From NCBI RefSeq assembly GCF_001049895.1, contig NZ_CVPE01000004.1, positions 372,001 through 436,000 on the forward strand: 64,000 nucleotides of DNA. Direction: 5' to 3'. Position numbers and translations under genes: made by a program. This document shows, one piece after another, positions 1 through 64,000 of this stretch. Position 1 is the first letter of the stretch; each line of letters begins with the position of its first letter. Below the pieces are notes generated by a model, which saw nothing but the letters and a program-made list of their open reading frames with translations, did not search any database and had not been told where the DNA came from. Source of the stretch: Rubeoparvulum massiliense (GTDB lineage Bacteria > Bacillota > Bacilli > Rubeoparvulales > Rubeoparvulaceae).

Positions 1-83
1 TGATGTGCCTTTTCATCATAAATCTCCTTCCATTATTGGGCTACTGTATCTACGGTTATACTTAATCCTAGCAAAAAAGTATT

Positions 84-530
84 AATATTACAATTTATCT
101 TCGCGAATGAGATAAACAATATTGCTTGCCTATCATCATTATGTTACTATTTTAGTATATTTTTACATATTAGGAGGAGATGTTTTGCATGAAACGCTTT
201 TTCATGGGGATCATCGTGGGCATTATATTAACCAGTTCCTTTGCTGTATTCGCCGCCAATGGTAAAATGATTGAGGCCATCTATTCAATCAAGGATATTA
301 AGATCAATGGTGTTTCCAAGATGCCAAAGGGTGAGAAACTTCAACCTTTCGTATACCAAGGAAGTACATTCGTGCCATTGCGTTTTGTTAGTGAGAACTT
401 AGGCTATCTTGTTGAGTGGGACGGAGCTACCAATTCCATCTTAATCGATGAAAAGTCTCGAAAAATCCAGAAGGTGGTTTATCCAGGTGATGGAATTAAA
501 AACTCCTATTTAGAGGGTGCAGAAGAAAAA
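84..530 (+). repeat. Duplicated block, copy 1 (promoter region plus N-terminal half of gene)
   Basis: This block is nearly identical to 6035-6480. It includes about 100 bp of upstream sequence, the ribosome binding site and the codons for roughly the first 110 residues. Identity falls off sharply in the C-terminal coding half and rises again over the last codons and the start of the downstream hairpin. The pattern points to a recent duplication or gene conversion limited to the 5' part. Confidence 0.9.
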
Positions 531-944
531 ACAGGTTGGCTGCAACCATTAACTTGGTATGAAGAAACGATCAATGGAACACTTTTTGATCTTTATGGAC
601 AGGAATATGATCGATATATCTATATTACATCTACAATACTAAGTGAAAGATCAACCAAGGTACAGTTCAAATTAGATGGTGAGTATGATCAGTTTGCTAC
701 CACTATCGGTTATGCTGAACGAAAGATGGAAAATTTCGAAGACTATATACATGATAAATTTATGGTGCAATTTTATGTTGATGGGGTCTTAACTAAAACA
801 ATCGTTGTAAAAAAGGATGAACCCTACCACAGTATACAAATACCTTTGGCAAACGCCGACACATTTGAAATTGTTTTGGAACGAGATGTGACTAATAATG
901 GATTTGGATTCTTTAATCCTGAGTTTATCAAGTTCAAGAAATAA
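189..944 (+). CDS. Secreted protein: copper-amine-oxidase-type stalk domain plus NPCBM-like domain
   Basis: The 251-residue product starts with a signal peptide (residues 1-22, MKRFFMGIIV... ending AVFA). A copper amine oxidase N-terminal (stalk) type domain follows at about residues 31-87, with the typical FVPLRFVSENLG and VEWDG signatures. This domain is common in Bacillales cell-surface proteins. The C-terminal half resembles the NPCBM/galactose-binding fold (TVGY-like strand, F.VDG, final FFNPEF), which suggests carbohydrate or cell-wall binding. I chose the ATG at 189 rather than 180 because AGGAGG at 172-177 is correctly spaced for it and the paralogue at 6140 starts at the same place. 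A strong hairpin terminator follows. The exact function is unknown; an extracellular location is well supported. Confidence 0.8.
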   Translation: MKRFFMGIIVGIILTSSFAVFAANGKMIEAIYSIKDIKINGVSKMPKGEKLQPFVYQGSTFVPLRFVSENLGYLVEWDGATNSILIDEKSRKIQKVVYPGDGIKNSYLEGAEEKTGWLQPLTWYEETINGTLFDLYGQEYDRYIYITSTILSERSTKVQFKLDGEYDQFATTIGYAERKMENFEDYIHDKFMVQFYVDGVLTKTIVVKKDEPYHSIQIPLANADTFEIVLERDVTNNGFGFFNPEFIKFKK

Positions 945-960
945 TTTAAGAACACTAAAA

Positions 961-1015
961 TAAGCAGACCTCCACTAGTCTTTCCTTGAAGGATTAGTGG
1001 GGGCTGCTTATTTTG
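961..1015 (+). terminator. Rho-independent terminator after the stalk-domain gene
   Basis: A long stem (AAGCAGACCTCCACTAGTC pairing with the GATTAGTGGGGGCTGCTT side) around a short CCTTGAA loop is followed by TATTTTG. A degraded version lies after the paralogue at 6916-6968. Confidence 0.85.
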
Positions 1016-1077
1016 TATTCAAGTTGCTGGATAATAGCTCCTCTCCATCACTGCCTATCATGGTGAAGAGCTTATCA

Positions 1078-2001
1078 TTATCGTTTTCGTTTTCCAATCA
1101 ACACTGAGAAGTCAACAGTTACACTCTCGATATTTTGATTCAATGCTCTGCAAATTTTATCCTCAGTGGCTCCCCAGGATAAAGGAGTCATTTTGATAAT
1201 ATGCTTGAGCTGCTCCTTATTCATCGTAACATCATAGCGCACGTTTTCAGTTTCGACAAGGTGAAAGCTTTGACGAAAGTGCTCCATCACCTTACTGTTC
1301 GAATAGGTCTCTTTATCTGTATCTCGATAAAATATTTTCCTTAGCTCTTGAAGATAAGCGCTGTCTGGGACTACCTTAATTAAAATCCCCTCATCACTTA
1401 AAATTCGCTCAAACTCTCGGTAATTGGAAGGAGAAAGAATATTTAAGATAACATCAAACTGTTGATCCATCAATGGAATCTTCGCCAAATCAGCTACACA
1501 CCACAACATCTTTTTATAACTCCTTGCAGCAATTTGAATTCCTTCTTTAGCAATATCGATTCCTACTCCATGATAATTTGCATGAGACTCTTTTTGAAGA
1601 CGATTCATAATCTGGGATAGGTGAAAACCTTCCCCACAGCCAGCGTCTAATAATTTGATATCATTGGCGTTGACAATCATCAGATTTCTTTCAATCAAGA
1701 CTACAATTGCTTCGATTAATGGGGAAAAAAAGCCATTCTCACATATGATATTTCTAGACTCAAATAATTCTTTATTATACTGTGACTTTTTCGAGTTTAA
1801 TAACAGATTCACATATCCCTTTTTTGAGATATTGAAACAGTGCTTATTGACACAAGTGATACTTTTGAGTCCATCCTGCTGTAACCGTTCACTGCAGACA
1901 GGACATTTCAATTGCGCAATGTTATCTTTAAATCTATCTTTTCCAGATGAAAGCTGTTCCTCACCAGCCTTGTCAGGATAATTGTAAGTATTTTTAGGCA
2001 T
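1078..2001 (-). CDS. rlmA: 23S rRNA (guanine-N1)-methyltransferase, RlmA family
   Basis: The 307-residue product has the RlmA layout. An N-terminal zinc knuckle (Cys33, Cys36, Cys50, His54) is followed by the FNISKKGYVNLL segment typical of the family, then a Rossmann SAM-binding domain with LDAGCGEG at about 118-125 and a C-terminal substrate region. The family methylates N1 of G745 or G748 in helix 35 of 23S rRNA. The Gram-positive G748 enzymes (RlmAII/TlrB) affect sensitivity to tylosin-type macrolides and telithromycin. I use the ATG at 2001 (MPKN...), which has GAGGTG six bases upstream. An upstream in-frame ATG at 2019 lacks a binding site. The gene is monocistronic between accessory genes. 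Which guanine it modifies cannot be read from the sequence. Confidence 0.85.
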   Translation of the reverse strand: MPKNTYNYPDKAGEEQLSSGKDRFKDNIAQLKCPVCSERLQQDGLKSITCVNKHCFNISKKGYVNLLLNSKKSQYNKELFESRNIICENGFFSPLIEAIVVLIERNLMIVNANDIKLLDAGCGEGFHLSQIMNRLQKESHANYHGVGIDIAKEGIQIAARSYKKMLWCVADLAKIPLMDQQFDVILNILSPSNYREFERILSDEGILIKVVPDSAYLQELRKIFYRDTDKETYSNSKVMEHFRQSFHLVETENVRYDVTMNKEQLKHIIKMTPLSWGATEDKICRALNQNIESVTVDFSVLIGKRKR

Positions 2002-2356
2002 GGAATACACCTCATTCATTCATGTTTAGTATGATATTATATACTAAAGATGGCAATATTCCCTGTTATGTGTAGAAAATGGTTTGCGTATACTTAAACT
2101 GACCGCAGGTGCTGGTAACGCCTACGGCCAGTAGCCGAATCCCTTAAAGAGGGAACGGCAGCTATCCTAAACTTATTTAAAATAGCCACCCTTGTTGACC
2201 ATTAACTTGTAATTATCATATCACAATAGTTAATTTGATACATATTTTAATCTTTATTCCAAAACATGTTGAAGCTTGGTGGCACTAATCCTCTACCTAT
2301 CGAGGAAAAGGCGTTCATAAGCTGTCCCAGGGATTCCTCCCTCGCCTTATTCATGG
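2002..2356. other. Intergenic region with a GC-rich foldable element at 2095-2175
   Basis: No gene is seen. Positions 2095-2175 stand out from AT-rich surroundings and can fold into at least two hairpins on either strand. CTGG (2112-2115) pairs with CCAG (2128-2131). GCCG (2134-2137) pairs with CGGC (2156-2159), enclosing CCCT/AGGG (2141-2144/2150-2153). I could not assign it to a riboswitch class. Confidence 0.5.
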
Positions 2357-3412
2357 TCATTCATTCTTCTTATCTAAGCTCGTCTTCTCCATACGATCCA
2401 AGATCATTGCTTTTAGTTGTATTGGATTGTCAGAGCGAATCGCGATTTTTGAAAATTCCTTTTGTATACCCATAAATAGCGTGACTCGTACAGGCTTCTT
2501 CATGACTAGAAGGATATCAGGAGATACCTTTTCAAAATCTCGCACCATAAAGGCGATGGTATCTCTTGAGAGCTTACGTTCTAAAATCGTGGGATCTTCA
2601 ATCACTGAGGCAATATTTTCAAATTGAATTTCTGTACGCTTTAATAGTCCCAGGGAGAGAAACATCGATTTCTGATTGATATAGACTGGATTTAAGCGAA
2701 TGGCCTGGATATCTGCTAAGAAAAAAATCGCAGAGTATCCATTAAAGACTAATATCATAATGGCAATCACCATGGACTTATCATGAAGCCACCAATGAAA
2801 ACCTAGCGTTTCAATAACAATTGCATGAATCATCATAACTTGAAGTGCAATATAACTGGAATTTTTATAGAGTGTTATACCGGTAGGCGGTGTCTTCCTC
2901 CAACTGAAGAATGCATAATAAAACATCATCGCCTCTGAACAGATCATATGGATAATTGGATTTTTCTTTACATATGTATCAATAGCATGTGGGAAGGAAA
3001 AAACCACTGGTAATACGCTTCTTTTTACCTCACCTATGATTCTTGGTATATAAAGAACAAAGGTGACAATTAAGATCAATTCAAAGATAATGAATGCAGC
3101 CTCTACAGCAATTCCAGCCCAAGTAATCGCAGCAAACGGTTCTAAGAGATGATTTGGAATGAGAAACCGAGCCAATATACATCCTGCTGCTGAGAGAATA
3201 ATTGCTGTTTTTATAGTGAACTGCTTGCGGTACAGCATCAAGAATAACGGTACTAAAATTACGAGGTCTAATAATGATCCGAGTATTACGGCATTTGCAT
3301 CTGTTGGGAGAATATGATTACCCATGTCTGTGTGGTAGAGTATATAGTTACTACTTAAAACAAAGCCCAGCAGTAATAACCAGATGTACTTTCCTCTTTC
3401 AATCACAGCCAT
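2357..3412 (-). CDS. Polytopic membrane protein of unknown function, partner of MarR gene
   Basis: The 351-residue product has about seven to eight hydrophobic segments in the first 230 residues (for example GKYIWLLLLGFVLSSNYIL, AVILGSLLDLVILVPLFLML, VMIHAIVIETLGF). A soluble C-terminal tail of about 110 residues contains FENIASVIEDPTILERKLSRD. Similar Bacillus membrane proteins are often mislabelled as beta-carotene monooxygenase; I see no catalytic motif supporting that. It lies three bases downstream of the MarR gene and is almost certainly co-transcribed with it, so its expression is probably controlled by that regulator. Confidence 0.65.
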   Translation of the reverse strand: MAVIERGKYIWLLLLGFVLSSNYILYHTDMGNHILPTDANAVILGSLLDLVILVPLFLMLYRKQFTIKTAIILSAAGCILARFLIPNHLLEPFAAITWAGIAVEAAFIIFELILIVTFVLYIPRIIGEVKRSVLPVVFSFPHAIDTYVKKNPIIHMICSEAMMFYYAFFSWRKTPPTGITLYKNSSYIALQVMMIHAIVIETLGFHWWLHDKSMVIAIMILVFNGYSAIFFLADIQAIRLNPVYINQKSMFLSLGLLKRTEIQFENIASVIEDPTILERKLSRDTIAFMVRDFEKVSPDILLVMKKPVRVTLFMGIQKEFSKIAIRSDNPIQLKAMILDRMEKTSLDKKNE

Positions 3413-3415
3413 GAG

Positions 3416-3841
3416 CTATTCCCCTTTCACGATAACATTTAATCTTGTTAGGATACGAACTAAATGCTCCAAGTCTTCCACGGGTAACTGACCATATACG
3501 CTATGATTGATTTCATCTTCTAGCATTTGCACCTCTTCAAAATACCGATTGCCCTTTACACCCAAATTTAATATGATTTCACGACGATTCTCTTTATTAA
3601 TACTGCGAGTTATATACTCTTTTGCTTCTAACTTATTGAGAATTTGACTCACTGCGCTGGTTGTAATATTCAATTGAGCCGCTAAATCCTTCGTTGAAGT
3701 GACGCCTGTTCGGATTAGCTCTAATAATAAAACTTGTTTCGCTGTCAATTGATTATCAATTTTATGCTCAAATCGACTTGCTAATTGGATGTTTAAATGA
3801 TTTTGCAGGCTATTAATTTGTTGAATTAGATCATTATTCAT
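3416..3841 (-). CDS. MarR-family transcriptional regulator
   Basis: The 141-residue product has the full MarR fold. An N-terminal dimerisation helix is followed by a winged helix-turn-helix (residues about 33-100) with TAKQVLLLELIR, STKDLAAQLNITTSAVSQILNKLEAKEYI and the wing ENRREIILNL, and then C-terminal helices. It is the first gene of a two-gene operon with the membrane protein downstream. A perfect 8-bp inverted repeat at 3870-3894, just upstream of the start, is the likely operator and suggests autoregulation. The ligand is unknown; members commonly sense phenolics, drugs or oxidants. Confidence 0.9.
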   Translation of the reverse strand: MNNDLIQQINSLQNHLNIQLASRFEHKIDNQLTAKQVLLLELIRTGVTSTKDLAAQLNITTSAVSQILNKLEAKEYITRSINKENRREIILNLGVKGNRYFEEVQMLEDEINHSVYGQLPVEDLEHLVRILTRLNVIVKGE

Positions 3842-3869
3842 GATATATTTACCTCTCTTAATTATTAAG

Positions 3870-3894
3870 TTATCTTAAATATAAAGTAAGATAA
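3870..3894 (-). promoter_or_regulatory. Probable MarR operator
   Basis: TTATCTTA at 3870-3877 and TAAGATAA at 3887-3894 form a perfect 8-bp inverted repeat with a 9-base spacer, 29 bases upstream of the MarR start codon. MarR dimers typically bind such palindromes in their own promoter. Confidence 0.65.
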
Positions 3895-3899
3895 ACAAA

Positions 3900-3924
3900 A
3901 AGTACAGAAGTTTTTTCTGTACTA
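3900..3924 (-). terminator. Minus-strand terminator after a decayed gene
   Basis: AGTACAGAA pairs perfectly with TTCTGTACT. On the minus strand it is followed by TTTTTGTTT. It would end transcripts coming from the MFS gene or the remnant at 4022-4240. Confidence 0.7.
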
Positions 3925-4021
3925 ATTGCTTACCTAGTCAAATTTGCTCATCAAATTGGCTAGCACTTGCTTGCACTGATGTGAATGGTCTTGGACGATG
4001 GATAAAGCCTGAATACCGTTT

Positions 4022-4240
4022 TCATTCAACGCCCATCAGTATTTCCAACTCTTCATAACGCAGCTTCCCTTGAGTAATGCTTTGTGCGAACAAGACTTGA
4101 TTCTGATCAATGAATACGGTGTTGCCTTCATTACTTCTGAAGGTTGAGGAGTACAATTCCCTAGACAGATACGATTTTTGTTCTAGGCTTATCCTATTTT
4201 CATCTATGCAAACTGTATATTCTTCTATCCGGTGGCAAGG
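4022..4240 (-). pseudogene. Unidentified gene remnant (C-terminal fragment)
   Basis: One minus-strand frame is open for about 72 codons and ends ITQGKLRYEELEILMGVE, but it has no start codon or binding site. Its upstream end is a stop directly adjoining the MFS gene's 3' end. The composition (for example VFIDQNQVLFAQS) looks coding, and a good terminator sits about 100 bases downstream. I take it for the tail of a deleted gene and do not recognise the family. Nothing else is evident between 3925 and 4250. Confidence 0.4.
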
Positions 4241-4250
4241 TTAAACAACC

Positions 4251-5462
4251 TCAATCTAGAATCAGTTCTTCCTGTTGATTCAGTTTAAGAAGATAGAGAT
4301 ACAATCCAAGTGATATAAAAACAGAGATCAGTGCAAATAGAACGGTGAACAATTGTAAAGATATTGCTTCTGCAAAATAACCTAGGATTAATGTAAGAAT
4401 GGTCTGCAGTACACCTTGAAAGAGTTCTGTAATGGTTCCTACCCTTCCCATAATCGCTTTCGGAATATTGTTTTGAAAGAAGGTAGTGAAACCAATATTT
4501 GCATAGGTTAGGAAGAAACCTAGAATAAAAAAACTTATAGCAGCCATTACATAATTAGGGGATAGGTAAAAGAAGGTATAGCCTAGTGAGCCGATTAGAC
4601 TACCTAAGCCGATATAATGTTTTAATCCAATTTTATGAGAGGTATAAGAAGAGAAAATGGCACCTAGCACCGATCCAACTCCACTAATGGCGACTAAGAA
4701 TCCATATTCCTTACTTGTAGAATCAAGTACATACGTGATATATGTTGCTTCTTGCGAATCTAATGCAAAACCAATCATGAGAGTACTATAAAACAAGCCA
4801 AGTATCATAAAGATCTGCCTATTCGCATTTAAAAAATGTCCTACATGCTGCATATCCCGAATAAGAAAATGGCTTTCTCTTTTAACATCGATTTCATGCT
4901 TCGCTTCAGTGTTAGGAATGAAACTAATACAAATCGCACAAACCAAAAATAAAGTACTGGTGGTAAGAATGGCTAGGTCAATATTACATAGACTAATTAC
5001 GATCCCTGCTAGGGCTGGTCCTGTTAACATCGCACCAGAATTAACAGTACTCATGATTGCATTAAATCTCTTTCTATCATTCTGTTCGATATTATTCACG
5101 ATAAACACATTAGAAGCAGGGCCAAAGAAAGAAGCGATGACCCCCATTAGAAAAGTTAATATGTAGATTATAAAAATATCCTGAGTCAAAAAAACCAGAA
5201 AAACAATGATAAATCTGAAGATATCCACACTGACCATGATCAATTTTTTATTGAATGTGTCAATAATACTGCCGCTCCATAAATTGGTTATGATTCTCGC
5301 AATGGGTGCTAATATATAGAAAATTGCTAAAGCATAAGGGGAATCCGTCAAAGCCAATATTTTTAGATTAATCGCAACTAAGTAGATCCACTTCCCGATA
5401 TTAGAAAACCCGATTCCTGCTATGTATAGAATCAGTAATCTAAATTTCAACTTGGATTTCAC
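4251..5462 (-). CDS. MFS efflux transporter, DHA3 (macrolide-efflux-like) type
   Basis: The 403-residue product has about twelve hydrophobic segments. The cytoplasmic loop after TM2 reads SGSIIDTFNKKLIMVSVDIFR, the MFS motif A position as found in DHA3/MFS_3 exporters. The second half has the matching GSVLGAIFSSYTSHKIGLKH loop. Members pump out macrolides, siderophores or other amphipathic compounds by proton antiport. The start is a GTG at 5460-5462 with only a weak upstream TTAGGG, so the exact start is uncertain. It stands alone, without a regulator, and the substrate cannot be inferred. Confidence 0.8.
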   Translation of the reverse strand: MKSKLKFRLLILYIAGIGFSNIGKWIYLVAINLKILALTDSPYALAIFYILAPIARIITNLWSGSIIDTFNKKLIMVSVDIFRFIIVFLVFLTQDIFIIYILTFLMGVIASFFGPASNVFIVNNIEQNDRKRFNAIMSTVNSGAMLTGPALAGIVISLCNIDLAILTTSTLFLVCAICISFIPNTEAKHEIDVKRESHFLIRDMQHVGHFLNANRQIFMILGLFYSTLMIGFALDSQEATYITYVLDSTSKEYGFLVAISGVGSVLGAIFSSYTSHKIGLKHYIGLGSLIGSLGYTFFYLSPNYVMAAISFFILGFFLTYANIGFTTFFQNNIPKAIMGRVGTITELFQGVLQTILTLILGYFAEAISLQLFTVLFALISVFISLGLYLYLLKLNQQEELILD

Positions 5463-5581
5463 ACCCTAACATCGAACAATTGGAGAAGCATAGATTCCCC
5501 TATCAATTCATGTTTACACCATAATAGGTATTATATTACATACGATCTATTATTGCCATCATAATGCTTCTAAACGATTTT

Positions 5582-5754
5582 GATTTTTCCTTCACGCATA
5601 AACAGAATACGCTCCGTTTGAGCTGCAATCTTTGGATCTTGAGTTACTAGTATAACCGCTGTACCTTCTGCGTTAATTTCAGAGAAGATATCCATAATTT
5701 CCTCTGCAGATTTGGAATTGAGCGCGTCAGTTGGTTCGTCACCAAAGATAATTT
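5582..5754 (-). pseudogene. Fragment of an ABC transporter ATPase gene (copy of part of 7670-7840)
   Basis: About 170 bp are more than 90 percent identical to the 3' half of the ABC ATPase gene at 7564-8322, covering the Walker B region (FGDEPT), the D-loop and the H-loop (VTHDP, here changed to VTQDP). There is no start, Walker A or signature, so it is non-functional. It directly abuts a piece of an unrelated gene at 5757. Confidence 0.85.
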
Positions 5755-5756
5755 CA

Positions 5757-6003
5757 TAAAGGACTCATACCATGCAGGAGAGGCTTCACTCTGTACGCCA
5801 ATCGTACCTTGACCGGCCATTGTGATCACATCATCAAAGGCGAGAATAAAGGTTCGCCCCGTTTCTTTCACCAATTGATACGCATACTCTTCTGCTTCAT
5901 CATAGGATGTACCAAGCTGTACGATTTCTCCACCATATCGTTGAATTCCGTTAATTTTTGCTTGGGCTGTATTATCTGGAACGACGACAAGAGCAGAGGT
6001 GTC
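5757..6003 (-). pseudogene. Internal fragment of a threonine-dehydratase-like PLP enzyme
   Basis: The minus strand encodes an in-frame stretch with VVVPDNTAQAKINGIQRYGG, GTSYDEAEEYAYQLVKETGR and FDDVITMAGQGTIG. These are characteristic of fold-type II threonine/serine ammonia-lyases (IlvA/TdcB) around the pyridoxal-binding domain. The N-terminal PLP lysine region and the whole C-terminus are missing, and the frame runs straight into the ABC fragment at 5754. It is a relic produced by rearrangement. Confidence 0.75.
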
Positions 6004-6034
6004 ATATAAAGAGAGTGTTCTCAGCTATTCCATA

Positions 6035-6480
6035 AATATTACAATTTATCTTCGCGAATGATATAAACAATATTGCTTGAATATCATCATTATGTTACTA
6101 TTTTAGTATATTTTTACATAATAGGAGGAGGTTTGTTGTATGAAACGCTTTTTCATGGGGATCATCGTGGGCATTATATTAACCAGTTCCTTTGCTGTAT
6201 TCGCCGCCAATGGTAAAATGATTGAGGTCATCTATTCAATCAAGGATATTAAGATCAATGGTGTTTCCAAGATGCCAAAGGGTGAGAAACTTCAACCTTT
6301 CGTATACCAAGGGAGTACATTCGTGCCATTGCGTTTTGTTAGTGAGAACTTAGGCTATCTTGTTGAGTGGGACGGAGCTACCAATTCCATCTTAATCGAT
6401 GAAAAGTCTCGAAAAATTGAGAAGGTGGTTTATCCAGGTGATGGAATTAAAAACTCATACTTGGAGGGTGCAGAAGAAAA
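6035..6480 (+). repeat. Duplicated block, copy 2
   Basis: This is the second copy of the block at 84-530, including about 105 bp of upstream sequence. It starts abruptly beside the threonine-dehydratase fragment, so the junction near 6035 marks one edge of the duplication. Confidence 0.9.
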
Positions 6481-6901
6481 AAAAGGTTGGCTGCAACCTT
6501 TAATTTGGTATGAAGAAACAGTCCGTGGAACACTTTTTGATCTTAACAACCAGGAATTTGATCGATATATGTATTTTTCAAGCAACCACTTCAGTTATAA
6601 AAACATAACCACAAAGGTAGAGTTTACATTAGATGAAAAATATGATCAGTTTGCAGCTACTGTAGGATATGGCGAAAAAAATGCAGATAGGTCTCCAGAC
6701 TATAGATATGATAAGCTCCATGTAAAATTTTTAGTAGATGGTAAATTATACAAGGAAATTCTCATTAAAAAAGATGAACCTTACCATACTGTCAAAATTC
6801 CCCTGAGTAATGCTAAGAAGTTTGAAATTATCTATGATCGTAATGCACCAAGTAATGGACTCGCACTATTTAATCCTGAGTTTATCAAGTTCCAGAAATA
6901 A
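6140..6901 (+). CDS. Secreted stalk-domain/NPCBM-like protein, paralogue of 189-944
   Basis: The 253-residue product has the same signal peptide and stalk domain as the gene at 189-944 (only two or three differences in the first 110 residues). The C-terminal NPCBM-like domain is clearly diverged (for example QFAATVGYGEKNADRSPDYRYD against QFATTIGYAERKMENFEDYIHD). The ATG at 6140 follows AGGAGGAGG at 6123-6131. The last codons (FNPEFIKF) and the downstream hairpin are shared again, although the terminator here has lost pairing and its T-tract. A conserved surface anchor with a variable binding domain is the simplest reading. Confidence 0.8.
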   Translation: MKRFFMGIIVGIILTSSFAVFAANGKMIEVIYSIKDIKINGVSKMPKGEKLQPFVYQGSTFVPLRFVSENLGYLVEWDGATNSILIDEKSRKIEKVVYPGDGIKNSYLEGAEEKKGWLQPLIWYEETVRGTLFDLNNQEFDRYMYFSSNHFSYKNITTKVEFTLDEKYDQFAATVGYGEKNADRSPDYRYDKLHVKFLVDGKLYKEILIKKDEPYHTVKIPLSNAKKFEIIYDRNAPSNGLALFNPEFIKFQK

Positions 6902-7038
6902 TTTAAGAGCACTAAAATAAGCAGACCCCCACTAATCTTTCCTTGAAGGATTGGTGGAGGTTATTTAAGTTGATAGATTATCACTCTTTCATATCCTGAT
7001 TTAATGCCAAACATAAAGCGAGGCTAAAATGTATATTG

Positions 7039-7371
7039 CTAATTAGCGCTTCTTACTTGCATGATCAGCTTGACAATAATGTCCTCATCCATCAAAAAAT
7101 TATTTTCTATAGTAGCTTCTTCAATCTCTACAATATCCCGAGTCCTGTAGTAATTAACCTTAGAAAAAGGATCGTTTTCTACATATTGTTTGGCTAACTG
7201 ATAAGATGGTGCATCGATAATCATTAATGCTGTACCATCCATACATGGACCACAAAATGGTAGAACCCCCTTTTTCTTTAGTTCTCTTAAGTATGAAGCA
7301 TGTTGTCGCATCAACTCCTCATTCATTAATTCTTTTTGTTTATCTGATAATCGCACAATGAATTTTATCAT
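7039..7371 (-). CDS. YciI-like (YCII-related) domain protein
   Basis: The 110-residue product shows the compact alpha-beta YCII/dimeric ferredoxin-like fold: MIKFIVRL, then RQHASYLRELKKKGVLPFCGPCMDGTALMI and the YVENDPF motif characteristic of the family. Biochemical roles of YciI proteins are mostly unknown; some members act in breakdown of halogenated aromatics. It is a single gene on the minus strand between the paralogue at 6140 and the ABC module, with no clear operon partner. Confidence 0.8.
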   Translation of the reverse strand: MIKFIVRLSDKQKELMNEELMRQHASYLRELKKKGVLPFCGPCMDGTALMIIDAPSYQLAKQYVENDPFSKVNYYRTRDIVEIEEATIENNFLMDEDIIVKLIMQVRSAN

Positions 7372-7488
7372 GATTTTCCACCTCTCAACAATTTCAATAC
7401 CATATCGAGGTATGTGATAAGTTTTCCTCCTATACCAATATGTTTATTAATAGTATAAGAAATAATTAAATCTACAGTATCTAGTTGC

Positions 7489-7524
7489 TTGAACCTCTCA
7501 TGACTTTAACCAAGGGAGGTTCAA
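7489..7524 (-). terminator. Terminator between ABC module and YciI gene
   Basis: TTGAACCT pairs with AGGTTCAA around a 20-base loop, followed by ATTTT on the plus strand. It lies just beyond the end of the TetR-MFS-FtsX-ABC operon, but the T-tract favours the plus strand, so the direction is uncertain. Confidence 0.45.
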
Positions 7525-7563
7525 TTTTGTCCTAACCTATTTCTCTTTCGCTGGGAAGCCATA

Positions 7564-8322
7564 TTAAATCCCTATTTCCCGCATTTTTGCCGTCACTTTT
7601 CTCATCCTATCCTCAAAATCTGTGCCAGTGAATCGCCTAAACCGCATTTCACTCACGATCTTTCCGTCACGCATAAACAGAATACGCTCCGTTCGAGCAG
7701 CAATCTTTGGATCGTGAGTTACTAGCATAACCGCTGTACCTTCTGCGTTAATTTCAGAGAAGATATCCATAATTTCCTCTGCAGATTTGGAATTGAGCGC
7801 GCCAGTTGGTTCGTCACCAAAGATAATTTTCGGGTTGCTAATCAGTGCACGGCATATTCCTGCACGCTGTAGCTGCCCTCCTGAAACCTGAGTAATATCA
7901 CGCTTTTCCAGTTCGCTAATCCCAACCTTTTTCATTAGTACTCTTGCTTTTTCAGTAATCTTCGCAACATGTTTTCTATGATCCCGCATTGAAGGCAGGA
8001 TGATGTTATCAAGAAGGTTTAGGTTTTTAAGCAAAGTGGGCTGCTGAAAAACAAAGCCCATCTTTGTTCTGCGTAGATCGGCAAGCTCCTGTTCACTCAG
8101 TGCTGCTAAATCCCTGCTTTCAAATGAAACCTGCCCACCATCAATCTCATCCATCCCACTCAGTGCATACAGCAATGTTGATTTTCCTGAGCCTGAAGGT
8201 CCCATAATGGAAACGAACTCTCCCTCGTTGATTTCAACGGATACATCATCGAGAACAGTCTGTTTTTCATAGCCTACTCCGAAGGATTTTACGATCTTCT
8301 CACCGATAATCATCTTCTTCAT
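7564..8322 (-). CDS. ABC transporter ATP-binding protein (MacB/LolD-like)
   Basis: The 252-residue product carries Walker A GPSGSGKST (41-49), Q-loop VFQQP (92-96), signature VSGGQ (147-151) and Walker B IIFGDEPT (167-174), with the H-loop VTHDP downstream. It belongs to the family of ATPases paired with FtsX-like permeases that export peptides, drugs or lipoproteins without full substrate translocation through the membrane domain. It lies three bases downstream of the permease gene and is the last gene of a TetR-MFS-permease-ATPase operon. A fragment of this gene has been copied to 5582-5754. Confidence 0.9.
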   Translation of the reverse strand: MKKMIIGEKIVKSFGVGYEKQTVLDDVSVEINEGEFVSIMGPSGSGKSTLLYALSGMDEIDGGQVSFESRDLAALSEQELADLRRTKMGFVFQQPTLLKNLNLLDNIILPSMRDHRKHVAKITEKARVLMKKVGISELEKRDITQVSGGQLQRAGICRALISNPKIIFGDEPTGALNSKSAEEIMDIFSEINAEGTAVMLVTHDPKIAARTERILFMRDGKIVSEMRFRRFTGTDFEDRMRKVTAKMREIGI

Positions 8323-8325
8323 CCT

Positions 8326-10644
8326 CTACTCCTTTATATTTGTAGATAGTTGTATTTGCCCCGCACTGGATGTGCCAATCCTTGTGGCCATGAGTACTGC
8401 GCAGATCATCATCAATGGAGATAAGAGATACGCAGTGAGTGGATTAACAACAAACTTAAACGACGATGCTCCGAACGATGAAATAACCGCACTGGCAAGT
8501 ACCTCTCCCACAGTGTTTGCGAGAAACGTCCCAAGAACAATTCCTACGATCAGGACAACAACCGACCGTGCAACATACTGCGATATAATATCTGAATTGG
8601 TGAAACCCAATGCTTTCAATACAGCAATGGAATATCGGTCTTTTGTAACGAGCATTTTCATAAACAACAGAGTAACCAGTACCGTAATCATTAGCGCCAC
8701 GACCATCGCCACCAATGCGGACTTCCCCACGGCGCTGATGGTGGAGCCAAATGTCTGTGTAACATATTCATCAATATTGGAAACCTTGGCAAAATTGAAT
8801 TGACCTGCATATTCCGAAACCTTACTGCCCACAAGGGCTGGATCCGACAATTCAGCACATATAATGCTCCACATGATGCCCGCTGCATTGTCGATAAAAA
8901 CAGCCTTAGCGGTTTTACCGCCGTTGGTAATGTCAGAATAGATGCCACTTACTGTGAAATCTTTCTCCTTCCCCCCAATCACCAACGTAATGACATCACC
9001 GACCTTTTTGTTCATCTCATCGGCATTGATTGCCGAAATGGCAATCTCATCTTCAGCGGTAGGTGCTCTACCCTTGGAATATTCGATGGGGAATATGGAG
9101 TGGTCGCCCAGTTCAATTTTGATATTTTCTTCCGATCCATCTTCCAGTTTTGTTTTGAAGGTTTTTGTTGTGAGGACAGCATACTTCGTAATCGCACTGT
9201 CATTCTTCAGTGTCTTTACGATTGCAGCCGATTTTGCAGAAATATTCTCAGTCTGCTGAAGATCAATGCGCATATGGTAATTTCCAATCCCCATATATTG
9301 AATGAAGCTTTTTGCGGAAATGGTGTTGTAGAGGTTTTGCGGGACCACCATGATAAATGCCGAAATCACCAGGACCGCAAGCATGGTGGCATAAAGACGC
9401 TTTCTTACAAGAACATCTTTGAAACCGAGAAAAACATTCGTGTTAAGCAGCCTGTTTCCGCTCAGATGAAGACGCTTTGCACCTGTTGATTTTTCCTGTG
9501 AAGTGCCAAAACGTATCGCTTCTGTTGCGGATATTTTCCGAAAGCGTCTCAGCACGCCACTTACATAAGCAATCATGGTAAGGAAAACGAGCAATATCCC
9601 GATGATTCCGAACAGCAATGCAAAAGAGGAGTTTTCACTTTCTCCCATATACAGCCGTATATTTTCAAGAAGCATATCTTTGAATAGCAGAGAGAGTGCG
9701 AAGCCCAGAATACTGCCTACCCCCGCAATTGCTGCGTATTTAGTAAGATAAATCCTCTTGATGTCGGAAACCCGTAGCCCGATTGCCCTCATGACGCCAA
9801 TTTCACGATAATCTTCTTCGATTTTCGCAAGGAGCGTAAACCGTATACACATCCATGCGATAGCAACAACAAGTACGCTTACAAGAAGGATCACCGCAAT
9901 CATCAACCCATCTGAAAGTGCATTCATCATTTTGAAAAGCGGATATGTCACTGTCGGTCCATTCGCTTCCAGCCCTGCGGAGGCATACGCAGCTTCGAAC
10001 GCGCCCATTTTTGACAAGTCCTTTAATCGGAACTCAATGAGATACTCCGTGCTTCCAAAATCCTTGATAGCCGCATAATCATTTTTACTCACAAGGAACC
10101 TTTTCGACGAGGCAAGTAGCGAATTCATCTGTGAATCTCGGAGAAATCCTGCAACAGTAAATGTCTTTCCGTTGATCACAACCTTGCCACCAATTGTTGC
10201 AGTGTCATCCTTCATATAACTGACTGGAACATAAATCTCCCCATCGGATACATGGATAATGTTTCCGTCTAGATCAAGGAGATAATCAAATTTTTTGTTC
10301 TGTGTGCTGAACCCATTGTCCTGAACATTGCCTGCAAGTGATTGTCCGTCAATAAGAATCTGCGTACCGTCAACATTCAGAAATTCAACGACCTGAACAT
10401 CATCCACATTGCGATGTTGCTCTGCAAAGGATGTAAGCCGCGCCATATTAATTTCACCAGAATGCATCTGCATAAAGTGCGGAGTTTTTGCTTGTTTCAT
10501 GAGTGTATCGATGGCACCTGAAAGATTGACAGCGAGTATGGCTGAGAGCGAAATTAGCATAGCCGCGGCAGCGATAAATATCATCGTTGTGAGTGTAATT
10601 AGTTTGCTTTTCAAAATATCATTACGGATTATTCTGTAGTACAT
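8326..10644 (-). CDS. FtsX-like ABC transporter permease
   Basis: The 772-residue product has a first TM segment near residues 15-37, a large extracytoplasmic domain, an FtsX domain of three TM segments around 245-370 (with EIGVMRAIGLRVSDIKR), then a second extracellular loop and a second FtsX domain near 650-760 (VLKALGFTNSDII). This duplicated MacB-type layout matches the adjacent ATPase, and the two likely form an export or resistance complex. Its start overlaps the end of the upstream MFS gene by 16 bases, indicating translational coupling. Base composition in this operon is visibly more GC-rich than in the AT-rich genes on its left, which suggests separate acquisition. Confidence 0.88.
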   Translation of the reverse strand: MYYRIIRNDILKSKLITLTTMIFIAAAAMLISLSAILAVNLSGAIDTLMKQAKTPHFMQMHSGEINMARLTSFAEQHRNVDDVQVVEFLNVDGTQILIDGQSLAGNVQDNGFSTQNKKFDYLLDLDGNIIHVSDGEIYVPVSYMKDDTATIGGKVVINGKTFTVAGFLRDSQMNSLLASSKRFLVSKNDYAAIKDFGSTEYLIEFRLKDLSKMGAFEAAYASAGLEANGPTVTYPLFKMMNALSDGLMIAVILLVSVLVVAIAWMCIRFTLLAKIEEDYREIGVMRAIGLRVSDIKRIYLTKYAAIAGVGSILGFALSLLFKDMLLENIRLYMGESENSSFALLFGIIGILLVFLTMIAYVSGVLRRFRKISATEAIRFGTSQEKSTGAKRLHLSGNRLLNTNVFLGFKDVLVRKRLYATMLAVLVISAFIMVVPQNLYNTISAKSFIQYMGIGNYHMRIDLQQTENISAKSAAIVKTLKNDSAITKYAVLTTKTFKTKLEDGSEENIKIELGDHSIFPIEYSKGRAPTAEDEIAISAINADEMNKKVGDVITLVIGGKEKDFTVSGIYSDITNGGKTAKAVFIDNAAGIMWSIICAELSDPALVGSKVSEYAGQFNFAKVSNIDEYVTQTFGSTISAVGKSALVAMVVALMITVLVTLLFMKMLVTKDRYSIAVLKALGFTNSDIISQYVARSVVVLIVGIVLGTFLANTVGEVLASAVISSFGASSFKFVVNPLTAYLLSPLMMICAVLMATRIGTSSAGQIQLSTNIKE

Positions 10645-11966
10645 ACGTCACCTCTTTTTTCAAGCGTTTTTACCGATTTTAGGTTGTACAGCATAATTGA
10701 AGTCACACATAACGAAATTCCCGCCAACATAATGAGTAATCCTGTTCCTCTGCCACTTCCCGTACCAATAATCCTTCCCACACTGTGAGCAAGCGCTCCG
10801 TCATCTAATAGCAAAGGAGTAAACACATAATCCGTAAGCACACCTGCAAGAGGATAAGCCACAACAAATCCAAGCTGAGAAATTACACTGATCAGGCCCC
10901 ACGCTCTGCCCTGAACGGAATTTCCAATGTTGGTGCGGATAAGAAAATCCAGACTTGTGTTGGCGAACGGAAGCATTGCAAAAAACAGAAACCCTGAGAT
11001 GCTGATCAATAGAATATTTTCACGCAGTCCGAAAAACGCCATAAATATTCCAGCACAAAATAGTGAAACTGCCAGTATTTTCACATAGCCTCTTTTGATG
11101 GGAAGAATTCCTAGGATCACACTGGTCACAAGCATTCCAGACGCGGCGAGTGTTTCAACCATCCCTAATACGGAGCTATCGGAAAAAGCAAGTATCATAG
11201 GCGTGGAAAGGGTTTGTATAAAGCCAAGGAAAAATGTTATTACCGATGTGATGATCACGACCACAAGTACGCCCCTGTTTTCAGAAACGGCACCCCAGCC
11301 GTCTTTAAATTCTCCAATAAACGATTTTACTTGTTCGTATTTCTTTGAAGGAAGGCCTCTACGTACAGCAAGAGTGGATATAACGGTTACAAAAAATGTG
11401 CAAATATCAATGATAAGCAATAGCTTAATATCTGAGATCGTGAGCAGATATCCTGCAATGACGGGCGAAACTAAATATTTCGCCGAGCCTGCTACCTGAA
11501 CAAGACCACTTGCCTTGGTATACTGCTCCTCGGTAAGTAGATCGGTAACTGTCGCCTTGTATGCCGGATCGAGTAGGGATGAAAACACCGAGCTTATGGT
11601 AACCCCCACGTAAATCTGCCATAGCTGTGCTTCGCCATTTAGCATACAAATTAAGATAAATACAAGTCCCAATGCGGAAAGACTGTCACCTAGCACCATG
11701 AGAAGTCTACGGTCATAACGGTCTGCAAGCACTCCTGCCACGGCGTTTAAAAGAAGCGATGGCAAAAATGCCAGTAAGATTACCAGCGCTACTGTCGATG
11801 CCTTCCCCGTCTGCTCATAAGCATAAACCCCGAGCCCAAAGGCTGTAAGTCCGCTTCCGATGGCTGAAATAAGCTGTCCCGACCATAAAAGAAGAAATTT
11901 ACTGAATGACTTTCCTGCATTATTCAGTGCTGCTTGCATCGCTTCGATCTCCGTTTCCACTGTCAA
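10629..11966 (-). CDS. MFS efflux transporter (DHA3 type)
   Basis: The product of up to 445 residues has twelve hydrophobic segments and motif A in the loop after TM2 (AGVLADRYDRRLLMVLGD). The central loop RGLPSKKYEQVKSFIGEFKDG separates the two halves. It resembles DHA3/MFS_3 macrolide-type exporters. The first possible start overlaps the TetR gene by 47 bases; an in-frame ATG at 11939 (MQAALNN) would still overlap by 20. Overlap on both sides fixes it as the middle of the TetR-controlled operon, so it is probably co-induced with the FtsX/ABC pump against the same compound. Confidence 0.85.
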   Translation of the reverse strand: MTVETEIEAMQAALNNAGKSFSKFLLLWSGQLISAIGSGLTAFGLGVYAYEQTGKASTVALVILLAFLPSLLLNAVAGVLADRYDRRLLMVLGDSLSALGLVFILICMLNGEAQLWQIYVGVTISSVFSSLLDPAYKATVTDLLTEEQYTKASGLVQVAGSAKYLVSPVIAGYLLTISDIKLLLIIDICTFFVTVISTLAVRRGLPSKKYEQVKSFIGEFKDGWGAVSENRGVLVVVIITSVITFFLGFIQTLSTPMILAFSDSSVLGMVETLAASGMLVTSVILGILPIKRGYVKILAVSLFCAGIFMAFFGLRENILLISISGFLFFAMLPFANTSLDFLIRTNIGNSVQGRAWGLISVISQLGFVVAYPLAGVLTDYVFTPLLLDDGALAHSVGRIIGTGSGRGTGLLIMLAGISLCVTSIMLYNLKSVKTLEKRGDVCTTE

Positions 11967-12579
11967 ACATCTGCATAACGACGGACATTAGACTTCCGCT
12001 TTCAGCACCCAGCAGTCTTTCCACGTTGAAAATAAACGCCTGTATCCGTGAAGCTCGCTCCTCGTTTGTCAATTCAACCATATCATCATCAAAAACGGTA
12101 TTCGCATAGGCGATCACCATCTCCATACATTCATAGGGAAATGGTGTGTTGAACAGTCCTTGCTCTATGCCCTCGCAGATTAATTCCGTTAGTATCGGGG
12201 GGACGCCGTTGATGATGACCCTTTGGATTTTCTGATGCATAAGCGCGTTCTGCGGCTTGTGAATATGCTCCATAATTTCCTTGCTGCTGTCGCCACGAAT
12301 GTTCAGCGCCATTACAACGTGAAGAATGCGCTCGTATAAAGGGACACTCCTGTCTGCACCCATTTTCTGCGCTGAGCTAATAAGATGGAGACTATACCGC
12401 TCAATCAGCGCATCCATAATATCCTCCTTGGACTTGAAGTGATAATATAATGTTCCCCGCGCAATGCCCACCTTTTCGAGAATATCGTTTGTACTTGTAC
12501 CATCAAAGCCTCTCTGGGCGAAAAGCTCATCTGCGGCATCAAGTATTTCGCTCTTGCGCTCCTCCGCTTCTTTTCTCAC
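11920..12579 (-). CDS. TetR-family transcriptional repressor of the efflux operon
   Basis: The 219-residue product begins with the TetR helix-turn-helix (about residues 8-54: ILDAADELFAQRGFDGTSTNDILEKVG, then RGTLYYHFKSKEDI). The C-terminal ligand-binding and dimer domain is variable. The start is a GTG at 12577-12579 preceded by AAGGAGGGG. It is the first gene of the operon. A SigA-type promoter and a 19-bp palindrome (12595-12613) lie immediately upstream, so autorepression of the whole operon is expected. Confidence 0.92.
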   Translation of the reverse strand: MRKEAEERKSEILDAADELFAQRGFDGTSTNDILEKVGIARGTLYYHFKSKEDIMDALIERYSLHLISSAQKMGADRSVPLYERILHVVMALNIRGDSSKEIMEHIHKPQNALMHQKIQRVIINGVPPILTELICEGIEQGLFNTPFPYECMEMVIAYANTVFDDDMVELTNEERASRIQAFIFNVERLLGAESGSLMSVVMQMFDSGNGDRSDASSTE

Positions 12580-12594
12580 TTTTACCCCTCCTTA

Positions 12595-12645
12595 TAGACC
12601 GACTGTCTGTCTATATAACTATACCATTCTATTCCAGACTGTCAA
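12595..12645 (-). promoter_or_regulatory. Promoter and operator of the TetR-efflux operon
   Basis: Read on the minus strand: -35 TTGACA (12640-12645), a 16-base spacer, -10 TATAGT (12618-12623), then a palindrome TAGACnGACnGTCnGTCTA (12595-12613) covering the transcription start region and ending just before the ribosome binding site. A repressor bound there would block initiation. Confidence 0.8.
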
Positions 12646-12657
12646 GAGAATGTGCAT

Positions 12658-12769
12658 AAAAAAACCGAGATGAAACGGGAAATTTCCGTCTCGAGCTCGG
12701 TATTCAAATCTTTTTTCTCTTAGAATGGTTTATTATTCATAGAAAGTGTTTGTTGGAGTGGGGGCAACA
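12658..12769 (-). repeat. Dispersed intergenic repeat with terminator hairpin, copy A
   Basis: This is the most diverged of four copies (others 18099-18161, 20169-20283, 22092-22206). Read on the minus strand it ends in an ACCGAG...CTCGGT hairpin followed by a T-run, placing a terminator downstream of the HxlR gene. The other end carries TGTTTGTTGGAGTGGGGGCA, matching the other copies. Confidence 0.75.
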
Positions 12770-12777
12770 GAAAGAAT

Positions 12778-13119
12778 CTAATCATTTCGGTTTTTTACTC
12801 CCCATTCACATAATGCTTCCAGAATGGGTAATAGTGTTTCCGCTTTATTGGTGAGACTGTACTCCACTTTAGGGGGAATTTGAGGATACTCTTCTCGTCT
12901 CACCAGACCATCCGCCTCCAATTCCTTTAGTTGTGAACTCAATGTTTTATAAGTAATCGCTCCGATTTGTCTTTTCAGTTCATTAAAGCGTACCTGTTCA
13001 TTTTCTGCTAAAAGATAGAGAATAACCATCTTCCATTTGCCACCGATCACCGAAATTGTGTAACCAAATGGTGTGTCTTGTATATTTTTAACTTTTCCTT
13101 GATATTCAGCCATACCCAT
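12778..13119 (-). CDS. HxlR-family transcriptional regulator
   Basis: The roughly 113-residue product has the HxlR winged helix: the family signature [14 protein letters not shown], then [30 protein letters not shown] and the wing with PPKVEYSLT. Members respond to aldehydes, quinones or disulfide stress, sometimes through a conserved Cys near the N-terminus. Here no such Cys is present; the only Cys is in the C-terminal ALCEWG helix. I start at the ATG at 13119, because the longer frame needs a TTG inside the operator. It is divergent from the RidA-like gene and probably regulates it. Confidence 0.88.
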
Positions 13120-13138
13120 ATTCCCACTATCCTTTCGG

Positions 13139-13167
13139 GTAGTACCTATCAAAAAAGTGCGTACTAC
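13139..13167. promoter_or_regulatory. Probable HxlR operator in the divergent promoter region
   Basis: GTAGTAC (13139-13145) and GTACTAC (13161-13167) form a perfect 7-bp inverted repeat separated by 15 bases, between the divergent HxlR and RidA-like genes. The spacing suits a winged-helix dimer. Confidence 0.55.
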
Positions 13168-13224
13168 TTTTATATTTGTGCTCAGTTTATACTGAACATA
13201 ATTCGAAGTAAAGGAGAGAAATCA

Positions 13225-13617
13225 ATGATGAATACGAAAACCTATAATCACGGTGTTCCATGGGAAGAAGCTTACGGCCTGACTCAAGGTTACTGCGTTA
13301 ATAACACCATCTACATTTCTGGTCAGTTCTCCCACGATCTGCATGGCAATTTCGTGGGCGAGGGCGATTTTGAGACACAGGCTCGGCAGACGCTGAAGAA
13401 CCTGGATTATGTACTGGAGGGATTTGGTGTAACGAGGTCGAACATCGCTGAAATGGAGATTTTTCTGACAAACCCGCAAGATCATTTCGAGCAGTGCGTC
13501 GTTCTATTCAAAGAGTATGTTGGCGACCATCGGCCAGCTGGCACCCTCATCGGCGTTTCAGGTTTGGCGTTCCCACACCAACTGATTGAAATCCGGGCAG
13601 TTGCACACACCGACTAA
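13225..13617 (+). CDS. RidA/YjgF-family protein
   Basis: The 130-residue product has the YjgF/YER057c/UK114 trimeric fold, with YISGQFSHD, FETQARQTLKNLDYVLEGFG and IEIRAVAHTD. RidA proper deaminates reactive 2-aminoacrylate imines and needs an arginine in the PARS-type motif before the last strand. Here that position reads PAGT, so the catalytic arginine seems missing and the protein probably belongs to another Rid subfamily with a different role. The start (ATG 13225 or 13228) follows AAGGAGA at 13211-13217. It is divergent from the HxlR gene, which likely controls it. Not part of a longer operon. Confidence 0.82.
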   Translation: MMNTKTYNHGVPWEEAYGLTQGYCVNNTIYISGQFSHDLHGNFVGEGDFETQARQTLKNLDYVLEGFGVTRSNIAEMEIFLTNPQDHFEQCVVLFKEYVGDHRPAGTLIGVSGLAFPHQLIEIRAVAHTD

Positions 13618-13801
13618 GTAGGTTGATAATCTCCACCTGTTCCTGAGTTTTTACAAGGATCCAATGGCTTACTATTATCTCATTCAAGATATCACAGCAC
13701 AAAAAGAAAAGGAATAATGTTACATTTTTTATATCCTTCTTTTAATGCCCTGCTCTATTTGAATATCAATATCTCATAACTATTCCGACTCCATATGATC
13801 C

Positions 13802-13853
13802 TCCAAAAAAACAAACCCCGTAACAAATCAGGACTTATCCTGCATCTACTACG
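13802..13853 (-). terminator. Terminator after the GE.HRW-repeat gene
   Basis: CCCGTA pairs with TACGGG, enclosing an inner CAGGA/TCCTG hairpin. On the minus strand it is followed by TTTGTTTTTTT. It ends the gene at 13894-14295. Confidence 0.75.
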
Positions 13854-13893
13854 GGATATTGGAACATAATTTTGTTTAAGTAATTGACACACA

Positions 13894-14295
13894 TTAAACT
13901 GGATATGTTATCTCAAATTCAGCAAGCCAACGGTGATATTCTCCGTTTTCAAGCCACAAATCATAAAAAGGTGTTTGTGCAATAACCTTAACAACCTTCA
14001 CAATCATTCCTTTTTTAATCTTTGAAGAGTGCCCTTCCTCTGTCAATACTCGTGCATAATCTCCTATTTGAAGGTGGGGATAATCATAAGGTCTTGGATT
14101 TACAGCTTGCAACTCAAACCAAGCAAACCATCTATGCAGTTCTCCATCGGGCAACTGCACAGCATATAGCATACCTACTTGAGGTGAAATGATAGTAGCC
14201 TCTGTCCCACTTTTTATCTCTGGTGGATGAAAAACCAGTGATACAATCTTATCCCCAGATTTAAATTGTGGATAACCAATACACCACAATGCCAT
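13894..14295 (-). CDS. Unknown small protein with two internal repeats (GE.HRW.A.FE)
   Basis: I do not recognise this 133-residue protein. It has two tandem units of about 55-60 residues, each starting with GD and ending in a matching motif: GELHRWFAWFE and GEYHRWLAEFE. Each unit looks all-beta, with KSGTEATIISPQ and KKGMIVKVVKV in equivalent places, like small SH3- or KOW-type barrels. There is no signal peptide or membrane segment, so it is probably cytoplasmic. The ATG at 14295 has AGGGAGG well placed; a longer frame to 14376 has no binding site. It is monocistronic with its own terminator. Confidence 0.65.
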   Translation of the reverse strand: MALWCIGYPQFKSGDKIVSLVFHPPEIKSGTEATIISPQVGMLYAVQLPDGELHRWFAWFELQAVNPRPYDYPHLQIGDYARVLTEEGHSSKIKKGMIVKVVKVIAQTPFYDLWLENGEYHRWLAEFEITYPV

Positions 14296-14385
14296 TATAA
14301 TCCTCCCTTTAGCGTATTTATCCATTTTATGATTTATGCGCCCATAAGGTGAGTATTTAAAACCATCTACAGTCAAAAATATTTA

Positions 14386-14508
14386 ATGGCAATGGATGCT
14401 CTGTATGCGAAAGACCTTTGCAAACTCTGTGCAACGATCTGTGACAAATACGCTCAAGAGTGCGATATGATCACAGATGACCACTGCAAAAAACACCAAC
14501 ATTTCTAG
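14386..14508 (+). pseudogene. Remnant of a four-helix-bundle copper-binding protein (DUF326/YhjQ-like)
   Basis: A 40-codon frame, AMDALYAKDLCKLCATICDK then YAQECDMITDDHCKKH, matches the C-terminal third of Cys-rich DUF326 proteins (pattern AK.LC.LCA.IC....QEC......HC). Similarity begins abruptly at the first Met. A tyrosine replaces one expected Cys, and the frame stops early. No ribosome binding site is seen. It is most likely a decayed tail left by deletion just upstream of the ileS promoter. Confidence 0.6.
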
Positions 14509-14544
14509 GAAAAACGATTTTTGTTGCCTCATTTTAAGTAATAT

Positions 14545-14573
14545 TTGACAATTAATGAAGTGTTTGTTATTAT
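14545..14573 (+). promoter_or_regulatory. SigA-type promoter of ileS
   Basis: TTGACA at 14545-14550, a 17-base spacer and TATTAT at 14568-14573. Transcription would start near 14580, giving a T-box leader of usual length. Confidence 0.8.
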
Positions 14574-14629
14574 CATTCTCAATAAAAGCATACAAATTCG
14601 TTGAAGAGAAAAAGTAACGTTTCATCTTG

Positions 14630-14850
14630 ATCTCCAGAGAGCTGACATTTTGGTGTAAGTCAGTGTTCAAGTGTTACGTGAAAATCCTCTCTGAGAAGCT
14701 AGACTGAACCTTCAAGTAAGTCTAGCCGGGAGTCCACCGTTATAAGGAACACGTATGATTGTACGTTGCTAAGTGCTATTGATCAGATCAATAGAATTAG
14801 GGTGGTATCGCGGTTAACCCCGTCCCTTACTTGGGACGGGGTTTTTTGTA
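14630..14850 (+). ncRNA. T-box leader (tRNA-Ile sensing) of ileS
   Basis: The T-box core AGGGTGGTATCGCG at about 14798-14811 is followed by the terminator CCCCGTCCC/GGGACGGGG with six or more T residues (14818-14847). Upstream, AGAGAG (14636-14641) pairs with CTCTCT to close stem I. An ATC triplet (14684-14686), just 5' of the closing strand, is in the specifier position and codes for isoleucine. Uncharged tRNA-Ile would stabilise the antiterminator and permit ileS transcription. Confidence 0.92.
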
Positions 14851-14890
14851 TGTTTTTATACATTATTCATTTTGGACAGGAGCGATATCA

Positions 14891-17800
14891 ATGAAGGCGA
14901 ATGAGAGTCTGGAAACTGTTGTACAGCGTGAGAATCGTATCCGTACCTATTGGACAAAAGATCACACATTCAAAAAATCTGTTCAATTACGATCAGGCAA
15001 GATACCTTTTGTCTTTTATGAAGGACCACCCACTGCAAATGGTCTTCCCCATGTAGGCCATGCCTTTGGACGAACGATTAAGGATGTTGTAGCACGCTAC
15101 AAGACCATGGAGGGCTTTCACGTAGAGAGAAAGGCCGGCTGGGATACTCATGGGCTCCCTGTCGAGTTGGGTGTTGAAAAAGAACTTGGTATTTCAGGGA
15201 AGCAAGCAATTGAACACTATGGTGTAGAGCCTTTTATTAACAAATGTAAGGAGAGTGTGTTTACCTACGAGAAGAAATGGCGATCATTTACCGAAGAATT
15301 AGGTTATTGGGTAGATATGGATAATCCTTATTTGACGCTCAGTAATGATTATGTCGAGAGTGTTTGGCATATTTTAAGTAAGGTTCATCAAGATGGCTTA
15401 TTGTATAAGGGTCACCGCGTATCTCCCTATTGCCCTCGTTGCCAAACCACTTTGAGTTCCCATGAAGTAGCACAAGGCTACAAAGATGTAAAAGATTTAT
15501 CGGCTACCGTCAAATTTAAACGTCTTGATGCAGACAAAGAATATTTCTTAGGCTGGACAACAACACCTTGGACTTTGCCTGCCAACGTTGCACTCGCTGT
15601 GAATCCAAATTTGACGTATGTTCGTGTACAAAAAGATAATGAGGTTTATATTGTTGCGAAATCGTTAGTTGAAAAAGTTCTTGGTGATCATATCATGGTT
15701 TTAAGCGAACATCATGGCCATGAATTTGCAGGAATACATTATGCCCCACCGTTCAATTATGTTCCTGTGGAGAAAGGACATCATATCGTATTAGCAGACT
15801 ATGTCACTGACGATAGCGGAACAGGTATTGTCCATATGGCCCCAGCTTACGGTGAAGATGACTATTATACAGTTCGACAGAATGGTTTATCCTTTATCAA
15901 TGTTGTCGATCAACAAGGTCGATACACTGCCGACGTTACAGAACTAGCCGGGAGATTTGTGAAAGAGTGTGACGTGGACATTATTAAATTGCTTTCTGAA
16001 CAAGGCAAACTTTTTCACAAGGAAAAATATGAGCATAGCTACCCACATTGCTGGAGATGTGACTCTCCCTTACTGTACTACGCAGCGGATAGCTGGTTTA
16101 TCAAGATGTCGTCTTTAAAGGATACGATGCTTGAGAACAATGCCACTGTGAATTGGTATCCAGAGCATATTAAAGATGGACGGTTTGGTCATTTTCTCGA
16201 AAATCTGCTTGATTGGAATATCAGTAGAAGCCGATACTGGGGAACACCTCTCAATGTATGGGTATGTTCTCATTGTCATCATGAAGAAGCACCTAGCAGT
16301 ATCAAGGAATTACAAAGATTAGCAACCACTTCAATACCAAGCGATATCGAGTTGCATAAACCATATATCGATAAGGTACTGTGTACCTGTCCGAAATGTA
16401 AAGGGGTCATGCATCGAACGCCAGAAGTGATTGATGTTTGGTTTGATAGCGGATCCATGCCATTCGCACAGCATCATTATCCCTTCGAAAATGAAGAAAA
16501 ATTTGAATTGCAATTTCCAGCAGATGTCGTCATCGAAGGAATTGACCAGACGAGAGGATTTTTCTACAGTCTACTCGCTGTTTCTATCCTATTCACAGGA
16601 AAAGCTCCCTATAAAAACGTCCTGTCATTGGGACATGTCCTTGATGAACATGGTCAAAAAATGTCAAAGAGTAAAGGAAATGCTCTCGATCCTATGGAAC
16701 TAATCAAGGAATTCGGAGCAGATGCACTCCGTTGGGCCTTTTTAGTCGATAGTTCACCGTGGAATCCGAAACGTTTTTCAAAAAAGATTGTGCAAGATGC
16801 AAAATCAAAATTGATTGACACGTTAGATAATACCTATAAATTTTATGTTATGTACGCAACAATAGATGGCTTTGTTTATGACAGTCAGCAAAAAGGTAAG
16901 AAAAAAATCTTAGATAAGTGGATGCTTTCACGGCTACATAGCACAATCAAACTTGTGAATAGCTATATGGATAGCTATCAATTTACTCACGCAACACGGG
17001 AAATTGCATCATTAGTTGATGAACTGAGTAATTGGTACGTACGACGATCAAGAAATCGTTTTTGGGCTTCTGGACTTTCAGAAGATAAACGAGCAGCGTA
17101 TTCAACGCTATTTGAAACACTGACCACAATCTGTCGCTTGTTAGCACCCTTTGTACCCTATATTGCCGAGGATATCCATTTGAAGTTACATCAAGATAGT
17201 GTTCATCTACAAGACTATCCAAAAGCCAATGACGCCATGATTGATCTGGATTTAGAGACAGACATGAAAAAGATCCTTAAAATTGTGGAACTTGGTCGTA
17301 GTATTCGTAATACAAAAAATTTGAAGGTGAAGCAGCCTCTGCAGCAAATAATTGTATGGCGTAGTGAAGGAGAACACCCTTTAAACGCTTATACTGGTAT
17401 CATTCAAGACGAGCTAAATGTTAAAGATGTTGTTTTTACAGAAGAATTATCACCCTACCTGTCAATCATTTTTAAATTGAACTTTAAAACTGCAGGTGCT
17501 GCATTCGGCAAAATGGTCAATTCAGTTAAAGAATATATCGATTACATCCCCGAAATCGAAAAGAAGTTATTCTTGGATAATGGTCAACTGGAAATCGATA
17601 TCAAGGGAGACACGGTAACATTACAGAAGGAACATATCATTGTGGAATATCCGGTCAAATCTGGGTTTGAGATGGCTGGTGACCAGCAACTAAAGGTGAT
17701 ATTAGATTTAAACCTTACACCTCAATTAGTGGAGGAAGGCCAGGTTAGAGAATTAATTAGAGCAATCCAAGATACTCGCAAAAAATTAGATTTACCTGTG

Positions 17801-17986
17801 GAAAAATATATCTCACTTCATATTTCAGCAACTGAGGATTGCAAGGAAAAAATTAAACGCTTTGAGGAACTAATTAAAAAGAACGTACTTGTTCATCACA
17901 TTAACTTTGAAATATTAAACGATTCCCAACAGCACATTGAAGTAAAATTTAACGATGAGATCGTAAAGGTCTCTTTGAAATATTAG
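14891..17986 (+). CDS. ileS: Isoleucyl-tRNA synthetase, long type-2-like form
   Basis: The 1031-residue product charges tRNA-Ile. The class I signatures are HVGH at 54-57 and KMSKS at about 590-594. The editing domain (GWTTTPWTLPANVALAVNP) and the WDTHGLPVE segment identify IleRS. The length and zinc-type CPRC/CWRC and CxxC pairs, together with the C-terminal HVHHINFE region, fit the type 2 (eukaryote-like) IleRS rather than the roughly 920-residue housekeeping Bacillus enzyme. Type 2 enzymes are generally mupirocin-tolerant, and in some bacilli they accompany a type 1 copy. I start at the ATG at 14891, preceded by CAGGAGCG; an earlier ATG overlaps the T-box terminator. Confidence 0.93.
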   Translation: MKANESLETVVQRENRIRTYWTKDHTFKKSVQLRSGKIPFVFYEGPPTANGLPHVGHAFGRTIKDVVARYKTMEGFHVERKAGWDTHGLPVELGVEKELGISGKQAIEHYGVEPFINKCKESVFTYEKKWRSFTEELGYWVDMDNPYLTLSNDYVESVWHILSKVHQDGLLYKGHRVSPYCPRCQTTLSSHEVAQGYKDVKDLSATVKFKRLDADKEYFLGWTTTPWTLPANVALAVNPNLTYVRVQKDNEVYIVAKSLVEKVLGDHIMVLSEHHGHEFAGIHYAPPFNYVPVEKGHHIVLADYVTDDSGTGIVHMAPAYGEDDYYTVRQNGLSFINVVDQQGRYTADVTELAGRFVKECDVDIIKLLSEQGKLFHKEKYEHSYPHCWRCDSPLLYYAADSWFIKMSSLKDTMLENNATVNWYPEHIKDGRFGHFLENLLDWNISRSRYWGTPLNVWVCSHCHHEEAPSSIKELQRLATTSIPSDIELHKPYIDKVLCTCPKCKGVMHRTPEVIDVWFDSGSMPFAQHHYPFENEEKFELQFPADVVIEGIDQTRGFFYSLLAVSILFTGKAPYKNVLSLGHVLDEHGQKMSKSKGNALDPMELIKEFGADALRWAFLVDSSPWNPKRFSKKIVQDAKSKLIDTLDNTYKFYVMYATIDGFVYDSQQKGKKKILDKWMLSRLHSTIKLVNSYMDSYQFTHATREIASLVDELSNWYVRRSRNRFWASGLSEDKRAAYSTLFETLTTICRLLAPFVPYIAEDIHLKLHQDSVHLQDYPKANDAMIDLDLETDMKKILKIVELGRSIRNTKNLKVKQPLQQIIVWRSEGEHPLNAYTGIIQDELNVKDVVFTEELSPYLSIIFKLNFKTAGAAFGKMVNSVKEYIDYIPEIEKKLFLDNGQLEIDIKGDTVTLQKEHIIVEYPVKSGFEMAGDQQLKVILDLNLTPQLVEEGQVRELIRAIQDTRKKLDLPVEKYISLHISATEDCKEKIKRFEELIKKNVLVHHINFEILNDSQQHIEVKFNDEIVKVSLKY

Positions 17987-17995
17987 CTTCATTGT

Positions 17996-18045
17996 AAAAA
18001 AGCACTGTGAATAGTTTACATATCACTGTTTACAGTGCTTTTTAT
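17996..18045 (+). terminator. Terminator of ileS
   Basis: AAAAAGCACTGT pairs with ACAGTGCTTTTT, followed by ATTTG, 10 bases after the stop codon. Confidence 0.85.
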
Positions 18046-18098
18046 TTGATTTCTTTAACTGCCAGACTATAATCAACCGTTTTCGCCAAGTAGAGATG

Positions 18099-18161
18099 AA
18101 CACTTTTTTAGCTCTGGAAAGGGTTTATTGTTTACGGAAAATGTTTGTTGGAGTTGGGGGA
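18099..18161 (-). repeat. Dispersed intergenic repeat, copy B (partial)
   Basis: It carries only the AACACTTTTTTAGCTCTGG to GTTGGGG half of the repeat family and lacks the CCGAG hairpin present in copies A, C and D. Confidence 0.8.
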
Positions 18162-18226
18162 ACAAGTGTAGCTTTAAAATTAAGTTTGAGCAAAAACAGC
18201 TAGCAAACCTGCATTTTGCGATAAAT

Positions 18227-18272
18227 AAAAAGAATCCATTTTAATAAAAGATTGATCAAAATGGATTCTTTT
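18227..18272. terminator. Bidirectional terminator between ileS and bla
   Basis: AAAAGAATCCATTTT and AAAATGGATTCTTTT form a perfect 15-bp stem with A- and T-runs on both sides, between convergent genes. Confidence 0.8.
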
Positions 18273-18368
18273 CAGCAGATCTAAATTTCGCTTTTATAAA
18301 AAAGTTTGATCATTTTGTATCTTGGCCTTAAAGAATAGCACCTTTTTCTTGAAGAACGTTTTGGAAAA

Positions 18369-19289
18369 TCACTTGAAAGCATTGAGTGCGACCTTGGCAG
18401 CCTTTGCTATAAGTTCATTATTATAAGTGGCATTCTTAGTATCACGAGTGGATAGAATCGCGATGATGATGGGATCTCTATTCGGTGGCCAAACGATGGC
18501 AATATCGTTTCGTGTTCCGTAGTCTCCTGCTCCTGTTTTATCGCCTACCTCCCAACCTTTAGGTACGGCCGCACGGATCAGTTCGTCTCCAGTGGTGTTC
18601 TCCCGCATCCAATCTGTAAGGATTGTACGCTTATCATTCGGGAGAACGTCATCGACCGTGAAAGCCTTCAGGTTGGTGGCAAGCGCTCTTGCTGTACTTG
18701 TATCACGGATGTCTCCTGGGATGGCACTGTTCAAATCAATCTCGAAGCGATCTGCCTCGGTGACATTATCATCGATCTGCCGCAGTGCTTTTTCGAATCC
18801 ATTAGGACCGCCCAGTTTCTGCAATAAAAGGTTCCCTGCGGTATTATCGCTGTAACGGATAGCAGCATCGCAGATTTCTCTAAGGGTCATTCCGGTATCC
18901 ACGTGTTGCTCTGTGATTGGAGAATACGTAACTAGGTCATCTTTAGTGTAGGTGATTACCTCGTCAAGTTTGTCAATCGAGTTTTGTTGCAGCACTGCCC
19001 CTGCGGCCAGAACCTTAAAAGTGGATGTGTAAGCGAACCGTTCATCAGGTCGATAAGCCACCGTGCGATTTGTGCTAGTGTCGATAGCATAGACGCCGAG
19101 CCGAACATCAAACTCTTTCTCAAGCTGCATGAACTTTCGGCTGGTCTCATGATTTGTACTTTTTGTTTGCTCTACTTTTTCTTTTGCTTTGGTCTGCTTA
19201 GATCCGTCTCCAAAGAAGCTTAAACTTATAAGACTTAAACTTAACAGCCCAACACACATCCATACTTTTAACATCCTTACGTTTTTCAA
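18369..19289 (-). CDS. bla: Class A beta-lactamase
   Basis: The 306-residue product hydrolyses penicillin-type beta-lactams outside the cell. All class A motifs are present: STFK (Ser89 nucleophile, Lys92), SDN (147-149), E183-x-x-LN (omega loop, ending AIPGD) and KTG (251-253). A hydrophobic signal segment spans residues 6-27; no lipobox Cys is obvious, so it is probably released by signal peptidase I. The start is a TTG at 19289 with GGAGAGG upstream; a later ATG has no space for a binding site. No BlaI/BlaR1-type regulator is adjacent. The spectrum cannot be read from sequence. Confidence 0.95.
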
Positions 19290-19671
19290 AATAATCAGTC
19301 CTCTCCCATTGCTCTTTGTACCTTTTCATCTAAATGCCCATTTTTTGAAAAAAGATTGATTAAAACAAGTCGTTTTCTTACGTTAAATATACACTTTTTA
19401 TAAAAAAGTTTAATCAAGACTCTTTTGAAACCTTACTAAATCAAGGCTTTAATCATTTTAGACATTAAATTTAAATGCACTTTTTTTCAAAACGGTACGA
19501 CTTTTTTATAAACGACTTCAATTTATTTTAAATCTACATTTTTAACCCATTTCTCAACTTTAGATGTTCTTCTTTTAGAGATAAAAACACCCTTTTAGAA
19601 AATAGTATCCATAAGTGTCAAATGATGCAATCTTTTTATAAACGGTTAAACTTTATTTCAAACAAACAGTG
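19290..19671. other. AT-rich gene-free stretch upstream of bla with repeated CTTTTTATAAA motifs
   Basis: No open gene is seen. The motif CTTTTTATAAA, or close variants with a following GTTTAATCAA-like tail, recurs near 19391, 19498 and 19630, and again downstream of bla near 18294. The bla promoter must lie here; I cannot single it out. Confidence 0.5.
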
Positions 19672-20283
19672 CTCCCATCGAATAAACTCTTTCCATCCCC
19701 CAATCCCCCCTCACCCTTACTCCCACCTACCTTCCCGCCACTTTTCCCATTTTATTCTATGTAATTTCATGAATCCACCCCCCTTCTTTTCACCAAAAGG
19801 GAATTTCTGGCTTGGGAAATAATAATAAAGTCTTTCCACGATTCTCCATAGTTTGTAAGTAGTATACAAGATTTATGCTAATTTACTGTATTTTTATACT
19901 TCTACCTTCTCTCGTTTTCTCCCATGCTTGTCCCTTGCTTGTATCTTGCTTTCTTCCCCCTTTCCCCTCAAGCGAAGCGACCCTATCTCCTTAAGCGAAG
20001 CGCAGCGTCCCTTTTTACCTCTTGCCTTCTCCCCCCTTTTTCCCCGATGTTTTCCCTTGCTTGCCTCTTGCTTTCTCCTGGCTTTTTCCCCTTTTCCCTG
20101 TTCCCCTCAAGCGAAGCGACCCTCTTCCCTTGAGCGCAGCGACACTTCTATCCCTCTTCCCCCTGCACAAAAAAACACCGAGCTGAAACGGGAAATGTCC
20201 GTCTCATTCTCGGTCTTGGAAACACTTTTTTAGCTCTGGAAAGGGTTTATTGTTTGTGGAAAATGTTTGTTAGAGTTGGGGCA
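19672..20283 (+). repeat. Long polypyrimidine direct repeat, left copy
   Basis: It shares with 21318-22206 the series CTCCCATCGAATAAACTC, a C/T-rich tract, GGGAATTTCTGGCTTGGG, the Cys/Leu-like low-complexity tract with GCGAAGCG motifs, and finally the dispersed repeat. Apparent open frames here are low-complexity and not real genes. The two copies flank IS21 relics and one gene. Confidence 0.85.
20169..20283 (-). repeat. Dispersed intergenic repeat, copy C
   Basis: A full-length copy: an A-run and ACCGAG...CTCGGT hairpin at one end (a terminator on the minus strand), AACACTTTTTTAGCTCTGG in the middle and GAGTTGGGGCA at the other end. Nearly identical to copy D. Confidence 0.85.
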
Positions 20284-20760
20284 GCACGATTCGTTATCAT
20301 GAGAATGCATTCCAATACTTTGGTGGAATACCAAAAGAGATGGTCTACGACCAGGATCATCTCATTACAGTGAGTGAAAATACAGGAGATGTCATTTTAG
20401 CCGGGGATTTTCAAATCGATAAACAGGGGCGAGACTTTCATATCTACCTGTGTCGAAAGGAGGACCCAGAAAGTAAAGGCAAGGTAGAAAATATCGTGAA
20501 ATATGTCAAACGAAGATCGCTAAGTACGCGCCAGTTCAACCAATTATAAGAACTCCACTGATTAGAGCAACAGTATCATATAATCCTGCTTTATCCTTCT
20601 GGTGTCGGAAAGACACACATTGCCATGGGTCTTGGCTTGGAAGCGATTCAGATCTCCTTCGTGACAATGGGTGAACTGATTTAACTCTTAAAAACCCAGG
20701 AATATCTTCGAAAGTCTCAGATTCAACTCAAGAGAATCAAAGAATCGGACGGGGAAGAAA
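20284..20760 (+). pseudogene. IS21-family remnants (istA and istB fragments)
   Basis: The plus strand reads HENAFQYFGGIPKEMVYDQD, then a KGKVENIVKYVKR segment typical of the IstA catalytic domain (the D and E of the DDE triad are visible). From about 20590, PSGVGKTHIAMGLGLEAI and FVTMGELI follow, the Walker A region of the IstB helper ATPase, interrupted by a TAA. Both genes are truncated and frame-broken, so the element is inactive. Confidence 0.8.
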
Positions 20761-20864
20761 ACCAATTTGTGTATAATTATATGATATTATTTGATATAAA
20801 CCATTACATATTCGTAAGAAAATGCAAAACAAAGATTATTAATATTGTGTGCAGGAGGACGATG

Positions 20865-21308
20865 ATGAAAAAATCATTTAAGTTAATTGTAGGAATTGCA
20901 ACGGTTATATTATTTTGCTTAATGATTTACTCATATTTTATTGTTTCAGGTGATGAGATTATTGGCGTGTCAAATATCACAACAACAAGCAATGTAGTCA
21001 TTAGAAAGAGTTATCTGGGCGTCACAAACGAGCAGGAATATCTACTTAATGCTAATCAAATTGAGATGTTAAAAACATTGATTTTACAATCTGATTTTAC
21101 CAGGAATTTATCAACGGCAGTAAGATTTAACGACAAGGATATGTATACAATCATTATAAAAGATAGTGAGGCTAATGTTTGGTTAAATATCGATTGTATT
21201 GGAAATGAGTGGATTTCAATTGCAAATCAATTTAACGGTAAACATCTAAGAATAAACAACCCGAATTGGAAAAAAACTCTTGAAGAAATAATTTTATTAT
21301 CAAACTGA
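20865..21308 (+). CDS. Membrane-anchored or secreted protein of unknown function
   Basis: The 147-residue product starts MKKSFKLIVGIATVILFCLM: a basic N-terminus and one hydrophobic helix (about 5-27), then a polar extracytoplasmic domain of about 115 residues. A segment of alternating strands (YTIIIKDSEANVWLNIDCIG) follows a helix (NANQIEMLKTLIL). I do not recognise the family. The ATG at 20865 follows AGGAGG at 20853-20858 with ideal spacing, so it looks expressed. It is the only intact gene between the two long direct repeats and may be cargo of a lost element. Confidence 0.6.
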   Translation: MKKSFKLIVGIATVILFCLMIYSYFIVSGDEIIGVSNITTTSNVVIRKSYLGVTNEQEYLLNANQIEMLKTLILQSDFTRNLSTAVRFNDKDMYTIIIKDSEANVWLNIDCIGNEWISIANQFNGKHLRINNPNWKKTLEEIILLSN

Positions 21309-21317
21309 AGATTAGTA

Positions 21318-22206
21318 CTCCCATCGAATAAACTCTTTCCATTCCCCAATCCCCCCTCACCCCTACTCCCACCTACCTTCCCACCATTTTTCCATTTTCT
21401 GCAATGTAATAAACCTTTTCCATGAATCCACCCCTTCTTTCCATCGAAAGGGAATTTCTGGCTTGGGAAATAATAATAAAGTCTTTCCACGATTCTCCAC
21501 AATTTGTAAGTAGTATACACGTTTTATGCAATTTAAATGTATTTTTATACTTCTGCATTCTCTCGTTTTCTCCCATGCTTGTTCCTTGCTGGTATCTTGC
21601 TTTCTCCTGGCTTTTTCCCCTTTTCCCTGTTCCCCTCCAGCGAAGCGACCCTATCTCCTTAAGCGAAGCGCAACGTCTCTTTTTACCTCTTGCCTTCTCC
21701 CCCCTTTTTCCCCGATGTTTTCCCTTGCTCGCCTCTTGCTTTCTCCTTGCTTTCTCCTGCCTTTTTCCCCTTCTCCCTTTCACCTTAAGCGCAGCGCCCC
21801 TGTTTCCCTCTAATCCTGATTTCACATGCGATACATTCCTGATTCCTGGTGCGAAGCGAAGCCTCAACCCTCTCCCCTAACCCCGTAAGCGAAGCGACCC
21901 CAACTGTTGAAAGACTAAGGTAAGCGAAACTTGGGAACTACACCCTACCCATAAAGGAGCGGGGTCCCCTGATGAAGGGGAGCGGCAATCCTGATCTCAT
22001 GAGCGATGCATTCCTGATTCCTGATGCGAAGCGAGCCTGTTTCCCCTGATCCCTTAAGCGAAGCGACCCTTCTATTCCTCCTCCCCCTGCATAAAAAAAG
22101 ACCGAGCTGAAACGGGAAATGTCCGTCTCTATCTCGGTCTTGGAAACACTTTTTTAGCTCTGGAAAGGGTTTATTACTTGTGGAAAATGTTTGTTAGAGT
22201 TGGGGC
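21318..22206 (+). repeat. Long polypyrimidine direct repeat, right copy
   Basis: This longer copy of 19672-20283 has an extra section of about 280 bp (roughly 21780-22060). That section contains further GCGAAGCG motifs, a pair of related 45-bp units near 21818 and 21992 (each with GCATTCCTGATTCCTG or a variant), and GC-rich palindromes near 21955-21990. No real gene is present. Confidence 0.85.
22092..22206 (-). repeat. Dispersed intergenic repeat, copy D; doubles as glmS terminator
   Basis: Full-length copy. On the minus strand the GACCGAG...CTCGGTC hairpin is followed by seven T residues, so it is the probable terminator for glmS, which ends at 22232. Confidence 0.85.
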
Positions 22207-22231
22207 AAAAAGCCCCACCCAACAATCCCCC

Positions 22232-24067
22232 TTACTCTACCGTTACGCTCTTTGCTAAGTTTCTTGGCTTATCTACGTCATTGCCACGGGCAACGGATGC
22301 ATAGTAGGCGAAGAGCTGTAATGGAATGACGGTGAGGGCTGGTGTGAAGAGTGGCAAGGTTTTTGGAATGAAGACCACTTCGCTGGCTTCATGCACCATG
22401 CTACGATTACCTTCCCATGTGATGCCATATACTTCTGCACCACGTGCCTTCACTTCGATCATATTGCTAAATGTCTTATCATAGAGTTCCTCATTCACTG
22501 CTAGGGTAACTACGGGAGTTCCTTCCTCAATGAGAGCCAAGGTACCGTGCTTTAACTCGCCAGCAGGATAGGCTTCAGAATGAATATAGGAGATCTCCTT
22601 CAGCTTGAGGGAGCCTTCTAGGGCAACGGCATAGTCAATACCACGGCCAAGGAAGAAGAGATGCTCCTTCTCCTTCACTAATTGCGCCCATTTCTTCATC
22701 TGAGGTCCAGCTTCAAGCAGCTTCTCCACCTGAGCAGGGAGCTGTTCAAGATGGGTTACATAGTCTGCTACAGTCTCAGCTGTAAGCGTACCACGGATCT
22801 GCGCTACATAGAGTCCTAGCATATAGAGAACCAATAATTGTGAGGTGTATGCCTTCGTCGATGCTACCGAGATCTCTGGACCTGCCCATGTATAGAGGAC
22901 CTCATCGGCTTCACGGGCTACTGAGCTTGCCACCACATTGGTGATGGCCAGTACCTTCGCACCCTTTGCCTTGATCATCTGCATGGCTGCTAGAGTATCA
23001 GCAGTCTCACCCGATTGGCTAATCACGATGACAAGAGTATGATCGGTTACTAGTACATCACGATAGCGGAATTCAGAGGCGACCTCTACTTCTACTGGGA
23101 TCCTTAAGAGCTGTTCGAATACCCGCTTCCCTACGAGACCTGCATGATAGGAGGTACCGCATGCTACCACATAGATCCGATCGATCTTCTCCCAGTCTGC
23201 TGAGGTCATCTTCAACTCATTCTCTAGCTTAATCCGCTTCGTAGCCAGATCAACACGACCGCTCATGGTGTCATGGAACGCCTTAGGCTGTTCATGGATC
23301 TCTTTAATAAGGAAGTGGTCAAATCCTTCCTTCTCCGCTTGCTTCATATCCCAATCGATATGCATGGGTGTCCGTGCCACTGGTTTACCTGCGGTGGTCA
23401 TCACCTCTACACCATCTGCGGTGAGAACAGCCATTTCGCCATTCTCTAAGATGATCATGTCTCGCGTATATTCTAAGAGGGCAGAGATATCTGAAGCGAT
23501 ATAATTCTCACCCTTCCCAGCACCAATCACCAAGGGACTGGCATGACGAACCGCGATCAATCTATCTGGTTCATGAACGGAGAGAATTCCTAAGGCATAG
23601 GCACCCTCTAGACGTTGAATCACCTTTTGGACTGTACGAACTACATCGCCATCATAGAGCTCATCGAGGAGATGAGCTACCACTTCTGAGTCCGTGTCAG
23701 AAGCAAAGGTATAGCCCTTCTCGATCAGCTCTTCCTTCAACTCAACATAGTTCTCGATAATCCCATTATGCACAAGGACAAAGCGACGGCTCGCACTATA
23801 ATGGGGATGTGAGTTCCGTTCACTAGGTGCGCCATGGGTAGCCCAACGGGTGTGTCCAATTCCCACAGTTCCCTCTGTAAGCGGATGATCAGCTAAGCGC
23901 TGGCGTAATGCAGCCACGCGGCCGATCCCTTTCACGACTTCAATTGATTTGCCTTGTATCACAGCAATACCTGCTGAATCATAACCGCGATATTCCAAAC
24001 GCTCTAAGCCACGAAGTAAGACTTCCTGGGCTTGACGTGGACCAATATAGCCGACAATTCCACACAT
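22232..24067 (-). CDS. glmS: Glutamine-fructose-6-phosphate aminotransferase
   Basis: GlmS makes glucosamine-6-phosphate from fructose-6-phosphate and glutamine, the first step to UDP-GlcNAc. The 611-residue product begins MCGIVGYIG, with Cys2 as the N-terminal glutaminase nucleophile after Met removal (class II amidotransferase, about 1-230). Two SIS isomerase domains follow (for example VVACGTSYHAGLVGK, VISQSGETADTL) and the C-terminal KSVTVE end. The start is the ATG at 24067; an upstream extension lacks homology. A glmS ribozyme lies in the leader, and glmM is upstream, separated by a terminator. Confidence 0.97.
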   Translation of the reverse strand: MCGIVGYIGPRQAQEVLLRGLERLEYRGYDSAGIAVIQGKSIEVVKGIGRVAALRQRLADHPLTEGTVGIGHTRWATHGAPSERNSHPHYSASRRFVLVHNGIIENYVELKEELIEKGYTFASDTDSEVVAHLLDELYDGDVVRTVQKVIQRLEGAYALGILSVHEPDRLIAVRHASPLVIGAGKGENYIASDISALLEYTRDMIILENGEMAVLTADGVEVMTTAGKPVARTPMHIDWDMKQAEKEGFDHFLIKEIHEQPKAFHDTMSGRVDLATKRIKLENELKMTSADWEKIDRIYVVACGTSYHAGLVGKRVFEQLLRIPVEVEVASEFRYRDVLVTDHTLVIVISQSGETADTLAAMQMIKAKGAKVLAITNVVASSVAREADEVLYTWAGPEISVASTKAYTSQLLVLYMLGLYVAQIRGTLTAETVADYVTHLEQLPAQVEKLLEAGPQMKKWAQLVKEKEHLFFLGRGIDYAVALEGSLKLKEISYIHSEAYPAGELKHGTLALIEEGTPVVTLAVNEELYDKTFSNMIEVKARGAEVYGITWEGNRSMVHEASEVVFIPKTLPLFTPALTVIPLQLFAYYASVARGNDVDKPRNLAKSVTVE

Positions 24068-24227
24068 GTATAATCTGTTCTCCTCTCCACATGCGGGAGC
24101 AGACGAAAATAGACGGGGTACTGCCCCCGCATCGGTCATTGTCCATATTTCATAATTTGATGTGATCTCGTTCCCCTTGAATATCCCTCTGGAAAAAACC
24201 GATGCTTTTCTTGATCGTTTCCTGTGA

Positions 24228-24390
24228 GGACCATCGTACCTTACTCTTTGTGAGCCGAGTCACCTCAGCCTTTTCAGTAAGACTCCATGGTTGCGATGGA
24301 CAACCTGAAGGTATCCGCCGAAAATTTCGATGAACCTTCCCCTCGTCAACTACTTACCTGCCGACCTGTAAGTAGTCCTGGCGCTTACAA
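24228..24390 (-). ncRNA. glmS ribozyme-riboswitch
   Basis: The minus strand has the conserved core: GCGCC at the cleavage site, AGTTGACGAGG, ATCGAAATTTTCGGCGGAT, and the 3' domain GGTGACTCGGCTCACAAAGAG. Cleavage is expected between A 24385 and G 24384 when glucosamine-6-phosphate binds, destabilising the glmS mRNA. The ribozyme lies about 160 bases upstream of the start codon. Confidence 0.95.
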
Positions 24391-24665
24391 CCGATCAATA
24401 AAGCTCACGAAAGCTCACGATAAATCGCAATTCGTTTTCGTCATGTTCTCATCAAACAGATGATGAACGAAGAACCCAGCCCCTCTCTCCATATTTCCTT
24501 AATCATGTTACGCTGGATAGGTGGATGGTGTGATCCATTGGACTATTTTCGCACATTCCACTCTATTTGTCACATGTAATATTAAGGATACTACCATTAT
24601 GCCTTAAGAAGGTTATCCATGGCAACCACCATTTCACCATATTTCCATGATTAGGTCGGAATTGG
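24391..24665. other. glmS promoter region
   Basis: No gene. It contains two direct AAAGCTCACG units near 24410-24430, just upstream of the ribozyme. A glmS promoter is expected here, but no unambiguous -35/-10 pair stands out. Confidence 0.4.
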
Positions 24666-24708
24666 AAAAACGCGCAGGATAGAGTATTGTTCTCCTTCTA
24701 CGCGTTTT
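24666..24708 (-). terminator. Terminator after glmM
   Basis: AAAAACGCG pairs with CGCGTTTT around a long loop, with T residues on both strands. It separates the cdaA-cdaR-glmM transcript from glmS. Confidence 0.7.
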
Positions 24709-24752
24709 GTCTCTTATTTATTCGAATTCTCTCCACTAATCTCACACATCTA

Positions 24753-26093
24753 CTAGGCTAATTCTCGACGAATAGCATCTGCCACTCGATTCACAACCTG
24801 CTTCAGTTGTTCTTCATCAGGGCCTTCTGCCATAACACGGATCAGCGCCTCTGTACCAGAAGGACGAACCAACAAACGTCCTGTATTACCTAGCTCCGCC
24901 TTCACCGCTTCAATTTCACTTTGAATCGTAGCATTCTCTTCCCAGCCCTGCTTCTCCTTTACCTTCACATTGACCAAGATCTGTGGATATTGAGTCATCA
25001 CCTCAGCCAGTTTACTTAAGGAGCTCTTCTTCTCCTGTATAATATTCACCAGCTGAATCGCTGTAAGTAATCCATCACCAGTGGTGGCATAATCGAGGAA
25101 AATGATATGTCCAGATTGCTCACCACCCAGGTTGAAGCCGCCAGCACGTAAAGCTTCCATGACGTAGCGATCTCCTACCTTCGTCTGTACAGTCTCAATT
25201 CCATGAGCCTTCATTGCTTCAAATAACCCCAGATTACTCATCACGGTAGCAGCCAATGTATTCTTCTTCAATTGCTCCCGTTCCTTTAAGGCAATGGCAC
25301 AGATCGCCATGATGTGGTCGCCATCCACGATCTTTCCTTCATGATCCACGGCAATGAGGCGATCGGCATCGCCATCAAAGGCGAGACCTAGATTCGCATT
25401 CTGCTTCATCACTTCCTCCTGAAGACGTTCAGGATGTGTGGATCCTACTCCATCATTGATATTGGTGCCATTAGGACTACAGCCAATGGTGACCACATCA
25501 GCACCTAAATCAGCAAGGAGATGAAGCGCCATGGAAGATGCAGAGCCATTGGCACAGTCTACCACAATCTTCAGTCCTTCAAAGGAATGGTCAACCGTTG
25601 TCTTTAAATATTGAAGATACTTCTGAACCCCTTCAAGATAATCGATGACAGTTCCGATCTTGTCCCCGGTAGGGCGAATCACTTGATCCTCTTCAGCATC
25701 TAGGAGTGCTTCAATGCTCGCTTCTTCTGCATCGCTTAGCTTATAGCCATCGGGGCCGAAAAACTTAATGCCATTGTCAGAGTAGGGATTATGGGAGGCA
25801 GAGATCATGATGCCTCCACATGCATCTAATGCCCGTGTAAGATAAGCAACCCCTGGTGTGGAGATCACACCGAGGCGCATCACTTCAATGCCTACTGACA
25901 TGAGCCCTGCTAGTAACGCATGCTCCAACATGGGGCCAGAAATACGTGTGTCTCTTCCCACGAGGATCCGAGGATTCTCTTTCCCTTTCGTTAAGATGTA
26001 GCCACCGAAGCGGCCTAAGCGATATGCCATCTCCGCAGTCAATTGGCGATTGGCAATACCTCGTACTCCATCCGTACCAAAATATTTACCCAT
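24753..26093 (-). CDS. glmM: Phosphoglucosamine mutase
   Basis: GlmM interconverts glucosamine-6-phosphate and glucosamine-1-phosphate for peptidoglycan precursors. The 446-residue product begins [15 protein letters not shown] and has the catalytic phosphoserine loop [18 protein letters not shown] (about 94-111), the metal-binding DGDADR and the phosphate-binding RPSGTE near the C-terminus. It overlaps cdaR by eight bases. The cdaA-cdaR-glmM order is conserved in Firmicutes, where GlmM also binds and inhibits CdaA. Confidence 0.97.
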
Positions 26094-27342
26094 TGTTCTC
26101 CTCCTGTTCCAATTTCACAATCTTCACTGAAAGTTCGTGAAGTGATGGCTGTGCGGTAACAAACGGTGGTAAATTCACATGAACTGGAAGCTTATGAACT
26201 CCTTCGGGTAGGTTACTCACATCGATATAGGATTGGACATCATCTTCTCGTAAACTGACTAGATTCTCATTAGTACCGTATAATGTGAGTGAAATGGTTC
26301 CATTGGCTGGGGTCAACCATTCCACCTTATAACCATCACGCAGGCCATTCACCCGAGTGGATACATCATCCATGTAAAGCGTTACTTCAGGTTCTACATC
26401 TACATAGATGTTTAGCTGAGCTGGTTCCACCTTACTTACTCCATTGACTAAAGAAAGCGGTAATTGGATTTGCCGATCTGCACTGATGTTGGCCAAGTCA
26501 ATGGCAGGCACTTCATAATACTCCAGTTGATCCAATTCCTCTGTTGGTCCATAGACCGTGACGGTTTGCGGATCACATGTGATATCCTTCACCGCAAAAC
26601 CCGCTTTCGGTTGATTACTCCATGTTAGCTTAATGGGTAATTCTTTATAGGGACTGGTGATCGGTAAGGTTACATCAACTACTTGTGGTGTGATCTGGAC
26701 ATCCACCACATTGCCATAAGCATCCACAGCTCGTAGTGGCACGGTTGCCTCTAATTGTTCGGTCTTCCCTTTCACATTGATGACAGCTTGAACAACGGCA
26801 ACACGATCCAATTGCTCTGCAGCAGCGGTAATATTCACCTTGGTCGGTTGGATAATCGGTTCGCCCAGCTTATAGCCTTCTGGAACATTGCCGATATAAT
26901 CTACCACCACGTTCATCTGCTTCGTCACTTTCTTCTCCAGAACGACCTTAACCTTCTGTGGATTGGCGCGAACCTTTAGCCCCTCAGCGAAGCCTTCCAC
27001 TTGTACAGGGACCATGAATGATCCCGCCTCTAGCTGCGTTAAATCGACATAAATCTCCTTCTGATCCAATGTATTCACCGCTTGTGATACAGCATTCCTC
27101 GTACCTTCAATATGCAGGCTGACCATTTGCGGTAGATCCATAATGGTATACTTATCCTCATCATATTTGGCTGTTAATTGGACCGTTACATCCCGATCCG
27201 TTAACGTGTAATTATCCTGAGGTGGAGTCGGTTCCGTTGCATTTAAGTTCACAATCATCCAGAGCATGATTGCCAACAATAAGGATACCGCTTTATACCC
27301 CCAGTTGTCCAACCAATTACGTTTCCACCATGATTGATTCAT
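26086..27342 (-). CDS. cdaR: CdaA regulatory protein with YbbR domains
   Basis: The 418-residue product has one N-terminal membrane helix (about 18-33, [17 protein letters not shown]) followed by three to four YbbR repeats on the outside of the cell (for example [40 protein letters not shown] and the [20 protein letters not shown] region). CdaR modulates the diadenylate cyclase CdaA. The four-base overlap with cdaA and eight-base overlap with glmM indicate translational coupling. Confidence 0.93.
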
Positions 27343-28163
27343 TGTTCCTCTCCCCCCTTACGCTGAAAGACATGGGGGACTGGGTTCTCCGGTGTTAATT
27401 CGGCTTTTAATGCCTCTCGTAAGCTCTCTTTATCATAGTCCCGAGTAATATGACCATTGCGGCAGATGGAGATCTGACCCGTCTCTTCTGAGACAACTAC
27501 GGCCACAGCATCGGATATTTCTGTAATCCCTAATGCTGCACGGTGACGTGTTCCCAATTCCTTACTGATGGTAGGATTCTCGGAAAGCGGTAAATAGCAA
27601 GCCGCTGCAACGATTCGATCCTGACGAATAATCACAGCACCATCGTGAAGTGGAGTATTGGGAATAAAGATATTAATTAAAAGTTGGGAGGTGATATTCC
27701 CATCTACAGGAATACCCGTCTCCACCTGTTCTGTGATTCCTGTTTCCTGTTCGAGAATAATCAATGAACCAATCCGCCGTTTCGCCATATAGGTCACCGC
27801 ATCGGTAATATGGTTCACCACTTTCTCCAGCTGATCCTCTTCCATTTGACCAGCCCGTGGGAAGAAGCGACCACGGCCTAACTGTTCAAGGCCTTTCCGT
27901 AGCTCTGGTTGAAAGAGAATAATAATCCCTAGCACACCTAATGTAAATACCTCAGACATGAGCCATTGTAGTGTACGGAGATTGAAGTATAGACTGAGTA
28001 ACCAGACACCAAAGATGACCAGAATCCCTTTGAGCAACTGAACAGCTCGGGTACCCCGGATCAGCATCAAGAATTTATAAATGATGAAGGTGATGATTAG
28101 GATATCAACCATGTCATCAAGATATTGTAATGAGACCGTGAAGAACTCTTTGACTCCATCCAT
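27339..28163 (-). CDS. cdaA: Diadenylate cyclase (c-di-AMP synthase)
   Basis: CdaA makes c-di-AMP from two ATP. The 274-residue product has three N-terminal membrane helices (about 20-90) and a cytoplasmic DAC domain with the two catalytic motifs DGA (174-176) and RHR (206-208, GTRHRAALGITE). c-di-AMP controls potassium and osmolyte transport and cell-wall homeostasis. It heads the cdaA-cdaR-glmM operon. GGAGG upstream supports the ATG at 28163. Confidence 0.96.
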   Translation of the reverse strand: MDGVKEFFTVSLQYLDDMVDILIITFIIYKFLMLIRGTRAVQLLKGILVIFGVWLLSLYFNLRTLQWLMSEVFTLGVLGIIILFQPELRKGLEQLGRGRFFPRAGQMEEDQLEKVVNHITDAVTYMAKRRIGSLIILEQETGITEQVETGIPVDGNITSQLLINIFIPNTPLHDGAVIIRQDRIVAAACYLPLSENPTISKELGTRHRAALGITEISDAVAVVVSEETGQISICRNGHITRDYDKESLREALKAELTPENPVPHVFQRKGGEEQ

Positions 28164-28311
28164 ACCCTTGTTGCCTCCAACTCTGCTTCTACTTTCTTAT
28201 TCTTTCTCATTCTAGAGATTACACTCATTGTAGCATAACCATTAACTAGGATGGGAATAAATTCTCTTACCTGATTGACACAATCCTACCAACTCTGAAT
28301 ACCGACAATCA

Positions 28312-28340
28312 AAAAAGGAGTCCGCTTAAGGACCCCTTCA
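28312..28340 (-). terminator. Terminator between rsiW and cdaA
   Basis: On the minus strand AAGGGGTCC pairs with GGACTCCTT around TTAAGC, followed by TTTTG. It ends the sigW-rsiW transcript. Confidence 0.8.
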
Positions 28341-28360
28341 TCCAAACTGCTTAATCACAA

Positions 28361-28990
28361 TTAGAACACCTTTTTCCAAGTATTCTTCATATGATACCAA
28401 ACCCATTCAAAAATCTGATCAATCTGCTCTGCATTCCCTGTAATGGAGGCTGTAGAGGCAAGCACCATCTTCCCATCGATGACAACCACATCCCCTGCAA
28501 CTTCTCCCTCAACTTCTACTGTTCCATTCTGTACTAGGATATTGCCATTTAGTTTTGTACCAGCGGGTATCCGGATAATATGGTTCTCTTTGTCCACCTC
28601 TAAAAGCTCTAGGTTGGCCATATTGTCCGTAGTTACCTGGAATTGTGGATCCCGTTCATACCAGGTGCCAAATGTACTTCCTGCCATTAGGAGAAAGAAA
28701 ATCGCTGCTGCCGCAAGGATGGGATGCTGTTTAAAACGGCTTTGCCAATTTCTCTTTCGTTTTGGTTGAGGTAACTGCTGCATCAGCCGCTCCGTGAAGT
28801 CTTCACTAACTCGGGGCTGAGGTATACTTCGTACAAGGGCGATGGTTTTCTCCAACTGCCGTAGGTGAGCCTCACATGTTGTACAAGTTTGCAGGTGCCG
28901 ACGTAACAAGACCTGTTCTGCTTCAGGCAAGTCTCCATCAAGATATTGGTGCATCATTCTATGGACTTGTTCACAGGTTAACATCTTCAC
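28361..28990 (-). CDS. rsiW: Anti-sigma-W factor
   Basis: The 209-residue product has an N-terminal zinc-binding anti-sigma domain (HxxxCxxC: His32, Cys36, Cys39), one membrane helix near 92-108 (PILAAAAIFFLLMAG) and an extracytoplasmic domain with VQNGTVEVEGEVAGDVVVID. RsiW holds SigW inactive until envelope stress triggers its regulated proteolysis. It lies 23 bases downstream of sigW and shares its promoter. Confidence 0.94.
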   Translation of the reverse strand: MKMLTCEQVHRMMHQYLDGDLPEAEQVLLRRHLQTCTTCEAHLRQLEKTIALVRSIPQPRVSEDFTERLMQQLPQPKRKRNWQSRFKQHPILAAAAIFFLLMAGSTFGTWYERDPQFQVTTDNMANLELLEVDKENHIIRIPAGTKLNGNILVQNGTVEVEGEVAGDVVVIDGKMVLASTASITGNAEQIDQIFEWVWYHMKNTWKKVF

Positions 28991-29013
28991 CCTTCCTTTC
29001 TTTTTTAGACACC

Positions 29014-29577
29014 CTACAGAACCACCCTTAACTTCTTCCGTAAAGCTTCGCGCCCACGGTGAATTCGTGTTTTGATTGTGGAGACTGGTAAGTTTAGCAC
29101 ATCACTGATCTCCTGCAAAGAGAGATCATCAATATAACGCAGAATAATCACCATCCGATACTTATCGGGCAGCTGCGAGATCGCCTCTTGGACCATCCCT
29201 TGTAATTCCGTCGTTAGCGTTTGCTGTTCAGGTGTACGCTCATTGGAGACGAGGCGAGAGTACCAATCCAATCCCTCTTCTCCCTGTGAAGCGTCCAAGT
29301 GAACACTAGGCTTCTTTTTACGAAGACGATCGATACATAAGTTGGTAGCGATCCGATAGATCCAAGTTGAAACCTTATGCTCTCCATCGTAGCGCGAGAG
29401 GTTAGCATAGACCCGCAAGAAGGTCTCTTGCCCGATATCCTCTGCGTCATGACGATTATTAAGCATTCGGTAGGCTAGTTGAAAGACCTTATCCTTATAG
29501 ATCTCAACTAATTCTTTAAATGCTACTTGATCCCCATCTTTCGCCGACTGTATGAGTTGTTTCTCCAGATATTCCAT
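29014..29577 (-). CDS. sigW: ECF RNA polymerase sigma factor SigW
   Basis: The 187-residue product has sigma region 2 (FQLAYRMLNNRHDAEDIGQE) and region 4 helix-turn-helix (LSLQEISDVLNLPVSTIKTR). SigW controls the response to cell-envelope and membrane-active antimicrobial stress. Upstream there is a perfect SigW-type promoter, implying autoregulation. The operon order sigW-rsiW before cdaA is conserved in Bacillus. Confidence 0.95.
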   Translation of the reverse strand: MEYLEKQLIQSAKDGDQVAFKELVEIYKDKVFQLAYRMLNNRHDAEDIGQETFLRVYANLSRYDGEHKVSTWIYRIATNLCIDRLRKKKPSVHLDASQGEEGLDWYSRLVSNERTPEQQTLTTELQGMVQEAISQLPDKYRMVIILRYIDDLSLQEISDVLNLPVSTIKTRIHRGREALRKKLRVVL

Positions 29578-29614
29578 TGATGACCCACCATTTCAGGTTT
29601 CATTCATCTTCCTA

Positions 29615-29640
29615 TACGAATGATTGATGATTTTGTTTCA
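29615..29640 (-). promoter_or_regulatory. SigW-dependent autoregulatory promoter
   Basis: On the minus strand TGAAAC (29635-29640) and CGTA (29615-29618) are separated by exactly 16 bases, matching the SigW consensus, and lie 38 bases upstream of the sigW start. Confidence 0.9.
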
Positions 29641-29695
29641 AAAAAGAAACTGCCGCCATATGACAATCCTATACTTGCCTCTATACTAACAACTC

Positions 29696-30340
29696 TTAGA
29701 TCTTGAGTTCTGTAATGGCTGTATCAAGACGCTCTATGGCCTCCATAATAAAAGAACGGGGCGTACCAAAATTAACCCGTTGAAATCCTGTCCCCCCTGT
29801 ACCAAAGGAAGGACCATCATTAAAACCTAGACCTGCGCAATGCACCAACCAGTGTCGTAGCTCCTCACTATTCATACCCAGCTGTGAAAAATCTACCCAC
29901 ATTAAATATGTAGCTTCCGGTAATATGGGCTTCATCTGAGGAAAACGTTGCATGAGCTCTTTATATAGGAAATCTCGATTTCCTTGTAAATATTGGAGTA
30001 ATGAGGTTAGATATGCTTCACCCTCTCAATACGCAGCTTCCGTGGCTACATATCCAAAAAGATTACCCCCCTGCATCCCACGCCGAGCAGCGATAAACTT
30101 CTCCCGTAGCTCTGGATTAGGAATGACAGCATAGGCTGTTTGTAAGCCCTCTATATTAAAGGTTTTGCTCGGTGCAAAGAAGGTGATGCTTTGTTGCGCA
30201 ATTTCTGATCCTATTGTAGCAGTAACCGTATGTTGATGAGGTGCATACACAAGATCAGCATGGACTTCATCGGAGACAAGTGTCACTCTATACCGTAGGC
30301 AGAGATCCACTAGCTGCTGCAATTCCTCCCGCTTCCTCCT
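29696..30340 (-). pseudogene. Broken PatB/MalY-type C-S lyase aminotransferase
   Basis: The minus strand encodes the C-terminal half of a PLP-dependent cystathionine beta-lyase of the MalY/PatB family: SDEVHADLV, then the PLP-lysine motif APSKTFNIEGL, EKFIAARRGM, and the C-terminal GFQRVNFGTPRS. An in-frame TGA at 30026-30028 interrupts it (after VATEAAY). The first 160 or so residues are absent; homology begins at REELQQL near 30334 and upstream sequence is unrelated. Two independent lesions make it a true pseudogene. Confidence 0.88.
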
Positions 30341-30505
30341 CAGCGTTATCCTTATGCAGAACTATTCGCTGAGGATGAAGAAAAGTCCTGTTTCTTCGTT
30401 TTCTGACAAAGAAAAATACCGATATAAAAAGATACTGTGTAAAATGAGAAAACGTCCTGATCGGCTGACCAGAACGCATTATTGAACGAAATATTTGTGT
30501 AAAGA

Positions 30506-30581
30506 TGGTGGAGCTAAGCGGGATCGAACCGCTGACCTCCTGCTTGCAAGGCAGGCGCTCTCCCAGCTGAGCTATAGCCCC
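30506..30581 (-). tRNA. tRNA-Ala (anticodon TGC)
   Basis: On the minus strand GGGGCTATAGCTCAGCTGGG starts a 76-base cloverleaf. The anticodon stem-loop has TTGCAAG with anticodon TGC, the T arm has GGTTCGATCC, and CCA is encoded at the 3' end. Confidence 0.97.
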
Positions 30582-30585
30582 ATCA

Positions 30586-30661
30586 TGGAGCTCCCAACCA
30601 GACTCGAACTGGTGACCTCTTCCTTACCATGGAAGCGCTCTACCTACTGAGCTATGGGAGC
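30586..30661 (-). tRNA. tRNA-Thr (anticodon GGT)
   Basis: On the minus strand GCTCCCATAGCTCAGTAGG starts a 76-base cloverleaf. The anticodon stem CTTCC/GGAAG encloses ATGGTAA (anticodon GGT), the T arm has AGTTCGAGTCT, and CCA is encoded. Four bases separate it from tRNA-Ala and they are probably co-transcribed, Thr first. Confidence 0.97.
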
Positions 30662-30720
30662 ATGTTCGATATTTCTAAAAACAACGACATGTATTATTGT
30701 ACATAGAGGGCTGAAAGTTG

Positions 30721-30948
30721 TCAATCCATTTTTTTAGTTTTGAAGTTACGTAAATATGGTATGATCTCTTCTTGATCGGCAAAACGTGTCAGGATCTGAA
30801 ACAAGCGACGATAGCGATTCTCCACCTGATTCACCTGCTCCATGCTGAGATATGGATCCTGTAAATCAAAGAGTAATTCATCTAACTCTGCGCGGATTAA
30901 GAAGCTTAGCTCACAGCATTCCTGCTTTGTGAATAGAAAGCCTTGCAT
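30721..30948 (-). CDS. Small conserved-looking protein of unknown function
   Basis: A 75-residue, mostly helical and acidic protein (ELSFLIRAELDELLFDLQDP, then EQVNQVENRYRRLFQILTRF) with two adjacent Cys near the N-terminus (ECCEL). There is no signal peptide or membrane helix. GGGTGGGG precedes the ATG. Coding composition is good, but I cannot assign a family. Confidence 0.6.
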   Translation of the reverse strand: MQGFLFTKQECCELSFLIRAELDELLFDLQDPYLSMEQVNQVENRYRRLFQILTRFADQEEIIPYLRNFKTKKMD

Positions 30949-31030
30949 TGAACCCCACCCTTTCCCTACAGGAACTCTCCTCTTCTAGTTTAGGCAGTTC
31001 CTTCCATGATTATGTAGGTGGGCTGGAGAA

Positions 31031-31058
31031 AAAAACCTGCAGCAATATGCTACAGGTT
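31031..31058 (-). terminator. Terminator overlapping the end of the OsmC gene
   Basis: On the minus strand AACCTG pairs with CAGGTT, with further pairing inside (TAGCA/TGCTG), and is followed by TTTTTTT. The stop codon of the OsmC gene lies inside the hairpin. Confidence 0.75.
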
Positions 31059-31481
31059 ACGTTCTCCTACGACTACACCATTTACTTCGAAGGAGGTGGT
31101 CAGTTCTGCATTCAAGGAATGGGCCACTGAGCAGTATTTATCGCGGGAGAGGTCTACAGCACGTTGTACCTTCTCGATGGGTAGATCCGCACCCTGTAAG
31201 CGATAATGAATATGAATTTTAGTAAAACGCTTCGGATGCTCTTCTGCCCGCTCCGCCTTCACTTCCATATCAAAGTGTTCGATGTTCAAGCGCATCTTCG
31301 TTAGAACCTGTACGATATCGATGCCAGTACAGCCTCCAACACCACTGAGCACTAGCTCCATGGGGCTTGCACCAAGATTTTGCCCACCGAACTCTGGCTT
31401 GCTATCCATCATCACTTTCTGTCCACTGGGCACTTCGCTTTCAAAAGCCATTTGCCCTTTCCAGGTGATCGTTGCGTCCAT
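31050..31481 (-). CDS. OsmC/Ohr-family peroxiredoxin-like protein
   Basis: The 143-residue product has the OsmC fold, with GGQNLGASPMELVLSGVGGC followed by a second Cys in LSRDKYCSVAHSL. These two cysteines are the redox pair that reduces organic hydroperoxides in the family. Its sequence is closer to the YhfA-like branch than to OhrA. AAAGGAGG supports the ATG at 31481. Single gene. Confidence 0.88.
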   Translation of the reverse strand: MDATITWKGQMAFESEVPSGQKVMMDSKPEFGGQNLGASPMELVLSGVGGCTGIDIVQVLTKMRLNIEHFDMEVKAERAEEHPKRFTKIHIHYRLQGADLPIEKVQRAVDLSRDKYCSVAHSLNAELTTSFEVNGVVVGERNL

Positions 31482-31612
31482 TTTTTCGTACCTCCTTTAG
31501 TTTACCTTTTCATTATAATCTCCTCACTGGCATATCTCACTGATACACCCTCTATTTTACCTCAAAATTACCCCATAGGGTATCGTGATCTTCTCCTAGA
31601 TATTAATTATGG

Positions 31613-32224
31613 CTAGATCGCATTAATAAATAGAGAGGACTCGATCATCGCAGCGACAAAAAGTAAGGCGATGATCACAATAAAAACACGGGGTAAATCA
31701 GCAAAGTATTGCAGATAAGCAAGCTTTACACGCTGACCCTGCTTCCGCCAAAGAATGGCGATGGTCTGAATAATCAGCCAGCCTAGATGCATACCTAGAG
31801 CAGCAGCCAAGAAGACCGCAGTCAATTCAAAGATCCCATGGGGCAAGATACTTGTAATGAAGACATCGACTGGATGATAGCCTGCCAGAGCACCTGTTTT
31901 CAAAACAATCCCTAGTATCAAGCCATTGGAAACCATGCTAACAAGCGGAATGATACCGAACAAGATGCCCGAACCAATAATAAATGCACTAGCTAGCAGG
32001 TTATTCATGAAGATCGTGGTAAAGGCCTTCATAAAGGTAGGCTCTTCCTTAATCTTATTGGCCGCTTCTTCTACTGGTTGAATGAGCTGCTTGAATTGAT
32101 CTTCATAGGTCGTAATCAGCCATTCGTAGGAAAAATAGCCGATAAAGGCTGCTGTAGTTAATAGAGCTGCAGCGAGCCAGAATTGACGCTTATAGTGGCG
32201 TATGGATTGAAGCCATCTCCCCAT
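31613..32224 (-). CDS. Stage II sporulation protein M-family membrane protein
   Basis: The 203-residue product has about five membrane helices and the SpoIIM/DUF95 signature region MNNLLASAFIIGSGILFGI, SNGLILG and LPHGIFELTAVFLAAALG. SpoIIM itself acts with SpoIID and SpoIIP in septal peptidoglycan remodelling at engulfment. This gene sits next to pdaB, not in the usual spoIIM place, so it may be a paralogue. The ATG at 32224 with GGAAGGGGG upstream is preferred over one at 32251. Confidence 0.8.
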   Translation of the reverse strand: MGRWLQSIRHYKRQFWLAAALLTTAAFIGYFSYEWLITTYEDQFKQLIQPVEEAANKIKEEPTFMKAFTTIFMNNLLASAFIIGSGILFGIIPLVSMVSNGLILGIVLKTGALAGYHPVDVFITSILPHGIFELTAVFLAAALGMHLGWLIIQTIAILWRKQGQRVKLAYLQYFADLPRVFIVIIALLFVAAMIESSLFINAI

Positions 32225-32338
32225 CTTCCCCCTCCTTCCTTTCTCTGACAAACAAATTATTTTACGTACATGTCATATCTTGGTTCCGTTGTCCATAGAT
32301 TGATAGTGGACAAGAACCGCTAATGGAGGTGAATCCCA

Positions 32339-33109
32339 TTGAATCTCTTTTGGGTAATTCATGTAAAACGTATTAAACAAACCTTGGTGATCCTAGTCGC
32401 CCTCATCTTTGCACTGGGTGTAACCATGTTAGAGCGAGAAGCCATCCATGTCTTCTCCAATGAAGAGAATCCACAGGCTATCTATAAGGTGGATACGAAG
32501 GAAAAAATCATCGCGCTCACCTTTGACATTAGCTGGGGAGAAGAACGAGCTTCCAATATCCTTGATGTTCTACAGGAGAAGGAAGTGAAGCAGGCCACCT
32601 TCTTTCTCTCCGCACCATGGGCCAATGCCCATCCTGAGATTGTGAAGCGAATCGTTGATGCTGGCTATGAGATCGGTTCCCATGGCTATCGTCATGTAAA
32701 GTATTCCCGTTTAGAGCCTGATGAAATTCGGAATGAACTAAGAAAGGCCCATCGCATCCTTAAGGAGGTGTCCGGGCAGGAGCCCCGTGTCCTTCGGCTG
32801 CCTGATGGCGACTTTGATAAGCGTGTATTAAAGATCGCAGGCGATCTACAGTATACGGTGATCCAGTGGGGTACCGATTCCCAGGACTGGCTAAATCCTG
32901 GCGTTGATCAGATCACCCAGAATGTTCTACAGAACACTCATCCTGGTGATATTATTCTCTTCCATGCCAGTGATACTGCGAAACAAACGGCTCAAGCACT
33001 GTCCAGTATCATCGATCAGCTTCGGCAGCAAGGCTACCAGTTCATCACCGTCTCCTCCCTCATCGAAGGGGTGAAAACAGAATCACCTACCCCGACACAA
33101 AGCAAATAA
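32339..33109 (+). CDS. pdaB: Polysaccharide deacetylase PdaB
   Basis: The 256-residue product has an N-terminal membrane anchor (about 13-27) and a NodB deacetylase domain: the metal Asp in TFDISWG, the metal His pair in GSHGYRHVKY, the RLPDGDFD motif and a C-terminal DIILFHASD. PdaB is needed to maintain spore cortex after germination-competent spores form. The TTG start at 32339 follows GGAGGTG; the N-terminal sequence matches the family start. Its neighbours kbaA and gerD are as in B. subtilis. Confidence 0.93.
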   Translation: MNLFWVIHVKRIKQTLVILVALIFALGVTMLEREAIHVFSNEENPQAIYKVDTKEKIIALTFDISWGEERASNILDVLQEKEVKQATFFLSAPWANAHPEIVKRIVDAGYEIGSHGYRHVKYSRLEPDEIRNELRKAHRILKEVSGQEPRVLRLPDGDFDKRVLKIAGDLQYTVIQWGTDSQDWLNPGVDQITQNVLQNTHPGDIILFHASDTAKQTAQALSSIIDQLRQQGYQFITVSSLIEGVKTESPTPTQSK

Positions 33110-33128
33110 GGAATCACCACAATCATGC

Positions 33129-33773
33129 TTAGCTCTGTTTAATCATCTGGACTGGTGGCTGTTCTTCATGGCTTTTTCGAGGGAGAATACGATGCAGCCT
33201 CATCACTTGCCATGCATTGGTGGCTAATAAAGGAATCAGCATAGCCACCACGGATTGCGTAACCACCCCCTGTTGAGTGGGTGCAATCTGCATTGCTGGT
33301 ACCAGTTCAACGGCAGTAATGACAACCATCACAAAAAGTGTGGAGAAAAAATTAGCCATATTGGTCTCTCGCGTCTTAAGATATGCGATGATCAAGCCGA
33401 AAAAGAGCAATGCAATAACCAATGGTAAGGTCTCTTCGAAGGAGAAGGAGAAAATGGTCATACGAAAGTAGATTAAATCAAAGATGGTAAAAAGAATGAT
33501 GACCACCTGAACCCCGGCTAGTAGCTTGATGCTGCGAAAGAGTCCGATGGCAAAGTAATGAACGGTCAAGTATGCGAAAAAGCCCATGTGGCTCAGTGTA
33601 GCATAGATTAATCCCATGTAGGTGAAGGTAAACAATCCATAGGCAAGATCAACTCCCCCGGTCTGAAATACATTGGTATCACGCCATAATAGCAAAGCTC
33701 CTGTAACGAAGGAGGCCAATGCACCTACTAATAATGTACTTAGATAGAATGAGAACCACTTGCGTAATGTCAA
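33129..33773 (-). CDS. kbaA: KinB-signalling pathway activation protein KbaA
   Basis: The 214-residue membrane protein has six hydrophobic segments (LSTLLVGALASFVTGALLLW, GLFTFTYMGLIYATLSHMGF, VVIILFTIFDLIYF and others). Its length, topology and place between pdaB and gerD identify KbaA, which activates the sporulation kinase KinB. I prefer the TTG at 33773 (LTLRKW...), which has AAAGGAGGG at the right distance. The longer frame has no binding site. Confidence 0.85.
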   Translation of the reverse strand: MTLRKWFSFYLSTLLVGALASFVTGALLLWRDTNVFQTGGVDLAYGLFTFTYMGLIYATLSHMGFFAYLTVHYFAIGLFRSIKLLAGVQVVIILFTIFDLIYFRMTIFSFSFEETLPLVIALLFFGLIIAYLKTRETNMANFFSTLFVMVVITAVELVPAMQIAPTQQGVVTQSVVAMLIPLLATNAWQVMRLHRILPRKSHEEQPPVQMIKQS

Positions 33774-33923
33774 GACGTACCCTCCTTTATTCATGCATAT
33801 CTTTATCTGGTTTGATTGTATCAACCATCAGGGAAAATGACCAGCGATAAGCATAATTCGAACAATATTTTGGCATAGTATAAGCAGAATAAGCTTGGCT
33901 GTAATATGTCAAGGAGGAATGGT

Positions 33924-34529
33924 ATGAAACGATGCATTGCGACAGTTGGCCTCTTCCTTCTCTTCCTCGTCTCAGGATGCGCATCCGCTGAACATACTCA
34001 GATGGATTATAAAGCAATTAAACAGATGGTAGTGGATGTCCTTCAAACAGAGGAGGGGAAAAAAGCGATTCAAAAAATCATGACTGAGCCAGAAATGAAG
34101 CAGAAAATTCTGCTCGATGAAGAGACAATGAAAAAAACCATTGAAGAAACCTTAATCTCTCCGAAGAACCAAGAGCAATTTAGTAAGACAATGAAAGACC
34201 CCAAATTTGCTGAAGCCTTAGGTAAAGCCTTTAAAAAAGAGAATAAAACCTTACTCAAGGACTTAATGAAAGATCCGGAATACCAGATGATGGTGCAAGA
34301 TACCATGAAGGACCCGGAATTTGAAAAACATCTCATTGATCTAACCAAGACCCCAGCCTACCGTCAGCAATTGATGACAGTGCTGAAAGAATCCCTCCAA
34401 AGTCCACTTTTTCGAGCTGAACTCCTAGAACTGATGAAAAAAGCCCAAGAAGAGTTGAGTAAGCCTGAACAACAAGGTGGTGGCGGATCCTCTGGCGGTG
34501 GTTCAAGTGGCGGTAGGGGTGGCAGTTAA
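33924..34529 (+). CDS. gerD: Spore germination lipoprotein GerD
   Basis: The 201-residue product has a lipoprotein signal peptide with lipobox LVSGC (Cys19), a central helical region rich in short repeats of the type MKDPEF/MKDPKF/MKDPEY, and a Gly/Ser-rich tail (GGGGSSGGGSSGG). GerD gathers germinant receptors into the inner-membrane germinosome. The ATG at 33924 follows AAGGAGG. It is divergent from kbaA, as in B. subtilis, and ends at a strong bidirectional terminator. Confidence 0.93.
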   Translation: MKRCIATVGLFLLFLVSGCASAEHTQMDYKAIKQMVVDVLQTEEGKKAIQKIMTEPEMKQKILLDEETMKKTIEETLISPKNQEQFSKTMKDPKFAEALGKAFKKENKTLLKDLMKDPEYQMMVQDTMKDPEFEKHLIDLTKTPAYRQQLMTVLKESLQSPLFRAELLELMKKAQEELSKPEQQGGGGSSGGGSSGGRGGS

Positions 34530-34551
34530 ACTGCCAATCCTCATGAAATTT

Positions 34552-34603
34552 AAGCAGAGAGGGTAAGATTCAACGAATGCGTTGATTCTTACCCTCTCTG
34601 CTT
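34552..34603. terminator. Strong bidirectional terminator between gerD and salA/mrp
   Basis: AGCAGAGAGGGTAAGAATCA-type arms form a stem of about 20 bp around a short loop, with TTTATT on the plus strand and AATTT sequence on the other side. Confidence 0.88.
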
Positions 34604-34661
34604 TATTCCTAATGTTATGATGCCAGTTGAACATCCTATTGCTTATTTTTCGAGCGTTTCC

Positions 34662-35780
34662 TTACTTTTCAAGCTTATGAATCACTTTTTCAGCCAACTC
34701 TAGGTATAACTTTCCTGTTGGAGAATCAGCTTTATAAATGGATGGAGAATCTTCAGGATCCACCACATTGAAATCAGGAAGACCAAGAGGAATGGATGCA
34801 AGTAGATCAACACCAAGCTCACGAGCAAGGGTTGCGCCACCGCCACGGCCAAATACATACTGCTTCTCACCGCAATGACCGCATTCTAGATAGGACATGT
34901 TTTCTACTACACCGAGAATATCATGCTTTGTTTTCCGTGCCATCACGCCTGCACGTACTGCTACATAAGCTGCTGTGGCATGAGGTGTTGTAACAATGAT
35001 CTCACTGGAGTGAGGAATAATTTGGTGTACATCCAAGGCCACGTCACCTGTACCAGGAGGTAAGTCGAGTAGCATGTAGTCCAGATCATCCCAATGAACA
35101 TCGGAGAAGAAGGAACGAATCATCTTACCTAGCAATGGACCACGCCACACAACAGGTGAATTGTCTGCAATGAAAAAGCCCATGGACATGACTTGTACGC
35201 CGTGACGTTCTACTGGAAGAATGGTTTGATCGATGACGACAGGGCGTTGAGAGATGCCCATCATATCAGGCACACTAAAGCCATAGATATCAGCATCGAT
35301 GATCCCTACTTTTTTGCCTGCACGCGCTAAGGCAGTAGCTAAATTGACAGTCACCGTTGATTTACCAACCCCACCCTTACCACTAGCCACGGCAATAAAT
35401 TTGGTCTTAGAGCCTGGAGCTAGTAGTGGAGATAGGGGTCCCTCTGCTGTATTGGCACCAGCCTGAGGAGCCTGCCCACCACCCTGCCGCTCTGCTTGAA
35501 GCTGGGCAGATAAACGTGCTCGCTCCTCCTCATTCATTGCACCAAAGCGAATGTCAACATGGGTAACACCAAGGGGCTTCAACGCTGCCTCAATATCGTC
35601 CTGCATCTTCGCTTTTAGTGGGCAACCTGGAACAGTTAATACCACTTCTAGGCTCACATTGGTGCCTTCTATTTGAACATCTCGAATCATTCCTAATTCG
35701 ACGAGGCTCTTACGAATCTCAGGATCCTGAACATCCTTAATCGCCTCAAGTACTTCTTCTCTATTCAGCACTGTCAACAC
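34662..35780 (-). CDS. salA: Mrp/SalA-type P-loop ATPase (Fe-S carrier or ScoC regulator)
   Basis: The up to 372-residue product has an N-terminal MIP18/DUF59 domain (about 5-80, with DVQDPEIRKSLVELGM) and a Mrp/NBP35 ATPase domain with the deviant Walker A GKGGVGKST and the CxxC in YLECGHCGEK. In most bacteria Mrp carries Fe-S clusters; the B. subtilis orthologue in this gene order, SalA, is a repressor of scoC. The start is uncertain: GTG at 35780 overlaps the likely binding site, and a GTG at 35771 has better spacing. Confidence 0.88.
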   Translation of the reverse strand: MLTVLNREEVLEAIKDVQDPEIRKSLVELGMIRDVQIEGTNVSLEVVLTVPGCPLKAKMQDDIEAALKPLGVTHVDIRFGAMNEEERARLSAQLQAERQGGGQAPQAGANTAEGPLSPLLAPGSKTKFIAVASGKGGVGKSTVTVNLATALARAGKKVGIIDADIYGFSVPDMMGISQRPVVIDQTILPVERHGVQVMSMGFFIADNSPVVWRGPLLGKMIRSFFSDVHWDDLDYMLLDLPPGTGDVALDVHQIIPHSSEIIVTTPHATAAYVAVRAGVMARKTKHDILGVVENMSYLECGHCGEKQYVFGRGGGATLARELGVDLLASIPLGLPDFNVVDPEDSPSIYKADSPTGKLYLELAEKVIHKLEK

Positions 35781-35879
35781 CTCACTTGTTTTTCCATATC
35801 ATGTACCTGGTAAGATTATACCATACATTTAGTAGATAAATGTGACAATGACATGTCTTAGAGGACACTTCTTCTCAGC

Positions 35880-36620
35880 TTACGACCCTTGATGCTCACT
35901 GGTTGGAGTCGCATCCTCAAGCTCACCCTCAGGAGGCTCTATTAAATAAGCGATAATTCCTTCATAAATGGCAAAGGCGATCTTCTTTTGATAGCCTGAT
36001 TCCTTTAATAGCTGTGCCTCTTCTGGATTGGAGATAAAGCCCGCTTCCACAAGGACAGCAGGTCGCTCACTGGTACGTAAAAGATAGATCTCCCCACTCT
36101 TATTCACGGTACGTGTTGTGTTCTGCAAATGAGCAATCAGCTGCCTCTGAATATGCTCTGCCAATTTTTTGCTATCATCCTGACCATCATAATAAAAAGT
36201 CTGGGCACCTCGCCACTTTCCTGACTTCATGGCATTGAGATGAATGGTAACTAGTAGATCGGCATCGACATCTTCCACGATCTGCGCTCTTCTTGAAAGA
36301 TCCTGACGCTTCCGCTTGTTCAGACTCTTCTCCGCTTCGTCTGCTAAGTCGTAATCACCTTCTCTTGTTAAATAGACAAGAGAGCCACTCTGTTGAAGAT
36401 AATCTTGAAGATAGCGTGTAATGGCCAAATTGATCTCCTTCTCTACCAGACCATCTTTACTAACAGCCCCTCCATCGACTCCACCATGGCCAGCATCAAG
36501 GACAATGATATAGCCTGATAAAGGACCCTGGTTGGCATTCACCATCCGCTCGATTCCCCAGGGCAGTGCAATGAAGAGGAGAATGGCTAATCCAAACAAG
36601 AACAGTTTTCTTTTCCTCAT
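35880..36620 (-). CDS. cwlD: N-acetylmuramoyl-L-alanine amidase CwlD
   Basis: The 246-residue product has an N-terminal membrane or signal helix (about 6-21) and an Amidase_3 domain with the zinc His in LDAGHGGVDGG, the Glu in GLVEKEINL, the second His in TIHLNAMKS and the C-terminal Glu in VLVEAGFISN. CwlD makes muramic-delta-lactam in the spore cortex together with PdaA. Four-base overlap with the upstream ybaK. Confidence 0.94.
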   Translation of the reverse strand: MRKRKLFLFGLAILLFIALPWGIERMVNANQGPLSGYIIVLDAGHGGVDGGAVSKDGLVEKEINLAITRYLQDYLQQSGSLVYLTREGDYDLADEAEKSLNKRKRQDLSRRAQIVEDVDADLLVTIHLNAMKSGKWRGAQTFYYDGQDDSKKLAEHIQRQLIAHLQNTTRTVNKSGEIYLLRTSERPAVLVEAGFISNPEEAQLLKESGYQKKIAFAIYEGIIAYLIEPPEGELEDATPTSEHQGS

Positions 36621-37039
36621 CGTTGACCTCCTTTCTTCGATTCCAAGAGGCGTAATTTGCGTTGCCTGCTCCCATATGCTTTCCCTTTATCATACCAGCG
36701 AGTCCAACAATCATCCATGAGAATCGTGAGGGAATAAACATAGAGATCATCAAACAAGTAAAACAGATCATGCTTCGCACATAGTTCGCTCATGGTTTCA
36801 TGTAGCGGTTCTTCGTTATATACACCATAATAGAATGCTTCCCATATGGTATCTAGTATACATTGTTCCACCCGCTCCTGTTTCCACATTGGTAAGTGAT
36901 GGGTGGATGGCTTCACCATCTGCTGAAGATACTCCTCCACTTCATACCAACGAATCCCATCGATGATGCGGAGCTTTGTCTCCTCCTTCTTCCGTTGACG
37001 GTACTGAGATAACCATTTCACCTTCGCCACAAGTCTCAC
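36617..37039 (-). CDS. ybaK: YbaK/DUF2521-family protein
   Basis: The 140-residue soluble protein is rich in aromatic and acidic residues (IIDGIRWYEVEEYLQQM, YGVYNEEPLHETM, DDLYVYSLTILMDDCWTRWYDKGK). It matches, by size and by its position directly before cwlD, the YbaK family of unknown function. The start is GTG at 37039 or an in-frame GTG three codons later, which has AGGTG upstream. It is the last core gene before the foreign block. Confidence 0.8.
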   Translation of the reverse strand: MRLVAKVKWLSQYRQRKKEETKLRIIDGIRWYEVEEYLQQMVKPSTHHLPMWKQERVEQCILDTIWEAFYYGVYNEEPLHETMSELCAKHDLFYLFDDLYVYSLTILMDDCWTRWYDKGKAYGSRQRKLRLLESKKGGQR

Positions 37040-37097
37040 CTGCTTTTCCCAATTCTTTCTCTCATTGTGGCTCTAATTACCTATTTTTATGCAAAAA

Positions 37098-37790
37098 AGG
37101 GGCTGCCCAGAAAGTCAGTGAAAGCTGACGTCTGGACGCCCCATTTTTGTTGAATGTTAAAAATGTACGCAAAAAAACCGTCTCTTCCTATAAAATGAAA
37201 GTTACCAGACCACCATTTTAAGAAAGGAACGGTTTTTATGCGTAATCTAACGACTACTACGGAACAGTATACCATGCACATGATATTGGATCTGGAATCG
37301 TTGATCCCTGCTCACCATGTGGCTCGTGTCATTGATGAGATGATTGAAGCCATCCCAGACGAGCAGTTGTTTGTTCATTATACAGGTGGAGGTCATCGCG
37401 CCTACCACCCCAAAATGATGCTGAAGGTGATCCTTTACGGCTACTCACAAAAAGTCTATTCCTGTCGTGGCATCGAAAAGCTGCTGCAAGAAAATATCCC
37501 AGCCATGTGGCTAGCCGCCATGCAACAACCCGATTTTCGTACGCTGAATGACTTCCGTGGTCAACGGATGAAGGCGTTCATGGATGAACTATTTGAAACG
37601 ATGATCCGAAAGCTCATCGCGGACAACTACATCACAATGGAGCATTATTTTCTGGATGGCACCAAGATCGAAGCCAATCCCAACAAGTATTCCTTTGTGT
37701 GGAAAAAATCGACGCTGCGATTTGAAGAGAAATTGAAAGAAAGGATTCAGGCAACCCTTCCTACTCCTCTTCCCCATACACATCCAACAA
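37098..37790 (+). mobile_element. Truncated IS1182-family insertion sequence
   Basis: The left end GGGGCTGCCCAGAAAGTC at 37099 matches IS1182-type inverted repeats and forms a strong hairpin with 37128-37143. The transposase gene starts at 37238 behind AAGAAAGGAACGG and encodes the N-terminal DUF772 region (ESLIPAHHVARVIDEMIEAI, GGGHRAYHPKMMLKVILYGY, FRTLNDFRGQR) up to the DGTKIEANPNKYSFVWKK motif. It ends near 37785, where it runs into the histidine kinase gene. The catalytic C-terminal half and the right end are missing, so it is inactive. Confidence 0.9.
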
Positions 37791-38669
37791 AAGTATACTC
37801 ACAACATACCGATTATCTTCGAACCATTGATTATAAATTCCACCATGCTCTTCAACGATTCGTTTCACATTTTTTATTCCGATTCCCTCGGTTTGTCGAT
37901 GCTTTCGCGTATGAAGCTCCTCCCTATTAAATACATTTGAAATTTCAATAAGCAGGTTATGATCAAATTGTTTGATGAGGAGTGAAATCTCTTTTTCTTT
38001 AAAATGAGACAAACGTAAGACCGCCTCTAACGAATTATCGATTAAATTTCCTAGTACCACTACCAAAATGTCCGTATCCAAATGAAGCTCTTCTGGGAGG
38101 AAAGATTGAACGCTTACCGTTACTCCATTGCTTTTAGCAGTCGATACTTTTTCATTCAGAAAATAATTTAAGACAAAGTTATTTGTAAAAAAATAATCAC
38201 TGTCTTCGATTTTCTGGATGGAACCTTGAAGATATGATTTAGCGCCAGTAATATCGTGTTGACTTAACATCCCAAGTAGAACAACGTATTGATTTTTTAG
38301 GTCGTGCTTCATGGAATAGAGTTTAGATTGTGAATCCTTCAGTTGTTGGAGGTATTTCAATTCGGCTTCCAATACTTTCTTTTGTGTTGTCGTTTTTTCA
38401 AGTTGTTTATAATAATTTCCAAGGGTTATATAAAGATATAGGATGCAAAGATTCATATAAATAATAAATGCAGCTATACATATAAAAATAAAATTGGGGT
38501 TATTCACCACATAAATTTCCGACACGACAGCAGTACTTAACAGAAATACCGAAATCAATGGTATAGAAAAAATGACCATGACGAAAAAAACATGGATAGG
38601 TAGCTTTAATTTAAATTTTTGAAGAAGGGTAATGATCAAAATAACTACAACCATTAGTATGAAAGCCAT
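37761..38669 (-). CDS. AgrC-like sensor histidine kinase (GHKL/SpoOB-type)
   Basis: The 302-residue product has three membrane helices (about 2-15, 26-49, 60-84), a dimerisation helix with the phosphoacceptor in SMKHDLKNQ (His122), N-box NLIDNSLEA and G-box GIGIKNVKRI. This resembles HPK10 quorum-sensing kinases such as AgrC, but with fewer membrane helices than the usual five to seven, so the sensor may be truncated. The last seven codons (DVYGEEE) come from the IS1182 sequence, so the natural end is lost. Start at the ATG 38669 after GGAGGG. The response regulator gene is directly upstream. Confidence 0.83.
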   Translation of the reverse strand: MAFILMVVVILIITLLQKFKLKLPIHVFFVMVIFSIPLISVFLLSTAVVSEIYVVNNPNFIFICIAAFIIYMNLCILYLYITLGNYYKQLEKTTTQKKVLEAELKYLQQLKDSQSKLYSMKHDLKNQYVVLLGMLSQHDITGAKSYLQGSIQKIEDSDYFFTNNFVLNYFLNEKVSTAKSNGVTVSVQSFLPEELHLDTDILVVVLGNLIDNSLEAVLRLSHFKEKEISLLIKQFDHNLLIEISNVFNREELHTRKHRQTEGIGIKNVKRIVEEHGGIYNQWFEDNRYVVSILLLDVYGEEE

Positions 38670-38697
38670 ATCTTTCCCTCCAGCCACTCATATCCAT

Positions 38698-39414
38698 TCA
38701 ATAGATGAAGTCTCGTAACTTCATCAAAAGTTGTTTATTCGCATGATCTTTAAATTTCCGGCTTATTGGTATGTCAACTGTTTGTTTATCGTTTACTTTC
38801 ATCGTAACGGTATTATTTCTAACTTGTTTTATATATCTAACATTAACAACAAACGAGGTGTGAACCTGTACAAAGTTATCATTCACTTTGGATAAAAGGG
38901 CTTTGGTGTGAAGAATCGTTTCATATGTATCAGAAGGTGTATGAATAAATGCTTTCCGTTTATTTTTTTCAAAGTAAATAATGTCACTAAAAGGAAGACT
39001 GTAAAAAACTTTGTTAAATGTAAACGTAAATTTCGATTCATTTAAATCTAAATATTTGATTGCGCGATTCAAGGCAGCATGTAATTTACTTTTTGTTACT
39101 GGCTTTAAAATATAATCAAACGTATTCACTTTAAAAGCTTTTTCCATATATTCTTTGAAACTTGTAATAAAGATAATCGGAGAAGTATAGTTATTCCCCC
39201 TAATGGCCTCGGCAATCTCTAAACCTGATAGATTGGGAAACTCCATATCTAAAATAAACATATCATATGTATTTTCCTCTAGGGATTCAATTAATCGAAG
39301 AGGATTATAGAATATATCCATTTCAAATAAGGAGGAGTCATATTCTAACAATAACTTTTCAATTTCTTTTGCGGTTATAGGAACATCATCGCAAATAGCA
39401 ACTTTTATTACCAT
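38698..39414 (-). CDS. LytTR-family response regulator (AgrA-like)
   Basis: The 238-residue product has a receiver domain (acidic pair Asp9/Asp10, phosphorylation site Asp56 in ILDMEFP, Lys in LKPVTKSKL) and a C-terminal LytTR DNA-binding domain (about 135-235, with ETILHTKALLSKV, FVQVHTSFVVNVRYIKQV and the final PISRKFK). LytTR regulators typically drive bacteriocin or peptide-quorum genes. AAAGGAG supports the start. It forms an operon with the kinase downstream. The likely targets lie divergently to the right. Confidence 0.92.
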   Translation of the reverse strand: MVIKVAICDDVPITAKEIEKLLLEYDSSLFEMDIFYNPLRLIESLEENTYDMFILDMEFPNLSGLEIAEAIRGNNYTSPIIFITSFKEYMEKAFKVNTFDYILKPVTKSKLHAALNRAIKYLDLNESKFTFTFNKVFYSLPFSDIIYFEKNKRKAFIHTPSDTYETILHTKALLSKVNDNFVQVHTSFVVNVRYIKQVRNNTVTMKVNDKQTVDIPISRKFKDHANKQLLMKLRDFIY

Positions 39415-39801
39415 TTTTTCACTCCTTTAGACCATCGTAAATGAGTGTCTTTTACTAAAAAATTTGTATAGCAGTCATGGGGTTGATAATAGGTGATTAT
39501 TTCTGCATGAAGACACACTAGCATTGTAATTAAATAAAACCTCTTAAAAACAAAAGGTAATTTCTACTATGTAGCATGTCCTGCACTTTTCCTCGAAAAT
39601 AGCTATCAAGGAATTAATGTTTAGTATAAAAGTTCCTTTACCCTACTTATTAGACTAGTACAATTATTACATGTCAATTGTTACATCTAACTTACGTATT
39701 ATTACACAAGGGAAATGTTTCCAAAAATTCGCGTTATTATTAACGCAAATAGAAATATTAATTTCTATTTTGATTCAAATAATATATAGGTAGAGGAGGG
39801 G
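39415..39801. other. Regulatory region right of the two-component genes
   Basis: No gene. It contains a 14-bp tandem direct repeat (CAATTATTACATGT/CAATTGTTACATCT, 39661-39688) and two adjacent palindromes, GCGTTATTATTAACGC (39731-39746) and AGAAATATTAATTTCT (39751-39766). A consensus AGGAGGGG site at 39794-39801 follows. These are candidate binding sites for the LytTR regulator or another factor. Confidence 0.5.
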
Positions 39802-39942
39802 AATGAAATAGAAAACGTTGTGTACTCCAAACCAACAATTGAGAAAGTTGCTGGATTTATAGAGTCAAAAGTGGTCATTGGACAATTCAAAGTTGTCCAG
39901 TGGCCACTATTACTAGGTCTTATATGTCATCTGAAAGCTTAA
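39802..39942 (+). pseudogene. Possible RiPP (lasso-type) precursor leader remnant
   Basis: A strong binding site (AGGAGGGG) precedes an ATG at 39803 that meets a stop after two codons. The overlapping frame reads NEIENVVYSKPTIEKVAGFI, which resembles lasso precursor leaders (Y-x-x-P-x-L/I then Gly-Phe). A single-base indel at the start would restore it. The region that should encode the core is a long hairpin (39870-39908), and no acidic ring residue is visible, so no functional core peptide can be read. Confidence 0.35.
39870..39908 (+). terminator. Long hairpin after the leader remnant
   Basis: AGTGGTCATTGGACAA and TTGTCCAGTGGCCACT form a 16-bp stem (two G-U/A-C wobble-type positions) with a 7-base loop. 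The T-tract is weak. In many RiPP operons a hairpin behind the precursor lowers read-through to the enzyme genes. Confidence 0.6.
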
Positions 39943-40079
39943 TCTCTCCCCCAATTCTCGATGTGCTTCTTACGATTGCTTCACATAGAGAATGGATATG
40001 CTGTCATCTTCTTATATTATACGTATCATAGAACATATTTGGAAACAATTGATTTGATTATAGGAGGCTAAAAATTGAT

Positions 40080-40362
40080 TAGAAAATATTGGAAATGAGG
40101 AAAGAGGCGAGGGAGCCATTTTTACTATTCCGTTAGAAGAAAGAATAACAAAAGCAAGTGCTTATAACGTTCCATTTCAAGTAACTATAGAAACATTTTC
40201 GCTACGTATGTTGCTTATTTCTCAGCATGAGTATGTGAAGTATTCCAAAGGTGACCTTACTATATTTTGTTTGCCATCTGAATATCCAAAGGTTGCTGAT
40301 CAGATACACGGTACAAAGGAATTTGAATTATCACAATTAACGGTATTACTTCAATAAATTAT
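40080..40362 (+). pseudogene. Unassigned coding remnant in the degraded peptide locus
   Basis: A plus-strand frame, open for about 75 codons to the TAA at 40356-40358, includes YNVPFQVTIETFSLRMLLIS and EYPKVADQIHGTKEFELSQL. It has no plausible start, and I cannot assign it. A TAGGAGGC-type binding site lies near 40061-40068. Between 39943 and 40060 I see nothing. Confidence 0.35.
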
Positions 40363-40364
40363 CA

Positions 40365-40617
40365 TTAAAGGGATATTTGTCCTAGCTGACCATCATGAAT
40401 GTATAGTAGGAGGAGCATTGTTTGACGTTTCTTTATCATGGAAAATGTTAAATGATCGTTTGCTTATTATTAGTGATTCGGCTAGGGAGATTGCGCGATA
40501 TTGTAATTTAAATCTATCAAAAACAGCAGTTGCATTGAACTTGATCAGTAGTCTACCATATTACCCTTTCCAACAACAATCATTATGGGAAGGTGTGAAT
40601 AAAATTCAGCCATTTGC
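40365..40617 (+). pseudogene. Fragment of an asparagine-synthetase-like (lasso cyclase-type) protein
   Basis: The plus frame reads ...FVLADHHECIVGGALFDVSL, NDRLLIISDSAREIARYCNL, then SSLPYYPFQQQSLWEGVNKI and QPFAK. The last part resembles the linker of AsnB-like enzymes before the synthetase domain (usually PY....T.W.GV..IPPG), as in lasso-peptide cyclases. The synthetase domain is absent: at about 40615 the sequence switches frame and gene to an ABC exporter. It is a deletion relic. Confidence 0.45.
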
Positions 40618-42098
40618 TAAAACTTCCAATCTTTGAATTTGATAAACGAAGTGTTGGGGATTTGCTTAGTAGAGTGAGTGGTGATTCTTCGAGGATGAGA
40701 ATGGCTCTTATTCAAGGAACCATTGCATTAACTAGTGGATCTTTTATTATCGTTGGTGCAGCAATCGGATTAGCTTTAAAAGATATCCTTTTATTCTTAA
40801 CGGCATTAGTAACGGTCGTTGTGTCATTTATTGGAATCCTCTTTATGAGTAATATTATCCAAAGGGCAAGCTTTCGTGTACAAAAAGAACTTGGAAAATT
40901 AAGTGAACTAGTTGAGCGCGATTTACATGCTATCCGAACGATTCGTTCGACCAATGCTACTTCTAACGAGGAGAAAGAGGCGAAACAGCAGGCAGAGAAC
41001 TTACGAAAGTTAGGCATACGTTTGGCAAAAATCCAGTCCTTCATGACGCCAATATCCAATATGAGTTTACAAATATGTGGTCTCATTGTTCTTGGTTTTG
41101 GTGGCTATCGCGTTTCGATGGGATATATGACAATTGAAGATTTAATTGCTTTTGCTTTACTACTTTATATAATGATTGGACCTGTTGGACAAATCTTTGG
41201 GACTTTTTCCGGAATCGGAGAATCGCTTGGAGCTTTTGCACGGATTAGGGAAGTATTAGATCTTGCTTTGGAAAGTGATTATGATACGACTACTAGAATA
41301 ACCACTCTACCTCATTCTTCAGCCCAAAAAGGGATGGTAGTGTTTGAAAACGTTAGTTTTGGATATAACAAGTTAAAGTTTGGAGCAGATATTGCCCAAA
41401 AAGAAGCGGAAATGATACTGAAGGAAGTTTCTTTACATGCAGAACATGGGAAGAGAACAGCTATTGTCGGCCCTTCTGGTGCAGGTAAAAGTACGATTTT
41501 ACAATTAATAGAACGATTTTATGATCCAGACAGTGGACGAATTTATGTAGATGGAAAAGATCATCGAAGTTATCCTCGTGAAGAGCTTCGCAGTCTCATC
41601 ACGTATGTGGAGCAAAATGCCCCTGTTATACCAGGGACGTTACGAGAGAATCTTATGATAGGAAATGCTAATGTCTCTGATCAAGAATGTTACGATGTGT
41701 TAAAAGAGGTCAACCTTAGCTACTTAATCGATCGTTCTCCTGAAAAACTGGATATGGAAATTGGCGAATCGGGTACGACATTATCTGGTGGGGAACGCCA
41801 ACGTTTAGCATTAGCTCGTTCTCTTTTATCGAAGGCAAAGATTGTCCTTCTTGATGAACTAACATCCAATTTAGATAGCTTAAATGAAATAGCGATTAAA
41901 AAAGCTGTTGATAAATTGAGAGAGTCTAAAACGGTCATTATTGTAGCACATCGACTCTCGACCATCGTTGATTCCGATATCATTTATGTTCTGGAACATG
42001 GACGAATCGTTGGTTCGGGTAACCATAATGAGTTACTAGATAAAGTGCCATTATATCGAGAATTAGCTAAAGAGCAGTTTTTGGATAAGGCAATCTAA
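40614..42098 (+). pseudogene. N-terminally truncated ABC exporter (membrane plus ATPase domains)
   Basis: The frame encodes 494 residues of a fused ABC exporter half-transporter. It begins inside the first cytoplasmic loop (KLPIFEFDKRSVGDLLSRVSGDSS), so TM1 and TM2 are missing. Four hydrophobic segments follow, then a complete ATPase domain with Walker A GPSGAGKST, signature LSGGERQRLALARSLL, Walker B IVLLDELTS and H-loop IVAHRLST. Family members are about 570-600 residues and export peptides. The nominal TTG start has no binding site and lies at the deletion junction with the cyclase-like fragment. Probably non-functional. Confidence 0.8.
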
Positions 42099-42167
42099 GT
42101 ATAGATGACTAAAGGTTTTTAATAATTGGTTACCTAATCTAATCTTATTTAGGAGGAGATTTATATA

Positions 42168-42905
42168 GTGACGAATCAGCCAAACAACATTGTTATCTCA
42201 CATGTAAACAAGCGACATGGAAACAAAGAGATTTTAAAAGATGTGTCCTTTGAAGCGAAACAAGGGAGAATCACAGCTTTTCTCGGGCCAAATGGTGCAG
42301 GAAAAAGTTCAACACTCCGTATTTTGTTAGGACTGGATCGTTCAACAGGCACGGCAACTTTTGGCGGAAGAAATTATGTAACATTTGATACGCCATTGAA
42401 AGTGGTTGGAGCAGCATTTGACGGGATAGGCGGCAATCTTTCGAGAAAGGTAAAAACCCATCTGAAAATCATCGCACAAAGTAACGGCATTCCTAAAAGT
42501 CGTGTAGCAGAAGTATTGAAAATCGTCGGGTTATCGGATAAAGGTAACGCGAGGCTCGGAACGTTATCCTTGGGTGAGGGGCAGCGGCTTGGGCTGACAG
42601 CAGCACTGTTGGGTAACCCACAATATCTTGTCCTCGATGAACCAACGAATGGACTGGATCCAACAGGAATTCGCTGGTTTCGAAAGTTTATTCGTCAGCA
42701 AGCGGACTTGGGAAAGACCGTTTTGCTGTCGTCCCATCTTCTTTCGGAAGTGGAAGCTGTAGCAGATGATGTCGTGATTATTGATCATGGAAAAATCATC
42801 GCAACGGGTGGGCTTCATCAGGTGATGAAGAATCTGGAATCATTGGAAGACGTGTTCTTTTCGCTTACAGAAGAAGATGAGACAATAGATGAAAACTTTC
42901 TCTAG
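42168..42905 (+). CDS. ABC transporter ATPase, LanF/bacitracin-immunity type
   Basis: The 245-residue product has Walker A GPNGAGKSS (40-48), a signature of LSLGEGQ form in place of LSGGQ, Walker B YLVLDEPTNGLDP and H-loop LLSSHLL. It resembles the ATPases of LanFEG and BcrA-type self-immunity transporters that expel lantibiotics or bacitracin from the membrane. The GTG at 42168 follows AGGAGGAG. The permease gene overlaps its 3' end by 17 bases. Confidence 0.87.
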   Translation: MTNQPNNIVISHVNKRHGNKEILKDVSFEAKQGRITAFLGPNGAGKSSTLRILLGLDRSTGTATFGGRNYVTFDTPLKVVGAAFDGIGGNLSRKVKTHLKIIAQSNGIPKSRVAEVLKIVGLSDKGNARLGTLSLGEGQRLGLTAALLGNPQYLVLDEPTNGLDPTGIRWFRKFIRQQADLGKTVLLSSHLLSEVEAVADDVVIIDHGKIIATGGLHQVMKNLESLEDVFFSLTEEDETIDENFL

Positions 42906-43677
42906 AACCGTGCGATTTGAATTAATTAAGATTACTTCAAGTAGAGTGTGGTGGGTCATTTGTGCGTTAGTTGTTGTTGTTCAACCTTTTCTAGCATATA
43001 TCGTAGCCAAAGGTTATGCTCAGATGGGGTTAGACGCGACTCCAGAAACGCATCCGGGATTAGCTGAAGCGTTACCACCTCTCGATTATATTGGATTGGA
43101 ATCTGTATTATTTGGGTTATTACCGATGGTTGTCTTTGGAGGAATCATCGGGGCGAGTGAATTTAAGCATCATGAATTACGTACGACATTACTCTGTCAA
43201 AGTAGTCGTATCCAGGTTTTTGGTGCGAAAGTAATCGCGCTATTGGTATGTACGACGCTCCTATCATTGATAACCATTTGGGCTACGATTTCGATTACGC
43301 ATGTTGGCTTGGGAGAAGAGGGATTACATCCATTATATCTCAGTACGATAGCCTGGCAGTATATTTTCTTTGCAACGCTCAATTGGATTTTATTAACAAT
43401 CCTTTCTTTTGGTATCGGCATGCTCTTTAGAAATGCGCTCGTACCTTTAGTTTTTTTGGTTCCACAAGTTTACAATCTCGGAAACTATTTAGCACAAAGA
43501 TGGGAATGGGCGGAGTATCTCCCAGTGGCAGCGGGTAATCTTCTCTTTGCCACACCAACAGACCCGTTTGAACATGACCCATTCAAGGGCGGAATGATCC
43601 TGCTGATCTGGGTGATGGTAGCTTTAGGAACATCTTATTTCACTTTTGTTCGTAGTGATGTAGGGGGGAAATATTAA
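42889..43677 (+). CDS. ABC-2 permease, LanE-like
   Basis: The 262-residue product has about six membrane helices (for example VWWVICALVVVVQPFLAYIV, VLFGLLPMVVFGGIIGAS, ALLVCTTLLSLITIWATISI, YIFFATLNWILLTILSFGIG). The cytoplasmic SEFKHHELRTTLLCQSSRI motif is typical of ABC-2 immunity permeases (E...LRTTLL). It is the first of two permeases that form a heteromeric channel with the ATPase. It overlaps genes on both sides. Confidence 0.83.
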   Translation: MKTFSRTVRFELIKITSSRVWWVICALVVVVQPFLAYIVAKGYAQMGLDATPETHPGLAEALPPLDYIGLESVLFGLLPMVVFGGIIGASEFKHHELRTTLLCQSSRIQVFGAKVIALLVCTTLLSLITIWATISITHVGLGEEGLHPLYLSTIAWQYIFFATLNWILLTILSFGIGMLFRNALVPLVFLVPQVYNLGNYLAQRWEWAEYLPVAAGNLLFATPTDPFEHDPFKGGMILLIWVMVALGTSYFTFVRSDVGGKY

Positions 43678-44396
43678 TGTACGCTGTCCTCCGTAGTGAG
43701 AAAACGAAATTCTTTTCCTTTGGCTGGTGCATGTTAGGGATCATTGGAGCGAATCTCGTTCCCGTACTTTTCTTATTGACATCCAGCACACCGATAACAG
43801 GGGGAGAGGAGGGAATGCTTTCTCTGATCTTGCAATCCCTCTATTTAGGCCAACTAGGAGTGATTGTTGCCAGCGCAAGTTATTTCGGACAAGAATATTC
43901 ACAATCTGTCTTACGAACAACCCTTCTTACCCAACCATACAGAGTAAAATTATTATTTACGAAATTCGTGAATATTACTGTAATTATTGTTCTTACAGGA
44001 ATCGTTTCGAGTCTGCTTGGTTTAATTGTTTTATTCTTGCAACATGACTTGGAATGGACAAATTCTTTCGGATTACGGTTACTTGAAAGTGTCTCTCTTG
44101 CCATGCTTAGTTGGATTCTATTAGCTTGGATTACGTCAGCATTATCCATTATCACCAAATCGCTGATCACACCGATTGCGATCATGCTCCCGCTTATTTT
44201 GGGACTAAGCCAAATGTTGTTACAAGTTTTTCAGTTAGCAAAGTATTTACCTACGCTTGCTGTGATGAATATTTATACCGTAGCTTCAGTGGGAATTTAT
44301 TTGGATGAGTGGTTGGGCCTAGGGGTTCAGCTTTTGTGGGCGGTGGTGTTGGTCGGGATTGCGGGTTGGTTGTTTGCGTGGAGGGGCGTGCGTTGA
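43677..44396 (+). CDS. ABC-2 permease, LanG-like
   Basis: The 239-residue product has about six membrane helices and the same motif as its neighbour (FGQEYSQSVLRTTLLTQPYRV). Its start overlaps the upstream stop (TAATG). The ATPase-permease-permease order is characteristic of LanFEG self-protection systems. The three genes are intact, unlike the export and synthesis genes on their left, so the cell may retain immunity to a peptide it no longer makes. Confidence 0.83.
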   Translation: MYAVLRSEKTKFFSFGWCMLGIIGANLVPVLFLLTSSTPITGGEEGMLSLILQSLYLGQLGVIVASASYFGQEYSQSVLRTTLLTQPYRVKLLFTKFVNITVIIVLTGIVSSLLGLIVLFLQHDLEWTNSFGLRLLESVSLAMLSWILLAWITSALSIITKSLITPIAIMLPLILGLSQMLLQVFQLAKYLPTLAVMNIYTVASVGIYLDEWLGLGVQLLWAVVLVGIAGWLFAWRGVR

Positions 44397-44421
44397 GTTG
44401 GAATGAGGGGATTAGTTAAAT

Positions 44422-44462
44422 AAAGAGCGAGAAACTGCGGTAGGGTTTCTTGTCTTTTTTTT
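44422..44462 (+). terminator. Terminator of the immunity operon
   Basis: AAGAGCGAGAAAC pairs with GGTTTCTTGTCTT, followed by a run of seven T residues, 25 bases after the last stop codon. Confidence 0.75.
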
Positions 44463-44659
44463 GAGTGGATTAGAGGGGGCTGTGAGCGAATTGGAGCCTA
44501 TCTCGAGCAGAATTCAGGTCTCTATGAGCGAATTAGCAGGTAACCCAAGCGAAACTTGTGTTAATACTTCAATATATCGGTTAGAACCAGGTATGCAAAT
44601 GGACAAAACGAATAAAATTTTCCCATTTGCATCTTTAAAGGTGTCTCCCGTTTACGATT
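44463..44659. other. Spacer with GAGCGAATT-type repeats
   Basis: No credible gene. TGAGCGAATTGGAG, TGAGCGAATTAGCAG and related units recur between 44481 and 44560, giving a false open frame. Confidence 0.5.
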
Positions 44660-45193
44660 GTGGGGGCTGTTCCATCCAGCTATTATCTATCATAATGTTC
44701 GCTCCGTCTTCCGTTAAGAGATGCTCCATTTGTGTAAGTTCTAATTTTCATGGAAAACGTTTCCGTTTTATGGAATAGCATCATTCTATCAGAAAAAGGG
44801 GATTTCATCGAATCAGTTACCAAATGATCCAGTAAATCTGGTGCAGGCAAATCATCATCATGCAGTTTTTCTGTTGCTATATTGATATGTTTCTGGTACA
44901 TTTTTTCCATGTAGGAAATATTTTCTTGATCTCGGGTCTTGTGCTACTTGACTAAAGGCAACAAGTAGGGCTTTGCTGGTTGCGTCGTTATTTATATTGT
45001 CATACAAATGGCCAATTTCTAAACCATGAAGGGTTCTTTTCTGTCCAAAAAATCCGTTTAGATAACTTTGCCTACCAATATAGTCTATTCCATCTGGTGT
45101 CGGTATTACTGGAGGGTTTCTTAAAAGCCCCTTTGATTCTAAGGCATCATTCACTTCAGCTATCAAATTCGCCGTTTTTGTTAGGCAGTCCAT
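44660..45193 (-). pseudogene. DUF3231-family protein, frameshifted C-terminal part
   Basis: Minus-strand sequence from 45193 reads LTKTANLIAEVNDALESKGL, DGIDYIGRQSYLNGFFG, LVAFSQVAQDPRSRKYFLHG. Near 44905 the frame shifts to KHINIATEKLHDDDLPAPDL and SPFSDRMMLFHKT. Together these follow the second half of DUF3231 proteins, which are common, often spore-related Bacillales proteins of unknown function. The N-terminal half is missing, and a frameshift and altered end confirm decay. Confidence 0.7.
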
Positions 45194-45216
45194 AAAGAAC
45201 GTCCGAATATCTTTGT

Positions 45217-45266
45217 AAGCGTAAAATAATCCCCACCTATTTTTAGATGGGGATTATTTTACGCTT
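45217..45266. terminator. Perfect 19-bp inverted repeat, bidirectional terminator
   Basis: AAGCGTAAAATAATCCCCA and TGGGGATTATTTTACGCTT enclose a 12-base loop. T-rich sequence follows on the plus strand. It sits upstream of the DUF3231 relic and may belong to a lost convergent gene. Confidence 0.75.
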
Positions 45267-45339
45267 TATTTAGATTTATTTGGAACACGACATTCTTCTG
45301 GAATGGCTACTGACCATGGTAAAAGCTGATTGTTTATGG

Positions 45340-45575
45340 CATTATTGAAATGTAACAAATGGCAGTTAATTCATGCAACAAAAAAAGCCGCTTGCCAACA
45401 TCTATAAAAATGCATACACTCCTTTTGGGCATTACGTTCAAGGAGGGTATTTAGGAGATGTTAGCAATGGCTGAGATTCATTATATTAGATTGGAAACAT
45501 ACGTAAAAGACAGGTCTTATGCATCGGTCGCAAACCAGGTGGGCAGAGAGCCTCGAACTGTACAGAAATATGTTT
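45340..45575 (+). pseudogene. IS21-family istA 5' remnant with element end
   Basis: The ATG at 45458, behind AAGGAGG, encodes MAEIHYIRLETYVKDRSYAS followed by VANQVGREPRTVQKY, the N-terminal helix-turn-helix of IstA transposases. The upstream 45340-45415 segment, with TTAATTCATGCAACAAAAA and a GCTTGCCAACA motif, is the probable element end. After about 40 codons the reading passes into unrelated recombinase sequence. Confidence 0.75.
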
Positions 45576-45743
45576 GCATCCGGTGCAAGGATGAAGGACA
45601 TCCAAATGCGACTAGGGCATTCACGAATAAGTACGACAATGGACATCTACACACATGTCATTGAAAAAACAGATGAGCAATTAAGTGAACGTCTGTCAAA
45701 TTATTTGAATGACGATGAAACAGATGACTCACAAAAAGAGTAG
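45576..45743 (+). pseudogene. C-terminal fragment of a tyrosine recombinase (phage/ICE integrase)
   Basis: The frame ASGARMKDIQMRLGHSRIST, then TMDIYTHVIEKTDEQLSERL, is the integrase C-terminus with the HxxR-region LGHS.I.TT and the catalytic Tyr in the YTHV motif. The catalytic core upstream is missing, replaced by istA sequence. It lies right beside rpsI, which suggests the foreign block entered with an integrase-bearing element. Confidence 0.8.
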
Positions 45744-45802
45744 AAAATTTTTTTATTGTTTTTCTCGTCATTTTTTCGTCACAAGGGTGATTTTTAGTAA
45801 AA

Positions 45803-45844
45803 ACAGCTCGCTTGAGACAATTGAGAGAGTCCCAAGCGAGCTGT
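45803..45844 (-). terminator. Terminator of the ribosomal protein superoperon after rpsI
   Basis: On the minus strand ACAGCTCGCTTG pairs perfectly with CAAGCGAGCTGT, followed by TTTTTACT. Confidence 0.88.
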
Positions 45845-45866
45845 AATCCTTGATACAACAAGGTTC

Positions 45867-46259
45867 TTAACGTTTTGAGAACTGTGGTGCACGACGAGCT
45901 GCTTTAAGACCGTATTTTTTACGTTCCTTCATCCGTGGGTCACGGGTTAGGAAACCAGCACGTTTTAATGGTGCGCGTAGTTCAGGATCTACTTGTAATA
46001 ATGCACGAGCGATCCCGTGGCGAATAGCGCCTGCTTGGCCTGTATAGCCACCACCATTTACGTTAACATATACATCGTAACGACCGATGGTTTCTGTTGC
46101 AACTAAAGGTTGTTTAACGATGGTTTTTAATGTTTCTAAGCCGAAATATTCATCGATGCTTCGTTTATTAATCAGAATCTGGCCATCACCTGGTACGAGA
46201 CGTACACGAGCAATGGAGCTCTTGCGACGACCTGTTCCAATATATTGTACTTGTGCCAC
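45867..46259 (-). CDS. rpsI: 30S ribosomal protein S9
   Basis: The 130-residue product starts [20 protein letters not shown] and ends in the basic RRAPQFSKR tail that reaches the P-site tRNA. It lies 17 bases downstream of rplM, the usual S9-L13 pair, and is the last gene of the superoperon here. Confidence 0.97.
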
Positions 46260-46276
46260 TGATTCAACCTCCTATC

Positions 46277-46714
46277 TTATCCACGAAGTTCCCATACTTC
46301 AGGTTTTTGTGCTGCATGGGGATGTTCTGCACCTGCATATACTTTTAACTTAGTTAATTGTTGACGTCCGAGTGTACCTTTTGGTAGCATGCCGCGTACA
46401 GCCAATTCAATCATCCGCTCAGGTCTTCTGGCTAACATTTCGGCAGCTGTTAGAACCTTTAATCCGCCTGGGAAACCAGAGTGACGGACATACTCTTTTT
46501 GGTTCATTTTGTTACCTGTTAATTTAATTTGATTCGCATTGATAATGATTACGAAATCACCTGTATCCACATGGGGAGTATAGGTAGGCTTATATTTGCC
46601 ACGAAGAATGGAAGCAACTTCGGAAGCTAAGCGGCCAAGAGTTTGGTCTGCTGCATCAACAACATACCATTTGCGCTCAACTTCATTTGGCTTGGCCATA
46701 TATGTGGTACGCAT
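46277..46714 (-). CDS. rplM: 50S ribosomal protein L13
   Basis: The 145-residue product includes [28 protein letters not shown]-type core (residues about 12-40) and the [20 protein letters not shown] motif. L13 is an early assembly protein of the 50S subunit. A hairpin after truA (46783-46803) separates it from the genes upstream, so rplM-rpsI probably has its own promoter within 46715-46780; I see no clear consensus. Confidence 0.97.
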
Positions 46715-46782
46715 TCAATTCCCTCCTGATCTTATCCGTTTGTCTCACTTGTGTTATTCATTTCATTACTTTCTATGCAAAA

Positions 46783-46804
46783 ACCCGGGGCTATGGGTTT
46801 TATA
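46783..46804 (-). terminator. Terminator-like hairpin between truA and rplM
   Basis: On the minus strand AAAACCC and GGGTTTTT flank ATAGCCCC; the T-run is part of the arm. Confidence 0.6.
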
Positions 46805-46827
46805 CGCCAACTAACATAATACTAAAA

Positions 46828-47619
46828 TCACGGGAGCGAGTCAATAGAAAAATCACGAGGTCCCGTTGTTTTTCTTTCGTTTTCATAGGTGATGGAGTAA
46901 AGTACCAATCCTTGGGGTGGTGCAGTTTCACCAGCAAGCTGACGATCCTGTGCCGCAAGGATTTTTGCCATCTCCTCTGAGGAACGCTTCCCTTGTCCTA
47001 CCTCGAGGAGAGTACCCACGATAATCCGAACCATATTATAGAGAAAGCCGTTGCCAGTGATATCGAAATGGAGTAAAGGCCCCTCCTCTGTAATCTGAAT
47101 GGAATGGATGGTGCGTACTTTATCCTCCACCTGTGCTCGGGCAGAGCAGAAGGTCGTAAAGTCATGGCTACCTACTAGCGAGCTGGCAGCCACCCTCATG
47201 GCTTCTACCTGAAGTGGTTGGCGCGCAAGTAAGGCATAATGACGCCAGATGAGATGAGGGAAGCTTCCGCGCATAATTGTATAGCGATACCTCTTACAAT
47301 GCGGTGTAAAGCGTGCATGAAATGACGGGGGTACATCCATACCCCTCCAGACGATGAGATCATCTGGAAGCAATCTCTGCAGCGCGAAGGGTAGACGATC
47401 GGCAGGAATCGTTGATGATGTCTCAAAATGCACCACCTGCTGGAGAGCATGGACGCCAGCATCGGTTCGTCCTGCTCCGGTAATCGTCACAGGATGCTGT
47501 AAGAGGCTTGTTAAGCTTTCCTGAAGTACTTCTTGTACCGTTCGTAAATTGCCTTCCTGCTGCTGAAACCCATGAAAATGGGTACCCTCATAGCTGAGAT
47601 CGAGACGAATTCTCCGCAT
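46828..47619 (-). CDS. truA: tRNA pseudouridine(38-40) synthase TruA
   Basis: The 263-residue product isomerises uridines 38-40 in the anticodon stem. The catalytic Asp lies in GAGRTDAGVHALQQVVHF, and RYRYTIM and NMVRIIVGTLLEVG are family motifs. The ATG at 47619 overlaps the ecfT stop (TAATG) and has AGGAGG upstream inside ecfT. Confidence 0.96.
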   Translation of the reverse strand: MRRIRLDLSYEGTHFHGFQQQEGNLRTVQEVLQESLTSLLQHPVTITGAGRTDAGVHALQQVVHFETSSTIPADRLPFALQRLLPDDLIVWRGMDVPPSFHARFTPHCKRYRYTIMRGSFPHLIWRHYALLARQPLQVEAMRVAASSLVGSHDFTTFCSARAQVEDKVRTIHSIQITEEGPLLHFDITGNGFLYNMVRIIVGTLLEVGQGKRSSEEMAKILAAQDRQLAGETAPPQGLVLYSITYENERKTTGPRDFSIDSLP

Positions 47620-48422
47620 TATCCCCACCTCCTCAAGAGCATTAATCCTAGCAGTAAGAGGAGAGCAAAGAGGAGAGCCAAGCCATCCAGTCGGGAGAAA
47701 TGCATCTGCTTACGTCGTGTTCTCCCCGCTCCGCCATGATAACATCTTGCTTCCATGGCTAAGGAAAGTTCATCGGCACGGCGAAAAGCACTGAGAAACA
47801 GCGGTATAAGAATCGGGACCATGCTTTTTGCCCGCTTTAATAATGACCCACTTTGAAAATTGACCCCTCGTGAGGTCTGTGCCTTTACGATTTTTTCTGT
47901 CTCCTCCAAAAGCGTGGGGATAAATCGTAAAGCAATGGACATCATGAGAGCTAGCTCATGCGCTGGCAGTCCCAACCTTGCAAATGGTCGGAGCAAATTT
48001 TCCATCCCATCGGTCAAGTCCATGGGGGACGTGGTCAATGTAAGTAAGGAAGCGATAAGCATTAATAGGATGAGACGTATACTGATGGCAACCGCTTGAA
48101 TAACACCCTTCTCATAAATCTGTAGCCAACCCCAAGCGAATAAGATCTCTCCTTCATGGGTCATAAGAATATGCAGTAGGGCAGTCAAAAGCACGATCCA
48201 AAGAATGGGCTTCAAGCCGCGAAGAAGATAGCCTCCTGGTACTTGAGACATCCAGGCGATGAGCAAGGATATGGCGATCATAAAGAGGTTCGTACTCCAA
48301 TTATTGACTAAAAAAATCACCATCACATAGAAAAAAACAAAGAGTAGCTTTGTCCTTGGGTCTAGTCGATGGATGGCAGAGTCGCCTTTAATATATTGAC
48401 CAATGGTGATTTGTTCGAGCAT
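47619..48422 (-). CDS. ecfT: ECF transporter transmembrane protein EcfT
   Basis: The 267-residue product has five to six membrane helices and two Ala-Arg-Gly-type coupling motifs in its cytoplasmic helices (AQTSRGVNF and AMEARCYHGG) that contact the EcfA ATPases. EcfT joins the ATPase pair to many vitamin-binding S components. It follows ecfA2 by three bases. Confidence 0.94.
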   Translation of the reverse strand: MLEQITIGQYIKGDSAIHRLDPRTKLLFVFFYVMVIFLVNNWSTNLFMIAISLLIAWMSQVPGGYLLRGLKPILWIVLLTALLHILMTHEGEILFAWGWLQIYEKGVIQAVAISIRLILLMLIASLLTLTTSPMDLTDGMENLLRPFARLGLPAHELALMMSIALRFIPTLLEETEKIVKAQTSRGVNFQSGSLLKRAKSMVPILIPLFLSAFRRADELSLAMEARCYHGGAGRTRRKQMHFSRLDGLALLFALLLLLGLMLLRRWG

Positions 48423-48425
48423 GGT

Positions 48426-49597
48426 TCATCCCCCATGTTCCCAATGCTTCCGTATTTGGACAACCAGATCCTCTACCCGAAAGAGGTTGGTAGGAAGTGT
48501 AACTTTTCCACAGGCATTGATACGCTGGATAAACTGTAAAATTTCTGGTAACTCTAATCCTAAAGCTTCTGCTTCGTCAGCATGGGTGAAGATATCTGTA
48601 GGTGTACCTTCCAGCACCACTCCACCCTGTGACATTACAACAATCTGATTCGCATAGCGGACTACATCCTCCATACTATGGGTAACGAGAATGGTAGTCA
48701 TCCTTCGCTGCTGGTGCATGGTATGGATCAGTTCGAGAATCTCCCGACTACCAGCAGGATCTAAACCTGCCGTAGGCTCATCAAGGATCAGTACCGCTGG
48801 CTCCATGGCAAGAATACCTGCAATAGCCACACGCCGCATCTGCCCGCCACTCAGCTCATAGGGAGAACGTTGATATAGGCGGGGGGCTTGCAAACCCACC
48901 AACTGCAAAGCATGGGGAGCCTTGGCTTCGGCCTCTCCCTGTGGGGTTCCAAAGGTGAGAGGACCGAACATGACGGCATTGAGCACCGTATATGCAAACA
49001 AATGATGCTCTGGATACTGAAGAGCAGGGTAGGGTAAATTCAGAAAATCCCCCGCCACCCAGAGGTATCAAACCCGGCCGTAGGCTCATCAAGGATCAGT
49101 ACCGCTGGCTCCATGGCAAGAATCCCTGAAATAGCCACACGCCGCATCTGCCCGCCACTCAGCTCATAGGGAGAACGTTGATATAGGCGGGGGTCTTGCA
49201 AACCCACCAACTGCAATGCATGGGTAGCCTTGGCTTCGGCCTCTCCTTGTGGGCTTCCAAAGTTGAGAGGACCGAACATGACGTCATTGAGCACCGTATC
49301 TGCAAACAATTGATGCTCTGGATACTGAAAGACCATTCCAACCTGCTGCCTTAAGCCTTGCAGATTCTGCTTGCGATCCGAGGTAATTCGATGTTCGCCA
49401 ACATGGACATCCCCCTTGGTCGGTAGGAGTAAACCATTGAGCAATTGAATCAGGGTAGATTTACCTGAGCCCGTATGCCCGATAATCCCTAGGAATGTGT
49501 GGTCTGGGATGGTGAGTGAAACATCATGGAGGGCCACCTTTTCAAAAGGAGTCCCTTGTTTATACACATACGAGACATGATTTAGCGTAATTTGCAT
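48426..49597 (-). pseudogene. ecfA2: ECF transporter ATPase EcfA2, split by an imperfect internal duplication
   Basis: The first part (from the ATG at 49597) has Walker A GHTGSGKST (40-48), Q-loop FQYPEHQLF, signature LSGGQMRR and Walker B ILDEPTAG, then hits a stop near 49040. The second part (to 48426) repeats the segment from YPEHHLF through DEPTAGLD and goes on to the normal C-terminus. The repeated segment is about 48735-49020 versus 49035-49330, roughly 90 percent identical. Removing one copy would restore a protein of about 288 residues, the usual EcfA2 length. Either the gene is truly broken or the assembly is wrong here. Confidence 0.85.
48735..49330 (-). repeat. Imperfect tandem duplication inside ecfA2
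   Basis: Two adjoining copies of about 290 bp cover the signature and Walker B coding region. Differences are scattered single-base changes, many of them transversions, and become dense near the inner junction (49030-49080). Confidence 0.85.
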
Positions 49598-50418
49598 AGC
49601 TCCTCCACCAACTTCTCCATGCTCCCTTCAGCATGACCAACTGGTATTCCCACTTTCCGTAGTTCATCGCTCAGTTGGTATACGAAGGGGACCTCTAAAT
49701 GTAATTGTTGCAAGCGTTCAACCTGTTGAAAGATCTCATCCGGCTTCCCTGTCATCACAATCTGTCCAGCCTCCATCACAATGAGTCGTTGCGATTGGAA
49801 GGCCTCCCGCATATCATGAGTAATCTGAATCACTGTCATGCCTTCCTCATCATTGAGGCGACGAGCTACCTGTAATACCTCTTTTCTACCTTGAGGATCG
49901 AGCATGGAGGTTGCTTCATCCAGTACCATAATGGTAGGACGCATGGCGAAAATGCCTGCAATAGCCACTCTTTGTTTCTGACCACCTGACAAGTAGTGGG
50001 GCTCGGCATGACGATATGCGTCCAGTTGTACGGTGCGTAGTGCTTCATCAATCCGTTCCTCCATGAGTGCAGGGGGGAGTCCTAGATTCTCCATACCAAA
50101 AGCGATATCGTCCTCTACCGTAGCAGCCACAATCTGATTATCGGGATTCTGAAAGACCATCCCTACTTGCTGACGAATGGTCCAGATGCTCGCTTCATCA
50201 TGCGTAGAGTACCCATTCACCCACACCTTGCCCTCTGAGGGGAGGAGTAGGCCGTTGAGCAGCTTCGCCAAGGTGGATTTACCTGAACCATTATGTCCTA
50301 AGATGGAGACGTACTCTCCAGGCAGAATCTCTAGATTAATCTGTTTCAATGCATCGATCTTCTCACCTTGTTGCTCATAGCTGAAGCTTACATTCTCTAG
50401 GCGGATTATTGGCTCCAT
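49582..50418 (-). CDS. ecfA1: ECF transporter ATPase EcfA1
   Basis: The 278-residue product has Walker A GHNGSGKST (41-49), Q-loop VFQNPDNQIV, signature LSGGQKQRVA and Walker B IMVLDEATSMLDP, with the C-terminal helical motif of EcfA proteins. It energises vitamin uptake together with EcfA2 and EcfT. The ATG at 50418 with GTGAGGA upstream is used; the 28-residue extension before it has no homology. It overlaps ecfA2 by 16 bases. Confidence 0.95.
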   Translation of the reverse strand: MEPIIRLENVSFSYEQQGEKIDALKQINLEILPGEYVSILGHNGSGKSTLAKLLNGLLLPSEGKVWVNGYSTHDEASIWTIRQQVGMVFQNPDNQIVAATVEDDIAFGMENLGLPPALMEERIDEALRTVQLDAYRHAEPHYLSGGQKQRVAIAGIFAMRPTIMVLDEATSMLDPQGRKEVLQVARRLNDEEGMTVIQITHDMREAFQSQRLIVMEAGQIVMTGKPDEIFQQVERLQQLHLEVPFVYQLSDELRKVGIPVGHAEGSMEKLVEELCKLR

Positions 50419-50543
50419 ATTCCTCACCCTTGTCCATTGCTTATCGCCGCTGAAATACTGAGATAAAGAAAAAAAGGGCAGAACAGATATTGGAAGAACC
50501 AACTCTGATATAACCCTTTTCTTTCTTCACACCAGGTACATTG

Positions 50544-50906
50544 TTAGACTAATTCGAGGTAGACCATTTCTGCACCGTCTCCACGGCGTGGTCCAATTTT
50601 AATAATACGGGTATAACCGCCTTGACGATCTTCGTACTTCTTAGCGATGTCGTCAAACAGTTTTTGAATGGCATCTTGGCCATTAGCTTCATCCGCAACC
50701 TCTTTACGAACAAAGGTAGCCACTTGGCGACGTGCGTGCAAATCGCCCCGTTTAGCTAATGTAATCATTTTTTCTGCGATGGAGCGCACTTCTTTAGCCT
50801 TGGCTTCAGTAGTTTCAATGCGCTCATAGATGATTAGGTCTGTAACCAGATCGCGAAATAGGGCTTTTCGCGCAGATGAATCGCGCCCTAATTTTTGGTA
50901 TGCCAT
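50544..50906 (-). CDS. rplQ: 50S ribosomal protein L17
   Basis: The 120-residue product starts [20 protein letters not shown] and ends [12 protein letters not shown], full length for Firmicute L17. It lies 29 bases after rpoA, the usual place at the end of the alpha operon. Confidence 0.97.
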
Positions 50907-50935
50907 CTCTGTTCCCTCCTTCTGTTGTATGCTGT

Positions 50936-51880
50936 TTAGTCTTCGGTTCGGAGACTTAAGCCTAATTCACGAAGCTTTTCTACAACTTCCTCCAAAGACT
51001 TCCGTCCCAAATTACGAACCTTCATCATATCTTCTTCTGTTTTCTGCGTTAGTTCTTGAACAGTATTGATACCAGCACGTTTTAAGCAATTATATGAACG
51101 AACAGACAATTCCAGTTCTTCAATGGTCATTTCAAGAACTTTCTCTTTCTCATCGTTCTCTTTCTCGATCATAATCTCTGCTTCTTGTGCTTCATCTGTC
51201 AAGGAAACAAATAGATTCAGGTGTTCTGTTAAGATCTTGGCTCCAAGACTAACTGTTTCCTCGGGTCGCAAGGTCCCGTCAGTCCAGACTTCCAATGTCA
51301 ACTTATCATAATTGGTTACTTGCCCAACACGTGTGTTCTCTATATGAAAGTTAGCACGTTCTACTGGTGAATAGAGGGAGTCAATAGGAATTACACCAAT
51401 GGGTTGGTCATCCCGCTTATTACGCTCTGCAGGGACATATCCACGTCCACGATTGGCAGTCATTCGCATATGAATCTGCCCTTTATTAGCCAGATGGCAA
51501 ATAACTAGATCAGGATTCAGGATTTCCACATCACTATCCGCACGAATGTCGGCTGCAGTAATGACTCCTTCACCTGTACCATCAATTTCGAGAATTTTTT
51601 CTTCTTGTGAGTGGATACGAAGCGCTAATCGTTTTAAATTGAGAATGATTTCGGTAGTATCTTCTACTACACCTTCAATGGTAGAGAATTCGTGAAGAAC
51701 CCCTTCAATTTGCACAGAAGTAACAGCAGCTCCTGGTAATGAAGAGAGCAGGATACGGCGCAAGGAATTTCCTAGCGTTGTACCATAGCCGCGCTCAAGA
51801 GGCTCTACCACGAACTTCCCATATGTTCCATCCTCAGAACATTCGACGATCTCCACTTTTGGCTTTTCTATTTCGATCAT
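50936..51880 (-). CDS. rpoA: RNA polymerase alpha subunit
   Basis: The 314-residue product has the N-terminal assembly domain ([20 protein letters not shown], which contacts beta) and the C-terminal domain with [18 protein letters not shown] and [11 protein letters not shown], which bind UP elements and activators. The start is the ATG at 51880 (MIEIEKP) behind AAGGAGGG. The 5' extension to 51937 is spurious. Confidence 0.98.
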
Positions 51881-52050
51881 AGAAATGAACCCTCCTTCAA
51901 ACGTCGAAAAAGTCCGGTGTTCGACCCTCTTGTGCACCGGAGCTTTTGGAACGGTGGTACCCGAACAGTAAACTTACATCCCACACGGATGTTACATATT
52001 ACCTGTTTAGTCTTTCCAGTTTAGACCAATTCTAAACCAGTTAGCATCCA

Positions 52051-52452
52051 TCACACACGACGACGTTTTGGTGGGCGACAGCCGTTATGGGGAATTGGTG
52101 TAACGTCTTTGATTGCGTTAATTTCCAAGCCAGCTGCTTGCAAGGAGCGGATAGCTGCCTCACGACCAGACCCTGGACCTTTCACCATTACTTCCACCTG
52201 TTTCATACCATGCTCCATCGCAGCTTTAGCAGCAGTTTCTGCAGCCATTTGTGCTGCGAATGGTGTACTCTTACGAGAACCTCTGAAGCCAAGTCCACCG
52301 GCACTAGCCCAGGAGATGGCATTACCATGTGGGTCTGTAATCGTCACGATGGTGTTATTAAACGTGCTACGGATATGAGCTACGCCAGATTCTACGTTCT
52401 TCCGGTCACGACGTTTTGTACGAACTGTTTTAGTAGCTTTCGCTTTAGCCAT
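52051..52452 (-). CDS. rpsK: 30S ribosomal protein S11
   Basis: The 133-residue product has [20 protein letters not shown] and ends [13 protein letters not shown], complete. S11 lines the platform around the E site and the mRNA exit. A 170-base spacer to rpoA (51881-52050) holds no gene. Confidence 0.98.
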
Positions 52453-52475
52453 GGTTACATTACCCCCCTTTTACC

Positions 52476-52844
52476 TTATTTTTTCTTGTTTGCTACTGTA
52501 CGAGCAGGACCTTTACGCGTACGTGCATTGGTTTTACTACGTTGACCACGAACTGGTAAACCACGACGATGACGAAGTCCACGATAGGAACCAATCTCTA
52601 CTAAACGTTTAATATTGAGGGCTACTTCACGACGAAGGTCACCTTCAACTTTGACGTGTTTATCAATATATTCACGCAGACGAGCCACTTCATCCTCTGT
52701 AAGGTCGCGAACTCGTGTATCTGCGCTCACATTGGCTGCTTTTAAAATTTGTTGAGCCGTAGACCGACCAATCCCGAAAATGTACGTAAGAGCAACTTCA
52801 ACTTGCTTATCACGTGGTAAGTCTACACCAGCAATACGTGCCAT
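52476..52844 (-). CDS. rpsM: 30S ribosomal protein S13
   Basis: The 122-residue product starts [20 protein letters not shown] and has [20 protein letters not shown] near its basic C-terminal tail, which contacts the P-site tRNA. Complete. Confidence 0.98.
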
Positions 52845-52859
52845 GTAGGAAGCACCTCC

Positions 52860-53063
<204 letters not shown>

Positions 53064-53282
53064 CTATTTATAGCGATAGGTAATACGACCTCTTGTCAAA
53101 TCATAAGGAGAAAGCTCAACGGTTACTTTGTCGCCAGGTAGAATACGAATGAAATGCATCCGTATTTTTCCGGAGACGTGAGCAAGAACAACATGCCCGT
53201 TTTCCAACTCCACCTTAAACATGGCGTTAGGAAGTGGTTCAATCACTGTTCCTTCGACTTCAATTGCTTCTTCTTTAGCCAT
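53064..53282 (-). CDS. infA: Translation initiation factor IF-1
   Basis: The 72-residue OB-fold product ([40 protein letters not shown]) is complete and binds the 30S A site during initiation. The 90-base spacer to rpmJ carries a CCAGCA/TGCTGG hairpin and the palindrome TTCACCGGTGAA (about 53029-53040). Confidence 0.98.
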
Positions 53283-53610
53283 GGCTTATCTCTCCTTTCT
53301 CCGACACTTCAGCTCGTTCAGTTATAAACTGTTGGATGGCAAAACGAATCTTGCCGTTGGAGACCCGATTATTTTCATGCATTGCCTTCACGACGTCGGG
53401 TGCAATCGCATGTTGAAATTCAACATGACTGATGTTTTTCTTCTTGGGAGTGTCAAACTTTCGTTTGTTCCCATCTGCTAGCAACAAGTACCGATCATCC
53501 TCAAATCCGACGATGATTGCATAATTGCCGGCATCGCGTCCACGGCAAATGCGAACGATCTCTCCTATTCGCGGTCTCGCATCAGAATCTACCACATTCA
53601 TCACCTTCAT
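53275..53610 (-). CDS. KOW-domain RNA-binding protein (YbzG/L14e-like)
   Basis: The 111-residue product has a KOW motif ([21 protein letters not shown]) as in the small L14e-like proteins encoded between map and infA in Bacillus. The C-terminal 40 residues ([20 protein letters not shown]) look helical. Its start and binding site lie in the spacer after adk; its end overlaps infA by eight bases. Confidence 0.82.
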
Positions 53611-53794
53611 TTAGGCTTTTAATCGCGGAAACGGAACTGACATGAATCGTCAGTGGTACGCCCCTTACATCCCGAACAAGGGATGGTAGGCACTGATTGT
53701 CACTGAGGTGCAGATTCAAATTAGAAAAGTCGCCATGAACGTTAAGAAGCATAGGCCCCTGCCAACGCTTCCTATTGAGGGTACCTTCCATCTG
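53611..53794 (-). other. Structured spacer where map is expected
   Basis: No map gene is present between adk and the KOW gene. The mRNA-sense sequence around 53640-53705 can fold: CATCCC/GGGATG closes a six-base loop, nested within AGTGCC...GGC and CAGTG...CACTG arms. An open frame over this segment shows no similarity I recognise. Confidence 0.5.
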
Positions 53795-54460
<666 letters not shown>

Positions 54461-54521
54461 CTATCTCAGAACGTAACAGAGAAGGTAGACCGATGGATTG
54501 ATCCCACCGGCTCTCCATCTG

Positions 54522-55814
54522 CTACTTATTAATAAAGCCTTTGTAGTGACGTTTTACAAGCTGGCTTTCGATCTGCTTCATTGTATCAAGGGCAACCCCT
54601 GTTACGATCAATAATGCTGTACCACCAATCCGTACGGAATCAGGGAGGTCAGCGATATTGATGAAGAAAACTGGTAGGACAGATACTGCAGCAAGGAAGA
54701 TCGCACCTGCTAGTGTGATCCGGTTCATAATCCGTGTGATATAGATAGATGTTGTCTTCCCTGGACGAATACCTGGAATATAGCCGCCATTTTTCTTCAA
54801 ATTCTCAGCCAGTTGCTCTGGATTAATTTGAATAAATGTATAGAAGTAAGTGAATCCAATAATCAATAGTACATAGAAAAAGATCCCGAATCCACTCGTT
54901 TGGTTAAAGTGATTAATAATCCAATCTGCAATTGGCTTGCCTGCCCAGAAGCTCGCAATAGTTGCTGGGAAGTAAACCAAGGATAACGCAAAGATAACAG
55001 GGATAACCCCAGCTGCATTCACTTTAATTGGCAGATTAGTGGATTGACCACCATACATTTTCCGTCCAACTACGCGCTTTGCGTATTGGATTGGAATACG
55101 GCGTACCCCTTGTTGAACGAAGATAACGCCAGCGATGATGAAAAGTACTACTAAAACCATAACAGCTACTAATACAAAAGCCAAGAAGAGTGACTCTGCA
55201 TCTTTAATCTTAGATGCATAGATTTGGCCAATGGCACTTGGAAAACCAGCAACAATCCCAGCAAAGATGATGATGGAAATTCCATTACCAATCCCTTTTT
55301 CGGTGATTTGTTCACCTAACCACATGAGGAATGCTGTACCTGCAGTCAATGTGGTAGCAACCAGTAAATATACTGGAACACTTGGATTCTCAAGGATGTG
55401 GTACATATTGTTGAATCCTACAGAAAGTCCAATGGCTTGGATAAAGCCTAAAATAACAGTACCATAACGAGTTACCTGTGCAATCTTACGTCGACCTGCT
55501 TCACCTTCACGAGCCCATTGTGAAAATTTAGGAACAACGTCCATGGAAAGGAGCTGCATGATGATAGAAGCAGTAATGTACGGCATGATACCCATTGCGA
55601 AGATGGAGAAGTTTTCTAGTGCACCACCTGCGAATAGGTTGAACAGGCCAAACATGTTAGCCTGATCATCATTGAATTGCTTCAAGATATCCGTATTAAT
55701 ATGGGGTACCGGTACAAAACTACCTAGACGGAAGATGATTAGGGCGAAGAGAGTAAAAAGGATCTTTCGCCGTAAATCATCCACTTTCCAGATATTTGAG
55801 AGCGCTGTAAACAT
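54522..55814 (-). CDS. secY: Preprotein translocase subunit SecY
   Basis: The 430-residue product has ten membrane helices and SecY signatures (GSFVPVPHIN in TM1, FAMGIMPYITASIIMQLL plug/TM2 region, GGYIPGIRPGKTT in the C5 ribosome-contact loop). It forms the protein-conducting channel. Its ATG overlaps the rplO stop (TAATG). Confidence 0.98.
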   Translation of the reverse strand: MFTALSNIWKVDDLRRKILFTLFALIIFRLGSFVPVPHINTDILKQFNDDQANMFGLFNLFAGGALENFSIFAMGIMPYITASIIMQLLSMDVVPKFSQWAREGEAGRRKIAQVTRYGTVILGFIQAIGLSVGFNNMYHILENPSVPVYLLVATTLTAGTAFLMWLGEQITEKGIGNGISIIIFAGIVAGFPSAIGQIYASKIKDAESLFLAFVLVAVMVLVVLFIIAGVIFVQQGVRRIPIQYAKRVVGRKMYGGQSTNLPIKVNAAGVIPVIFALSLVYFPATIASFWAGKPIADWIINHFNQTSGFGIFFYVLLIIGFTYFYTFIQINPEQLAENLKKNGGYIPGIRPGKTTSIYITRIMNRITLAGAIFLAAVSVLPVFFINIADLPDSVRIGGTALLIVTGVALDTMKQIESQLVKRHYKGFINK

Positions 55815-56254
55815 TAAATCACCTCAGCATTTCCGCCAGCAGCTTCAATTTTTTCTTGAGCAGACTTGGAGAAATGGTTGGCCTTGACGGTTAACTTCTT
55901 GCTGAGTTCACCATTTCCTAAGATTTTGATACCATCTCGAGCATTGCGCACAACGCCAGATTCTACCAGCAACTCAGGAGTAACAATCGTAGCGTCCTCG
56001 AAACGCTCTAAATCAGAAACATTTACAATCGCATAAATCTTACGATTTAGGTTAGTAAAGCCTCGTTTTGGTAAACGTCGAAATAATGGGTTTTGTCCAC
56101 CTTCAAAGCCAGGACGTACACCGCCGCCAGAGCGGGATTTTTGACCCTTTTGTCCACGACCAGAAGTTTTGCCATTTCCAGATCCAGTACCACGTCCAAC
56201 ACGATTACGTTCTTTCCGTGATCCTTCAGCTGGTTGAAGTTCGTGTAATTTCAT
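55814..56254 (-). CDS. rplO: 50S ribosomal protein L15
   Basis: The 146-residue product starts [20 protein letters not shown], with the Gly/Arg-rich N-terminal extension ([20 protein letters not shown]) that threads into the 50S core. Complete. Confidence 0.98.
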
Positions 56255-56281
56255 TGTTACACCTCCTCATTGAAGTGTTGG

Positions 56282-56467
56282 TTAGTCTAATTCTACTACA
56301 TCAACAAGATGACCTACCCGATTAAGCATACCGCGAAGGGCCACATTGTCTTCTTTCACAACAGAATGGTTCACTTTACGTAAGCCTAGAGCTTCTACGG
56401 TTTTCTTTTGTTCTTCCGTACGCCCAATCAGACTACGTGTGAGGGTGATTTGTAACTTCTTTGCCAA
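56282..56467 (-). CDS. rpmD: 50S ribosomal protein L30
   Basis: The 61-residue product ([20 protein letters not shown], then [11 protein letters not shown]) is a complete short bacterial L30, between rpsE and rplO. Confidence 0.97.
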
Positions 56468-56480
56468 GATCTTTCCCTCC

Positions 56481-56978
56481 TTAACCTAACAGTTCTTCCA
56501 CCGTTTTGCCGCGGAGTTTGGCCACTTCTTCTGCCCGTTTTAATTGGCTGAGACCTTCCAACGTAGCGCGAATCATGTTGATGGAATTATTTGAACCTAG
56601 AGATTTTGTAAGAATATCCTCAATACCAGCTAGTTCCAATACGGCACGAACTGGGCCACCGGCGATAACTCCAGTACCTTCTACAGCTGGTTTCATGAAG
56701 ACCTTTCCTGCTCCAAAGATACCCATCACTTCATGAGGGATGGACTTGCCTACTAGTGGCACTTCAATTAAATTTTTCTTTCCGTTTTCAACTGCTTTAC
56801 GAATGGCTTCTGGTACTTCTTTTGCTTTACCAGTACCTATGCCAACATGGCCATTTCTGTCGCCGACAACCACAATCGCTGCAAAGCTGAGGCGGCGTCC
56901 ACCTTTTACAACTTTAGCAACACGATTGACGGCTACGAGGCGCTCTTCGTATTCCGTTTTGCTCGTATCCATGCGCAT
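56481..56978 (-). CDS. rpsE: 30S ribosomal protein S5
   Basis: The 165-residue product has the double-stranded RNA-binding-like N-domain ([20 protein letters not shown]) and the C-terminal fold ([18 protein letters not shown]). S5 affects decoding accuracy. GTG/ATG alternatives within the first three codons cannot be separated. Confidence 0.98.
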
Positions 56979-57003
56979 GCTTCGTATCCCTCCTTCGTTT
57001 TTC

Positions 57004-57372
57004 TTAGAATTGTAGCCCGGCTTCCCGTGCAGCTTCAGCCAGTTGTTTTACACGACCATGATAGAGATAACCGCCACGATCGAAAACAACTTCTGTATAT
57101 CCTTTTTCCAATGCGCGTTTAGCAATTAATTGACCTACTTTTTCAGCAGCTTCAGTATTGCCACCATTGGAAGATTCACTACGGAGCTCTGGATCCAATG
57201 TAGATGCAGAAACAAGTGTATTACCTGCTACATCATCAATCAATTGTGCATAGATGTGCTTTTCGGAACGATAAACGTTCAAACGGGGACATTCTGCTGT
57301 ACCTTGAATCTTATTGCGCAGGCGTAAGTGACGTTTTTTCCGTACTTTATTTTTATCCGGTTTGGTAATCAT
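57004..57372 (-). CDS. rplR: 50S ribosomal protein L18
   Basis: The 122-residue product ([20 protein letters not shown], ending [11 protein letters not shown]) binds 5S rRNA. The ATG at 57372 has GGGAGTG upstream; the GTG at 57384 is less likely. Confidence 0.97.
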
Positions 57373-57406
57373 TGCGATTGTCACTCCCTTCCATCAACTA
57401 ATTCGT

Positions 57407-57943
57407 TTACTTACCAGTTTTTCCTTCTTTACGGCGAATATGTTCGTTCTTATATTTAATCCCTTTACCTTTGTAAGGCTCAGGTTTACGTACAGCACGG
57501 ATTTTGGCAGCTACTTCGCCAACAACCTCTTTGTCGATCCCCTTGATGATGATTTGGGTTTGAGAAGGAACCTCAAATTCGATCCCATCAATAGCTGGAA
57601 CTTCCACAGGGTGAGAGTATCCAACGTTCAATGTCACACCATTTCCTGACTTTGCAGCCCGGTAGCCAACACCGACTAGCTCTAACTCTTTTTGGAACCC
57701 TTCTGTAACACCCGTCACCATATTATCGATGACGCTACGTGTTGTTCCATGAAGGGCGCGATGTGGTTTGTCGTCGCTAGGACGTTTTACGAGTAGATGA
57801 CTATCTTCAATGGATACTTGCATATCCGGATGTACTGTATGGGTTAACTGACCCTTTGGACCCTTTACGGTAACGATTTGCCCTTCAACTTTCACTTCGA
57901 CTCCTGCTGGAATCGCAATGGGCTTCTTTCCAATACGAGACAT
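57407..57943 (-). CDS. rplF: 50S ribosomal protein L6
   Basis: The 178-residue product starts [20 protein letters not shown] and has the C-terminal signature [20 protein letters not shown]. It lies near the factor-binding site of the 50S. Complete. Confidence 0.98.
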
Positions 57944-57974
57944 TCATTGCACCTCCATTCATGAGCAGACTGTA

Positions 57975-58373
57975 TTACCAAATGTATGCGAGTACCTCGC
58001 CACCAACCTGTTGGCGACGGGCTTCTTTGTCCGTCATTACGCCTTTTGATGTAGAGATAACTGCGATACCTAATCCACCTAGTACCTTTGGTACCTCTTC
58101 GGATTTTACATAGACTCGTAAGCCTGGTTTGCTAATCCGTTTTAAACCTGTGATTACCCGTTCATTGTTCGGTCCATATTTTAAGAAGAGACGAATAATC
58201 CCTTGCTTGTCATCTTCAATAAACTCAGCATCCCGGATGAAGCCCTCATCTTTTAAGATGTTGGCGATCTCTTTTTTAATGTTGGAAGCGGGCAACTCGA
58301 CCACTTCATGACGAACAACGTTTGCATTACGAATCCGGGTGAGCATATCAGCGATTGGATCTGTCATCACCAT
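57975..58373 (-). CDS. rpsH: 30S ribosomal protein S8
   Basis: The 132-residue product starts (MV)[16 protein letters not shown] and ends with [20 protein letters not shown] and VLAYIW. S8 binds 16S helix 21 and is a known autoregulator of the spc operon in other bacteria. AAGGAGG favours the ATG at 58373. Confidence 0.98.
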
Positions 58374-58401
58374 GTTGGATTACCTCCTTCCTTTCCTCAG
58401 C

Positions 58402-58587
58402 TTACCAGCTTGCTTTCTTTACGCCTGGTATTTGACCTTTGTATGCCAGTTCACGGAAGCAAATCCGGCACAATTGGAATTTACGAATTACCGAATGGGG
58501 ACGTCCGCAGCGTTTGCAACGTGTATAGGCCTGAACTGCGTATTTCGGTTTCCGTTGTTGCTTCACAATCATCGATTTTTTTGCCAC
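58402..58587 (-). CDS. rpsN: 30S ribosomal protein S14, zinc-binding (type Z)
   Basis: The 61-residue product has the C-x2-C...C-x2-C zinc site ([10 protein letters not shown] and CRICFREL), typical of the short S14 encoded in the spc operon of Bacilli. Confidence 0.98.
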
Positions 58588-58628
58588 ATTGTTCCCTCCT
58601 TTGATTTATTGGGTCGAACAGTTCCTAG

Positions 58629-59171
58629 TTACTTACGTAATGGTAATCCCAATAAGGATAGCAACTCGCGGCTTTCTTCGTCAGTATTTGCGGTCGTAAC
58701 GATTACGATATCCATTCCTCGAACCTTATCTACCTTATCGTAATCGATTTCAGGGAAGATCAATTGTTCTTTAACCCCGAGTGTATAGTTTCCACGACCA
58801 TCAAATGCTTTGTCAGATACACCACGGAAGTCACGTACACGAGGAAGAGCTACATTGAAGAGTTTGTCAAGAAACTCATACATCCGTTCACCACGTAATG
58901 TAACTTTTGTTCCAATAGGCATACCTTCACGTAACTTAAAGCCCGCGATGGATTTTTTAGCACGAGTAATAACTGGTTTTTGTCCAGCGATTAAGGTTAA
59001 GTCTTCGACAGCAGAATCAAGCAATTTTGGATTGCCCACTGCATCGCCAACCCCCATGTTGATGATCACTTTTTCAACACGAGGAATCTGCATGACCGTT
59101 TTATAGTTAAATTTTTTCATTAGTTGAGGTGCAACCTCATTGAGATACTTTTCTTTCATTCGTGTAGCCAC
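58629..59171 (-). CDS. rplE: 50S ribosomal protein L5
   Basis: The 180-residue product (YNLEV-less variant start [20 protein letters not shown]; core [20 protein letters not shown]) binds 5S rRNA and the P-site tRNA elbow. Complete. Confidence 0.98.
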
Positions 59172-59206
59172 TGTGAAAAGACCTCCTTCCTTTGGGTATT
59201 TCTAGG

Positions 59207-59536
59207 TTATTTTTCGATGATGGCGCCAGATTTCTTGGCAACGCGTACTTTTTGATCATTTTGAACTTGATAGCCAACCCGAGTTGGGCCGCCGGTTTTT
59301 GGGTCCACCAGCATCACATTGGATACATCGATGGGAGCTTCTTGGGTCACGATTCCACCTTGTGGATTAGCTTGGCTAGGACGCGTATGCTTTTTCACAA
59401 GGTTTACGCCTTCAACCAAGACACGACCTGTCTTTGGATGAGCTTGAAGTACGCGACCTTTTTTGCCTTTATCTTTACCGGTAATAACGATGACTTGGTC
59501 ACCAGATTTTACAGGCATTTTCTTTGGTACAGACAT
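59207..59536 (-). CDS. rplX: 50S ribosomal protein L24
   Basis: The 109-residue product has a KOW motif ([20 protein letters not shown]) near its start; L24 is an assembly initiator for the 50S. Complete. Confidence 0.97.
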
Positions 59537-59581
59537 TGTGGCACCTCCTTAACTGTGCTTCACCTGTCCCAATGACCCCTA

Positions 59582-59950
59582 TTACAGAACTTCTGGAGCC
59601 AGGGAGATGATTTTCATAAAGTTCTTATCACGTAGTTCCCGTGCAACGGGCCCAAAGATACGAGTTCCACGTGGTGATTTATCATCCCGAACAATCACCG
59701 CTGCATTCTCGTCAAAGCGAATATAAGATCCGTCATTACGACGTGTAGCCTGCTTCGTACGTACTACTACAGCTTTTACCACTTCACCTTTTTTAACAAC
59801 GCCACCGGGTGTAGCTTCTTTAACAGAGCAGACAATGATATCGCCGATACTAGCATAACGGCGGCCAGTACCACCTAGTACTTTAATGCATAACAATTCA
59901 CGTGCACCAGAGTTATCTGCAACATTGAGACGAGTCTCTTGTTGAATCAT
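59582..59950 (-). CDS. rplN: 50S ribosomal protein L14
   Basis: The 122-residue product starts [20 protein letters not shown] and ends [10 protein letters not shown], complete. L14 lies at the subunit interface. Confidence 0.98.
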
Positions 59951-59985
59951 GTGTGTCCCTCCCTTCGCATTCGAACAAATTACGA

Positions 59986-60258
59986 TTAGAGAACTACTGA
60001 TTTCTCTACGATTTCAACTAAACGCCACCGCTTATCTTTGGATAGTGGACGAGTCTCCATAATCCGTACGATATCGCCGACCTTAGCTTCATTATTTTCA
60101 TCATGAACTTTAAATTTCTTGGAGTATTGAACACGTTTCCCATAAAGAGTATGTTTTTTCTTCGTTTCAACAACGACGACGATGGTTTTGTCCATCTTGT
60201 CACTAATGACACGTCCAACACGCTCTTTACGATCATTACGTACTTCCGTTGTTTCCAT
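59986..60258 (-). CDS. rpsQ: 30S ribosomal protein S17
   Basis: The 90-residue product has the OB-fold signature [20 protein letters not shown] and the S17 motif [20 protein letters not shown]. Complete. Confidence 0.97.
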
Positions 60259-60305
60259 TCAGTGTAACCTCCTCTCATAATCACAATTTGGTTATTGGAG
60301 TCCGT

Positions 60306-60512
60306 TTAGGCATTCACTTGAATTCCAAGTTCCCGTTCACGTAGCACGGTCTTAGCACGAGCAATATCCTTTTTTACGTTACGGATTTGACCTGGATTTT
60401 CCAGTTGTCCCGTAGCAAGTTGGAAACGGAGGTTAAATAATTCTTCTTTCAAGCTGTTAACTTTTTGTTCAATTTCGGCAGTGGTCATATTACGAAGTTC
60501 ATTAGTTTTCAT
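60306..60512 (-). CDS. rpmC: 50S ribosomal protein L29
   Basis: The 68-residue two-helix protein ([40 protein letters not shown]) sits at the peptide exit. The ATG at 60512 is right for the family; it overlaps rplP by 11 bases. Confidence 0.97.
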
Positions 60513-60936
60513 TTGCTTCACCACCTGCTTCATCACGTTTTACAATCTTACACTTAATAGGAAGCTTGTGTGCTGCAAGACGTAGAGCTTCACGTGCAAC
60601 TTCATCAGTTACACCGTCCAATTCAAACATAATCTTACCTGGTTTTACAACAGCTACCCAGTATTCTGGAGCCCCTTTACCAGAACCCATCCGAACTTCC
60701 AAAGGCTTTTGGGTTACAGGCTTGTCAGGGAAGATTTTAATCCAAACTTGCCCACCACGTTTGATAAAACGAGTCATAGCAATACGAGCTGCTTCGATTT
60801 GACGGCTCGTAATCCAAGCTGGCTCTAGTGCTTTTAAACCATATGATCCGAAGTTTAATTCTGTACCGCCTTTAGCAGTACCGTTCATTTTGCCTCGGTG
60901 AACACGACGATATTTCACGCGCTTTGGCATCAACAT
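60502..60936 (-). CDS. rplP: 50S ribosomal protein L16
   Basis: The 144-residue product ([20 protein letters not shown], with [20 protein letters not shown]) is complete and contacts A-site tRNA. The start is the ATG at 60936 or 60930. Confidence 0.98.
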
Positions 60937-60938
60937 GA

Positions 60939-61595
60939 TTACTCGCCCCCTTCCTGATTATTGCCTTTCGTTGGAAGGACTTCACCGCGATAAATCCATA
61001 CTTTTACACCGATAATTCCATAAGTGGTCATGGCTTCAGCTGTACCATAGTCAATATCAGCACGAAGGGTATGGAGCGGTACCGTTCCTTCACTGTATCC
61101 TTCACTACGTGCGATATCAGCACCACCAAGACGGCCGCTTACCAAGGTTTTGATCCCTAATGCACCTGAGCGCATTGTCCGACTCATTGCTTGTCTTTGC
61201 GCACGACGGAAGGAAACACGATTTTCTAATTGACGGGCAATATTGTCAGCAACTAATTTAGCCACTAAATCAGGCTTCTTAATCTCTGAAATATTGATAT
61301 GAACCCGTTTATTTGTCATTTTAGTTAATTCTTTACGAAGTTCTTCTACTTCTGCGCCACCGCGACCGATTACCATACCAGGCTTAGCGGTGTGGATGGT
61401 AATATTCACTCGATTGGCTGCACGTTCAATTTCAACGAAGGCGACAGCGGCATCTTTGAGTCGTTTTTCAACAAATTTACGAATTTGCACGTCTTCGAGC
61501 AAGAGGTCGCCAAAGTCTTTATCAGCATACCACTTGGACTCCCAGTCACGAATAATACCGACACGAAGACCCACCGGGTTTACTTTTTGTCCCAC
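60939..61595 (-). CDS. rpsC: 30S ribosomal protein S3
   Basis: The 218-residue product has the KH domain ([20 protein letters not shown]) and the C-terminal domain ([20 protein letters not shown]) that line the mRNA entry tunnel. Complete. Confidence 0.98.
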
Positions 61596-61598
61596 GCA

Positions 61599-61940
61599 TT
61601 ATCCCTCCTTATGATCTGATAGAACCAGCGTAATGTGGCTCGTGCGTTTATTAATACGGCTAGCACGTCCCATTGCACGTGGGCGGAACCGTTTCATTGT
61701 TGGACCCTCATCAACGAATACTTTGCTTACAACGAGTTGATCCACATTCATCTCATAATTGTGTTCTGCATTTGCAATGGCAGAATTCAATAGCTTCTCA
61801 ACAACTGGAGAAGCAACCTTTGGTGTATGGCGGAGAATAGCTAATGCTTCGCCTACTTGCTTGCCGCGAATCAAGTCAACAACCAAGCGCACCTTGCGTG
61901 GAGCAATTCGCACATAACGTACAACTGCTTTTGCTTCCAT
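61599..61940 (-). CDS. rplV: 50S ribosomal protein L22
   Basis: The 113-residue product ([20 protein letters not shown]) includes the beta-hairpin region near [20 protein letters not shown] that lines the exit tunnel and is a macrolide-resistance site. The ATG at 61940 follows GAGGGGG. Confidence 0.98.
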
Positions 61941-61981
61941 GAATGTACCCCCTCTCATCCTTACTTATCAAGGTTGACATC

Positions 61982-62260
61982 TTATCGTTTAGTTTTCTTA
62001 TCGTCACCTGCGTGACCGCGAAAGGTACGTGTCGGTACAAATTCGCCTAGTTTATGTCCTACCATGTCTTCCGTCACATAGACAGGGACATGTTTCCGTC
62101 CATCATACACAGCAAATGTGTGACCGATGAAATCTGGGAAGATTGTAGAACGGCGAGACCATGTCTTAATGACACTTTTCTTGCCACTCTCGTTCATCTC
62201 AACAACTTTTTTCATGAGGTGCTCATCAGCAAAAGGCCCTTTTTTCAGGCTGCGTCCCAT
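61982..62260 (-). CDS. rpsS: 30S ribosomal protein S19
   Basis: The 92-residue product starts [20 protein letters not shown] and has [20 protein letters not shown]. Complete. Confidence 0.98.
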
Positions 62261-62290
62261 TGGAAAACCTCCCTTCGCAAGCTATTTTGA

Positions 62291-63124
62291 TTATTTCTCG
62301 TTACGACGACGAACAATATATTTGTTAGTCGGATGATTTTTCTTCCGTGTCTTATAACCCAATGCAGGTTTACCCCAAGGAGTCATTGGTGATTTGCGTC
62401 CGATTGGTGCACGACCTTCACCACCACCATGTGGGTGATCAACTGGGTTCATAACAGAACCACGAACGGTTGGCCGTTTGCCTAACCAGCGACCGCGTCC
62501 TGCTTTACCGATGTTGATAAGCTCATATTCAAGGTTTCCAACTTGACCAATGGTAGCACGACATTCTTTTTGGATCATCCGCATTTCACCAGAGGAAAGG
62601 CGAACGATAGCGTACTCGCCATCTTTACCAAGCAATTGAGCTTCAGTGCCTGCTGCACGAACTAATTGACCGCCAGCACCTGGCTTTAATTCGATATTAT
62701 GAATCACGGTACCTACTGGAATGTTCTCAAGTGGTAATGCATTACCAACTTTAATATCAGCTTTGGCACCAGATTCAATGACCATACCTACTTCTAGACC
62801 TTTAGGAGCGATGATGTAACGTTTTTCTCCATCTGCATAGTTGATTAATGCAATATAAGAAGTACGGTTTGGATCATATTCGATTGAAGCAACGCGACCT
62901 GGAATACCATCTTTATTACGTTTAAAGTCAATTACACGGTATTGACGTTTATGTCCACCACCATGATGACGCGTTGTGATGCGGCCTTGGTTATTACGGC
63001 CTGCTTTACGATTCAACGGACGAAGTAATGATTTCTCCGGTTTGTTAGATGTAATCTCTTCAAACGTGGAGACTGTCATTCCGCGACGTCCGGGTGAAGT
63101 GGGTTTATACTTTTGGATACCCAT
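62291..63124 (-). CDS. rplB: 50S ribosomal protein L2
   Basis: The 277-residue product has the conserved C-terminal motif with the catalytic-centre His ([20 protein letters not shown]). Complete. Confidence 0.98.
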
Positions 63125-63154
63125 TCCGTTTCCCTCCTTCGCTAATTGACATTA

Positions 63155-63445
63155 TTAAACCGTTTCAAAGAACTCAAGTTCTTTGCTGTCGGCTGCTAAT
63201 TGTACATAGGCCTTTTTCCGATCAGGACGGTAGCCTTCGAAACGACCGTAGCGTTTTGGTTTCCCTTTAACACGAACAGTGTTTACAGAGATAACCTTTA
63301 CTCCAAAAATATGCTCCACTGCTTGTTTAATAGCTGTTTTGTTAGCTTTGATATCTACTTCAAAGACATACTTTTTCTCAGCCATCATGTCAGCGGTACG
63401 TTCAGTAATAATAGGGCGCTTGAGAATATCACGGGCATTTTGCAT
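63155..63445 (-). CDS. rplW: 50S ribosomal protein L23
   Basis: The 96-residue product ([20 protein letters not shown]) forms the docking site for trigger factor and SRP at the exit. Its start shares one base with the rplD stop (TAATG). Confidence 0.97.
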
Positions 63446-64000
63446 TAGCCAAGCACCTCCTCTACGCGAGTAACCGCATCCTTGGTAATGATTAACTTGT
63501 CAAAACGGATAATGTCTAGTACATTCAATCCGTTTACAGTCATATATTTTACACCTGGAATGTTACGTGCAGAAAGGGCAACCTTTTCATCGAATTGTTC
63601 ACTTACAACAAGTGCTTTACGATCTGCTTGAAGACCTTTTAATACTTGAGCCATTAAGCTAGTTTTTGGTTGTTCAAGGTTTAGACCTTCAAGGACAACA
63701 AGTTCATCAGACAATGCCTTTGAAGAAAGTGCCGACTTCAATGCAAGACGACGCATTTTCTTTGGCATTTTGAACCCGTATTTACGTGGTGTAGGTCCAA
63801 ATACTACGCCACCGCCTACCCATTGTGGACTGCGAATGCTACCTTGACGAGCACGTCCAGTACCTTTTTGCCGCCATGGTTTACGACCTCCGCCCCGTAC
63901 TGCTGCACGATTCTTCACAGCATGGGTACCTTGGCGTTCAGCAGCTTGTTGAAGAAGAACAGCTTGGTGAAGTAATGCTTCATTGGGTTTAATTCCAAAT
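63445..64000 (-). CDS. rplD: 50S ribosomal protein L4, 5' end beyond the window
   Basis: About 185 codons are visible. Reading from the edge: [20 protein letters not shown], then [20 protein letters not shown], the exit-tunnel loop of L4, through to RVEEVLG. The first roughly 20 residues lie outside the window. L4 also autoregulates the S10 operon in some bacteria. Confidence 0.97.

Follow-up and report, generated by a model that had tools for sequence, protein, structure and literature searches.

Fusions of the B2 leader peptidase to an ABC transporter have been reported in the lasso-peptide clusters of Ruminococcus albus/flavefaciens and others (PMC7533575, where earlier examples are credited to Maksimov and Link 2014 and Tietz et al. 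2017). A lasso locus of Streptococcus salivarius carries the published antiSMASH label "related to streptomonomicin" (PMC8546964), and the LanFEG proteins are known as the immunity ABC systems of lantibiotic producers (PMC5786555). Here we analyzed a stretch of 64,000 nucleotides from Rubeoparvulum massiliense (contig NZ_CVPE01000004.1, positions 372,001 to 436,000; hereafter the window), in which an earlier note, made from the sequence alone, had combined a leader-like peptide, an AsnB/lasso-cyclase-like fragment and an ABC exporter into a degraded, possibly lasso-type locus. Colinear alignment with intact lasso clusters bears this proposal out, and we consider it very probable that a lasso-peptide cluster belonging to a rare family of Bacillota has recently decayed here.

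Intact and damaged relatives of the locus

The use of the ABC gene as bait for intact homologous loci, a check that the earlier note had called for, did retrieve intact lasso clusters: a scan of genome contigs with this ORF recovered Metabacillus malikii DSM 29005 (locus L003), with an exporter 88% identical, and Paenibacillus xylanivorans A59 (L004), with 77%. In both, a kinase and a regulator on the opposite strand are followed by genes for a precursor of 42-43 residues, a cyclase of about 585, a B1 protein of 81-82 and a B2-ABC fusion of 752-758 residues, and then by a LanFEG-like trio. Leader, B1, B2 and cyclase models agree on the lasso class of these loci: 1) the leader model NF033521 scores 19.8 bits in L004 (cut-off 19) and 18.7 bits in L003, 0.3 bit below it; 2) the transglutaminase-like B2 leader peptidase matches NF033537 with 79.8-79.9 bits (cut-off 33) and also PF13471; 3) the PqqD-like B1 protein matches PF05402 with 44-48 bits (cut-off 23.4), with its best NCBIfam model, NF033530, below cut-off; 4) the Asn_synthase-type cyclase matches PF00733 with 80-87 bits (cut-off 21), with the lasso-specific NCBIfam models below theirs. 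Both clusters have the precursor, B2, B1 and cyclase C that define a lasso cluster. The same architecture was found in L004, in an S. salivarius plasmid (L019), which encodes two precursors, in record OR846608.1 (L020) and in a Paenibacillaceae genome (L043), so that intact clusters are at hand in L003, L004, L019, L020 and L043. Another Paenibacillaceae genome, L042, contains a second damaged copy (reverse complement 5981-8003), in which a frameshift behind the B2 domain, a stop and the deletion of 235 bp have disrupted exporter D and B2 persists as an ORF of its own; kinase, regulator and LanFEG-like genes are intact there, and a transposase ORF lies between regulator and precursor. L020 is filed as an unverified Enterococcus phage; we rejected a phage origin, as the genes around its cluster, read by eye, are of a bacterial chromosomal type (for an RseP-like protease, a short-chain dehydrogenase and a large helicase-like restriction protein), and the record probably reflects bacterial contamination of the assembly.

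The cluster group is rare. Searches with the cyclase recovered the window genome as sole match among 399 Bacilli, M. malikii alone among the 80 genomes of its family, 3 of the 396 genomes in the family of P. xylanivorans, and no match among viral contigs, while a search with the ABC protein over 200 relatives returned generic transporters alone, except for the window itself. Within the host genome no other homologue of the cyclase was found, the fragment being its own sole match.

DNA alignment of the window with the M. malikii cluster yielded seven colinear homologous blocks separated by defined gaps, and placed remnants of A, C and D in order between the regulator and the LanFEG-like genes, the arrangement expected of a decayed member of this B2-ABC fusion family. 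The ancestral order, as the comparison shows it, was a divergent kinase and regulator, precursor A, a hairpin, cyclase C, B1, the B2-exporter D fusion and the LanFEG-like ABC system.

Lesions in the biosynthetic genes and the state of the flanks

The leader-like peptide VYSKPTIEKVAGF, which the earlier note had described as preceded by a strong Shine-Dalgarno sequence and followed by a hairpin, does align with the M. malikii precursor leader: positions 39677-39866 of the window correspond to the leader region of that intact precursor with E = 2.8e-16. The start, formerly placed at a GTG at 39820, has to be moved, for the alignment to L003 puts the original start codon four codons upstream, at 39808-39810, where the window today reads ATA. 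The remnant of gene A thus comprises a leader only (39808-39867, forward strand, as are the features from here to the integrase remnant below unless stated otherwise; aligned to L003 4478-4676), behind a strong Shine-Dalgarno sequence (39794-39801) that reads directly and aligns with that of the L003 precursor. Relative to L003, 81 bp containing the core and the stop codon are deleted at 39866/39868, and the alignment picks up at L003 4758; the deletion stops at a conserved hairpin (39870-39908, dG -28.3 kcal/mol, z = -5.2 against shuffles) with equivalents in L003, L004 and L020. This conserved intergenic stem between A and C is probably a partial terminator or an mRNA stabilizer.

About the first quarter of cyclase gene C survives at 40118-40615, with 77% DNA identity to L003 5125-5645 (529 bp, E about 1e-109) and an in-frame TAA at 40355-40357. 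The profile searches that the earlier note had advised for this region gave no cyclase, B1 or B2 match, and the C fragment alone matched no Pfam or NCBIfam model; because of this the lasso identity can be decided only via relatives, and it is through them that the "AsnB/lasso-cyclase-like fragment" was upheld, being homologous to an intact cyclase gene that itself matches PF00733. A deletion junction with a short shared sequence follows at 40603-40615; in the alignment, position 40615 pairs with L003 5645, in C, and position 40603 with L003 7991, in D. The deletion of about 2.33-2.35 kb removed the 3' portion of C, B1 and B2 in full and, from D, the N-terminal transmembrane region. Of the 758 residues of a B2-ABC fusion, the remaining D (40614-42098) accordingly keeps the C-terminal 494, which are 88% identical to residues 262-758 of the M. 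malikii protein; its PF00664 (ABC_membrane) match begins at profile position 84 of 274 and its PF00005 match is complete. The "ABC peptide exporter" is thus a real ORF, but one that has been truncated, as the deletion left it without B2 and the first transmembrane helices.

The loss of the precursor core and the maturation enzymes, suspected earlier, can in this way be mapped lesion by lesion. A functional lasso cluster has intact A, C, B1 and B2; the window lacks the A core, most of C and all of B1 and B2. With A deprived of start and core, C interrupted and mostly deleted, B1 and B2 gone and D without its first helices, the locus can no longer give rise to a lasso peptide. A sequencing artefact is unlikely, since there are several independent lesions, two of them deletions. 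The host strain would now be a non-producer, which may retain a sensor-controlled resistance module.

In several copies the cyclase gene has a good Shine-Dalgarno sequence without a suitably spaced ATG, GTG or TTG, and ATT recurs at the expected distance (L003 5136-5260, L020 8977-9010, window 40079-40130, and upstream of C on the reverse complement in L042 and L043); in P. xylanivorans the start region reads ATT-AGC-ATG. These patterns make AUU initiation of the cyclase gene possible. In the S. salivarius plasmid, the N-terminus of the cyclase is split across two frames at a seven-A run (L019 7907-8130); the true start probably lies upstream of the annotated one at 8130, and the split may reflect a sequencing error, a pseudogene or frameshifting.

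The flanking genes are intact, and both neighboring systems named in the earlier note were found. Downstream lie a LanF-like ABC ATPase (42168-42905) and two ABC-2 permeases, LanE-like (42889-43677; PF12730, E = 2.4e-7) and LanG-like (43677-44396; PF12730, E = 7.5e-4, below cut-off), both with homologues in the intact clusters. The ATPase has a PF00005 domain, is 87% identical to its L003 homologue and has the lantibiotic-protection family TIGR03740 as best NCBIfam match (E = 1.4e-51), at 175 bits below the curated cut-off of 310. These genes probably protect the cell from the lasso peptide. Upstream, the AgrC/AgrA-like pair consists of a sensor histidine kinase of the GHKL type (37761-38687, reverse strand; PF14501, 49 bits, cut-off 22), which is free of internal stops and 71% identical in amino acids to its M. 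malikii counterpart, and a response regulator of the LytTR class (38698-39414, reverse strand; PF00072 and PF04397 above cut-off) with 78-80% amino acid identity to the L003, L042 and L043 homologues. Before the precursor gene, at 39678-39706, the motif TTRTTACA is directly repeated with a period of 21 bp; the 2.84-Mb genome has this exact pattern at no other place, and the arrangement recurs upstream of the precursor in L003 and L004. Known sites of LytTR regulators have this 21-bp spacing, and this putative site is therefore probably the target of the adjacent regulator. An Agr-type quorum-sensing system has an agrB peptidase and an agrD signal gene beside agrC/agrA; the ORF lists of the window and the intact relatives show no such genes next to the pair. 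Quorum control of the cluster, as suggested earlier, is conceivable; the pair could instead respond to the lasso peptide.

The locus occupies an island of 31-42% G+C, against about 42-50% outside, between genes on the ybaK/cwlD side and rpsI. At one end a transposase remnant (DUF772; 37238-37930; PF05598, E = 5.5e-18) abuts and overlaps the 3' end of the kinase gene, the homology of which to L003 ends at 37789, and is likely to be boundary debris. At the other, a C-terminal remnant of a tyrosine integrase (45519-45743; PF00589, E = 2.9e-5, 24.3 bits, below the 27.1 cut-off) lies 123 bp from the 3' end of rpsI (45867-46259, reverse strand), and ICEs with tyrosine integrases are known to target this end of rpsI in streptococci (PMC4701971). 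The AT-rich island beside such a remnant was probably acquired horizontally, and we infer that the cluster arrived on a mobile element integrated at the 3' end of rpsI. No convincing att-site direct repeats were found flanking the island. An ORF at 45458-45661, with no Pfam match, joins a transposase-like N-terminus to integrase remnants, which suggests stacked mobile-element remains by rpsI. A DUF3231 gene split in two ORFs beside the LanFEG-like genes (44683-45193) is apparently another decayed gene. At 48426-49597 the ORF list shows a pair of neighboring ECF ATPase ORFs, each of partial length, that have near-identical stretches and look like a local EcfA duplication.

Neutral decay or selected retention

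All four identified lesions (A start, A deletion, C stop and the deletion of about 2.3 kb) affect A, C, B1 and B2-D; the kinase, the regulator and the three LanFEG-like genes have none and contain no internal stops. With the putative site also preserved, the circuit from sensing to immunity is physically complete. Two explanations compete for this pattern. We lean towards neutral decay still underway, in which the island is disappearing as a whole and lesions have simply not reached the kinase, regulator and LanFEG-like genes so far. The mobile-element remnants at both island ends fit this course, as does the state of the exporter. Measured against relatives, and with the L043 cyclase values left out, the retained genes have dN/dS values of 0.08-0.25, the same as pairs of intact genes, and the truncated exporter has 0.08 and no stop in 494 codons. 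These values measure constraint over the whole time since M. malikii diverged (dS about 0.6-1.1), and not selection after decay. A polarized count of substitutions gave no significant shift on the window lineage. An exporter ratio as low as that of intact genes, with no such shift, implies that the decay is recent relative to the M. malikii split, and it is recency, rather than selected retention of the other genes, to which the low ratio and the open 494 codons of the exporter point. Against neutral decay stand the completeness of the regulator circuit, the immunity-type genes without any lesion, and the similar pattern in L042.

The second explanation, which we hold possible though less well supported, is that the kinase, the regulator, the putative LytTR site and the LanFEG-like pump were kept by selection, as a module to resist or eavesdrop on the lasso peptides of neighbors, and that the loss of production was adaptive. 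It draws on the confinement of all four lesions to A, C, B1 and B2-D with the other five genes spared, and on L042, where exporter D is likewise broken beside intact kinase, regulator and LanFEG-like genes. This second case speaks for a repeated loss of production in which the remaining genes were retained; two cases, the window and L042, are nonetheless too few to decide against neutral decay. Moreover, the two targets are similar in size (about 4.4 kb and 3.9 kb), so that four lesions on one side have a probability by length of about 0.08, which by itself is not significant, and the retained genes are no more constrained than the truncated exporter. In its most specific form, that selection has reduced a lasso cluster to a peptide-sensing, producer-free resistance circuit of GHKL sensor, LytTR regulator, 21-bp-period site and LanFEG-like pump, the proposal appears to us rather unlikely; such a circuit would detect and resist lasso peptides made by neighbors, and, if it is real, the parallel breakage in L042 would make this reduction a recurrent evolutionary route. 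The producer/non-producer pair offers a clean test of the LanFEG-like pump as immunity and of the LytTR circuit as a part of autoinduction. It is very improbable that the truncated ABC ORF works together with the LanFEG-like genes as an exporter or resistance system without relation to lasso peptides, for despite its 494 open codons and complete ATPase domain the ORF begins inside the transmembrane domain (position 84 of the 274 in the profile), and every one of its relatives is the C-terminal portion of a B2-ABC fusion in a lasso cluster.

Predicted peptides and comparison with known systems

Intact relatives share the leader pattern Y-x-K-P...T-x, and the Y, the P, the T at -2, G1 and D9 are present in all intact precursors; the cores start with Gly after a T-[KRS] dipeptide and have Asp at position 9. 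The seven predicted cores, GVWFGKFTDVFGGKAVFAIVY, GFFAGKWTDVYGGKAFVRIEF, GLWTGKFRDVFGGRALFQVVIYY, GLWTGKYTDVFGGRALIKIIIQT, GLVAGRFRDIFGGRALFLIRI, GLWTGNFRDVFGGRAIVRVKIEF and the divergent GQRFGYYRDLFGGRSQSFWL, have G1, D9 and an [FY]GG motif in common, that of L042 being the most divergent. By the established biochemistry of lasso peptides, B1 would bind the leader in the intact relatives, B2 would cleave it after T-x, C would link Gly1 to Asp9 around the tail, the B2-fused exporter would secrete the lasso peptide, and the LanFEG-like pump would protect the cell; the expected product would have a nine-residue Gly1-Asp9 ring. The ancestral product presumably had antibiotic activity. The intact relatives form a small, rare group of Bacillota/Lactobacillales with very similar and apparently uncharacterized cores (e.g. 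GVWFGKFTDVFGGKAVFAIVY and GLWTGKYTDVFGGRALIKIIIQT), which are candidates for activity against Gram-positive bacteria.

We scored resemblance of the cores to known lasso peptides as composition-controlled alignment z. Six of the seven resemble streptomonomicin (sequence from PMC12427821) beyond composition, with z of 3.2-6.0, which agrees with the antiSMASH label of the S. salivarius locus mentioned above. SSV-2083 gave an intermediate score, and siamycin, anantin, ulleungdin and sungsanpin were rejected as relatives with scores near the shuffled level. Streptomonomicin, an actinobacterial peptide, has like these cores 21 residues, ring closure at D9 and a tail start resembling D-[IV]-[LF]-G-x-x-A-L; it has Ser1 where they have Gly1, and the L042 core is without similarity to it. 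We regard this likeness as a lead, and not as a demonstration of a common target.

In comparison with the described architectures, the intact relatives share with the Ruminococcus-type clusters the union of B2 peptidase and exporter in one protein beside A, C and a separate B1, but differ from them in occurring in Bacilli, in a second ABC system, which is LanFEG-like, and in the usual presence of a GHKL/LytTR two-component system; the window has, in addition, lost the core, B1, the B2 part and most of C. The paeninodin-type clusters (paeninodin, pseudomycoidin; PMC8498205) are likewise lasso clusters of Bacillota with separate B1, B2 and exporter, whereas the clusters described here have B2 fused to D and lack the HPr-kinase-like gene, the nucleotidyltransferase and a C-terminal Ser in the predicted cores. 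The trio in the window is like LanFEG (PMC5786555) in combining an ATPase with two ABC-2 permeases and in the best NCBIfam match of the ATPase, TIGR03740, yet this ATPase falls below the curated cut-off, and the trio sits with a lasso and not a lantibiotic cluster. As B2-ABC fusions have been reported previously, the architecture has precedents, to which the Bacilli branch, its family of cores and its decay add further members and variants.
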